DNA of 39,175 bases from Arcobacter sp. F2176 (lineage in GTDB: Bacteria > Campylobacterota > Campylobacteria > Campylobacterales > Arcobacteraceae). The notes beneath the pieces are model-generated. The model saw only the letters and a program-made list of their open reading frames with translations. It ran no database searches and had not been told where the DNA came from. Location of the stretch: positions 1-39,175 of the forward strand of contig NZ_PDJV01000024.1 in the NCBI RefSeq assembly GCF_004116465.1, read 5' to 3'. Shown one piece after another: positions 1-39,175 of this stretch. Each line of letters begins with the position of its first letter. Within the stretch, counting starts at the first letter, position 1. A program made the position numbers and the translations under genes.

Positions 1-59
1 TTTCCTTATTTTTTAAATGTATGGAAGTATATAAATAAAGTGTAAGTTATGTATTAGTT
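1..59 (-). promoter_or_regulatory. Leftward promoter with response-regulator-type direct repeats (gene off window)
   Basis: Read on the minus strand, this edge has two 7-bp direct repeats exactly 11 bp apart (plus-strand GTAAGTT at 42-48 and ATTAGTT at 53-59). They lie 10 bp upstream of a TATACT -10 box (26-31), and a Shine-Dalgarno-like AAGGAAA follows at 1-7. A 21-bp block (23-43) matches 2908-2928 at 20 of 21 positions, so this promoter is a copy of the one upstream of the small secreted protein at 2646-2882. The start codon should lie just left of the window. The controlled gene is not visible. Regulation by the response regulator at 933-1577 is inferred from geometry and proximity. Confidence 0.6.
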
Positions 60-126
60 CTATAATCTTCTATTTTATATGTAAATGTTGATGTTTAATG
101 AGTATTAGATTATAATTCTATCCCTT

Positions 127-144
127 TGGAATAGTTTTATTCCA
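127..144. other. Small perfect hairpin/dyad in the divergent intergenic region
   Basis: TGGAATA (127-133) and TATTCCA (138-144) form a perfect 7-bp inverted repeat around a 4-nt spacer. It lies between the leftward promoter at the window edge and the operon that starts at 242. It could be an operator dyad or a short transcript hairpin. No T-tract follows on either side, so a terminator is unlikely. Confidence 0.35.
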
Positions 145-241
145 TAATGATTAAAAAATAGTTTCTCATGTAATTTAGTAATATAACTAAATAATATTAA
201 GTTAAATAAAATAGAGTTTCACAATAAAAGGAAAAATTTAA

Positions 242-682
242 ATGAATAAACTATTACAAATACCTTTTATAATAGCTTTTTCAATATTTTTAATTGGATG
301 CAGTTTACAAAATACAAGTCAAGTATCTCCAAATAATAAAAATGAAGATTTGCAAAAACAAATAAAAGAAAATATCAATAGTAAGTATTGTAATAAATAT
401 AAAAAAGTAGTGAATTATGCAGCAAGTTATATTGAAAAAGAGTTTGAAGATGGATATTTTTCAAAAAATGATATAGTTGGAGCAAAAGCACAACTTTTTT
501 TAATAGAAAGTAGTTCTCCTACAGTTTTTGCAAAAAATATAAATATAGCAAATGATTCTTATAATTCAAATTATGAATTAGCTAAAAAGAGTAATTGTGA
601 CTTAAGTGAATTCTCGTCTAATCCACTTGTAAAATTAAAAAACAGTATAAAAATACTTGAAGAGAAAAAGGATAAAAAATGA
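242..682 (+). CDS. Small lipoprotein, first gene of the two-component operon
   Basis: This is a 146-residue protein with a type II signal peptide. A hydrophobic stretch at residues 5-18 is followed by the lipobox LIGC with the lipidated cysteine at residue 20, so the mature protein should be anchored to a membrane on the periplasmic side. The mature part is hydrophilic and mostly helical-looking, with two further cysteines (about residues 50 and 118) that could form a disulfide. A good ribosome site (AAAAGGAAA, 226-234) precedes the ATG, and TAAAAT at 207-212 is a possible -10. Its stop overlaps the next gene by 4 bp (ATGA), so it is the promoter-proximal gene of a four-gene operon with a response regulator and a kinase. 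I do not recognise the family. A role as an accessory input to the kinase is inference from context only. Confidence 0.8.
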   Translation: MNKLLQIPFIIAFSIFLIGCSLQNTSQVSPNNKNEDLQKQIKENINSKYCNKYKKVVNYAASYIEKEFEDGYFSKNDIVGAKAQLFLIESSSPTVFAKNINIANDSYNSNYELAKKSNCDLSEFSSNPLVKLKNSIKILEEKKDKK

Positions 683-936
683 TTTTTTTTAAATCTTTGA
701 TTATTCTATTTTTATTTTTGGCAACAAGTTTATTTGCTCAAACAAAAGAAGTAGATAAGTTACTTGAAAAAGTAAATCAAGCTTCAACACCTCAAGAAAA
801 AAAAGAATTAATAGAAAAACTAAAAAAAGAATTGGCTACTAAAAATATAAAAGCAAGACAAGAATCTGATGCAATTATAAAAGCAAAAGAAAAAATGCCT
901 AACGAACTTTTTGATGAAAAAGCAATAGAACAATGA
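679..936 (+). CDS. Small secreted helical protein, paralogue of 2646-2882
   Basis: This 85-residue protein begins with a signal peptide (residues 1-20, cleavage likely after SLFA), leaving a mature protein of about 65 residues that is lysine- and glutamate-rich and probably all helical. Residues 24-50, running from EVDKLLEKVNQAS through KKELIEKLKKEL, align with DVNVLVDKINTAT through RSQLLKKLDARL in the protein at 2646-2882, and the gene lengths and signal peptides also match, so the two are paralogues. It overlaps the lipoprotein before it and the response regulator after it by 4 bp each, implying translational coupling. Small periplasmic proteins encoded with two-component systems (for example CpxP) can act as feedback ligands. 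That role here is inference. Confidence 0.8.
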   Translation: MIFFKSLIILFLFLATSLFAQTKEVDKLLEKVNQASTPQEKKELIEKLKKELATKNIKARQESDAIIKAKEKMPNELFDEKAIEQ

Positions 937-1577
937 GTAAAAAACTAAAAATCTTACTTCTTGAAGATGATGAAATCCTAGCTCAAACTATGGTGCAAAT
1001 TTTAGAACAAGAAAACTATGCTGTAACTTTAGTGAGTGATGGGGAAGAGGTTTTAGAATATACCTATGATAATAAGTATGACCTTTATTTATTTGATGTA
1101 AATGTTCCTTTGCTTGATGGAATGGAGACATTAAAGCTTTTAAGAGAAGCCCAAGATTCTACTCCTACTTTTTTTATTACAGCAAAGATTGATATCAAAT
1201 CGACTCTAAAAGGTTTTGATTATGGTTGTGATGATTATATTAAAAAGCCATTTGATTTAGATGAACTTTTAGCCCGTATTCAAGCAACTTTAAAAAGAAA
1301 AAATCCAGTTGTTCAATACAAAGATATTACTTTTGATTTACTTGAAAGTAGGGTTATAAAAGATAATGTTGAAGTAACACTTGGAAGTGTTGAAAAAGAT
1401 ATTTTCTCTTTACTTATGCGAAATATCGGTATGACTGTTGATAAGTCATCATTTTTTGATTGTATGAATAGACCAAGTGAACCAGCACTTCGAGTTTTGA
1501 TTAGTAAATTAAAAAAAGTTTTAGATTTAGAAATAAGTAATATCAAAGGTATAGGATATAGACTTGAAAAATTATGA
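933..1577 (+). CDS. OmpR/PhoB-family response regulator
   Basis: This 214-residue protein has a receiver domain (about 1-120) and a C-terminal winged-helix DNA-binding domain (about 130-214). The acidic cluster is E11-D12-D13, the phosphoacceptor is D55 in LFDVNVP, the switch threonine is T83 and the conserved lysine is K105 in YIKKPF. The C-terminus ends in the typical IKGIGYRLE hairpin. It is phosphorylated, presumably by the kinase encoded immediately downstream, whose gene overlaps by 14 bp. OmpR-family proteins bind direct repeats spaced about 10-11 bp, and exactly such repeats occur at 42-59 and 2927-2944 beside this operon, making those the best candidate targets. The stimulus is unknown. 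Confidence 0.93.
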   Translation: MSKKLKILLLEDDEILAQTMVQILEQENYAVTLVSDGEEVLEYTYDNKYDLYLFDVNVPLLDGMETLKLLREAQDSTPTFFITAKIDIKSTLKGFDYGCDDYIKKPFDLDELLARIQATLKRKNPVVQYKDITFDLLESRVIKDNVEVTLGSVEKDIFSLLMRNIGMTVDKSSFFDCMNRPSEPALRVLISKLKKVLDLEISNIKGIGYRLEKL

Positions 1578-2598
1578 GAAAAAATCACTTCTTACTACGA
1601 TTGCTCTATTTTTCATACCTTTATTAATACTTGCTAGTATTGTTTTGTATATGTATCAAGTGGATAAAATAAAAGATATAGAACAAAATATCTTATACCA
1701 AATGAAAGATTATACCTTTGATTTCAAAGGTGATAAGTTTTCACTAGATATTGTACAAGATGATAAACAAAAAAAACTTTTCAAAATCTACCATTATGAA
1801 GAGGGACTTTGTGCTTATTTCCAAATCCCAACAACTGGACCTTATCTTTTAAAAGTTATTTATGACAAAAAAAAGTATGAAAAAGTTTATCAAGATTTTT
1901 TGATAAAAATTTTCAAGTTTTCAATAATAGTATCTTTTTCTCTTCTTTTTCTTTCTGTTGGTTTTGCTATGTATTCACTAAGACCTATGAAAGAAGCTTT
2001 GCGTCTTTTGGAAGATTTTTTAAAAGACTTAATCCATGATTTAAATACTCCTGCAACTTCTATTTTACTAAACTCTAAATTATTAAGAAGAAGAGGGGAT
2101 TTTGAAGAGATTGAGAGAATAGAACTTAGTGCTAAAAGTATCTCTTCTTTGTATAAAAATTTAGAACTAATAACTCCAAATGAAATGGCAAAAAGTGAAG
2201 ATGTTTCATTAGAGGAACTTGTCAATGCCAAAATTGAGATTTTGCATAAGTTATACCCTAAAATCAAATTTAACAAAAATATGGAAAATCTAATAATAAA
2301 AAGTAATAAAAATGCCCTTGATCGTATCATTGATAATTTATTAACCAATGCTTGTAAATATAACAAAAAAAATGGGGAAGTAAGCATAAGTACAAAAAAC
2401 CAAAAACTTATAATAGAAGATACAGGAATAGGCATTAAAGATGTAAAAAAAGTATTTCAAAGATATTATAAAGAGAATGAGACAGGACTTGGTATTGGTA
2501 TGAGTATTGTAAAACAGCTTTGTGATATTTTGGATATAAATATAAATATAACTAGTGTGATTGATAAGGGTACAAAGATAGAACTTATTTTTAAATAG
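1564..2598 (+). CDS. Membrane sensor histidine kinase, HAMP-less
   Basis: This 344-residue kinase has two membrane segments (about 10-31 and 117-138) that bracket a periplasmic sensor of roughly 85 residues with no obvious known fold. Only about 20 residues separate the second segment from the phosphorylated histidine H158 (DLIHDLNTP), so there is no room for a HAMP domain. The catalytic domain shows an N box (about 253-265, DNLLTNACKY), a G1 box (DTGIGI from 286) and a G2 box (TGLGIGMS from 307). The start is TTG at 1564, supported by AGGA at 1553-1556. The ATG at 1574 is out of frame. The H box has N-T-P in place of the usual R-T-P. It partners with the regulator just upstream and is followed by a strong terminator. 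Confidence 0.93.
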   Translation: MKNYEKKSLLTTIALFFIPLLILASIVLYMYQVDKIKDIEQNILYQMKDYTFDFKGDKFSLDIVQDDKQKKLFKIYHYEEGLCAYFQIPTTGPYLLKVIYDKKKYEKVYQDFLIKIFKFSIIVSFSLLFLSVGFAMYSLRPMKEALRLLEDFLKDLIHDLNTPATSILLNSKLLRRRGDFEEIERIELSAKSISSLYKNLELITPNEMAKSEDVSLEELVNAKIEILHKLYPKIKFNKNMENLIIKSNKNALDRIIDNLLTNACKYNKKNGEVSISTKNQKLIIEDTGIGIKDVKKVFQRYYKENETGLGIGMSIVKQLCDILDININITSVIDKGTKIELIFK

Positions 2599-2602
2599 GT
2601 TG

Positions 2603-2643
2603 AGTAAAAATCATCTTTGAAAAACTCAAAGATGATTTTTACT
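2603..2643. terminator. Bidirectional terminator between kinase and small secreted protein
   Basis: A perfect 17-bp inverted repeat (2603-2619 with 2627-2643) surrounds a 7-nt loop. A-rich and T-rich flanks form part of the stem, so it can act in both directions. It sits exactly between two convergent genes, the kinase ending at 2598 and the small protein ending at 2646. Confidence 0.85.
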
Positions 2644-2645
2644 AC

Positions 2646-2882
2646 TTAAAGAACTTTCGATATTTTTAGTTTAGTATTAATAATTTGCTGAGCGGTAATA
2701 AGGTCTTCTTGCCCCATTGATGAAAGCCTTGCATCAAGTTTCTTCAATAGTTGGCTTCTTTCATTTAAATTAGTAGCTGTATTGATTTTATCTACTAATA
2801 CATTTACATCATTAATTCCAGCAGCGAATAATCCCGTTGCCCCTAATATTGCAAAAATTGCTATTTGTTTACCTAACTTCAT
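2646..2882 (-). CDS. Small secreted helical protein under a response-regulator-type promoter
   Basis: This 78-residue protein has a signal peptide (residues 1-21, cleavage likely after GLFA) and a helical mature region of about 57 residues. It is a paralogue of the protein at 679-936: D/E-V-x-x-L-x-x-K-x-N-x-A-x near the new N-terminus and an L-x-K-L-x-x-x-L helix line up without gaps. It is transcribed toward the two-component operon, with its own strong ribosome site (AAGGAG, 2889-2894) and a promoter with 11-bp-spaced direct repeats. It is therefore a likely output of that system and possibly also a feedback partner. The function is unknown. Confidence 0.8.
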   Translation of the reverse strand: MKLGKQIAIFAILGATGLFAAGINDVNVLVDKINTATNLNERSQLLKKLDARLSSMGQEDLITAQQIINTKLKISKVL

Positions 2883-2910
2883 ATTTCACTCCTTTTTTTA
2901 AAGATGTGAA

Positions 2911-2944
2911 AGTATATAAATAAAGTGTTAGTTAAGTGTAAGTT
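2911..2944 (-). promoter_or_regulatory. Promoter with two 11-bp-spaced direct repeats (candidate response-regulator site)
   Basis: On the minus strand there is a TATACT -10 box (plus-strand 2911-2916). Ten bp upstream of it are two heptamers, plus-strand GTTAGTT at 2927-2933 and GTAAGTT at 2938-2944, whose starts are 11 bp apart. With a start site near 2904 the repeats cover about -23 to -40, where a class II activator of the OmpR family would replace the -35 box. The same layout with the same spacing occurs at 26-59. The repeats end directly at the pldA stop codon. Confidence 0.65.
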
Positions 2945-3958
2945 TTATCTTGAAAGGCTAATTCCAAAACTAATTCTATTTACTTCTTTGTTATAATCAA
3001 TTAAACTATCCCCATAACCACTAGATAACTGAACAAATCCAAAGGTATTTTTTGAACCCCATAATGGGAAACTCCAATTGAATTGTGCAAAACCCTTATT
3101 AGAATCATCAAATTTTAGATTATTTCTAAGCAATAGTTTAAATGTGTGTGTTTTATATGGTAAATAAAAAGTTAAATCTCCATATCCAAGATAATCTTCT
3201 ATATCAGGGTTATCATCATCTGAATCATCAGGAATTCTATACCAAACTCTTGGACTAAAAAACAAGCTTGAAAATTGGAAATAACTTTGAGCATATAATC
3301 GATTCCATGATCTAGAATCTTCTTTCCCTTGTCCATTTGATTCATGTAAAAAACCAAATTTAAGTGATTTTAAATATGTTTTACCTTTTTTCCCATAAGG
3401 GATTGTAACAAAAACTTCAGGTCTATAATTTGTCTCCCTAAAAGGAGAAGATTCAGAATATAATTGCCACCATGAAGTTTGGGTATATCCAAAGTTAATA
3501 CTCTCTTTTAAACCAAAGAAGTTATAAGTAATAGGTTTTTTTACACTTAATTGAAATACAGTTTCTACATGTTTTCTATCTTTATTAGATTTTGAAGTAT
3601 AAGAAAATGGCAAAAGATAGTTTTCATCATAAGGATAAAGGTCAAAAGAAGAGGCTAAAATTTGAGATAGAGTATTGTTTGTCTCTTTGTCTTCAATTGG
3701 ATTTAATACTTTTTTAGTTGCTTTTACTTCTGCTAGTTTATCTTTATCTATAAATAAAGTAGCTTCATCTGTTTTTGTTTGAGCATCTAAAGTAGATACT
3801 TTTTTTTGCCCATTTTTTGCTATTTGTTTATATATAAGCATAGCTTCTTTGTAGTTATGCTCATCTTCGTATTTTTTAGCTTTTGCATATAGCTCATCAT
3901 TGTTTTCATTTGCAAAAATTGTTGTTATTAAAAATATAAGTATAAATATTTGTCTCAT
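2945..3958 (-). CDS. pldA: Outer-membrane phospholipase A (phospholipase A1)
   Basis: This 337-residue protein has a signal peptide (1-16, IFA cleavage) and a C-terminal beta-barrel of alternating polar and aromatic strands. The catalytic motif HESNG places H205 and S207, with N219 in SRSWNRLY. These lie at a constant +63 offset from the H142, S144 and N156 I recall for E. coli OMPLA, and the calcium-site serine S152 corresponds to S215. The family hydrolyses membrane phospholipid acyl chains at the outer membrane as a calcium-dependent dimer. The extra length is an N-terminal periplasmic extension (about 17-95) that begins with a TPR/Sel1-like helical pair. Its stop codon abuts the response-regulator-type promoter of the next gene, which leaves no visible terminator. 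Confidence 0.9.
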   Translation of the reverse strand: MRQIFILIFLITTIFANENNDELYAKAKKYEDEHNYKEAMLIYKQIAKNGQKKVSTLDAQTKTDEATLFIDKDKLAEVKATKKVLNPIEDKETNNTLSQILASSFDLYPYDENYLLPFSYTSKSNKDRKHVETVFQLSVKKPITYNFFGLKESINFGYTQTSWWQLYSESSPFRETNYRPEVFVTIPYGKKGKTYLKSLKFGFLHESNGQGKEDSRSWNRLYAQSYFQFSSLFFSPRVWYRIPDDSDDDNPDIEDYLGYGDLTFYLPYKTHTFKLLLRNNLKFDDSNKGFAQFNWSFPLWGSKNTFGFVQLSSGYGDSLIDYNKEVNRISFGISLSR

Positions 3959-4002
3959 TTGTCTTCCTATAAAAATATTTGTTATGTTAGCGTAATTTTT
4001 AT

Positions 4003-5613
4003 TTAATTTATAACTTCACATAAATTCCAACGAGAAAAATCATATAATATAAAGTGTTGTTTGTCATACATACATACAGATACTTTATTTAAAGGTATTT
4101 CTTTTAAATTTTGAGAAGCTGTGATTCTTATCTCATATAAAAACTTAGTATCTGTTATCTTTTGACAAAACATTTTGTTTTTACCTTTCATCAAACTCCA
4201 AATATACAAACCATCATCACTAAAGAAACTTTTTGCACCTTCTAGTTTGATTTTTGTTTTTTCCCATTTAAATATATTATTTTGATTTTCCTCTTTTTCA
4301 TCACTATTAGAAAAAGAGTTTAATAGTTTTTTAAATATGTTAGTTTTACTTGAAGGGCTTACTAAATCCATATTTTCACTATAATGATAACTTGTGAGTA
4401 AAGTATAAGGATGTTCTCCTCTTAGTTGCCTATTTATACTACTTCCTTCAACTATGCACCAAATTTTATCATGACTATATGTACACTCATGTAAATAAAT
4501 ATAAGAGGGACTACGCTCATTTATTCCTAGCATGTCTATGATTTCAGGTTCGTTTATTTCTTTATAAATGTTTAGCATTTGACAAGTTGATTTTTTTATT
4601 TTTAGTATGCTTAAAGCTCTGCCTTCTTTTTTAGCAGGGGTATATAAATGTACTAATAAAGTATCATCATTTATAGCTATTACATTTGAATAATCGGGAA
4701 TTCTTAAAAATTCATCTTTTGTTAAATGTTTTAAATCATCAGGATTACTCATCTCATAATAAATAGGATTAGAATTTTCATATAAAGGCATAAATGTGAC
4801 ACCTTGGAGTGTAAGTACAGCTATTCCCTCTCTCCACGCACAGTAAACCAAAGAGTTATCTTTGATTGTCAAGCTATTTATTGTATTGTTTGTGTCTAAA
4901 CAAAAAATATCAAGTCTTGATTCTTTTTTTTCTTTATTATATATTTTAAGGACTACTTTGGTTTTATTGATAAATGATATATTATCTAAAGACTCTTCTT
5001 TTGTTAGTTCAAATTCTTTTATTATTTTTGTTTTTTTTAAAGTAGGTTCTTCATAAGCCATACCTTTTTTTATAAGCTTTTGTATCAGTGGGTCTTTTTT
5101 GTTGTATTTCACTTTTGCAGGATATTCTACGCTTTTAATAAGTTCTGTACTCAATTCAAAGTTATCAAGTAAATAATTTGTAAATTCATGTGAAGTAGTA
5201 CTTCCTAAGAAAGAGTAATCAAATAGTTTTTCATAATCAAAAACAGCTCCAGCTGAAATCCAATCTTTCACATACTCAAGTGCAGAATCCCTAGATAGAT
5301 TTTTTAATATAATTTCATCTTCAATAACTAAAGGTGCATCTTGTAAATATTTTTTAATCATTTTAAGAAGTGAAGTGAAATCATAATTTCTACCATCTTT
5401 TACTTTCATAAATGTAAGTAAAAATATATCATTATCATTTATAAGTTGATTGTTTCTAAGATATTCAAGTCCTTCAATATCATCTTTTTCCCACAAGATT
5501 GTGATATATTGATAATATGGTTCAGTCAGATTTAGCTTTTTTAATTCTTCTAGGTCTTTGACTTTTATCATTTTTAAAAATATTTTTTTATCTTCATTAC
5601 TTATTTTAGTCAT
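4003..5613 (-). CDS. Hypothetical cytoplasmic protein, helical N-half and beta-rich C-half
   Basis: I do not recognise this 536-residue protein. It has no signal peptide or membrane segment. The first ~200 residues are helical and leucine-rich, with short repeated units reminiscent of ankyrin-like or HEAT-like arrays. The remainder is rich in short beta strands separated by polar turns, which would suit a beta-propeller-like domain. It is a single-gene unit: the flanking pldA is separated by 44 bp, and the gene to its right is divergent. A possible ribosome site (AAAAAGGA, 5628-5635) is rather far from the ATG at 5613. The length and steady codon use argue that it is a real gene. Confidence 0.7.
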   Translation of the reverse strand: MTKISNEDKKIFLKMIKVKDLEELKKLNLTEPYYQYITILWEKDDIEGLEYLRNNQLINDNDIFLLTFMKVKDGRNYDFTSLLKMIKKYLQDAPLVIEDEIILKNLSRDSALEYVKDWISAGAVFDYEKLFDYSFLGSTTSHEFTNYLLDNFELSTELIKSVEYPAKVKYNKKDPLIQKLIKKGMAYEEPTLKKTKIIKEFELTKEESLDNISFINKTKVVLKIYNKEKKESRLDIFCLDTNNTINSLTIKDNSLVYCAWREGIAVLTLQGVTFMPLYENSNPIYYEMSNPDDLKHLTKDEFLRIPDYSNVIAINDDTLLVHLYTPAKKEGRALSILKIKKSTCQMLNIYKEINEPEIIDMLGINERSPSYIYLHECTYSHDKIWCIVEGSSINRQLRGEHPYTLLTSYHYSENMDLVSPSSKTNIFKKLLNSFSNSDEKEENQNNIFKWEKTKIKLEGAKSFFSDDGLYIWSLMKGKNKMFCQKITDTKFLYEIRITASQNLKEIPLNKVSVCMYDKQHFILYDFSRWNLCEVIN

Positions 5614-5719
5614 CTTATTTAATAAATCCTTTTTATGACTTTTATACTATCTAAAATATTATTAGAAAATTATGCACTATATTTGTAAAGCACTTATTTT
5701 ATATTTTTAAAAAAAATGA

Positions 5720-5746
5720 TATAATCGCCACAATTAAAGAAAAAGG
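5720..5746 (+). promoter_or_regulatory. Promoter and ribosome site of the rpe operon
   Basis: A perfect TATAAT (5720-5725), preceded by TG in extended -10 style and by an A-tract, is followed by the ribosome site AAAAAGG (5740-5746) before the rpe ATG at 5754. Campylobacterota promoters commonly rely on the -10 box with periodic AT tracts rather than a strict -35. Confidence 0.6.
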
Positions 5747-5753
5747 TATTTTT

Positions 5754-6395
5754 ATGTTAGTTGCCCCCTCGATACTATCAGCTGATTTTGGTAAATTAAA
5801 TGAAGAGATTACTGCAATCTGTGATGGTGGTTGTGATTTGATTCATGTGGATGTTATGGATGGTCATTTTGTACCAAATATGACTTTAGGACCAGTTGTT
5901 GTAACTCCTGTTGCAAAGATTGCTACAAAACCACTTGATGTACATTTGATGGTAGAAAACAATACATTTTTTGTGGATTTATTTGCTCCACTTAAACCTG
6001 AATATATCTCATTTCACATAGAAAGTGAAAAACACCCACATAGACTTATACAAAAAATAAGAGACTATGGAATAAAACCAGCAATCGTACTAAACCCACA
6101 CTCGACTCCTGAATCAATAGAATACTTACTTGAAGATTTAGATATGGTTTTACTAATGTCAGTAAACCCAGGATTTGGTGGACAAAAGTTTATTACAAGT
6201 GTTGTTGAAAAAAGTAAAAAACTAAAAGAGCTTATAAATAAAAGAAATCCAAACTGTCTAATTGAAGTAGATGGTGGAGTAAATGATAAAAATATCCATG
6301 AATTAAAAGCTGCGGGAGTTGATGTTGTTGTAGCTGGTTCTTTTGTATTTTCACAGGATGATTACTCAAAAGCAATAAAATCTCTTCAGGTGTAA
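5754..6395 (+). CDS. rpe: Ribulose-phosphate 3-epimerase
   Basis: This 213-residue TIM-barrel enzyme interconverts ribulose 5-phosphate and xylulose 5-phosphate in the pentose phosphate pathway. It shows the family signatures: SILSADFG at the N-terminus, the metal-site blocks HVDVMDGHFVPN and DVHLMVE, SVNPGFGGQ near residue 140 and the phosphate-binding DGGV loop. The length is normal for the family. It is the first gene of an operon with trpF, a DnaQ-like exonuclease and an HD protein, and trpF starts 1 nt after its stop. Metabolic coupling to trpF is not obvious, so the operon looks like a housekeeping assembly. Confidence 0.97.
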   Translation: MLVAPSILSADFGKLNEEITAICDGGCDLIHVDVMDGHFVPNMTLGPVVVTPVAKIATKPLDVHLMVENNTFFVDLFAPLKPEYISFHIESEKHPHRLIQKIRDYGIKPAIVLNPHSTPESIEYLLEDLDMVLLMSVNPGFGGQKFITSVVEKSKKLKELINKRNPNCLIEVDGGVNDKNIHELKAAGVDVVVAGSFVFSQDDYSKAIKSLQV

Positions 6396-6396
6396 T

Positions 6397-6987
6397 ATGA
6401 AAGTAAAAATTTGCGGTATAACAAATCTAGAAGATGCCCTTGATGCGATAAATGCAGGAGCTGATGCTTTAGGATTTGTATTTTATGAGCCAAGTCCTAG
6501 ATATATAAGGCCAATTGATGCTAAAAAAATAGTTGAACAACTTCCTCCTTTTGTGCAAACAGTAGGGCTTTTTGTAAATGAGTCATCAAAACATATAAAT
6601 GACATCTGTAAAGTTGCACATATGCAATTGGCACAAATAATAGATGATGAAGATACCACAGAGTTTGATAACCTTGAAGTAACATACATAAAAGTTGAAA
6701 GAATAGAATCAAAAGAAGACTTAGAAGACTTAGAAGATAATTTCAAATTAGTAGATGCCTTTGTTCCAGGCTTTGGAGGAGAGGGTAAAAGAATAGCCCT
6801 TGATTGGTTTAAGGGACTTGATTGTTCTAAAATAATACTTGCAGGTGGATTAAAAGCTGAAAATCTAAAAGAGCTAGAAGGTCTTGGCTTTTATGGAGTA
6901 GATGTTAGTAGTGGAGTAGAACAAAGCAAAGGGAAAAAAGATAATCAAAAAATGATTGACTTTGTAAAAGTAGCCCATGAAATCTAA
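6397..6987 (+). CDS. trpF: Phosphoribosylanthranilate isomerase
   Basis: This 196-residue TIM-barrel enzyme carries out the third step of tryptophan synthesis, an Amadori rearrangement of phosphoribosylanthranilate. KVKICGIT at the N-terminus holds the catalytic cysteine. DALGFVFYEPSPR, VGLFVN and the C-terminal LAGGLKAEN and VDVSSGVE blocks are all present, with the acid catalyst expected in the VDAFVPG segment. It is separate from trpC, which lies alone at 16965-17756, so the trp genes are scattered here. The 3' end overlaps the exonuclease gene by 11 bp. Confidence 0.96.
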   Translation: MKVKICGITNLEDALDAINAGADALGFVFYEPSPRYIRPIDAKKIVEQLPPFVQTVGLFVNESSKHINDICKVAHMQLAQIIDDEDTTEFDNLEVTYIKVERIESKEDLEDLEDNFKLVDAFVPGFGGEGKRIALDWFKGLDCSKIILAGGLKAENLKELEGLGFYGVDVSSGVEQSKGKKDNQKMIDFVKVAHEI

Positions 6988-7825
6988 AAAACAAACTCTA
7001 CCTTCAAACAGTGATATTATCGTATCAAGAATTAAAAAAGGACTAAATACTTTAGATGAGTTATTAACGCTAATTGAGTCTATGAAAAATACTTTTTTTG
7101 CTGATGCCAATTTAGAACTAGAACTTCTTTTATCAAATGGTTTCCCCTTAGATATTATTGATGAAAAAGTACTTTTAAAAACAAAAGAAAATCAAATAAA
7201 AGACCAAGTTTTTTGTATCGTAGACATTGAAACAAATGGAAGCAATGTAAACAAAGGGCAAGTCATAGAAATAGGTGCAGTAAAACTTAAAAATGGTGAG
7301 ATAATAGATAGTTATGAATCCCTAGTTTATGCAAAAGATGTACCTCCTTATATCCAAGAAGTGACAAATATAACTCCTAGTATGTTAAAAGATGCGCCAG
7401 TATTAAAAACTGTACTTGAAGAGTTTAAGATATTTTTAGAAGATGATGTTTTTGTTGCCCATGATATCAAGTTTGATTATAGATTTATTTCAGAATCATT
7501 TAAAAAGTATAACTTAGGTGAACTACACAATAGAAAGCTTTGCACTATTGATTTGTCAAAGAGAACAATAGAAGCTCAAAGATATGGTTTAGACTTTTTA
7601 AAAGATTTATTGCATATAGATATAGACACACAACACAGAGCCTATAGTGATGCTTTAAGCACAACTTATATCTTAAAAGAATCACTTTCAAAATTACCAG
7701 AGAAAATTCTAACAGCTGAAGATTTGATAGCTTTTTCAAAATCTGATAATATAATCAATAATAAAAATAATAATGCAAAACAAAATAAACAAAACAGACA
7801 AAATAAAATAGAAAAGGAAGATTGA
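6977..7825 (+). CDS. DnaQ-like DEDDh 3'-5' exonuclease
   Basis: The 282-residue protein has an exonuclease domain at about 75-235. The Exo I motif is VDIETNG (D83, E85), Exo II includes FVAHDIKFDY (D167) and Exo III is HRAYSDA (H220, D225), so the full DEDDh set is present. It is probably the proofreading epsilon subunit of DNA polymerase III or a close relative. It has a helical N-terminal extension of about 70 residues that is absent from short DnaQ proteins, and an Asn/Lys/Gln-rich low-complexity tail (about 250-282). The gene overlaps trpF by 11 bp, and its TGA shares one base with the next start codon (TGATG). Confidence 0.88.
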   Translation: MKSKKQTLPSNSDIIVSRIKKGLNTLDELLTLIESMKNTFFADANLELELLLSNGFPLDIIDEKVLLKTKENQIKDQVFCIVDIETNGSNVNKGQVIEIGAVKLKNGEIIDSYESLVYAKDVPPYIQEVTNITPSMLKDAPVLKTVLEEFKIFLEDDVFVAHDIKFDYRFISESFKKYNLGELHNRKLCTIDLSKRTIEAQRYGLDFLKDLLHIDIDTQHRAYSDALSTTYILKESLSKLPEKILTAEDLIAFSKSDNIINNKNNNAKQNKQNRQNKIEKED

Positions 7826-8367
7826 TGTTTTCACAAGAAAAATACCTAAAAGCTCTAAACTTTGCAGCAAAGGCACATGGAGAACAAAAAACTCCCAAAG
7901 GCTTACCTTATATTACCCATCTAGCATCAGTTGCTATGGAGATGATGCATGCCTGTGAACAAGGTAATGTAAAACTTGAAGATGCAGATTTTGCAATACA
8001 AGTTGCTCTATTACATGATGTATTAGAAGATACAAATGCAACTATTAGTGAACTAATAGAAGAGTTTGGAGATGAAATTGCAAGTGGCGTTGAAGCCTTA
8101 ACAAAAGACCCATCAATTGAGTCTAAAAAACAACAAATGGCTGAAAATATAAATAGATTACTAACCCAAAGCTACGCAGTACAATGTGTAAAATTAGCAG
8201 ATAGAATCACAAACTTACAAAAACCACCAGAATCTTGGGATAATGAGAAAATCTATAACTATTTTCAAGAATCAAAGTTTATTTTGAGCTGTTTGAAAAA
8301 TGCGAATCCGTTTTTATCGAAGAGATTGGAAGATAAGATTAACATCTACAGAACCTACATAAAATAA
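7825..8367 (+). CDS. Small HD-domain protein, alarmone hydrolase-like
   Basis: This is a stand-alone HD domain of 180 residues resembling the hydrolase half of RelA/SpoT and the small alarmone hydrolases (MESH1 type). Metal and catalytic positions are visible: H32 (YITHL), H64-D65 and E68-D69 in ALLHDVLEDT, and D126 in KLADRITNL. No synthetase or TGS domain follows. Family members cleave the 3'-pyrophosphate of (p)ppGpp or related nucleotides, but the true substrate here is not shown by sequence. I chose the ATG at 7825, with AAGGA at 7814-7818 upstream, over an in-frame TTG at 7822. It ends the rpe operon, and a palindromic element begins at its stop codon. Confidence 0.85.
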   Translation: MFSQEKYLKALNFAAKAHGEQKTPKGLPYITHLASVAMEMMHACEQGNVKLEDADFAIQVALLHDVLEDTNATISELIEEFGDEIASGVEALTKDPSIESKKQQMAENINRLLTQSYAVQCVKLADRITNLQKPPESWDNEKIYNYFQESKFILSCLKNANPFLSKRLEDKINIYRTYIK

Positions 8368-8487
8368 AAACTCAGCTTTTTGCCCAACTCTGCGTTCGGC
8401 TGCAATATTAATTGCAGTCACTTACTTTAGTAAGCTCCTTTATTAATATTTTGTCTGCCTTGATTTGAACAAAAATCTGAGTTTTAT
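8364..8487. repeat. 124-bp nested palindromic intergenic element
   Basis: The outer arms (8364-8382 and 8470-8487) are near-perfect inverted copies built on AAAACTCAG and CTGAGTTTT. Inside are two more hairpins, CTGCAAT/ATTGCAG (8400-8406 and 8411-8417) and CTTACT/AGTAAG (8421-8426 and 8429-8434). A further complementary pair (8404-8412 with 8442-8450) would be exclusive with the first. Base composition is markedly less AT-rich than the flanks. It overlaps the stop codon of the HD gene. It resembles dispersed repetitive extragenic palindromes that I recall from proteobacterial genomes; I see one copy in this window. It may also terminate the operon. Confidence 0.6.
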
Positions 8488-8590
8488 GTAATAATTTTTT
8501 AATGAATAGATTTTGTTATTTATTTAAATATAAAATGATAATTAAGATAATTTATATATAATAATTATATGTAAATGATAGGAATGTTAA

Positions 8591-9442
8591 TTGATTTATC
8601 TTATATTATTTTTTATTTTAATGGTAGTTATTGTTATAAAAATAGAGCAAAAAATAATTGCATCAAAGTATTTAATTAAAAAGGTACATAAATATAGACA
8701 TCAAGCTCGAACTGAAAGAATTGAGAGAAGAAAAGAGATAGAAGAGTATAAAAAAAGTTTAACTCATAAATACTATGTAGATAAAAAGTTAAAAGACCCT
8801 GAGCTACAAAAAATGATTGATATAAATAAATCATACTCTTTAGATAAATTTCGTTTTGAATCTAGAATTATATTCTATTTTGTAATTGCTTCATTTTTAT
8901 TTGGAGTAGTTTTCACACTATTTAATTTGTATACTGAATCAAGCTTAGATTTCTTTGTTCCTTTTTTTAAAAAATTATTTAAAGTGTTGTACAAAAATTT
9001 TTATTTGCATACTTTTAATCCTCAATCATATATGATTTGTTTTTCATGGATTGCAATTTTTTCTATTTTTGTCTTTGTTTTTTTACTTATTTACAGTTTA
9101 AATAATAAAAGAAGTTTTTATTTTAGAATAAAATATAAAAATATTAATTTAAAAGAAAAAATATATTCTTTTTTCTTTTTCATTTTCATCTTTATTTTCA
9201 TTTATTATCTCTTTAATGAAACTCACTTACATCGTTCTAAATATAAAGATAGTGCAATTTTTATATATTTATATTCCTTTCCTTTTGGTTTTCTTGGACA
9301 AGCATTTTTATTAAGTGCTATTTGGACAAGTGTTTTTGCACAATTTTTAATTATGAAACTTTTATTTTCTGATTTTTTAACTTATATAAAAAATATAAAA
9401 GAAGATTCAAAAAAGACCTCTAAAATGGAGAATAGATTTTGA
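8591..9442 (+). CDS. Hypothetical membrane protein
   Basis: I do not recognise this 283-residue protein. It has an N-terminal membrane segment (about 1-17) and a charged, probably coiled cytoplasmic stretch (about 20-85). Further hydrophobic segments lie near 93-115, 147-170, 190-208 and 222-258. The start is TTG at 8591, set by the ribosome site ATAGGA (8578-8583) 7 nt upstream. The nearby ATG at 8584 is out of frame. It is the first of a block of AT-rich genes, and its TGA overlaps the next TTG start by 4 bp. The block lies between two housekeeping operons, which fits a lineage-specific insertion. Confidence 0.7.
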   Translation: MIYLILFFILMVVIVIKIEQKIIASKYLIKKVHKYRHQARTERIERRKEIEEYKKSLTHKYYVDKKLKDPELQKMIDINKSYSLDKFRFESRIIFYFVIASFLFGVVFTLFNLYTESSLDFFVPFFKKLFKVLYKNFYLHTFNPQSYMICFSWIAIFSIFVFVFLLIYSLNNKRSFYFRIKYKNINLKEKIYSFFFFIFIFIFIYYLFNETHLHRSKYKDSAIFIYLYSFPFGFLGQAFLLSAIWTSVFAQFLIMKLLFSDFLTYIKNIKEDSKKTSKMENRF

Positions 9443-10428
9443 AAATATATCAAAAAAAACTTTTATTAATATTCTCAATAATTATAATTTTTATTGTTGG
9501 ACTTTATTTAGTTCATTATAAACGGTATGTAATAAATGCTCCTAAAACTCATATTGAAGCTAGAAAAGATTATGTAAATGCATTAACAATTCATTTCTTT
9601 TACTCAATGCTTGTAAAAGCAGGAATAGATTATAAAAATCCAATAATAGCACCAATTAAAAATGCTAGAGATTATTTTTATAAAAGAGGAATATCTAAAT
9701 TATCACCAATTGATAGTGAGCGTACTATCTGGTTTCATGTTTTTGAAATGATGCCTTATAATTTAAGTTCTGGAGGATATGGGAATATGCTTAAGAAACA
9801 TGGGAAAGAGTATGGTTATAAATTTTTGGATGATACTTTTAAATATATTGTTTTACTAGCGGATAATGACCCTATCGATAAGTCATTTAAAGATAATAAA
9901 TATATAGTACAAGCTTTTTTTGATTTACTAGATGTTTATACAACAGAATTAAAAGTAGATTTAGAAAATGAAACAATATCAAAAAAAAATATTAAACTCT
10001 TGCTAAAAGAGAAAAGTTTTTTTAATAACTTTCTTAGTTTATATGAAAAAAGAAATTTTTTTTTAAAAGAGCATAATGTAAATAACTTTCTTAGAAAAAA
10101 TTATAATAATTTTTATGGTGATTATCATAGATTTTATAATAATAGTTTGTATATATCAAGTATGATTTTATTTTATAAGATAAAAAATAATCTTTTTCAA
10201 TGTGAAAACGATAAAAAATATTTTAGAGATATTTTTATTTCTAAAAAAAAGATTAGAGAATATGTTAATGAAATTAATAGTTCAGCTAGTAGAAGAAAAG
10301 GAAAGGAAATTTTATTTCAAAGACTTAAAATTCCAAATACAAGATATGACAAAAAATATTCTGATAATCCATTTAAGATGTATGTGAATTGTAATTATGA
10401 TGATATTTTTATTAAAGAGGGAAATTAG
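9439..10428 (+). CDS. Hypothetical membrane-anchored protein, paralogue of 10526-11536
   Basis: The 329-residue protein has one N-terminal membrane segment (about 8-27) followed by a large, probably periplasmic, helical domain rich in Lys, Asn, Phe and Tyr. The segment at about 38-120 aligns with the corresponding part of the protein at 10526-11536. Both have an alanine and tyrosine-containing first helix, a D-Y-x-N motif followed by a proline, a Y-x-x-G...L-x-P...S-E-x-x-x-W block and a G-G-Y turn. The start is TTG at 9439 with GGAGA (9428-9431) in front, overlapping the previous stop by 4 bp. I recognise no enzymatic motif, and the function is unknown. Confidence 0.72.
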   Translation: MKIYQKKLLLIFSIIIIFIVGLYLVHYKRYVINAPKTHIEARKDYVNALTIHFFYSMLVKAGIDYKNPIIAPIKNARDYFYKRGISKLSPIDSERTIWFHVFEMMPYNLSSGGYGNMLKKHGKEYGYKFLDDTFKYIVLLADNDPIDKSFKDNKYIVQAFFDLLDVYTTELKVDLENETISKKNIKLLLKEKSFFNNFLSLYEKRNFFLKEHNVNNFLRKNYNNFYGDYHRFYNNSLYISSMILFYKIKNNLFQCENDKKYFRDIFISKKKIREYVNEINSSASRRKGKEILFQRLKIPNTRYDKKYSDNPFKMYVNCNYDDIFIKEGN

Positions 10429-10437
10429 GAGTAGTTA

Positions 10438-10524
10438 ATGAGTGCAAATGAAAAACTTTATATTGAGAAAGTAGAGGTTGATAGTATTAATATGTACTTT
10501 ATATTAATGCTAAATACGAAGTAG
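10438..10524 (+). CDS. Possible 28-residue small protein or leader ORF
   Basis: A short ORF starts with ATG at 10438 and ends with TAG at 10522-10524, one base before the next gene's ATG. Its ribosome site AGGAG (10427-10431, 6 nt spacing) is better than that of the following gene, which has only a weak GAAG. The predicted peptide starts MSANEKLYIEKVEVDS and has no membrane segment. It could be a real small protein, a coupling leader for 10526-11536, or the remnant of a larger gene. There is no homology evidence. Confidence 0.35.
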   Translation: MSANEKLYIEKVEVDSINMYFILMLNTK

Positions 10525-10525
10525 T

Positions 10526-11536
10526 ATGAGAAGATTATTTATATATATATTTAATAAGTTAAAATTAAAATATTTTATTTTAGTATTTTTAGCTTTTATT
10601 TTAATTCAAATTTCTTTTCTTTATATTACAAGTACTATTCAAATATCTACTAATGAGTTTCCTTTAAGTAAATCTCCAAATCCTAAAGCATCAGAACATT
10701 TTATAAAAGCAATGGAATATCGTAATTATATATCTAAGCTTCATAATTTTGTAGATTATGACAACTTTTTAATGACTCCTCTATTAAATAAAATGCAAGA
10801 AGAATATGAAACTGGAACTAAACTACTTCCAAAAACATCATCAGAAGATGTCTATTGGTATGTAATTCTTTTTCGAGGTATTCATGGTATAGGTGGATAT
10901 CCTGATAGAAAAGATATGTCCTTATCTTATAAAAATATATATACCAAAGAGGAATATGAACAACACTATAAAGAGATAGTAAACAAGATTAAAAGATTAG
11001 CAACAGATGATTTTAGTTTTGATGTACCAAGAATCACACAATATAAATATGAGTTTATGACTAATTTGATAGGTGAGGTTATGTCTTTATTAGGTGAATA
11101 TACAACAGAAGATAAAAAAGCTTTTTTAAATAAAGAGTACCTACAAAATTTAAATGATATTAATACAAATTATCATGTTTTTTCCAAAAAATATTTACCT
11201 CTTGCTAATAAACAAAATGAAAATATAGTTAATGATATTTATATGAAAATAAGACTTTCTACATATATTCTAACTTTTAAAATACAACAAACACGAAAAG
11301 CAAATTGTGATGATATAGAGTATGTAAACTTGATAAAAAATATAAAAGTAATAAAACAGATGAGTTTAAACTCAAAATACAAAAATCAAACTTTTTATTA
11401 TGAATCTATATTTGATAGAGAAGAATGGGCATATAGTAAATTACAAGTAAGTGAAAAGTATTGCCCTAGATTAAAAAAAGATACAGAAGAAGTAATAAAA
11501 TACTTTAATGCGAAAATGAAAAATCTATATAAATAA
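10526..11536 (+). CDS. Hypothetical membrane-anchored protein, paralogue of 9439-10428
   Basis: The 336-residue protein has one N-terminal membrane segment (about 14-36) and a large helical domain outside the membrane. It shares with the product of 9439-10428 a domain at about 52-135, including DYDN followed by a proline, Y-x-x-G-x-x-L-L-P, S-E-D-V-Y-W-Y and the G-G-Y turn. Past that the two diverge. Two cysteines near the C-terminus (KANCDD and EKYCPR) could pair, and the paralogue also has two late cysteines. It is the last gene of the block, with a hairpin about 50 bp downstream. I do not recognise the family. Confidence 0.72.
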   Translation: MRRLFIYIFNKLKLKYFILVFLAFILIQISFLYITSTIQISTNEFPLSKSPNPKASEHFIKAMEYRNYISKLHNFVDYDNFLMTPLLNKMQEEYETGTKLLPKTSSEDVYWYVILFRGIHGIGGYPDRKDMSLSYKNIYTKEEYEQHYKEIVNKIKRLATDDFSFDVPRITQYKYEFMTNLIGEVMSLLGEYTTEDKKAFLNKEYLQNLNDINTNYHVFSKKYLPLANKQNENIVNDIYMKIRLSTYILTFKIQQTRKANCDDIEYVNLIKNIKVIKQMSLNSKYKNQTFYYESIFDREEWAYSKLQVSEKYCPRLKKDTEEVIKYFNAKMKNLYK

Positions 11537-11585
11537 TTAATCAAGAAATAATAGTATTAGATGGAATATCGCTTATATATTATAA

Positions 11586-11628
11586 ATTTCTACCTTTATA
11601 AAAATGATACTTAGCTAAAGGTAGAAAT
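11586..11628. terminator. Hairpin between convergent operons
   Basis: A perfect 13-bp inverted repeat (11586-11598 with 11616-11628) encloses a 17-nt loop. A second, overlapping pair (GATACTT 11606-11612 with AAGTATC 11631-11637) could compete with it. It lies between the unknown membrane-protein block and the oorC stop. There is no clear T-tract, so the assignment as terminator rests on position. Confidence 0.55.
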
Positions 11629-11635
11629 CAAAGTA

Positions 11636-12193
11636 TCAGCCAGACACTTGTCTAGCATACTCCAAGCCCAAATCAAAGGCTTTGTTATTTATCTCGTGTA
11701 CTTTTGCTGGTACTTTTGAGAGCATTGTTTCTCTTAATATTTTGTTGTCTATACTTTCTCCTGTCATGAAGTTAGCAATTGCTAGGGCTAGGACTGATTG
11801 GGTTATTACATTTCCTACTTCTTCTTTTGCTATTGTGATGATTGGGATTTCGTAGATTTTCCATCTTTTTTTATCTTCTTGGGTAGGTTTTACTAGGTTT
11901 GGCTCTACTACTATTACTCCACCTTCTTTTACTCCATTTTTAAATTGGTCGTATGAAACTTGGGCAACTGATAGCATGAAGTCTATCTCTCCATCATTTG
12001 CGTATGGGTAGAGTATTTCTTTGTCATCTAGTGTTATATCAACAACTGTTGCTCCTCCTCTTACTTGTGAGGTATATGTGGCAGTTTTTAGACCGTATCC
12101 ACCTGCATTGATTTTTGCAGCTGCGAAGATTGCTCCTGCTAGTAAAACTCCTTGACCACCAACACCTGTAAATCTCATCAATATTTTACTCAT
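11636..12193 (-). CDS. oorC: 2-oxoglutarate:acceptor oxidoreductase gamma subunit
   Basis: This 185-residue subunit belongs to the pyruvate/ketoisovalerate oxidoreductase gamma family. The N-terminal GVGGQGVLLAGAIFA glycine-rich motif and the TYTSQVRGG block are characteristic. With OorA, OorB and OorD it forms the CoA-acylating 2-oxoglutarate oxidoreductase that replaces 2-oxoglutarate dehydrogenase in the TCA cycle of Campylobacterota and passes electrons to ferredoxin or flavodoxin. It is the last gene of the operon, 9 bp downstream of oorB. Confidence 0.93.
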   Translation of the reverse strand: MSKILMRFTGVGGQGVLLAGAIFAAAKINAGGYGLKTATYTSQVRGGATVVDITLDDKEILYPYANDGEIDFMLSVAQVSYDQFKNGVKEGGVIVVEPNLVKPTQEDKKRWKIYEIPIITIAKEEVGNVITQSVLALAIANFMTGESIDNKILRETMLSKVPAKVHEINNKAFDLGLEYARQVSG

Positions 12194-12202
12194 ATTAGTT
12201 CC

Positions 12203-13036
12203 TTAAAATTCAACAGCAGTTTTGTTTTTTTGAGCTGTTTTTACTTTTTCATATTGGTCTGTGTACTCTTTGGCATCTTCATCTTGTTTTAAAATACCTG
12301 TTGGAAATTTTCCAACTTTTTCTTCATCACTTAGTTTTTCAAATTTATTTTTTGGAACTGTTATCTCTTTTATCCAATCAAGATTTGCCATAGCTGAGTT
12401 CATTTTATTTTTTCTTCCTAAGTTTATGTGGCAGTTTGAAAAGATATCAAAAAAGCTATATCCATTATGACTTAGACCATTTTTTAGTAGTCTTTCTAGT
12501 TTTTTAGGCTCTGTTACACTCTCCCTTGCTACAAAAGAAGCTCCAGCTCCAATTGCAAGTTTACAAGGATCAAAAGTAGGGTCGATATTTCCTCTTTTCA
12601 TAGTAACTGTCCACATTCCTTGGGGAGTTGTTGGACTTGTTTGTGAGTTTGTAAGACCATAGATGAAGTTATTTACAACTATGTGATTTATATCTATATT
12701 TCTTCTACATCCGTGAATTGTGTGATTACCACCAATTGCAAGACCATCTCCATCACCTGTTACACAAATCACATGTTTGTCTGGATTTGCCATTTTGATA
12801 CCTGTGGCATAAGCTATTGCTCTTCCATGAGTAGTGTGAACTGTATTGCAGTTCATATAAGAAGAAAATCTTCCAGAACAACCAATTCCTGATACTACAC
12901 ATACATCATTCATATCCCAACCAAGTTCATCAATAGCTCTAATTAAGGCTTTTAAAATAACACCATCACCACAACCCCAACACCATAAAGTTGGCATTTT
13001 ATTTATTCGTAAATATTTATCATAATTAAAAGCCAT
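12203..13036 (-). CDS. oorB: 2-oxoglutarate:acceptor oxidoreductase beta subunit (TPP-binding)
   Basis: The 277-residue subunit binds thiamine diphosphate. The WCWGCGDGVILKAL and GIGCSGR motifs contain cysteines typical of the beta subunit, and VTGDGDGLAIGGNH followed by the Asn-containing VNNFIYGLTN is the Mg/TPP site. This chain performs decarboxylation of 2-oxoglutarate together with OorA. There is no separate iron-sulfur domain, consistent with OorD being the ferredoxin-like chain. It starts 1 bp after the oorA stop, indicating tight coupling. Confidence 0.95.
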   Translation of the reverse strand: MAFNYDKYLRINKMPTLWCWGCGDGVILKALIRAIDELGWDMNDVCVVSGIGCSGRFSSYMNCNTVHTTHGRAIAYATGIKMANPDKHVICVTGDGDGLAIGGNHTIHGCRRNIDINHIVVNNFIYGLTNSQTSPTTPQGMWTVTMKRGNIDPTFDPCKLAIGAGASFVARESVTEPKKLERLLKNGLSHNGYSFFDIFSNCHINLGRKNKMNSAMANLDWIKEITVPKNKFEKLSDEEKVGKFPTGILKQDEDAKEYTDQYEKVKTAQKNKTAVEF

Positions 13037-13037
13037 C

Positions 13038-14168
13038 TTACATTCCTTTGATTTTTTTGATTATTTCAAGTGGTGCTATTGGTCTACCATTTGCTTTAAA
13101 CAAAGTTTCAAAATCCAATCTTTGGCTTGCTCTTTGTATCTCTTGAATATATTGTCCAAGGTTTAGTTCACAAACTAATACTTTATCAAATCTATCACAT
13201 AACTCTTTGATTTTTTTAGCTGGACTTGGCCAAAGTGTTATTGGTCTAAATAGTCCTACTTTTATACCTTCATCTCTTAATCTATTTATTGCTTCTTTTG
13301 CTGAAAGTGACAAAGAACCATAAGCTATAATCATAATATCCGCATCATCTAACATATACTCTTCATATGATTCTATTTCATCCATATGGGCATTTACTTT
13401 ATTAAATAATCGCTCTATTAGATTTTCACACATTGTTTCATCTTCAGTTGGATGTCCATTGAAGTCATGATGAAGTCCAGTGTAGTGATATTTGTATCCT
13501 TTAAACATAGGATTTAAAACTGCTGGTTGATCAGAAGCTGCATTGTATGGTTCATAATCTTCTGGTTTGCCATCAAAAGTTTTTCTATAGAAGATACTCT
13601 TTTTTATCTCTTCAAGTGTAGGAACAATCGCTTTCCCACTCATGTGTCCAATTGTTTCATCTAGTAACACAAATACAGGTTGCATAAATCTATCAGCTAG
13701 ATTAAATGCCCGAACTGTCTCAGTATAACACTCAGATAAATTTCCTGCACATAAAGTAATAGAGTTATAATCCCCATGCGTAGGATTTTTTGCTTGTAAA
13801 ATATCGCCTTGTGCCACACGAGTAGGAAGTCCAGTTGATGGTCCTCCTCTCATAACATTTATGATTACAAGGGGAACTTCTGCTATAAATCCAAGACCAA
13901 TATTTTCAGCCTTTAGTGAAATACCTGGTCCACTTGTGGCTGTTAGTGATTTTTTACCACTCATTGAAGCACCTAGTGCTGCACAAATCCCTGCAATCTC
14001 ATCTTCCATTTGGATAGCTGCACCTCCAGAGGCTGGAAGCAAATCTGAAAGTGTATGCATAACTTCACTTGAGGGAGTAATAGGATATCCAGAAAAAAAC
14101 TCACATCCTGCATCAACAGATGCAATAGCTGCAAGTTCATTTCCTGTACATATTAGTTCTCTTGCCAT
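13038..14168 (-). CDS. oorA: 2-oxoglutarate:acceptor oxidoreductase alpha subunit
   Basis: The 376-residue subunit has the pyrimidine-binding domain of the family (residues about 1-230: GYPITPSSEVMH, QMEDEIA, TSGPGISLKAENIG, RGGPSTGLPT) and a transketolase C-terminal-like domain II (about 260-370). The T-S-G-P-G and glutamate-containing E-D-E-I-A motifs contribute to TPP activation across the A-B interface. It lies between oorD (2 bp away) and oorB (1 bp away). The gamma domain is a separate gene here, so this is the four-subunit DABC form. Confidence 0.95.
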   Translation of the reverse strand: MARELICTGNELAAIASVDAGCEFFSGYPITPSSEVMHTLSDLLPASGGAAIQMEDEIAGICAALGASMSGKKSLTATSGPGISLKAENIGLGFIAEVPLVIINVMRGGPSTGLPTRVAQGDILQAKNPTHGDYNSITLCAGNLSECYTETVRAFNLADRFMQPVFVLLDETIGHMSGKAIVPTLEEIKKSIFYRKTFDGKPEDYEPYNAASDQPAVLNPMFKGYKYHYTGLHHDFNGHPTEDETMCENLIERLFNKVNAHMDEIESYEEYMLDDADIMIIAYGSLSLSAKEAINRLRDEGIKVGLFRPITLWPSPAKKIKELCDRFDKVLVCELNLGQYIQEIQRASQRLDFETLFKANGRPIAPLEIIKKIKGM

Positions 14169-14170
14169 TA

Positions 14171-14485
14171 TTAATCCTTGATTCTGTAATTGTTTTCTTT
14201 TAGTATTCTAGCTCGTTGTTTTGATTCTTCTGTTAGTTTGGCAAACTTGTACTCATGTTTAGTAGCTACACTTATTGCAAAATCAGGACAAGCATATTCA
14301 CAATCACCGCATCCAATACATGACTCTTTTGATATGATTCTAACCTTTGAACCAAGTGTCGAAGTAGAATCATATGTCATAGCAAGAACGCCTGCTGGAC
14401 AAACAGAAGCACAGAGGTCACACGCCTTACACCTTTTTGCATCAATCCAAACTGGTGTATTAAGTGGAGTTTCCATTGAAGTCAT
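14171..14485 (-). CDS. oorD: 2-oxoglutarate:acceptor oxidoreductase delta subunit (ferredoxin-like)
   Basis: This subunit carries two [4Fe-4S] clusters in a bacterial ferredoxin fold: CKACDLCASVCPAGV and CIGCGDCEYACPDF, each a C-x2-C-x2-C-x3-C-P motif. It relays electrons from the OorAB active site. I start it at the ATG at 14485 (104 residues), because the ribosome site AAAAGGAG (14491-14498) lies just upstream of it and inside the longer reading frame that begins at 14506. It is the first gene of the operon and is preceded by a promoter at 14561-14590. Confidence 0.93.
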   Translation of the reverse strand: MTSMETPLNTPVWIDAKRCKACDLCASVCPAGVLAMTYDSTSTLGSKVRIISKESCIGCGDCEYACPDFAISVATKHEYKFAKLTEESKQRARILKENNYRIKD

Positions 14486-14560
14486 TTTATCTCCTTTTAT
14501 TTTCATTAAATAAAAATATTAAAATATATATTAAAATGGTATCTAATATAGGCTAAATAT

Positions 14561-14590
14561 ATTATATAAACAATTGTGATTTTACTTCAA
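14561..14590 (-). promoter_or_regulatory. Promoter of the oorDABC operon
   Basis: On the minus strand TATAAT (plus-strand 14561-14566) is preceded, after an 18-bp spacer, by TTGAAG (plus-strand 14585-14590). The match to a sigma-70 promoter is good. The leader to the oorD ATG would be about 65-70 nt. It is back to back with the promoter region of the plus-strand methyltransferase gene. Confidence 0.55.
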
Positions 14591-14642
14591 AGCATTATTA
14601 GAGAGTTTTTAGTACAATACAAAAAAATAAAAAAGGCTTTAT

Positions 14643-15353
14643 TTGCTTCTATATCAACCACAAGATGGCTATTGTTACAATAGTGATACTCACTTTTTAC
14701 ATCATTTTATAAATACAAATTTAAAAATCTTTAAAAACATAAAAGGTGAACTCTTAGACATAGGAAGTGGAAGTGGGATATTGGGACTTTTAGTTGCAAG
14801 AGATAATCCAAGATTAAATTTAAATCAATGCGAAGTTCAGGATAAATTTCAAGAATTGACAAAGATAAATTCTAAAAACAATAAAATAGAATCAAGAATA
14901 TACAAAGGAAAATATCAAGATATTAGTTTTGATAAAACTTTTGATATTTGTGTTTCAAATCCACCTTTTTATCATACAAATGTTGTAAAAACAGAAAATG
15001 AAAATATAAAAATAGCAAGATATAATGACTCTATGCCTTTGGTTGATTTTATATCAAAAACTTCAAAAGTATTAAATCAAAACGGTAAGTTTTTCTTCTG
15101 TTATGATGTTAAGCAGTTAAATGATATTATGCACCTTTTAAATGAGTATAAGTTAAATATCGAGTCGATGCAGTTTGTGCATCCAAAGCTTGGAAAAGAT
15201 GCTACTTTAGTATTGATTTATGCAAGAAAAAATTCAAAATCTTTGATGCGAATATTAAGTCCGCTTATTGTATTTGATGAAAAAGATTTTACTAAAGAGG
15301 TTCAAGATATTTATAAAGTATCTTCAACACACAGTATAAAAGTTGATATATGA
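14643..15353 (+). CDS. N6-adenine class I methyltransferase, probably tRNA1(Val) A37 (TrmN6-like)
   Basis: The 236-residue protein has a class I SAM-binding motif DIGSGSGILGLL (about 39-50) and the amino-methyltransferase motif SNPPFY (about 114-119), which marks methylation of an exocyclic amine. The size and arrangement suit TrmN6/YfiC, which makes m6A37 in tRNA1(Val). An rRNA or protein target is possible. The start is TTG at 14643 with AAAAAAGG at 14629-14636. TACAAT at 14613-14618 may be its -10. It overlaps the YkgJ-family gene by 4 bp (ATGA). Confidence 0.75.
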   Translation: MLLYQPQDGYCYNSDTHFLHHFINTNLKIFKNIKGELLDIGSGSGILGLLVARDNPRLNLNQCEVQDKFQELTKINSKNNKIESRIYKGKYQDISFDKTFDICVSNPPFYHTNVVKTENENIKIARYNDSMPLVDFISKTSKVLNQNGKFFFCYDVKQLNDIMHLLNEYKLNIESMQFVHPKLGKDATLVLIYARKNSKSLMRILSPLIVFDEKDFTKEVQDIYKVSSTHSIKVDI

Positions 15354-15733
15354 ATGAAATAATAAAACAAGATGATTTTCCCTATGGTTTTAATCCAAAA
15401 GCTTGTGATACTTGCGCAGGAAACTGTTGCATAGGTGAGAGCGGTTATATTTGGATAAATAAAACCGAACAAGAAGATTTGGCAAAACTTTTAAATATAG
15501 AAGTAGATGAGTTAGTATATAAGTTTTTAAGAAAAGTAGGGTATAAGTATACAATCAATGAAAAAAGATTGGCTGAAAATAATTATGCTTGTGTCTTTTT
15601 TGATTTGGAAAAAAGACAGTGTTCTGTGTATGAAGCAAGACCAAAACAGTGTAGAACTTTCCCTTTTTGGGATTATTTTAAAACAAGAATTAATGAGGTA
15701 AAAGAAGAGTGTCCAGCTATAAAAGATATTTAA
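15350..15733 (+). CDS. YkgJ-family cysteine-cluster protein
   Basis: The 127-residue protein has the cysteine pattern of the YkgJ (zinc/iron-chelating, UPF0153) family: C-D-T-C-x3-C-C near residues 19-27, then single cysteines in YACVFF and RQCSVYEARPKQCRTFPFW. Such proteins bind a metal ion or cluster, but their role is not settled. It overlaps the upstream methyltransferase by 4 bp and the downstream TPR gene by 25 bp, so all three are probably translated as a coupled set. Confidence 0.8.
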   Translation: MNEIIKQDDFPYGFNPKACDTCAGNCCIGESGYIWINKTEQEDLAKLLNIEVDELVYKFLRKVGYKYTINEKRLAENNYACVFFDLEKRQCSVYEARPKQCRTFPFWDYFKTRINEVKEECPAIKDI

Positions 15734-16968
15734 TAATATTTATTTTTCTAAGTTCTTTGTTTGCAAAAGAAGTAGATAAAGATTTTAATGAAGATTTATA
15801 TATTGTATATGCCTTAGAATATGAAAGACAAGGTAATACAAATCAAGCTAGATTTTTGTATGAAAAATTATATGACAATACTAATAACTATGAATATTAT
15901 ATAAGATATTTAAGAGCATCTTTGGCAACAGGTCATTTTAAAGATATTGTAAAAAAAGTACAAAATCATCTTGGCGATAATGTAAAAGAACAAGAGCTTA
16001 TTTTAAGAATATATTGTGTTTCATTACTTAATCTAAATCAAACAGACAAAGCCTTAGAAGTGGCACAAAAACTTTTAACTAAATATAAAAGTGCTCTAAA
16101 CTATGAAGTTTTGGCAAATGTTTATTTTGTAAAAAAAGATTATACAAAAGCAGCTTCGTATTTTGAAACTTCATATTCTATGAATAATAGTTCAAATACA
16201 CTTCTTAATCTTGTAAATATTTTATATGCGTATTTAAATAAAAAGCCAGAAGCTTTAGCTTATCTTGAAACACATGTTAGACTATTTGGTTGTGATTCAA
16301 ATATTTGTTCAAAATTGATATCTATTTATCAAGAACAAAATAATGTAGATGGAATTATTTCAGTTTTAAAAAGATCATATCAAACATATAAAAATGAAGA
16401 CAACGAAGATATGGCTAATAAAACATATAAAGTTTTAATCTCATACTTAGAGAAGAAAGATATAAATGAAGCAATTTTATTTCTAGAAAAAGAAAAATTA
16501 GATGATGTAAAACTAGTGAGTTTGTACAAAAGAACTGACCAACCACTAAAAGCCCTTAAGTTAGTGCGAAAACTATATAAACAAGATGGCAATGTTGATT
16601 TATTGGCTCAAATTGCTATTTTAGAGTTTGAAACAGCAGCAGATAAAAGAAAAGTTTTAGACAATGTTATTAAAAAATTTAATGAAGTACTAACTGTTTT
16701 AGATAATCATGTTTATCAAAACTATTTAGGTTATATTTTAATTGATTACAATGTTGACATAAAAAAAGGTCTTGCTTATGTTGAGGAAGCTTTAAAGAAA
16801 GCTCCAAATAATATAGCTTATATTGATTCAAAAGCTTGGGGAAATTACAAATTGAAAAATTGTAAAATTGCTTATAAACTTATGAAAAAAGTAGTTGATG
16901 AAGTAGGGCTTAGTGATAGTGAGATTAGAATGCATTGGAAGAAAATTAAGGAGTGTAGTAAAAAATGA
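15709..16968 (+). CDS. Secreted tetratricopeptide-repeat protein
   Basis: The 419-residue protein has a signal peptide (about 1-19, cleavage after SLFA) and an array of TPR-like helical pairs through most of the mature chain, for example around residues 25-60, 110-165 and 330-375 (typical A-x-x-Y/L-x-x-A-L...P-x-x-x pattern). It probably acts as a periplasmic scaffold. The start is GTG at 15709 inside the YkgJ gene; no later start would keep the signal peptide. It overlaps trpC by 4 bp. The exact partner is not evident. Confidence 0.78.
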
Positions 16969-17756
16969 TTTTAGATGAGATAAATAAGAGAACTTTAGAA
17001 GATGTACAAAGAAGGAAAAAAGAGATACCTTTAGAATTATTAGGAAGAAGTTTAAGTTCTAATCCATATGCTCCAAGAGATGTAAAACCATATCTTACAT
17101 CAACTAAAGAAGAACCAATTAGAATCATTGCTGAAGTTAAAAAAGCAAGTCCTAGTAAGGGAGTTATTAAAGAAGACTTTGATCCAGTATTTATTGCTCA
17201 AGAGTATTCAAAAAATGGAGCAAATGCTATTTCTGTTTTAACTGAACCTCACTATTTCCAAGGAAATTTAGAGTACCTAACACAAATAAGAAGATATGTT
17301 CCAACACCACTTCTTAGAAAAGATTTTATTTTAGATAAGTATCAAATCGTGGAAGCTTTAGTTTATGGCGCAGATTTTATACTTCTTATTGCAAAAAGTT
17401 TATCTACTAAAGATTTAAAAGAGTTATATGAATACGCACTTCACTTAGGACTAGAAGTATTAGTTGAAGTTCATGATAAAGAAGATTTAACAAAAGCTAT
17501 GAAATGTGGAGCACATATTGTAGGAATAAATCATAGAAATCTTGAAACGATGGAGATGGATATGAGTCTTTGTGAAAAACTAATACCTATGATTCCAAAT
17601 GGAAAAATTATCGTTGCAGAAAGTGGAGTAAGTAGTACTGAAATAATAAAAAATCTAAGCGAAATAGGTGCAGATGCTTTTCTAATAGGTGAACATTTTA
17701 TGAGAGTTCCAAGTATAGAAGAAGAGTTGAAAAAGTTTAAAAACTCACTAAACTAA
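16965..17756 (+). CDS. trpC: Indole-3-glycerol-phosphate synthase
   Basis: This 263-residue TIM-barrel enzyme closes the indole ring in tryptophan biosynthesis. Signatures visible are [40 protein letters not shown], and the AESGVSS and FLIGEHFM phosphate-binding ends. It is monofunctional, with trpF encoded separately at 6397-6987. It is coupled to the upstream TPR gene by a 4-bp overlap and followed after 1 bp by a ZIP-like transporter gene, so no dedicated trp leader or attenuator lies here. Confidence 0.96.
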
Positions 17757-17757
17757 C

Positions 17758-18465
17758 ATGATTTATGAAATTATTCTATTTTCTCTATTAGCTGGTTCTA
17801 CAGTTTTTATTGGTGGTTTGATTTCATACTATTTTGAAAATAGAGTACATAATAAAGAGCTAAAAGAGCTTATTATTCACTACTTAATAGCTTTTTCAAC
17901 AGGAATAATGCTTTCTGCCATCTCTTTTGTTTTAGTCCCTGATGGGATGTTAGAATTGCCTGTTTTATTAAGTACTTCACTTTTTATTTTAGGTGGACTT
18001 TCTTTTTTCTTTTTTGATAAGTTAATTGAAAAGAACAGATATAAAATACCACAAGTAATAGCTATGTTATTGGATTTTATTCCAGAATCTATAGCTTTAG
18101 GTGCTGTATTTGTTTATAACCATAAAGTTGGAGTTTTACTCTCTATTTTTATAGCCTTACAAAACTTACCAGAATCATTTAATTCATATACTGAGCTAAA
18201 AAAACTAAAACACTCATCTTATAAAGCACTTTTTATACTATTTATTTTAAGTTTTGTTGGACTCATCTTTTCCCTATTAGGTTATGTATTTTTAGAAGAT
18301 AAGATTTTGATTACTTCTTCTTTGATGCTTTTTTCAGCGGGTGGAATTATGTATATTATCTTTCAAGATATTGCACCATTATTGCAATATAAAAAAAGAA
18401 AATTAATTGCTATTGGTGTAAACTTTGGATTTATAATTGGCATGTTAGGTGAATCTATAATATAA
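17758..18465 (+). CDS. ZIP-family divalent metal transporter-like membrane protein
   Basis: The 235-residue protein has seven to eight predicted membrane segments and the ZIP double motif: LDFIPES in the fourth and LQNLPES in the fifth helix, each with the conserved P-E pair. Canonical ZIP proteins have H-N-x-P-E-G in the first motif. Here the metal-ligand histidine is aspartate and the glycine is serine, so metal preference or even transport is uncertain. It begins 1 bp after trpC. No histidine-rich loop is visible. Confidence 0.72.
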   Translation: MIYEIILFSLLAGSTVFIGGLISYYFENRVHNKELKELIIHYLIAFSTGIMLSAISFVLVPDGMLELPVLLSTSLFILGGLSFFFFDKLIEKNRYKIPQVIAMLLDFIPESIALGAVFVYNHKVGVLLSIFIALQNLPESFNSYTELKKLKHSSYKALFILFILSFVGLIFSLLGYVFLEDKILITSSLMLFSAGGIMYIIFQDIAPLLQYKKRKLIAIGVNFGFIIGMLGESII

Positions 18466-18509
18466 GTAAAACTTATAGATTTTTTAACATTAAATTAACA
18501 ATAAACTCT

Positions 18510-18515
18510 TATAAT
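18510..18515 (+). promoter_or_regulatory. -10 box for the hypothetical gene at 18545
   Basis: A perfect TATAAT sits 30 bp before the ATG in a short AT-rich gap, with AGGG at 18535-18538 as the ribosome site. This suggests that the gene has its own promoter rather than relying on readthrough from trpC and the ZIP gene. Confidence 0.5.
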
Positions 18516-18544
18516 TAACCTTATTTAAATACATAGGGTTTTTT

Positions 18545-19093
18545 ATGAATAAAATATTAGTTTTAACAATTTCTACTATTATCTTATTTTTTGCATATGG
18601 AATATTTGAAAATATGACAAAAAATGATCCTAAAAGTAAAAGGGTAGAGTGCCAAGAAAAAACTGTAACTTTTGAATCAATTTATTCACCTGGAAAAATA
18701 TCACTTGCTAAAGATTTACTCCTATCAGATAATTATATAACCAAATCAGAGATAAATTATTCAGTTTTTATGCCTTCTATTTTAAAAGAATTCTATGATA
18801 TAAAAAAAGCAGATTCTATTTTAAAAAAAAATATTCCCAAAGAAAAAACAGTAAACACAGATAAAAAAGTTGTAATTGACTATTATATTTTGGAAAATGA
18901 TAAAAAAGATAAAAATAAAAAAGGCTCAAAATCTAATTTTTTTGCAGGATATTTAGTATTTGAATTTAAAATTGATAAAAAAATAGTTTACAAAATACAA
19001 ACAGATTATATGGATGAAGATGGTAGTGATATAGAAGAGAGAATGAAGTGTGTTATAAAATCATTTCTAAGTATAAAAAATAAGAAAATGTAA
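18545..19093 (+). CDS. Hypothetical membrane-anchored or secreted protein
   Basis: The 182-residue protein has an N-terminal hydrophobic helix (about 4-22) and no lipobox, so it is either anchored or cleaved. The mature part has two cysteines (VECQEK and MKCVIK) and a beta-rich look, with a lysine-rich insertion around residues 118-130. I do not recognise it. It is convergent with the PLP-homeostasis gene and shares a palindromic terminator with it. Confidence 0.68.
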   Translation: MNKILVLTISTIILFFAYGIFENMTKNDPKSKRVECQEKTVTFESIYSPGKISLAKDLLLSDNYITKSEINYSVFMPSILKEFYDIKKADSILKKNIPKEKTVNTDKKVVIDYYILENDKKDKNKKGSKSNFFAGYLVFEFKIDKKIVYKIQTDYMDEDGSDIEERMKCVIKSFLSIKNKKM

Positions 19094-19094
19094 C

Positions 19095-19118
19095 TCAAGT
19101 CTATTTAAATAGACTTGA
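19095..19118. terminator. Shared palindromic terminator of convergent genes
   Basis: A perfect 24-bp palindrome with 12-bp arms can form a hairpin on either strand. It covers the last codons and stop of the minus-strand gene ending at 19101 and follows the plus-strand stop at 19093 by 1 bp. No long T-tract is present. Confidence 0.6.
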
Positions 19119-19781
19119 ACCTACTCGAATCATATTTGAACCACATGCAATAGCTAATTCAAAATCCCCACTCATCCCCATAGAACAATATTTTGCTCCA
19201 AATGGTGCTAACTCATCAAAGATTTTCTTAGTTGTTTCAAAAGATTTTTTTACAATTTCTTCTTCTTCAACATGAGCTCCGATACTCATTACACCTTTTA
19301 GATTTATATTTGCACATGTATCAATTATATTTTTATAAACTTCAATTGCCTCTTCTGGCATAACGCCAGCTTTTGATTCTTCATAAGCTGAGTTTATTTG
19401 AAGTAGGGCATTTATTTTTTTATTTTTTGCTTCTAATTTTTTGTTAAGTTCAATTGCTAATTCTAAAGAGTCAATTGATTGAATCAATGTTGGATTTAAA
19501 TCAATCAAATTATTGATTTTATTTTTTTGAAGTCTTCCCACAAAATGCCATTCTAATGGTAACTCCTCAAGTTTTTCCATTTTGTCTTTTAAATCTTGTA
19601 CTTTGTTCTCACCATAAGCTCTTTGACCTGCATCATATAAAGTTGCTACTTCTTCTGATAGGCTATATTTACTAATAGCTATGATTTTTACTATATGATG
19701 ATGAGAGACTTGAAGTCTTGCAGCTTCAACTCTTTCTATTAATTTGTCTAAATTTTCTACAGCTAACTGTTTTGTTAACAT
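19101..19781 (-). CDS. Pyridoxal-phosphate homeostasis protein (YggS/PLPBP family)
   Basis: The 226-residue protein folds like the N-terminal barrel of alanine racemase. The PLP lysine is in IIAISKYS. Further family blocks are YGENKVQDL, WHFVGRLQKNK, SIDSLELA, SAYEESKAG and the C-terminal SMGMSGDFELAI and GSNMIRVGSSLF. It binds PLP without a racemase activity and keeps the vitamin B6 pool and amino-acid levels balanced. It is the last gene of a minus-strand run, 8 bp after rseP. Confidence 0.93.
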   Translation of the reverse strand: MLTKQLAVENLDKLIERVEAARLQVSHHHIVKIIAISKYSLSEEVATLYDAGQRAYGENKVQDLKDKMEKLEELPLEWHFVGRLQKNKINNLIDLNPTLIQSIDSLELAIELNKKLEAKNKKINALLQINSAYEESKAGVMPEEAIEVYKNIIDTCANINLKGVMSIGAHVEEEEIVKKSFETTKKIFDELAPFGAKYCSMGMSGDFELAIACGSNMIRVGSSLFK

Positions 19782-19789
19782 CTATTCTC

Positions 19790-20842
19790 CTACTTTAATA
19801 ATCTAGAGATATCGTTATAAATACCCAAAAGCATAAGTGAACCAAGAATTACCCATCCTACAACTGTCAAGTACATAAACACTTTATCACTTGGTTTTCT
19901 TCTTGCTATTATTTCATAAAGGTTAAACATAATATGTCCACCATCAAGGGCTGGTATTGGAAGAAGGTTTAAAACTCCTAAATTCACTGAGATAAGAGCT
20001 GTAATTGTTAATAATGCAATGATACTTGATTGACTTGCATCTGAGATTACTTTTCCTATTGTTATTACTCCACCAACTTCACTACTTGGAATTACACCTT
20101 GGATTAGTTTTTGAACACCTTTAAAAATCATTTTTGATGACTCTACTGTTGAGTCATAGGCAAAACCTAGTGCTTCAATTGGTGATAAATCTAATTTCAC
20201 TACTTTAGGTGCAGGGGCAATACCTATCATTCTTTTTTTGATTTTTTCTTTAAATATATTTTCACTATCACTTATATGTGGGTTTATGATTCTTGTAATA
20301 ACTGCACCATCTCTTTTAATATAAAATTGAAGAGCACCTTTTGACTGTACAATATATTTTCCAACTTCATTCCACTGTTTTACATCTGTATTATTTATTC
20401 TTAAAATTTCATCATTTACTTTTAATCCAGCTTTTGCAGCAGGTGAATTAGCTACAACTTGACCAATTGTTGGACTTAAAGCATTTGCTCCAATAATTGC
20501 AATTGCAAAATATAAAATAGCTGCAAGAATAAAGTTAGCAAATGGACCAGCAAAAAGTATTATTATTCTTTGCCAAGGTTTTTTGTTATTGTATGAATCA
20601 TTTCCAGCTTCTACAAGTCCTGGTTTAGTATCATCTTGACCTTTCATTTTTACATAACCACCAAGTGGTATTAATGCAAATTGCCAAGATGTTCCCATCC
20701 ACTGTTTAGAATAAAGTTTTTTTCCAAAACCTATTGAGAATACTTCAACTTTTATTCCAAAGTATCGTGCTGCCAAAAAGTGTCCTAATTCATGGAAAAA
20801 TACCAAAAATGAAAGAACAAGTAAAAAAGTTATAGTACCCAC
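19790..20842 (-). CDS. rseP: Site-2 intramembrane metalloprotease RseP
   Basis: The 350-residue membrane protein has the zinc motif HELGH (residues 18-22) in its first helix and the second metal-site motif NLLPIPALDGGH in the third, with a single PDZ domain (about 115-200, around SPAAKAGLKVNDEIL). It cleaves membrane-embedded signalling proteins or remnant signal peptides. E. coli RseP has two PDZ domains and is longer, so this is the shorter form. It lies 9 bp downstream of pgsA, in an order common in bacteria that combine lipid and envelope genes. Confidence 0.94.
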   Translation of the reverse strand: MGTITFLLVLSFLVFFHELGHFLAARYFGIKVEVFSIGFGKKLYSKQWMGTSWQFALIPLGGYVKMKGQDDTKPGLVEAGNDSYNNKKPWQRIIILFAGPFANFILAAILYFAIAIIGANALSPTIGQVVANSPAAKAGLKVNDEILRINNTDVKQWNEVGKYIVQSKGALQFYIKRDGAVITRIINPHISDSENIFKEKIKKRMIGIAPAPKVVKLDLSPIEALGFAYDSTVESSKMIFKGVQKLIQGVIPSSEVGGVITIGKVISDASQSSIIALLTITALISVNLGVLNLLPIPALDGGHIMFNLYEIIARRKPSDKVFMYLTVVGWVILGSLMLLGIYNDISRLLK

Positions 20843-20851
20843 AAATATCCT

Positions 20852-21394
20852 TTAGTTTTTAAAATAGTCTCTTATATATTCATATCCTGAATATAGTGTT
20901 AATATAACTGCAAACCAAAGTAATTCAGTTCCAAAAGGCCAATTCATAATTAAAAAACCAATAGCTATCATTTGAACTACAGTTTTTATTTTTCCTGCCA
21001 TTGTTGAAGCTACATCTTTACCTTCACCAATTGCAACAACTCTAAGTCCTGTTATAAAGAATTCCCTTGAAAGTATTAAAAATATAGCCCAGGCACTTGC
21101 TCTATTTATAGCTACAAGTCCTATGAAACCTGAAAGCATAAGCATTTTATCTGCAAGTGGATCTAATATACCACCAAGTTTTGTTATTTGATTCCAAGAT
21201 CTTGCTATATATCCATCAAAAAAGTCAGTAACTGAAGCTATCACAAAAATAAGTCCAGCAAAATAATCTAGCCAAGAGGGATGCCAAGTAGAAAAAATGG
21301 CACTATCCCTATCAACTAAAAACCATAACATTAATGGTGCTAATGCTATTCTTAAAAGTGCTAAGGCATTAGGCAGATTTAATTTTTTTGTCAT
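20852..21394 (-). CDS. pgsA: CDP-diacylglycerol-glycerol-3-phosphate 3-phosphatidyltransferase
   Basis: The 180-residue membrane enzyme makes phosphatidylglycerophosphate, the first committed step to phosphatidylglycerol. The CDP-alcohol phosphotransferase signature D-x2-D-G-x2-A-R-x8-G-x3-D-x3-D is complete in DFFDGYIARS through GGILDPLADK. About five membrane segments are predicted. It starts at the last base of the upstream FabL-type gene (1-bp overlap), so the membrane-lipid genes fabL-like, pgsA and rseP are translated together. Confidence 0.94.
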   Translation of the reverse strand: MTKKLNLPNALALLRIALAPLMLWFLVDRDSAIFSTWHPSWLDYFAGLIFVIASVTDFFDGYIARSWNQITKLGGILDPLADKMLMLSGFIGLVAINRASAWAIFLILSREFFITGLRVVAIGEGKDVASTMAGKIKTVVQMIAIGFLIMNWPFGTELLWFAVILTLYSGYEYIRDYFKN

Positions 21395-22173
21395 TATCTA
21401 AAAGTTGTCCCACCATCTACGATTAGAGTATGACCTGTAATCCATGATGCATCATTAGTACATAAGAAATAACATGATTGTGCTAAATCTTCTGGTTGAC
21501 CAATTCTATTTAGTGGAGAGTATTCAGCAGTTTTTGCTTTTACTTCTTCATAGTTTGTAAATGCTTTAAGTGCATCTGTATCAATTGGACCACCAGAAAC
21601 TGCATTTACTCTAATACCATATTCACCAAGTTCATTTGCAGCATATCTAACCATAGCTTCAACTGCTGCTTTATTTGTACCATGACCTGCATAGTTTTCG
21701 ATATATACTAAGTTTCCTGTACTACTTAAACTAACAATTGCTCCACCACCAATTTGTTGCATTCTTTTTGCAGCTTGTTGTGCACCACAAACAAAGGCAT
21801 TTACTGTTGCTGTATAGATATTATTTAATCCTCTTGGTTTTAGTTTCATAAATTTACCATATCCACCAACAACTGCTCGTCCATAAATCATAGCATTTGA
21901 GATAAAGAAATCAACTCTATCAAAATCTTTGTCGATTTCTAAAAATAGTTCTTTATATTTTTCTGGTTCTAAGATATTAAAAGGATATGCTTTACATTTT
22001 ACACCATATTTTTCTTCAACATCTTTACAAATATCTTCTGCAAATTGTTGATTTGAATTATATGTAAAAGCAACATTGATACCATTACTTGCAAACTTAT
22101 AAACACACTCTTTACCAATACCTTTTGTTCCACCAGAAATTACTAATGTTTTTCCCTTCATCTCACTACTCAT
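21394..22173 (-). CDS. Enoyl-ACP reductase III-like SDR (FabL type)
   Basis: This 259-residue short-chain dehydrogenase has the NAD(P)-binding GGTKGIG motif at 14-20. The active site has Y161 and K168 separated by six residues (YAGHGTNK), the spacing of enoyl-ACP reductases, not the Y-x3-K of classical SDRs such as FabG. RVNAVSGGPIDTDALKAF closely resembles the equivalent stretch I recall from Bacillus FabL. It would reduce enoyl-ACP in the final step of fatty-acid elongation. It overlaps both dapA and pgsA by 1 bp. If a FabI exists elsewhere in the genome, this would be a second, possibly triclosan-insensitive, reductase. Confidence 0.75.
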   Translation of the reverse strand: MSSEMKGKTLVISGGTKGIGKECVYKFASNGINVAFTYNSNQQFAEDICKDVEEKYGVKCKAYPFNILEPEKYKELFLEIDKDFDRVDFFISNAMIYGRAVVGGYGKFMKLKPRGLNNIYTATVNAFVCGAQQAAKRMQQIGGGAIVSLSSTGNLVYIENYAGHGTNKAAVEAMVRYAANELGEYGIRVNAVSGGPIDTDALKAFTNYEEVKAKTAEYSPLNRIGQPEDLAQSCYFLCTNDASWITGHTLIVDGGTTFR

Positions 22174-23060
22174 TATTTTATTACCTCATAATTTTTAATT
22201 ATTTCTTCAATTTTTTTCATATTTTCTAAGCTTGGTTTTGTAAGTGGTAATCTATACTCTAAAGTATCCATTAATCCTGCAATATACATAGCCGCTTTTA
22301 TTGGTATTGGATTGTTTTCACAAAACATAATTTTATTTAGTGCATATAGTTCATTATTTATAGCTCTTCCTGTTTCATAATCACCTTCAAATACTGATTT
22401 TACTAATCTACTTTTGTAATTAGGAAGTAAATTTGCAGTAACTGAAATAATACCTTTCCCACCATTTGCAAGCATAGGAAAATCAATAAGATCATCACCA
22501 GAAACTACACAAAAGTCAGCTCTTTTTGCATTTAATTCAATTGCTCGCTCTAGACTTCCTGTTGCTTCTTTGATTGCATAGATATTTTTAATATCATCAA
22601 ATAATCTAATTGCAGTATCTGCTTCAATATCAACTCCAGTTCTTCCTGGAACATTATAAAGCATAACTGGAATTTCAACAGACTCGGCAATTGCTTTGTA
22701 GTGTTGATAAAGTCCCTCTTGCATAGGTTTGTTATAATATGGAGCAACAGATAATATTCCATCAGCTCCAACATTTTGTGCATGTTTTGCTATATCACAA
22801 GCTTCATGTGTAGCATTAGAACCAGCTCCTGCTATAACTTTTACATTTGTTCCTTTACAAACTGAAACTGCAATTTCAATACACTCTTTATGTTCATTAT
22901 GTGATAAAGTTGCACTTTCTCCTGTCGTTCCAACAGGAACAACTGCATCTATTCCTTGAGCTATTTGTCTTTTGATTAAATATTCATAGCAAACAGCATC
23001 AACTCTTCCATTTTTAAATGGAGTGATTAATGCTGTCATTGCCCCGGTAATTATATTCAT
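22173..23060 (-). CDS. dapA: 4-hydroxy-tetrahydrodipicolinate synthase
   Basis: The 295-residue TIM-barrel aldolase condenses pyruvate with aspartate semialdehyde on the way to diaminopimelate and lysine. [14 protein letters not shown] carries the threonine pair, [10 protein letters not shown] the catalytic tyrosine, and IKEATGS the Schiff-base lysine. The length is normal. It is followed directly by the FabL-type gene (TAATG overlap) and preceded by a truncated haemoglobin gene, in a neighbourhood resembling the dapA locus of Campylobacter. Confidence 0.96.
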
Positions 23061-23069
23061 TTACTTCCT

Positions 23070-23534
23070 TTATACTTTTACTATATCTTCTGGTAATTTG
23101 ATTCCAGTATCTACATTTACTGTATGTTTTGAAAATTTTTCTAAGTATTCCCAAAAACTTTTTTTTGCTTCTTCTGAAATTTTAACATCTTTTAGTACTT
23201 CTTGCATACAACCAAGCCATTCTGTTCTTGCTTTTTCAGTTATTGAAAAAGGTTCATGGGCTTTCATCATATCAAAGTGACCAACTTCTTCTGAATAATA
23301 CTTTGGACCGCCACAAGCTTCTATAAAAAACTTTACATTATGTGCTTTGACTTTTGCTAACTCTTTTTCATCTTGAGGAAAAAAATTAGAGATGTCACTT
23401 TCCACTAATAAGTCATAAAACTTATTAAAAAGCTCAACTAAGCCCTTTTCTCCTAATTCTTTGTAAAACAAAGGCTTAGGTAACTCAAAATGAGGCTTTT
23501 CTCCAAAGGTTGTTTTACTTATCTTGTAATCCAT
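23070..23534 (-). CDS. Truncated haemoglobin, group II
   Basis: The globin of about 154 residues has the group II pattern: GGPKYYSEEVGH, then HEPFSI with the proximal histidine H93, and ARTEWLGCM with the conserved tryptophan W106. A tyrosine near residue 40 fits the B10 position. It has an N-terminal extension of about 30 residues before the first globin helix. Group II proteins bind oxygen or nitric oxide and are usually linked to oxidative or nitrosative stress. I start it at the second in-frame ATG (23534). The first one, at 23543, abuts its only ribosome site with no spacing. The gene overlaps the end of the M16 protease gene. Confidence 0.85.
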   Translation of the reverse strand: MDYKISKTTFGEKPHFELPKPLFYKELGEKGLVELFNKFYDLLVESDISNFFPQDEKELAKVKAHNVKFFIEACGGPKYYSEEVGHFDMMKAHEPFSITEKARTEWLGCMQEVLKDVKISEEAKKSFWEYLEKFSKHTVNVDTGIKLPEDIVKV

Positions 23535-24852
23535 CCTTGCCATCCTTTCTTAAAATTAAAGTTGTTGAATTATCTTTTTGTAGATATTTTTTTGCAACTT
23601 TTACAATATCTTTTATTTTTAAGTTTTGAATGTTTTCTTCATATGAAAATAGAGGTTTAATATTATCTTTGACAAAATAACTTCCATACAATGAAGCTAC
23701 AGAACTAGAGCTTTCAAGTGAAAAAATAAAATCAGCTTTTGTATTTATTTTTATCTTTTCTAAATTTTCTTGCGAAATTTTTCCCTCTTTTATCTCTTTT
23801 ATTATCTCTAATATCTCTTTTTCAACATCTTGGGCTTTTACACCTTCATTACATGATGCAATAAACATGAATAGTCCAGGATCTTTTAATTCCACATTAT
23901 AAGCATATATAGAGTTTACTAATCTTTTTTCATCTACAAGTCTTTTTTCTAAAATAGAACTTTTACCAGAACTTAATAGTTCACTAAGAGCTGATAGGGC
24001 TATTTGATCTTTATGTTCGAAGTTAGGTATATGGTATGCCATAGCTAATAATTCAACTTGTGAATCTCTATTTATTATAATTCTTTTTGCTCCATCTTGT
24101 TTTGGCTCAACTGTATAAACTTTTGATGGAATATCTTTTTTATTTTTTATGTCTTTGAAATATTTTTTAACTAACTTAAAAGCATTCTCTTTAGATATAT
24201 CTCCTGCAAGAACTACAATTGCATTTTTTGGTTGATAATATGTACTATGAAAGTCTCTAATATCTTTTATTGTCCAATTTTTAATATCATCAGTAAAACC
24301 AATTGGCGTCCAATGATATGGATGATAAATATATGCATTATTAAAAAGTCTGTATTGCAAATATCCCATTGGATTATTATCTGTTCTCCATCTTCTCTCT
24401 TCTGCTACTACATCTCTTTCAGGTTGGAATTCTTTATCTTTTAATGTTAAATTTTCCATTAAATCTGCAAAAAGTTTTAATGATTTACCCATGTTTTTTG
24501 AACTTGACTTTATATAATAGTGTGTAAAATCAAACGAAGTTGAGGCATTATTTACTCCTCCAAATCCTTTTACTATTTCATCAAACTCACCAGCTTTTAG
24601 GTTTTTTGTTGATTTGAAATTTAAGTGTTCAAGCATATGTGCTATTCCACTTTTCCCCATTACTTCATTTCTACTTCCAACTTTATAAAAAATGTCTGTT
24701 GAAACAACATTTGAACCATTTTCCATAGGTATTACAACTATTTGTAATCCATTGTCTAAAGTTTTTGTAAAATATTTTGGTAAACTATTACTCATTAATT
24801 CTCCTGCGAATATAAATAGAAGTGAGAATTGTATCAATATCAATTTAATCAC
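23515..24852 (-). CDS. Secreted M16-family zinc peptidase
   Basis: The 445-residue peptidase has the inverted zinc motif H-x-x-E-H (H72-MLE-H76) and the downstream glutamate region ERDVVAEERR. A second M16 half (about 230-430) lacks the motif, as is usual. Two starts are credible. GTG at 24852 (AAAGAGGG at 24860-24867) gives a signal peptide. ATG at 24795, with a stronger AGGAG (24801-24805, 5-nt spacing), gives a cytoplasmic form of 426 residues. The substrate is unknown. It lies between pyrD and the globin gene, as in the Campylobacter-like gene order. Confidence 0.88.
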   Translation of the reverse strand: MIKLILIQFSLLFIFAGELMSNSLPKYFTKTLDNGLQIVVIPMENGSNVVSTDIFYKVGSRNEVMGKSGIAHMLEHLNFKSTKNLKAGEFDEIVKGFGGVNNASTSFDFTHYYIKSSSKNMGKSLKLFADLMENLTLKDKEFQPERDVVAEERRWRTDNNPMGYLQYRLFNNAYIYHPYHWTPIGFTDDIKNWTIKDIRDFHSTYYQPKNAIVVLAGDISKENAFKLVKKYFKDIKNKKDIPSKVYTVEPKQDGAKRIIINRDSQVELLAMAYHIPNFEHKDQIALSALSELLSSGKSSILEKRLVDEKRLVNSIYAYNVELKDPGLFMFIASCNEGVKAQDVEKEILEIIKEIKEGKISQENLEKIKINTKADFIFSLESSSSVASLYGSYFVKDNIKPLFSYEENIQNLKIKDIVKVAKKYLQKDNSTTLILRKDGKDGLQDK

Positions 24853-24868
24853 TTATTAACCCTCTTTA

Positions 24869-25927
24869 TTATTTTAAATCAGCACCAATTGCTTGATTTA
24901 TATTTGAAAAACCATCTTCATCAAGAAGTTTTAAAATTCCTTCATTTATTTTTCTAACCATTGCTGGACCTTCAAAAATCATACCAGAATATACTTGGAT
25001 AAGTGAAGCACCTGCTTTGATTCTTCTGTAAGCATCTTCTGGTGTTGAAATACCACCCACAGATACTAAAATTGTTTTTCCAAATAACTCTTTAGCTATT
25101 TCTTTAAATAATTCATATGACTTTTCACTTAAAACAGCACCACTTAGTCCACCAAAGCTTTGGCATCCAGGAAGTAAATCATAATCAATAGTTGTATTTG
25201 TGGCAATAATACCAGCAGCTCCTGATTTTATAGCTGTTTTGCATAAATCAACAGCAGTTTTAGCTTCCATATCTGGAGCTATTTTTAAAAATATAGGTTT
25301 ATTTGTAAGCTTTTTCCCCATCGTAAAAAGTTCTGTTATAAATTTTTCATTTTGTAAATCTCTAAGATTTGGTGTATTTGGACTAGAAATGTTTATAACC
25401 AAATAATCACTTATATCTTTAAATTTATTTATTAAAATCTTATAATCACTTAATGCCATATTTTCAGGTGTAGTTTTATTTTTACCAATATTTGCACCCA
25501 CTGGAATAGTATAAGGAAAAACTTTTCTAAGATTTTTAGCTACATCGTATGAACCCTTATTATTAAATCCCATAGCATTTTGAACTGTTTTTTGTTCTGG
25601 ATATCTAAACATTCTAGGCTTTGGATTTCCATCTTGTGCTCTTGGCGTCATAGTCCCAATTTCAGTGTAGCCAAAACCTAAAGCCATCATTGATTCTATC
25701 ATCGTAGCATTTTTGTCAAATCCAGCAGCTAAACCAACAGGATTTTTAAAAGTAATGCCTAAAATATCTTGAGATAATTTATGGTCAAATATAAAATTTT
25801 TATTAACCATATAGTTGTTTAAACTTCGGCAATAAGGCAATTTTGTTAGTCCAAATTCAGCAAGATAATGTGCAGTTTCTGGTTGAAATTTAAATAATAC
25901 TTTTTTTAATGTGTTATAGCTAAACAA
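24869..25927 (-). CDS. pyrD: Dihydroorotate dehydrogenase, quinone type (class 2)
   Basis: The 352-residue flavoenzyme oxidises dihydroorotate to orotate in pyrimidine synthesis. The length and the N-terminal helical extension (about 1-40) that docks to the membrane mark class 2. Family blocks visible are NPVGLAAGFDKNA, EIGTMTPRAQDGNPKPRMFR, ISSPNTPNLRDLQ with the catalytic serine, ATNTTID and VGGISTPEDA. Electrons pass through FMN to the quinone pool. It is 55 bp downstream of the ABC exporter gene. Confidence 0.96.
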   Translation of the reverse strand: MFSYNTLKKVLFKFQPETAHYLAEFGLTKLPYCRSLNNYMVNKNFIFDHKLSQDILGITFKNPVGLAAGFDKNATMIESMMALGFGYTEIGTMTPRAQDGNPKPRMFRYPEQKTVQNAMGFNNKGSYDVAKNLRKVFPYTIPVGANIGKNKTTPENMALSDYKILINKFKDISDYLVINISSPNTPNLRDLQNEKFITELFTMGKKLTNKPIFLKIAPDMEAKTAVDLCKTAIKSGAAGIIATNTTIDYDLLPGCQSFGGLSGAVLSEKSYELFKEIAKELFGKTILVSVGGISTPEDAYRRIKAGASLIQVYSGMIFEGPAMVRKINEGILKLLDEDGFSNINQAIGADLK

Positions 25928-25982
25928 TTTTTTCCTTTTTCTAATCAGATATTTTATCTAAAACTTTGTAAATATTTCTTTA

Positions 25983-27692
25983 TCAAATATTTGCTAGGTT
26001 ATGAAGTCGTTGATACTCATTACAATTTTTTAATAGTTCTTTTTCTGTATCTTGGCAAACTATTTTTCCATCTTTAAATACAGCAATTCTATCTGCACTT
26101 TTAATAGTACTTAATCTATGTGCTATAACAAATGTGATTTTGTCTTTACTTACTTCATCAATAACTTCTGAGATAATAGATTCACTTTCATTATCAAGGG
26201 CTGAAGTTGCTTCATCTAAAATAAGTATTTGAGGTTTTTTGTATAAAGCTCTAGCTATTGCTATTCTTTGTCTCTGACCACCACTTAAATTTGTTCCAAA
26301 TTCATCAAGTTTTGTATGAACTCCATTTTCAAGTGACATTACAAAGTTATAAGCATGGGCTTGTTTAAGTGCATCAATAACTCTTTGTTCATCAAGTTCT
26401 TGTCCATAAGCTACATTTTGAGAAATTGTATCATTGAAAATATAGACTCTTTGTGTGACAATTGATATTTGATCTCTTAATGATTTTATATCAATATTTT
26501 TTATTGATTTGTCATTAAAAAGTATTTCACCTTCACTTATTTCATAGAATCTAATAATTAAATTTACCAATGAAGATTTTCCTCCACCACTATCTCCAAC
26601 TAAAGCAATTTTTTCACCTTTTGAGGCTTTTAAATTTATATTCTTTAGTGCTGTAAAACCATCATATTTCAGTTGAGTATTTTTAAATTCTATTGTTTCA
26701 ATATTTTGAGGGAATAAGTCTTCTCCATTTAAAATTGTTGCTTTTGTATTAAATATTTCATTAACTCTTTCATTCGCAGCTAAGGCATTTTGCATTTTAT
26801 TATATAAACTTGATAATCTTTTTATAGGAGTGTATAACATAAATAATGCTGTCATAAATGAGAAAAATGAACCAACTGTTAGTTCACCTTCTATTACTTC
26901 TTTCCCTCCCACAATTATTACTACTGCAAGTGCAATTGCACCTAATGTTTCCATAAGAGGAGAAACTAGTTCATTTGTTTTTACAGCTTTTATATTTATA
27001 TTAAAAAAGTTTTTATTATGTGCTTGAAATTTTTTAGCTTCTAAAAACTCTGTTGAATTTGCTTTTATTATCTCTATGTTGTTAAAAGTCTCACTTAAAT
27101 TAGAAGTAATATCAGAATTTGATTCTTGAGATCTAAATGATAGTTTTTTCATCTTTTTAGCTAGCACTGTAAGTGGGTAAATTGCCATTGGAAGTACAAC
27201 TAAACCATAAAATGCTAATTCTGCGCTTTGGTATATAACAACACCTATTAAGGCAATAATTGTCATACTTTCTCTAATAATTTCAGCAATTTGACTTGAA
27301 ACCGCTGATTGAATTCTATTTATATCATTTGTGATACGAGAAATTAATTCTCCCCCATGTTTTTTTTGAAAAAAATCAATGTCTAAAGTTAATACATGAG
27401 CTAATAGTTTATCTCTAACGATTCTTACAATATCTTGTCCAATATAAGATATATAATATGCTTGAATATAGCCCCCAAAACCTTTAGCAAAATATAATGC
27501 TATAACCATAAAAGGAATAATCTGTAACATTTCAGCATTTTTTGCAATAAATATTTCATCTAATAAGGGTTTGACAACATATGCACTCCCACTAGTTCCA
27601 CCAGCAGCTAATAACATACCAATAAAAGCGTAGAAAAATTTTAAAATATAATTTTTATAATAGGGTATGTATTGTTTAAAAAATTCTCTCAT
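25983..27692 (-). CDS. ABC exporter, MsbA-like (lipid A flippase type)
   Basis: The 569-residue half-transporter has six membrane helices (about 1-310) and a nucleotide-binding domain (about 335-565). Walker A is GDSGGGKSS, the signature is LSGGQRQRIAIARAL, Walker B is ILILDEATSALD, and the switch histidine is in VIAHRLST. The organisation is that of homodimeric MsbA, which flips lipid A-core across the inner membrane. Position next to pyrD recalls Campylobacter msbA. A peptide or drug exporter role cannot be excluded by sequence alone. Confidence 0.9.
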   Translation of the reverse strand: MREFFKQYIPYYKNYILKFFYAFIGMLLAAGGTSGSAYVVKPLLDEIFIAKNAEMLQIIPFMVIALYFAKGFGGYIQAYYISYIGQDIVRIVRDKLLAHVLTLDIDFFQKKHGGELISRITNDINRIQSAVSSQIAEIIRESMTIIALIGVVIYQSAELAFYGLVVLPMAIYPLTVLAKKMKKLSFRSQESNSDITSNLSETFNNIEIIKANSTEFLEAKKFQAHNKNFFNINIKAVKTNELVSPLMETLGAIALAVVIIVGGKEVIEGELTVGSFFSFMTALFMLYTPIKRLSSLYNKMQNALAANERVNEIFNTKATILNGEDLFPQNIETIEFKNTQLKYDGFTALKNINLKASKGEKIALVGDSGGGKSSLVNLIIRFYEISEGEILFNDKSIKNIDIKSLRDQISIVTQRVYIFNDTISQNVAYGQELDEQRVIDALKQAHAYNFVMSLENGVHTKLDEFGTNLSGGQRQRIAIARALYKKPQILILDEATSALDNESESIISEVIDEVSKDKITFVIAHRLSTIKSADRIAVFKDGKIVCQDTEKELLKNCNEYQRLHNLANI

Positions 27693-27758
27693 TAAATTCC
27701 TAAATTTTTGTAATGAAGGCAGATTATATCTAAAATATTTAATAAAAAGATAAAATTA

Positions 27759-29060
27759 TTATTTGCTAAAAATAAGTTGTTTAAATTTTCTAAATCCAAA
27801 CTCTTTTATTGTAAGAAAAAATAGAATAAATCCACTTAATGTTGATGCAAAAGCTAATCCTGCTGCTCCATAAGGGGTGATTAAAAGAAGTGAAAAAACT
27901 ATATTAAAGCCAAGTGCTTTCATAGAGATTTTTGCAGCTAAAAATTGCTTTTCATGTGAGTATAACCAAAGGGAAAATATCTTTGCTATTCCAAAGGGAA
28001 TAAGTCCTATTAAATACATACTAAGTATCAAAGCTGTATTTGTAGTATCAGTACTTGTAAAAGCACCTCTTTGGAAAAGTAATTGAACTATAAAATTATC
28101 AAAAACAATTCCTATTAGAGTTGAAATTGCAAGTAAGGCTGTTAATATTATAGTTGATTTTCTCATTAGTCTTAAGGCATTATCTTCATCTTTATTTTTA
28201 ATAGCTCGTGCAATCATAGGAAAAAGTGCAGTTGAAGTTGCTATTGCAAAAAGTGCTAAAGGAAGCTGAAAAACTCTATTTGCATAGTACAAATAAGAAA
28301 TAGAGCCACTTACTAAAAATGAAGCTAACCAAGTATCTAAAAATGCAGAGATATGTGAAGTTGAACTTCCTACTGTAGCACTTATAAAGTTTTTGTAAAA
28401 CTTATTTTCACTTATATTTATTTTATTGAAAGTGAAAACTTTAAGTAAGTTTTTCTTTTTTATAGCAATAAGATGTACTAAAATTTGTAATAATCCCCCA
28501 ACTAAAACACCATAAGACATGTAATATGTTATCTCATATTTTCCCAAGTCTTTTGATAAAAGAAGTGCTGCTATTAGTGCTAGATTTAGTAGGGCTGTTG
28601 AAAAAGCAGTAGTAGCAAAGTGATGTTTATACTGTAAAAGAGCAGCCATAAATGTAACTATAAATATCATAGGCAAATAGTAAAAGTTTATTGCCACAAG
28701 TGGGGCTGCTAGCTCCACAGTTTTAGTATCAAATCCTAAAGCTATAACATGTGTGATAAACTTTGAAAATAGGGTTACTAAAAGTGAAAGAAATAAAATA
28801 AGAGCTAAAAATTGTAAAAATATTGCACTAGTAAATCTTATTTTTTGTTTCGTTTTTGCGTAAGCTGGAATAAATGCTTGGGTAAAAGCACCTTCTGCAA
28901 AGATTCTTCTAAATAGGTTTGGTAGTTTAAAAGCTACAAAAAATATATCAGAGTATATATTTGCTCCTAAAATAGAAGCAGTAAGCAAATCCCTTACAAA
29001 GCCTAGTATTCTTGATACTAAAATTCCACTACTATTTGTAAAAATAGATTTAATCAACAT
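27759..29060 (-). CDS. murJ: Lipid II flippase MurJ (MviN)
   Basis: The 433-residue polytopic membrane protein of the MOP superfamily has the conserved N-terminal block SRILGFVRDLLTASILG and the FRRIFAEGAFTQAFIPAY segment that defines MurJ. It translocates lipid II for peptidoglycan synthesis. I start it at the ATG at 29060. A longer GTG start at 29072 lies inside the upstream nuclease gene, and neither start has a strong ribosome site. At about 433 residues it is shorter than E. coli MurJ, apparently at the C-terminal helices. Confidence 0.93.
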   Translation of the reverse strand: MLIKSIFTNSSGILVSRILGFVRDLLTASILGANIYSDIFFVAFKLPNLFRRIFAEGAFTQAFIPAYAKTKQKIRFTSAIFLQFLALILFLSLLVTLFSKFITHVIALGFDTKTVELAAPLVAINFYYLPMIFIVTFMAALLQYKHHFATTAFSTALLNLALIAALLLSKDLGKYEITYYMSYGVLVGGLLQILVHLIAIKKKNLLKVFTFNKINISENKFYKNFISATVGSSTSHISAFLDTWLASFLVSGSISYLYYANRVFQLPLALFAIATSTALFPMIARAIKNKDEDNALRLMRKSTIILTALLAISTLIGIVFDNFIVQLLFQRGAFTSTDTTNTALILSMYLIGLIPFGIAKIFSLWLYSHEKQFLAAKISMKALGFNIVFSLLLITPYGAAGLAFASTLSGFILFFLTIKEFGFRKFKQLIFSK

Positions 29061-30603
29061 ATTTATAGTCACTTTTTTTATAGAGTATAATTTGTGGTTT
29101 TGATTTATAAAAACCTAAATGAGCATTTATTATAGTAATTTTTTGCCCATTTTTTGGTAAAAGTTCTTTATTCTTTACATAAACTCTTATTTTTCTTTTT
29201 TCATTTTTAAAAATATAGTTTAAATAGTTGTTTTGAATAATCCCTGAGATATTGTTTATCATTTCATTTTGAAACTTGTATTCCAATATATCATATTTTG
29301 AAGCATCTAAAAAAAGAGATTTTTTATCTAACTTATCTTCTTTTTCATCTAATATTTGGAAATCATTTATTTCTAATAGTCCATTGAATCTTTTTGTTTG
29401 ATTTATTTTTATGGTGTAATTTTTGTCATATTTTAATTTTGATACATCTTTGTAAACAAATATTGCTCGGTCATTTTTTTGTTTTATGATGGCTACATTA
29501 TCTGTTTTATACACCAAGTTTATATTAGATAAGAGTATAGGAAAAGAGATATTGGTTTTACTATAAAGTTCACTTATCAAATCAGCTTTTATTGGTATTT
29601 GTTTTTTTACTTTTTCAGTTGTAAATGTTGCTAAAATAGGTAAATGATCAGAATAACCTCTGTTTTGATGAATATTGTTTTTCATCTCCCATCTAAATAT
29701 TCTTCCATTTTTTATTAAATATTCTGGTTTAAAGACTTGAAAGCTATCATTTACATAGGAGATATTTTTATCATCAAATAAAGCTTTTGGTAAAACAATA
29801 TTATCAGGAGTCTCATTTTCACCTCTAAACTTATAAGAAAATCTTTGATTATAATTTAACTCTAACCATAAATTGTAATGTACTTTTTTATTATATTTTA
29901 AAATCTCATTTTTAGAGATAAACTTACCCTTAATAGAAGTATTTAAAACATCATTTATGCCTGTTAAATCATAAGTATTATTTAGTTTTGAGTATTTGAA
30001 AGTTTCAAATTCATTGTAATTTGAATTTAAATCTCCCAAAATAACATAATCTACATCTTCATTTAAATTTTTTATATACTCTTCTATGGCTTGGGCATAT
30101 AAAACTCTTTGGTTTTCTTCTTTTCTTTTTGATGGCCAATGATTATTAAAAACAATAAATTTGTGATTGTCTATATTTAAAGTCACTTTTAAAATAGGGC
30201 GATTGACTTTTGAGTGTTTTACATCAATGAGCTCATAATCGCTAATCTCATATTTACTTAGTATTGCTAGTCCTATGCTTGAAGTTTTGTATTTTTTGAA
30301 AATTGAGTATTTGTATTGGGGTAAATTTTTTGCAAGTTCATCAAAGGCTTGTTTTGATTCTACTTCTTGTAATGCAACTATATCTTTATTTAAGTCATTT
30401 ATTACTTTTATTATATGTTTTAGTTTTGTGGTGTATGTTGTTTTGTTCCAGTTTGATTTAGTATTTGGAATAAACTCTTTATATTCTGTTTTGTCATATT
30501 TTAAATCAAAGAAATTTTCCACATTATAAGAAGCTACTGTAAAATCTTTTGCAAGAGTTAGGTTATATGTAAAAAATATTAGAAATATAGTTCTTATTAT
30601 CAT
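29050..30603 (-). CDS. Secreted endonuclease/exonuclease/phosphatase-family nuclease
   Basis: The 517-residue protein has a signal peptide (about 1-18, TLAKDF). The EEP catalytic domain (about 20-335) shows SYNVENFFD, ALQEVES with the metal-binding glutamate, NNHWPSK, LGDLNSN and the terminal SDHLPI. A C-terminal domain (about 340-517) of short strands resembles the OB-fold modules attached to extracellular nucleases. It is likely a periplasmic or secreted DNase for nucleic-acid scavenging. It overlaps murJ by at least 11 bp. Confidence 0.85.
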   Translation of the reverse strand: MIIRTIFLIFFTYNLTLAKDFTVASYNVENFFDLKYDKTEYKEFIPNTKSNWNKTTYTTKLKHIIKVINDLNKDIVALQEVESKQAFDELAKNLPQYKYSIFKKYKTSSIGLAILSKYEISDYELIDVKHSKVNRPILKVTLNIDNHKFIVFNNHWPSKRKEENQRVLYAQAIEEYIKNLNEDVDYVILGDLNSNYNEFETFKYSKLNNTYDLTGINDVLNTSIKGKFISKNEILKYNKKVHYNLWLELNYNQRFSYKFRGENETPDNIVLPKALFDDKNISYVNDSFQVFKPEYLIKNGRIFRWEMKNNIHQNRGYSDHLPILATFTTEKVKKQIPIKADLISELYSKTNISFPILLSNINLVYKTDNVAIIKQKNDRAIFVYKDVSKLKYDKNYTIKINQTKRFNGLLEINDFQILDEKEDKLDKKSLFLDASKYDILEYKFQNEMINNISGIIQNNYLNYIFKNEKRKIRVYVKNKELLPKNGQKITIINAHLGFYKSKPQIILYKKSDYKYVD

Positions 30604-30642
30604 AAGGGATTATATAGTTTATACTATTAGATTATGTTGAGA

Positions 30643-30675
30643 TTTAGGTTATTTGAATTTAACAAATAACCTAAA
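30643..30675. terminator. Hairpin downstream of the desulforubrerythrin gene
   Basis: A perfect 13-bp inverted repeat (30643-30655 with 30663-30675) surrounds a 7-nt loop. It lies 9 bp beyond the minus-strand stop at 30684, as expected for the terminator of the rubrerythrin transcript. A short A/T-rich run follows, without a strong T-tract. Confidence 0.65.
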
Positions 30676-30683
30676 ATAAGATT

Positions 30684-31337
30684 TTATTTTTTAGAGTTTA
30701 ATCTTGATTGATACTCTTGAGGGTGTTTACATACAGGGCACATTTTAAGAGCTTTTTTACCTCTATGAACATGTCCACAAACTTCACAAATCCATTCTTC
30801 TTCTTCATCTTCGCTAACATATTCAGCACCAGAATCAAGTCTTTGTTTTAAACTTTTGTACATATTTTCATGTTCTATTTCGATTTTACCAATCATTTCT
30901 AACATTCTTGCAATATCTTTGTGTCCTTCATCTTTTGCAATTTTTGCAAAGTCTGGATACATAGTTGTATTTTCATAGTTTTCACCATCAGCTGCAAGTT
31001 GAAGATTTTCACTTGTATTAGCAAACTCTCTGTCATAATTTAAAACATTGTAAGCTTTATATTCTAGTTTAGCATGCATTTTTTCATTATTGGCAGCTCT
31101 TTGGAAGTGTTCAGCGATATCTCTGTATCCTTCTTTTTGGGCAACTTTTGCATAATATTCATATTTATTTCTAGCCATTGATTCACCTGCAAAAGCTTTC
31201 ATTAGAACGACTGATGTTAAATCAGTCGTAATACAGGCCATTTCTTCACCACAGCAAGATAGAGTTCCTCCACCAACATTTGATACTTCTATTATATTTC
31301 CACATTTATTACATTTATAAGATTCGTGTTGTCTCAT
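30684..31337 (-). CDS. Desulforubrerythrin (three-domain rubrerythrin)
   Basis: The 217-residue protein has three iron modules. The first is an N-terminal desulforedoxin-type centre (C9, C12, C28, C29). The second is a four-helix diiron domain (about 40-175) with the ESMARNKYEYY and E-x2-H motifs. The third is a C-terminal rubredoxin (C184, C187, C200, C203). This is the architecture characterised in Campylobacter jejuni (Rrc), which reduces hydrogen peroxide. Its neighbours Dps and PerR fit peroxide defence. A hairpin in the gap to dps suggests that the two genes are partly separate transcripts. Confidence 0.93.
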   Translation of the reverse strand: MRQHESYKCNKCGNIIEVSNVGGGTLSCCGEEMACITTDLTSVVLMKAFAGESMARNKYEYYAKVAQKEGYRDIAEHFQRAANNEKMHAKLEYKAYNVLNYDREFANTSENLQLAADGENYENTTMYPDFAKIAKDEGHKDIARMLEMIGKIEIEHENMYKSLKQRLDSGAEYVSEDEEEEWICEVCGHVHRGKKALKMCPVCKHPQEYQSRLNSKK

Positions 31338-31352
31338 TATTTTTCCTCAATA

Positions 31353-31405
31353 TTAAGTTTTAGATGAAGTTAATCATTTAAAGATTATATTTCATCCAAA
31401 CTTAA
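31353..31405. other. Long hairpin between dps and desulforubrerythrin genes
   Basis: TTAAGTTT plus GATGAA on the left (31353-31368) pairs with TTCATC plus AAACTTAA on the right (31391-31405), with one small bulge and a loop of about 22 nt. It lies just downstream of the dps stop and upstream of the desulforubrerythrin start, so it may terminate dps or attenuate readthrough. Confidence 0.5.
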
Positions 31406-31414
31406 ATGCAAGAA

Positions 31415-31852
31415 TTAGTTAAGTGTTGCTTTTATCATCCAGATGTTTTTTTCTAAATGTGCAATATTTTCATCTGCAAATGCTACAGTAGTAGTATCAT
31501 TGTTTTTATTTGCCAATGTTGATAGTTTTTTAAATTCTGACATAAATATTTCAAAGTCAGCTAATATATTTTCTAATACATATTTAGCATCAAAATCAGT
31601 TTTTTCATCTTCTTTTATAATAGATGTTTTAGATAATTCATCCAATAAAATAACTGGCTTATCTCCTAATTGTAATAATCTTTCTGCTGTATCATCATAT
31701 ATTGAACTAAATTCACCATAAATTTTTTCAGTCATTTCATGTATTGGGAAGAACTGCATACCTTTTATATTCCAATGGTAGTTATGTACTTTTGTAAACA
31801 TTACAAGAGAACTTGCTTGGATAACTTTTAATTGTTTTGTTAAATTTTTCAT
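31415..31852 (-). CDS. dps: Dps-family ferritin-like DNA-protection protein
   Basis: The 145-residue protein has the inter-subunit ferroxidase ligands H26, H38, D53 and E57 with spacing 12-15-4, exactly that of the Dps family (motif HNYHWNIKG...YDDTAERLL). Twelve subunits form a shell that oxidises and stores iron with peroxide, limiting Fenton chemistry. The N-terminus is short and lacks a basic DNA-binding tail, so direct DNA binding is doubtful. It is divergent from perR, and a Fur-family operator-like palindrome lies 65-86 bp upstream of its start. Confidence 0.93.
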   Translation of the reverse strand: MKNLTKQLKVIQASSLVMFTKVHNYHWNIKGMQFFPIHEMTEKIYGEFSSIYDDTAERLLQLGDKPVILLDELSKTSIIKEDEKTDFDAKYVLENILADFEIFMSEFKKLSTLANKNNDTTTVAFADENIAHLEKNIWMIKATLN

Positions 31853-31916
31853 TTTAATTCCTTTTTTTATTTGTGGATAATTTTTTTCCTTTGAGAATTC
31901 TAATAGAATATAGCTT

Positions 31917-31938
31917 AAAGGATAATTATTTTCTTTTA
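31917..31938. promoter_or_regulatory. Fur/PerR-type operator candidate on the dps side
   Basis: GATAATTATTTTCTTTTA flanked by AAAG resembles the AT-rich palindromes bound by PerR and Fur, with TAATTATT at the centre. The 15-bp core ATAATTATTTTCTTT is repeated exactly at 32012-32026 in the same intergenic region. It lies where the dps promoter should be. Confidence 0.5.
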
Positions 31939-31953
31939 ATAGTTTTTATTGAT

Positions 31954-31973
31954 AATATAAATATAAATATAAA
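31954..31973. repeat. Short tandem repeat, period 6, in the dps-perR intergenic region
   Basis: Three copies of ATATAA lie between the two operator candidates. Copy-number change here would alter the spacing between divergent promoters. The number of copies is low, so variation is only a possibility. Confidence 0.45.
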
Positions 31974-32004
31974 TTTTGATTTTCATTCTTAATTTAAAAT
32001 AATA

Positions 32005-32030
32005 GTTAAAGAATAATTATTTTCTTTAAC
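32005..32030. promoter_or_regulatory. Fur/PerR-type operator candidate on the perR side
   Basis: A 26-bp palindrome has perfect 9-bp arms GTTAAAGAA and TTCTTTAAC around the 8-bp spacer TAATTATT. It shares its 15-bp core with the site at 31917-31938 and lies 74-99 bp upstream of the perR ATG. This is consistent with autoregulation by the adjacent repressor. Confidence 0.58.
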
Positions 32031-32103
32031 TAAAGTTTATCTTACTTATACTACTATTCGACTATTAGTATAAAAATATTATACATATTACAAAGGAGGC
32101 GTC

Positions 32104-32508
32104 ATGGAAAATTCTAGTAGATTATTAAAAGAGTTTAATTTGAAAGTAACACCTCAAAGATTAGCTATAGTTGAAGAACTTTATCATAAAGGTCATATAA
32201 ATATTGATGAACTTTATGCAAGTATGTTAAGTAAGTTCCCTTCAATTTCACTAGCAACGATTTATAAAAATGTAAATTCGATGGTAGAGAAATTTTTTAT
32301 ATCTGAGGTAAAAATACCTAATGAAAAATCTGTTTATGAACTGATAAAAGAGGAACACTCTCATTTAGTTTGTGAAAAGTGTAAAAAAATTGAAGATATA
32401 ATTATAGATACTTCTAGTGTTTTAAAAGAATTAGAATCTCAAAGTAAATTTAATGTAAAACATGCAAATGTAGTTTTTACAGGTGTATGTTCAGAGTGTG
32501 CAAAATAG
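32104..32508 (+). CDS. perR: Fur-family peroxide-responsive regulator PerR
   Basis: The 134-residue repressor has a winged-helix domain (about 1-80) and a dimerisation domain with a structural zinc site of two C-x2-C pairs (C90, C93, C129, C132). Compared with the B. subtilis PerR numbering I recall, H31, H85, H87 and D98 match H37, H91, H93 and D104 at a constant offset of 6. The D104 position is aspartate in PerR and glutamate in Fur, which favours a peroxide sensor. Position 85, aspartate in PerR, is E79 here. A strong ribosome site AAAGGAGG (32092-32099) precedes it. Its neighbours are peroxide-defence genes. Confidence 0.88.
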   Translation: MENSSRLLKEFNLKVTPQRLAIVEELYHKGHINIDELYASMLSKFPSISLATIYKNVNSMVEKFFISEVKIPNEKSVYELIKEEHSHLVCEKCKKIEDIIIDTSSVLKELESQSKFNVKHANVVFTGVCSECAK

Positions 32509-32527
32509 CTTAAAAAAAGCTATTTTG
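32501..32527. terminator. Bidirectional terminator overlapping both stop codons
   Basis: An 11-bp perfect stem (32501-32511 with 32517-32527) has a 5-nt A loop. It spans the perR stop and the stop of the convergent CaCA gene, whose ends are 1 bp apart. Confidence 0.7.
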
Positions 32528-33430
32528 TACCACTAATGCAAATACAATCAACAACGCAATCCCTGCACTTTTATTATACATTTTATTAGCAGTAATAAAT
32601 ACTAACATTACTGATAAAATCAAAGCTGCCACTATATCAAATAAGTTTGCACTTAAATTAACATTCAATGGATTTACTATTGCAGATAAACCTAATACCA
32701 TCGTAAAGTTAGCAACATTTGAACCTATAATATTTCCTATTGCTAAATCAGCTTGATTATTTAAAGCAGCTTTTATAGAAACTGTAAGTTCTGGTAAACT
32801 TGTACCAAAAGCAACTAAGAATAGACCAATTAACCATTCACTAATTCCAAAACTTCTTGCTATATTTGAGGCACTATCAATTGCAAAATCAGCTCCACCA
32901 ATTGTCAAAATAAAACCTATAACTAAAAACAGTCCTGATTTCCCCCATCCAAAAGGTTCTTTTTTTAATTCTTCATCTATTACATCTACTTGATTTGAAG
33001 AGATTAAAAAAAGTAAGAAGGCACACATTAATAATAAAAATAATATACCATCAAAAAAAGTTAGCTTTCCATCTATACTCATAAGTATAAAAACAAAAAT
33101 AGGAAATAGTGACCAAGCGGAATCTTTTGCAAAAAGGTCTCTATCTGGACGTATTTTCTTAGCTAATAAAAATACTGAACCTAAAACTAAAGAAATGTTA
33201 AAAATAGTACTTCCAATAACATTTGCAACGGCAATATCAGGACTTCCTTTTAATGATGCAGAAATTGAAGCTGCCATTTCAGGTAAACTAGTCCCAACTG
33301 CCACTAAAGTAGCTCCTATAATAAAAGGTGAAATTTTATAGTGAAGTGCTATCTTTTCACTTTGTTGTATTATAAAATCAGCCCCAAAAATTAACGCTGT
33401 CATTGAAACAATGAAAATTAAAATATCCAT
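32510..33430 (-). CDS. Sodium/calcium exchanger-family (CaCA) transporter
   Basis: The 306-residue membrane protein has two inverted repeats of about five helices. Each holds the ion-binding alpha motif: VAVGTSLPEMAASI at about 46-59 and VAFGTSLPELTVSI at about 201-214, followed by NVIGSTIFN and NIIGSNVAN. This is the prokaryotic YrbG/NCX_Mj type that exchanges calcium for sodium or protons. The ion preference is not determined by sequence. It starts where ybeY stops (1 bp apart). Confidence 0.92.
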   Translation of the reverse strand: MDILIFIVSMTALIFGADFIIQQSEKIALHYKISPFIIGATLVAVGTSLPEMAASISASLKGSPDIAVANVIGSTIFNISLVLGSVFLLAKKIRPDRDLFAKDSAWSLFPIFVFILMSIDGKLTFFDGILFLLLMCAFLLFLISSNQVDVIDEELKKEPFGWGKSGLFLVIGFILTIGGADFAIDSASNIARSFGISEWLIGLFLVAFGTSLPELTVSIKAALNNQADLAIGNIIGSNVANFTMVLGLSAIVNPLNVNLSANLFDIVAALILSVMLVFITANKMYNKSAGIALLIVFALVVQNSFF

Positions 33431-33850
33431 TTATGAATTCCTTACAATTAAACTTTTCGGAAGATTGTACTTTTTGATTAGCTCTTCTTCTTTTTTTCTA
33501 TGCTCTCCATTATCTACTTCATGGTCATAACCCAATAAATGAAGCATTCCATGGATAAAAAGAAGTGTTAATTCATCTAAAAAACTGTGCTTATACTCTT
33601 TTGCTTTATTTTCCACAAAATCAACAGAAATGACAATAGAACCTAAGGGCATATTTGGCATATCATATTCAAGTGGGAAGCTCAGTACATCTGTAGCTTT
33701 GTCTATATTTCTATGCTCTTTATTTAAAATTTGTATTTCATCATTATGCACAAGTATTAGCTCGATATCTTTTGGACTTAGTTCATTTTTTATTATTTCC
33801 AATGAGCTTATATCTATATCAATTTTTGTTTGATTATCAAAGTCAATCAT
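33431..33850 (-). CDS. ybeY: Endoribonuclease YbeY (rRNA maturation factor)
   Basis: The 139-residue protein has the zinc motif H100-x3-H104-x5-H110 in HGMLHLLGYDH and the conserved upstream RNIDKATDVLSFPLEY block. It is a single-strand endoribonuclease for 16S rRNA 3'-end maturation and ribosome quality control. The length is normal. It is the first gene of a two-gene unit with the CaCA exchanger, divergent from the thioesterase gene across a gap of about 117 bp. Confidence 0.96.
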   Translation of the reverse strand: MIDFDNQTKIDIDISSLEIIKNELSPKDIELILVHNDEIQILNKEHRNIDKATDVLSFPLEYDMPNMPLGSIVISVDFVENKAKEYKHSFLDELTLLFIHGMLHLLGYDHEVDNGEHRKKEEELIKKYNLPKSLIVRNS

Positions 33851-33967
33851 TTTTATCCGTTTATTTTTGGCGGATTATAGCTAAATTAGTCAAATTAGTA
33901 AATAAAGGACATTTTTTGTCTTTAAGTAAATAAAATATAAAATATAAAAAATCAAAGGAGTACAAAT

Positions 33968-34372
33968 ATGGAATTAAAAATTGGTACAAAAGATAGTATT
34001 AAATTTAAAGTTGAAGATAAAGATTTAGCAAAAAATCTACAAATCTCACCTGAAGATAATTTTCCAGAAGTATTTGCAACAGCGAGATTGGTAGCACTTA
34101 TGGAGTGTTCTGCTGCAAAAATTCTGATACCATTTTTAGAAGAGGGTCAATTATCAGTTGGAGTTGAAGTAAATATAAAACATCTAGCCCCAACTCTAAG
34201 TGGTGATACAGCAATTTCAACTGCAACTTTTGAAGGTATGGAAGGGAAACTTTATAAGTTCAGATTAGAAGTTGTTGATTCTGGTGGAGTAATAGGAACT
34301 GGAACTCATACAAGAGCAATAGTGACAAAAGATAGGCTTATGAGTGGGGCAAATAAAAGAGTAGGAAAGTAA
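33968..34372 (+). CDS. Hotdog-fold thioesterase, fluoroacetyl-CoA thioesterase (FlK)-like
   Basis: The 134-residue hotdog protein has T38, E46 and H72. Their spacing of 8 and 26 is identical to the T42, E50 and H76 triad I recall for FlK of Streptomyces cattleya. The blocks FATARLVALMECSAA and HLAPTLSGD match the family. FlK homologues outside fluoroacetate producers hydrolyse other short acyl-CoAs, so the substrate is unknown and fluoroacetate resistance should not be assumed. A ribosome site AAAGGAG (33954-33960) precedes the ATG. It is a single-gene unit, convergent with radA. Confidence 0.86.
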   Translation: MELKIGTKDSIKFKVEDKDLAKNLQISPEDNFPEVFATARLVALMECSAAKILIPFLEEGQLSVGVEVNIKHLAPTLSGDTAISTATFEGMEGKLYKFRLEVVDSGGVIGTGTHTRAIVTKDRLMSGANKRVGK

Positions 34373-34389
34373 AACTTAGGTAAAAAGAT

Positions 34390-34411
34390 TTGAGCTATTA
34401 AAATAGCTCAA
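34390..34411. terminator. Terminator between thioesterase and radA
   Basis: A 10-bp inverted repeat TTGAGCTATT/AATAGCTCAA (34390-34399 with 34402-34411) is followed on the plus strand by a T-rich run (34413-34419). It covers the radA stop and lies 17 bp beyond the thioesterase stop, so it serves both convergent genes. Confidence 0.75.
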
Positions 34412-35747
34412 TCATTTTTACCACTTCATCTACAGGAAAGATTTTTAGATTTGTTTTAATATTTGGTTTTAAAGCAACTATTGCTTTTGTAACACCTTGA
34501 GCACTTGCTTCTTTTAGTCTCATATCTATAGAATATACATCTTTTATCTCACCTGTTAAAGAAACTTCTCCTATAAATACTGACTCTTTTGAAATAGGTC
34601 TATCTCTAAATGAACTAATAATCGAAGCAATTACAGCCAAATCAGCTGAACTCTCTTTTATCTTAATACCACCACTTATATTTATAAATACATCATAGTG
34701 ATTTAGTGGAAGGTCAAGTTTCTTTTCAAGTAGGGCTAAAAGCATATTTAATCTATTTACATCAAATCCAGTGGCGCTTCTTTTTGGATTTGGGTAAGTA
34801 CTTTCACAAACTAAGGCTTGAACTTCAATAATAAGTGCTCGACTTCCTTCCATAACTACAGTTAAAGCAGAGCCACTTTGGGGTTTACTTTTATCAAAAA
34901 ACTTAGAGGCTATGTCTTTAGCACTTATAAGTCCTTCTGCTGTCATCTCAAATATACCTATCTCACTTGTACTTCCAAATCTATTTTTAAAGCCCCTTAG
35001 CATTCTAAGTTCTTTTGATGATTCTCCTTCAAAGTATAAAACAGTATCAACCATATGTTCCAAGACTCTAGGTCCTGCGATACTTCCATCTTTTGTGATA
35101 TGTCCAATAATAAACATAGCGATATCAGATTCTTTTGCTTTACGCATAAGTTCAAAGGTTATCTCTCTTACTTGTGAAACAGAACCCGGAGCAGAGGTTA
35201 GTGAGCTTGAATAGATAGTTTGAATAGAGTCAATTACTACTGCTTCATAATCTTGTCTTAATAGTTCTTCTTGTATCTCTTCTAGTTTGATTTCAGATAA
35301 TAAATAAAGGTTATCACTATTTGCATCAAGTCTATTTGCTCGAAGTTTTATTTGTCCCATACTCTCTTCACCTGAGACATAAAGAACTTTTTTACCTGAT
35401 TGGGAGATGTCACCTGCTACTTTTAAAAGTAGGGTTGACTTCCCAACTCCCGGACTTCCACCAATAAGTGTAAGGCTTCCAGGAACTATTCCTCCACCAA
35501 GGACAAGGTCAAACTCATGGTTATTTGATGAAAATCTGATGATGTCATCTTGTTCTATTTGGGTGATTGGTCTTGCTTTTGATGTTGTGTTTATTATTTT
35601 TGATGTTTGTTTTAATACTTCTTGTTGTTCGGTATTGAGTTCAACAAAACTATCCCAACCTCCACAAGATGGACATTTTCCCATCCATTTGGTAGATTGT
35701 TCGCCACAGTGTTGACACTCAAAAAGTGTTGTTTTTTTCTTAGCCAT
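34398..35747 (-). CDS. radA: DNA repair/recombination ATPase RadA (Sms)
   Basis: The 449-residue protein has an N-terminal zinc finger (C11, C14, C25, C28), a RecA-like ATPase with Walker [10 protein letters not shown] at 96-104, the RadA-specific KNRFG motif at 254-258 and a C-terminal Lon-protease-like domain (about 285-449). RadA is a hexameric helicase that promotes branch migration of single-stranded donor DNA in homologous recombination and natural transformation. Its ATG (35747) lies inside the 3' end of the integrase gene (8-bp overlap), with its ribosome site AAGGA also inside intI, so the two are probably translationally coupled. Confidence 0.96.
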
Positions 35748-36717
35748 TTTGTTTCCTTATAATCACAAGGGATTTTATATTATTTTTGTTTAATTCTTTT
35801 ATAACATGTGTGTATATCATAGTTGTTTCTATGGATTTATGACCAAGTAATTCTTGAATAGAACGAATATCTGTACCATTTTGAAGTAAATGAGTTGCAT
35901 AAGAGTGTCTAAAAATATGAGCTGTAACCCTTTTGTCTATATTACACTTTTGGACTGCATTTTTAATATTTCTACTTAATGTTACATCCAAAATATGATG
36001 TCTTCTTTGCTCTTTACTTCTAGGGTCTGTTGAGATTTTATCCATAGGAAAAACATATTGCCATTTTGGTTCAAATTTAGCTTTGGGAAATTTTCGCTCT
36101 AGCGCATAAGGGATATATACACTTCCAAAACCATCTTGCAAATTTTTTTGGTGTAGTTCTTTTACTTTTTGTACTTGTATTTTAAGCTCCTCCTTTATTT
36201 TCAAAGGAAGTGGTAAGGTTCTATCTTTGAGAGACTTGCTGTCCCAAATATAAATTTTATCAAATCCAAAGTCGATGTCTTTTATCCTTATGTTTTGCAC
36301 TTCTTTCATTCTAAGACCACAACCGTACATAAGTTTAACTATAAGTTGATAAATACCATTCATATTTAAAATAATACTTTTTACTTCTTCAATCGTAAGC
36401 ACTACAGGGATATGTTTCCTCTCTTTTGCCCTTAAAGCTTGTATATTTTGATTTTTTAAGGATATATTTAATACTTGTTCATATAAAAATAATAGAGCAT
36501 TGAATGCTTGATTTTGTGTAGTTGGAGATACATTTAGTTGAGTAGCTAGATGAGTTAAAAATTGTTCGATTTCAGTTTTACCCATATCCTGAGGGTGTCT
36601 TTTATTATGGTAAAGTATATATCTCTTTGCCCATCCTATGTAACTTTGCTCTGTTTTTATACTATAGTGTTTAAATCTAATCTTATCTCTCATAATATCG
36701 AGTAATTTTTTGCCCAT
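35740..36717 (-). CDS. intI: Integron integrase (IntI-type tyrosine recombinase)
   Basis: The 325-residue tyrosine recombinase has an SAM-like N-terminal domain (about 5-95) and a catalytic domain with R136, K161, H267, R270, H293 and nucleophile Y302. Each is offset by exactly 10 from the IntI1 residues I recall (R146, K171, H277, R280, H303, Y312). The diagnostic IntI-only insertion is present at about 197-241, with [18 protein letters not shown] and DPRS...RRHH. A strong ribosome site AGGAGAG (36722-36728) fixes the start. It is read away from the cassette array, the normal integron polarity, and its stop overlaps the radA start by 8 bp. It catalyses recombination between folded single-stranded attC and attI. 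Confidence 0.95.
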
Positions 36718-37001
36718 GTTACTCTCCTGATATATTTAGCATTTTGTTAAACTATTACGATTTTTGCTTAATAGCCATACATTTTGATAAGATATTAAGG
36801 ATATACATCAATAATCTAACATGAAAAGTATATAAAAAGTTTAGAAATATTGTAAAAAATATTGCAATATGCAATGCTTTTATTTAAAAGAGCCTATTTT
36901 AGGTATTTTTTTATATTTAATAGGCTAACATAATAAATGTAAAACTATTAAGTAGTTTAGATATAAGTAATACATAATGTATTACTAATAATTAGTTATG
37001 T
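36718..37001. other. Integron attI/promoter region
   Basis: This 300-bp gap between intI and the first cassette gene contains no gene. The probable insertion point is GTTATGT at 36995-37001, 26 bp before the first cassette ATG. The other two junctions are 28 and 24 bp before their ATGs. Nearby are a 21-bp palindrome with 10-bp arms (36966-36986), hairpins AAACTA/TAGTTT (36942-36958), AGCCTATT/AATAGGCT (36891-36926) and ATTGCA/TGCAAT (36861-36875). One or more of these may be integrase-binding repeats or operators. TATAAG at 36962-36967 is a possible -10 for cassette transcription, but I see no convincing -35. Confidence 0.6.
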
Positions 37002-37020
37002 CTACAGAGGATTATATTAA

Positions 37021-38088
37021 ATGAACAATGATACAGTAGGATATTTCAACGGTAATTTTAGGATAGGTGAACACATTGTGAAATCATTTGATATCGTACC
37101 AAACTCATTTGAAGATATGATTCAAATGAATAAAACAAATAAAATTAAAGTTAATTTATCTGACATCCAAAGTGATACTATTCACAATGATGACAGTGTT
37201 GAACTAGAAATGACTAATTTTGTTAAAAATGAAGCATTTCTAATTGTATTTGGAGGTTGGATACCTACTACTTTTATTAAACCAAATTCCATACTACTTG
37301 CAGATAGAAATATTGTATCCGAGATTATACGAAGATATAATAATGGTATAAAAAAAGTCAATGAAGAACTTGATTCATTTGATAACATTTTTTTGAATCA
37401 TCTTGTGATGTTAGATATCTCAGCTTTTGTAATTGAGGGAAATGAACGTAAAATATCAACTAATAGTATGATTGATAATCAAATTGCAGATGCAAAAAAA
37501 GATCTTAAATCAGCATTACCTAATCTTGTAATTGCAGATTATCCTGATGGAAACCTCTATTATCATCGTTTAAAAAACTTAATAAAACCAAATATAGAAA
37601 AACGCATGACCTTTTTACAAAATATTGCACCTAAACTAAATAAGCAATTTAGTGAAAAATCAAGAGAACAAGCTGTCGATATAGTTTTCAAAACCGCGAA
37701 AGAAATGGAATTAAAAAGAGATGATTTTGTAATAATGTTGGCACTTCTGAGAATTTTGATGAAAGGTAAAAAAACAGCAGCACAATTAGTGCTAAAAGAC
37801 TCTCAAACTTTCACTAAAGAAAATGCCTATAATACAGCCTTTGATTTAACCACAATCGAAATGTTATTTGGTTTGGATGAGTATCATAGAAAAAATACTA
37901 ACTATAATATAGCGTTAATTACTCAAGATAAAGGGTTGTCTTTATTTGCATCCCTATTTAATAATACAAAAATTACTGGTAGAGCTGATGGTAAAGTACA
38001 AGTAAAAGCTACAATTCCATATTCAGTATTTAGTGATGATGAAGATTTATTGAAAAATTATGTAAAGTGGTTAAATTGGGAAGTTTAA
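37021..38088 (+). CDS. Cassette 1 gene: unknown protein with PIN-like nuclease pattern
   Basis: I do not recognise this 355-residue protein. It has no signal peptide or membrane segment. Acidic residues lie at the ends of predicted strands: ILLADRN (about 90), MLDISAF (about 130), FDLTTIEML and ALITQDKGLSLF (about 300). The order D...D...D/E...D with a final L-I-T-x-D resembles PIN-like ribonucleases, but spacing is not standard and this is inference. A Lys/Glu-rich helical middle (about 155-260) separates the halves. It has the ribosome site AGAGGA (37006-37011) and its own attC. Cassette genes of this kind are often toxins or defence proteins. Confidence 0.75.
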   Translation: MNNDTVGYFNGNFRIGEHIVKSFDIVPNSFEDMIQMNKTNKIKVNLSDIQSDTIHNDDSVELEMTNFVKNEAFLIVFGGWIPTTFIKPNSILLADRNIVSEIIRRYNNGIKKVNEELDSFDNIFLNHLVMLDISAFVIEGNERKISTNSMIDNQIADAKKDLKSALPNLVIADYPDGNLYYHRLKNLIKPNIEKRMTFLQNIAPKLNKQFSEKSREQAVDIVFKTAKEMELKRDDFVIMLALLRILMKGKKTAAQLVLKDSQTFTKENAYNTAFDLTTIEMLFGLDEYHRKNTNYNIALITQDKGLSLFASLFNNTKITGRADGKVQVKATIPYSVFSDDEDLLKNYVKWLNWEV

Positions 38089-38089
38089 G

Positions 38090-38158
38090 ACATAACAAAT
38101 CAGGGGAGCTAATAAATTACCCTGCGGGAAATTTATTAGCTCACTTCAAACGTTAATT
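38090..38158 (+). other. attC recombination site of cassette 1
   Basis: This is a 69-bp imperfect palindrome. R'' is ACATAAC (38090-38096) and R' is GTTAATT (38152-38158), with cleavage expected after the G at 38152. A perfect 13-bp inner stem (38106-38118 with 38130-38142) carries an 11-nt loop in which CCC and GGG can also pair. R'' and R' complement at 5 of 7 positions. The site matches the second attC in size, arms and loop. Confidence 0.88.
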
Positions 38159-38179
38159 TTCAAAAAGGAACATATAGAA

Positions 38180-39013
38180 ATGCCAAATAAAAAATTAATA
38201 GAAGAACATAAAACATATATAAATAAATGGAAAAATAATGCTGAAGCATTTAATGCTCAAAAATGTTACAGTTGGATGGCAAAAAAAATATTAACAAGTC
38301 AAAAAAATTTAATATTAGATATTGGATGTGGTGACGGAACAGGACTAGTAGCACTTCTTTCTGAAAATAGTAATAATCAATTAAAAATAATTGCAATTGA
38401 TGAAAACTTAGACTGCTTAAAAGAAGCAGAAAGAAAATTATCATCTAAAGGTTACAGTACAGAACTTATAAAACGATGTGATATTATATATGATAATAAA
38501 TATCATGGTTATAATTTCAAAAGTATTGATAAAATACCTGAACAACAAATTACTCTAATACATTCAGATTTAGTATCTGACCCATATATTGAGCCTTATT
38601 TAAAGACTGTTGGAAAATTTGATGCAATTACAATTTGGTTAATAGGAACTCATACAGAAAGAAGACATTGTATGAATATTTTTCCTTTAAATATTACTTC
38701 TGACGCTCAATATAGATTATTAGTACAAAATAAAGCTTATGAATTAGCTGATGAAATATTAATATCAGGTGGTATTTTACAAACAGTTGATAGAGGACAA
38801 GTTCCAAATACAGAGTTATTGAAAGATGAGGTCATTAATGCACATAAAGACCAAGCTTCGGTAACAACATTGGAAGTATTTGATTTAGACTTCATGATAT
38901 ATAATGAGCCTATTAATAAATCTAGTGTTCAAATGAAAACTTCTGTAGGTAGTGTTTCTTGTGAAAATAGTCTATCAGAACTAGCCATGACATCAATCTT
39001 AGCTAGAAAATAA
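38180..39013 (+). CDS. Cassette 2 gene: class I SAM-dependent methyltransferase
   Basis: The 277-residue protein has motif I LDIGCGDGTG (about 47-56) and motif II IIAIDEN (about 74-80), followed by a beta-strand region with HSDLVSD and FDAITIWLIGTH (about 137-160). The D/N-P-P-Y/F motif of amino-methyltransferases is absent, so the acceptor (small molecule, protein or RNA) is not indicated. A long C-terminal part (about 190-277) is not recognised. The ribosome site AAGGA (38165-38169) is 10 nt from the ATG. Carried as a cassette, it was probably acquired horizontally. Confidence 0.82.
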   Translation: MPNKKLIEEHKTYINKWKNNAEAFNAQKCYSWMAKKILTSQKNLILDIGCGDGTGLVALLSENSNNQLKIIAIDENLDCLKEAERKLSSKGYSTELIKRCDIIYDNKYHGYNFKSIDKIPEQQITLIHSDLVSDPYIEPYLKTVGKFDAITIWLIGTHTERRHCMNIFPLNITSDAQYRLLVQNKAYELADEILISGGILQTVDRGQVPNTELLKDEVINAHKDQASVTTLEVFDLDFMIYNEPINKSSVQMKTSVGSVSCENSLSELAMTSILARK

Positions 39014-39080
39014 ATTAACAAAACATAGTAGCCAATAAATTACCTAGCGGAAATTTATTGGCTCATTTCAATCGTTATAT
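39013..39080 (+). other. attC recombination site of cassette 2
   Basis: This is a 68-bp site. R'' is AATTAAC (39013-39019, sharing the last base of the gene's stop codon) and R' is GTTATAT (39074-39080). A 12-bp perfect inner stem (39030-39041 with 39052-39063) holds a 10-nt loop. Relative to the first attC, the T-A pair at the fourth stem position is a C-G pair (GCTAAT/ATTAGC becomes GCCAAT/ATTGGC), so pairing is preserved. Confidence 0.88.
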
Positions 39081-39097
39081 TACAAGGAGCCATTTAA

Positions 39098-39175
39098 ATG
39101 AAAATAAAAATACTAATAAAATACCTAGTTGTTTTTATAATTTCTCTTAACTTTACAGGTTGTATACTTGATACA
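39098..39175 (+). CDS. Cassette 3 gene: lipoprotein, truncated by the window edge
   Basis: A reading frame opens at ATG 39098 with a strong ribosome site AGGAG (39085-39089) and continues through the last base of the window. The 26 visible residues are a lipoprotein signal: a basic start, a hydrophobic core and a lipobox ending in TGC (cysteine at about residue 22). The start is 24 bp after the attC junction, as in the other cassettes. Function cannot be judged from what is visible. Confidence 0.7.
   Translation, partial: MKIKILIKYLVVFIISLNFTGCILDT

Follow-up and report, generated by a model that had tools for sequence, protein, structure and literature searches.

Most known examples of periplasmic proteins that serve as accessories of two-component systems come from enterobacteria and staphylococci. 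The CpxRA system of Enterobacteria pairs an OmpR-type regulator with a small helical periplasmic protein that is encoded nearby and strongly induced by it, CpxP acts back on its kinase, and CpxP and Spy are both regulator-induced periplasmic helical proteins (PMC6737893). The saePQRS operon of Staphylococcus aureus encodes a lipoprotein, a second envelope protein, a regulator and a kinase; the auxiliary proteins act on the kinase, and the regulator binds GTTAA-N6-GTTAA direct repeats, which have an 11-bp period (PMC5083920). In Campylobacter jejuni, the targets that the OmpR-type system DccRS activates are few and encode putative periplasmic and membrane proteins (PMC9449129). Here we describe a block of genes in Arcobacter sp. 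F2176, one of the environmental bacteria related to Campylobacter, for whose composition an original prediction had known no described system, which was too strong a claim because saePQRS shares its layout (PMC5083920) and CpxP and Spy share the induction logic predicted for it (PMC6737893). A search of the accessible literature for Arcobacter two-component systems with small secreted proteins returned nothing matching.

The block lies in the first 4 kb of the window, by which we mean the whole 39,175-nt stretch of DNA that was analysed and to which all coordinates refer. Four tightly coupled genes (242-2598) encode, in order, a lipoprotein (LP), a small secreted protein (SP-A), a response regulator and a histidine kinase, and successive genes overlap by 4, 4 and 14 nt. 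A convergent gene, which lies downstream of a promoter of the response-regulator type, encodes SP-B, and profile comparisons (E about 1e-3 to 1e-11) show this protein to be a paralogue of SP-A. Both the operon and the convergent paralogue had been predicted from the DNA, and the domain matches, the lipobox, the structural model and the promoter repeats agree with that prediction.

Table 1. Features of the block, with positions in the window.
Feature	Coordinates	Strand	Remarks
Putative SP-C promoter/operator	25..58	-	tandem 11-bp repeat ACTAATACATAACTTACACTT + TATACTT; gene left of base 1
LP, lipoprotein with helical domain	242..682	+	lipobox and invariant Cys pair C50/C119
SP-A, 85-aa small secreted helical protein	679..936	+	4-nt overlaps with LP and regulator genes
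OmpR-type response regulator	933..1577	+	Response_reg 4.8e-27
Sensor histidine kinase, HAMP-less	1564..2598	+	TTG start; HisKA + HATPase_c
Long hairpin between convergent stop codons	2601..2645		folding energy -23.4 kcal/mol, z-score -8.1
SP-B, 78-aa small secreted helical protein	2646..2882	-	paralogue of SP-A and SP-C
Putative SP-B promoter/operator	2910..2943	-	two 11-bp repeats, ACTTACACTTAACTAACACTT + TATACTT; 27 nt ahead of start codon

The regulator and kinase have the parts of an OmpR/PhoB-type two-component system, namely a receiver, a winged-helix output domain with a weak Trans_reg_C match that falls below the Pfam cut-off (2.4e-4), and a kinase with HATPase_c (6.8e-17) and HisKA (6.5e-6, 0.4 bits under the cut-off) matches. 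Kinase residues H158, D286/G288/G290 and G308/G310 are invariant, and the TTG start is backed by the N-terminus MKNYEKKS, which is kept across homologues. In an AlphaFold2 model of the kinase (mean pLDDT 78), TM1 is followed by a periplasmic domain of about residues 33-118, with a helix and four strands, and a single unbroken helix (102-175) leads from TM2 into the phosphotransfer domain. The label HAMP-less is correct because this modelled helix is continuous, and Pfam likewise gave no HAMP match in the kinase, whereas CpxA has a HAMP linker. The kinase scored 43.6 bits against the ArsS family NF038389, for which the NCBIfam cut-off is 250, and is thus not a member; a fold search with the kinase was dominated by the catalytic core and gave nothing about the sensor part.

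The envelope proteins of the operon resemble those of saePQRS in their place, as the order lipoprotein, accessory envelope protein, regulator and kinase is the same in both, but SaeQ has four membrane helices and SP-A is a soluble secreted protein, with a signal peptide that ends LFA and no other hydrophobic segment. LP has the lipobox IGCS, with Cys20 invariant across 12 homologues, and an additional invariant cysteine pair, C50/C119. Its helical domain is well predicted (residues 41-146, pLDDT about 80 or more). LP matched no family in Pfam or NCBIfam, and a fold search against the PDB returned unconvincing helical matches only (best E 0.6); a role like that of SaeP or NlpE would be only an analogy.

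The signal peptide of SP-B also ends LFA. The hairpin between its stop codon and that of the kinase gene is a probable bidirectional terminator for the kinase operon and SP-B; an Rfam scan of window 1-6000 detected no RNA family. The original prediction counted two small proteins, of which the paralogy of SP-A and SP-B holds, but the number is at least three, because the gene of a third paralogue, SP-C, in divergent orientation, spans the contig break immediately to the left of base 1. The body of SP-C, which is 52% identical to SP-B, lies at the start of another contig (G000:C7:2-202), and in the closed genome G001 both contig ends map adjacently, with about 45 bp between them and an intact SP-C. 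The position of SP-C recalls Vibrio cholerae, where cpxP is divergent upstream. Another kinase gene lies a little past SP-C (G000:C7:1579-2724), and a regulator-kinase pair is found near SP-C, in a similar position, in L035 and L119. On the other side, an outer-membrane phospholipase A1 gene (2945-3958) lies beside SP-B; it was rejected as a member of the module because it adjoins SP-B in five genomes only.

Upstream of SP-B and SP-C we found a consensus of ACTWACACTTA-ACTWACACTT followed, after 6-8 nt, by the -10 box TATAMTT. Tandem direct repeats of about 10-11 bp before a -10 box are a target feature of OmpR/PhoB-type regulators, and this is the usual place for an activator of that type. 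Exactly two copies of GTATATAAATAAAGTG are present in the genome, one at 27-42 and the other at 2912-2927, and the element at 25-58 belongs to SP-C and not to the operon. In the loci examined, the operator precedes each SP-B/C gene or tandem group and is absent upstream of the LP gene in every case. A period test similarly detected a significant 11-bp repeat in most SP-B promoters, with little at periods of 10 and 12, and none in the operon promoters; a simple sigma-70 scan gave no more matches than shuffled DNA. Autoregulation of the operon through this operator was thus rejected, which differs from the autoregulated saeP promoter, although direct repeats of 11-bp period are common to the two systems.

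We also searched whole genomes with the full pattern of operator and -10 box. Among 22 genomes there were 23 sites, each with its end some 22-33 bp ahead of the start codon of an SP gene, and the reversed pattern gave none. The site in G035 serves a diverged 67-aa SP-like small secreted gene in the place of SP-C. In G091, the same operator precedes an SP paralogue that lies about 1.8 Mb away from the operon, which indicates that shared flanking DNA does not explain the association and argues for regulation in trans. A relaxed search of three genomes within the genus yielded about as many extra sites as the reversed control, which suggests that the regulon consists of just the SP genes, although diverged operators may escape detection. 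One relaxed site (G000:C6:40041-40061; L060:1501-1521), with a single mismatch and TATAATT, lies just 3' of an rsmE-like gene and points into a convergent OmpR-type regulator gene; it is present in G001 and was not found in G002, and, as it does not precede a gene, we record it as a side observation. From linkage and co-occurrence we infer that the regulator of the operon acts at this operator, in which case it very probably controls almost only the SP small proteins. The prediction that a paralogue is an output of the regulator is strongly supported for SP-B and SP-C, as judged from a repeat unique to their promoters within the genome; the original interpretation as a whole is partly supported, with an input role for SP-A and a feedback-ligand role for SP-B as its predicted parts. 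Cpx, in contrast, controls many genes, and Sae has many virulence targets and no paralogous outputs; DccRS is alike in having few envelope-protein targets, and in the accessible part of the literature on it we found no SP-type gene described inside or beside the operon.

The block is conserved as a unit. A query with the kinase returned 20 loci in named genomes, and eleven of these loci (L032-L042) share with the window the identical order LP, SP-A, regulator, kinase and convergent SP-B. Among 104 Arcobacteraceae genomes, the full block is present in 22, and kinases of at least 60% identity coincide with the SP family in 22 of 22, whereas the 82 genomes without such a kinase gave only three weak SP matches (E 3e-4 to 9e-4), one of which is a DUF1104 protein. 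The window kinase and 18 relatives form one clade with support of 100/100, and the block also occurs in two genomes labelled Sulfurospirillum, which is of another family, with kinases that nest inside the Arcobacteraceae clade. Each of the 22 genomes has retained SP-A, which forms a divergent group of its own with distinct conserved residues and whose gene often overlaps that of the regulator. The original prediction of a self-contained conserved module is therefore strongly supported, as failure of the small proteins to co-occur with the kinase in relatives was what would have spoken against it. A locus titled 'uncultured archaeon' (L031) has a kinase 99% identical to that of the window, and the archaeal label of this MAG is probably wrong.

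Further observations concern the evolution of the SP genes. Extra, shortened or degenerate SP genes with intact operators (L117:2720-2911, G059:C18:635-814, L115:5159-5362) show local duplication and decay of the family. Window 2450-2940, which spans the 3' end of the kinase gene, the terminator, and SP-B with its promoter, matches G002 at about 95-100% identity, compared with about 83% on either side; synonymous divergence from G002 is 0.02 for SP-B and 0.8 for its neighbours. Recent recombination between species is likely here, with constraint as the alternative. Of six usable species pairs outside the genus, five show lower synonymous divergence for SP-B than for its regulator and kinase genes, as would be expected for a highly expressed gene.

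More distant kinases (35-51% identity, plus others in Campylobacterales) adjoin genes for longer secreted proteins, about 55 residues of which can be aligned to the mature SPs. The clade of the window kinase sits next to groups with such proteins, and in its sister clades a secreted protein with this core domain is often encoded directly after the kinase. In some relatives (L044, L046, L110, L155, L163), related 11-bp repeats lie either just beyond the stop codon of the kinase or in front of the gene for the secreted protein; in several distant relatives, the simple period test gave no 11-bp repeat above shuffled DNA. In gene order, the distant relatives retain the logic of a kinase followed by a secreted protein.

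The longer proteins also appear to bridge to DUF1104 (PF06518), of which H. pylori HP0721 (PDB 2xrh) is an example. Comparison by hhalign gave 97% for the SPs against the longer relatives (E 8e-11) and 95% for the longer relatives against DUF1104 (E 2e-8), both E values being for a single comparison, and 13% for the SPs against DUF1104 directly; across 200 column-shuffled profiles, no score was as high as any of these three. SP-A and SP-B have no match to PF06518 in Pfam, and only through the longer relatives does a link to it appear. Nor did SP-A and SP-B match the LTXXQ/CpxP profiles (PF07813), which sets them apart from CpxP, or show significant similarity to solved structures by sequence or to characterised chaperones; one distant relative, in L043, has a weak, sub-cut-off CpxP match, the sole such case.

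DUF1104 proteins are themselves small, secreted and helical, and matches to this family occur in 72 of 104 Arcobacteraceae genomes, with an adjoining regulator gene at all of the ten best loci (L137-L146). The genome of the window has a second operon (G000:C10:10411-12457; L166:909-2957), in which the gene for a small secreted DUF1104 protein immediately precedes those for an OmpR-type regulator and a kinase of 394 aa; this kinase belongs to a separate clade, far off in the tree from that of the window. DUF1104-like proteins appear to be associated with several two-component systems of Campylobacterota. A plausible history would be that one kinase-linked, regulator-driven secreted protein was duplicated in Arcobacteraceae and that one copy entered the operon as SP-A.

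Based on the observed gene content, order, conservation and co-occurrence, and on the operator and its near-exclusive placement, we consider it probable that the block is a dedicated envelope two-component system whose regulon includes little beyond its own family of small periplasmic proteins, of which SP-B and SP-C would provide feedback. LP and SP-A would be produced together with the regulator and kinase from the overlapping genes, and would most likely sit at the small periplasmic domain of the kinase as accessories or inhibitors. A signal at the envelope would raise kinase activity, and the phosphorylated regulator would then occupy the pair of 11-bp repeats that covers the -35 region in the SP-B and SP-C promoters, and so switch on these genes. 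Their products may accumulate in the periplasm as protective helical proteins of the Spy kind and, given their paralogy to SP-A, would probably also restrain the kinase through negative feedback. The likeness to CpxRA lies in small helical secreted proteins beside an OmpR-type system, predicted here to be regulator-induced; an extra paralogue built into the operon is a difference. Only tentatively do we propose a more specific form, in which SP-A sets the kinase, induced SP-B and SP-C compete with it at the sensor, and a family of DUF1104-like ancestry is both reference input and sole output.

A line from sensor to output without contact between the SPs and the kinase, with SP-B and SP-C as effectors (e.g., a periplasmic chaperone or a membrane-binding protein) and SP-A as a basal copy, seems to us unlikely. 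Such a line would fit SP-B and SP-C as the sole conserved targets, as well as the distant relatives, which have the core domain as a secreted protein after the kinase gene, with no SP-A seen. It is the retention of SP-A, as a divergent group with its own conserved residues inside the signalling operon of all 22 genomes, that suggests a distinct job there. We regard it as highly improbable that SP-A, SP-B and SP-C are exported signals or toxins under quorum-type two-component control, with SP-A or LP giving self-recognition. Small secreted proteins next to a kinase, in varying number and with local duplication and decay of SP-B/C, would suit that reading, but their signal peptides are typical of Sec with no Gly-Gly leader, no dedicated exporter or peptidase is among the adjacent genes, and the mature domain is conserved and common to larger secreted proteins. 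Least probable is that another regulator binds the repeat and the neighbourhood is merely historical linkage, since, even in a genome with several further two-component systems, including the DUF1104 operon, the SP genes and the kinase clade are gained and lost together across the family, the operator marks those SP genes, and the unlinked SP gene retains it.

Returning to the dedicated system with feedback, we conclude that the module is real, conserved and specific, yet of a kind with known parallels in Cpx/Spy- and Sae-like logic, although the features compared place it in neither system. It provides an independent, compact and conserved case of accessory proteins in Campylobacterota. Because its predicted regulon is almost confined to one family and the operator is predicted exactly, signal, output and feedback should be separable by few gene deletions. 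Furthermore, it offers a first regulatory context for DUF1104-like small secreted proteins.
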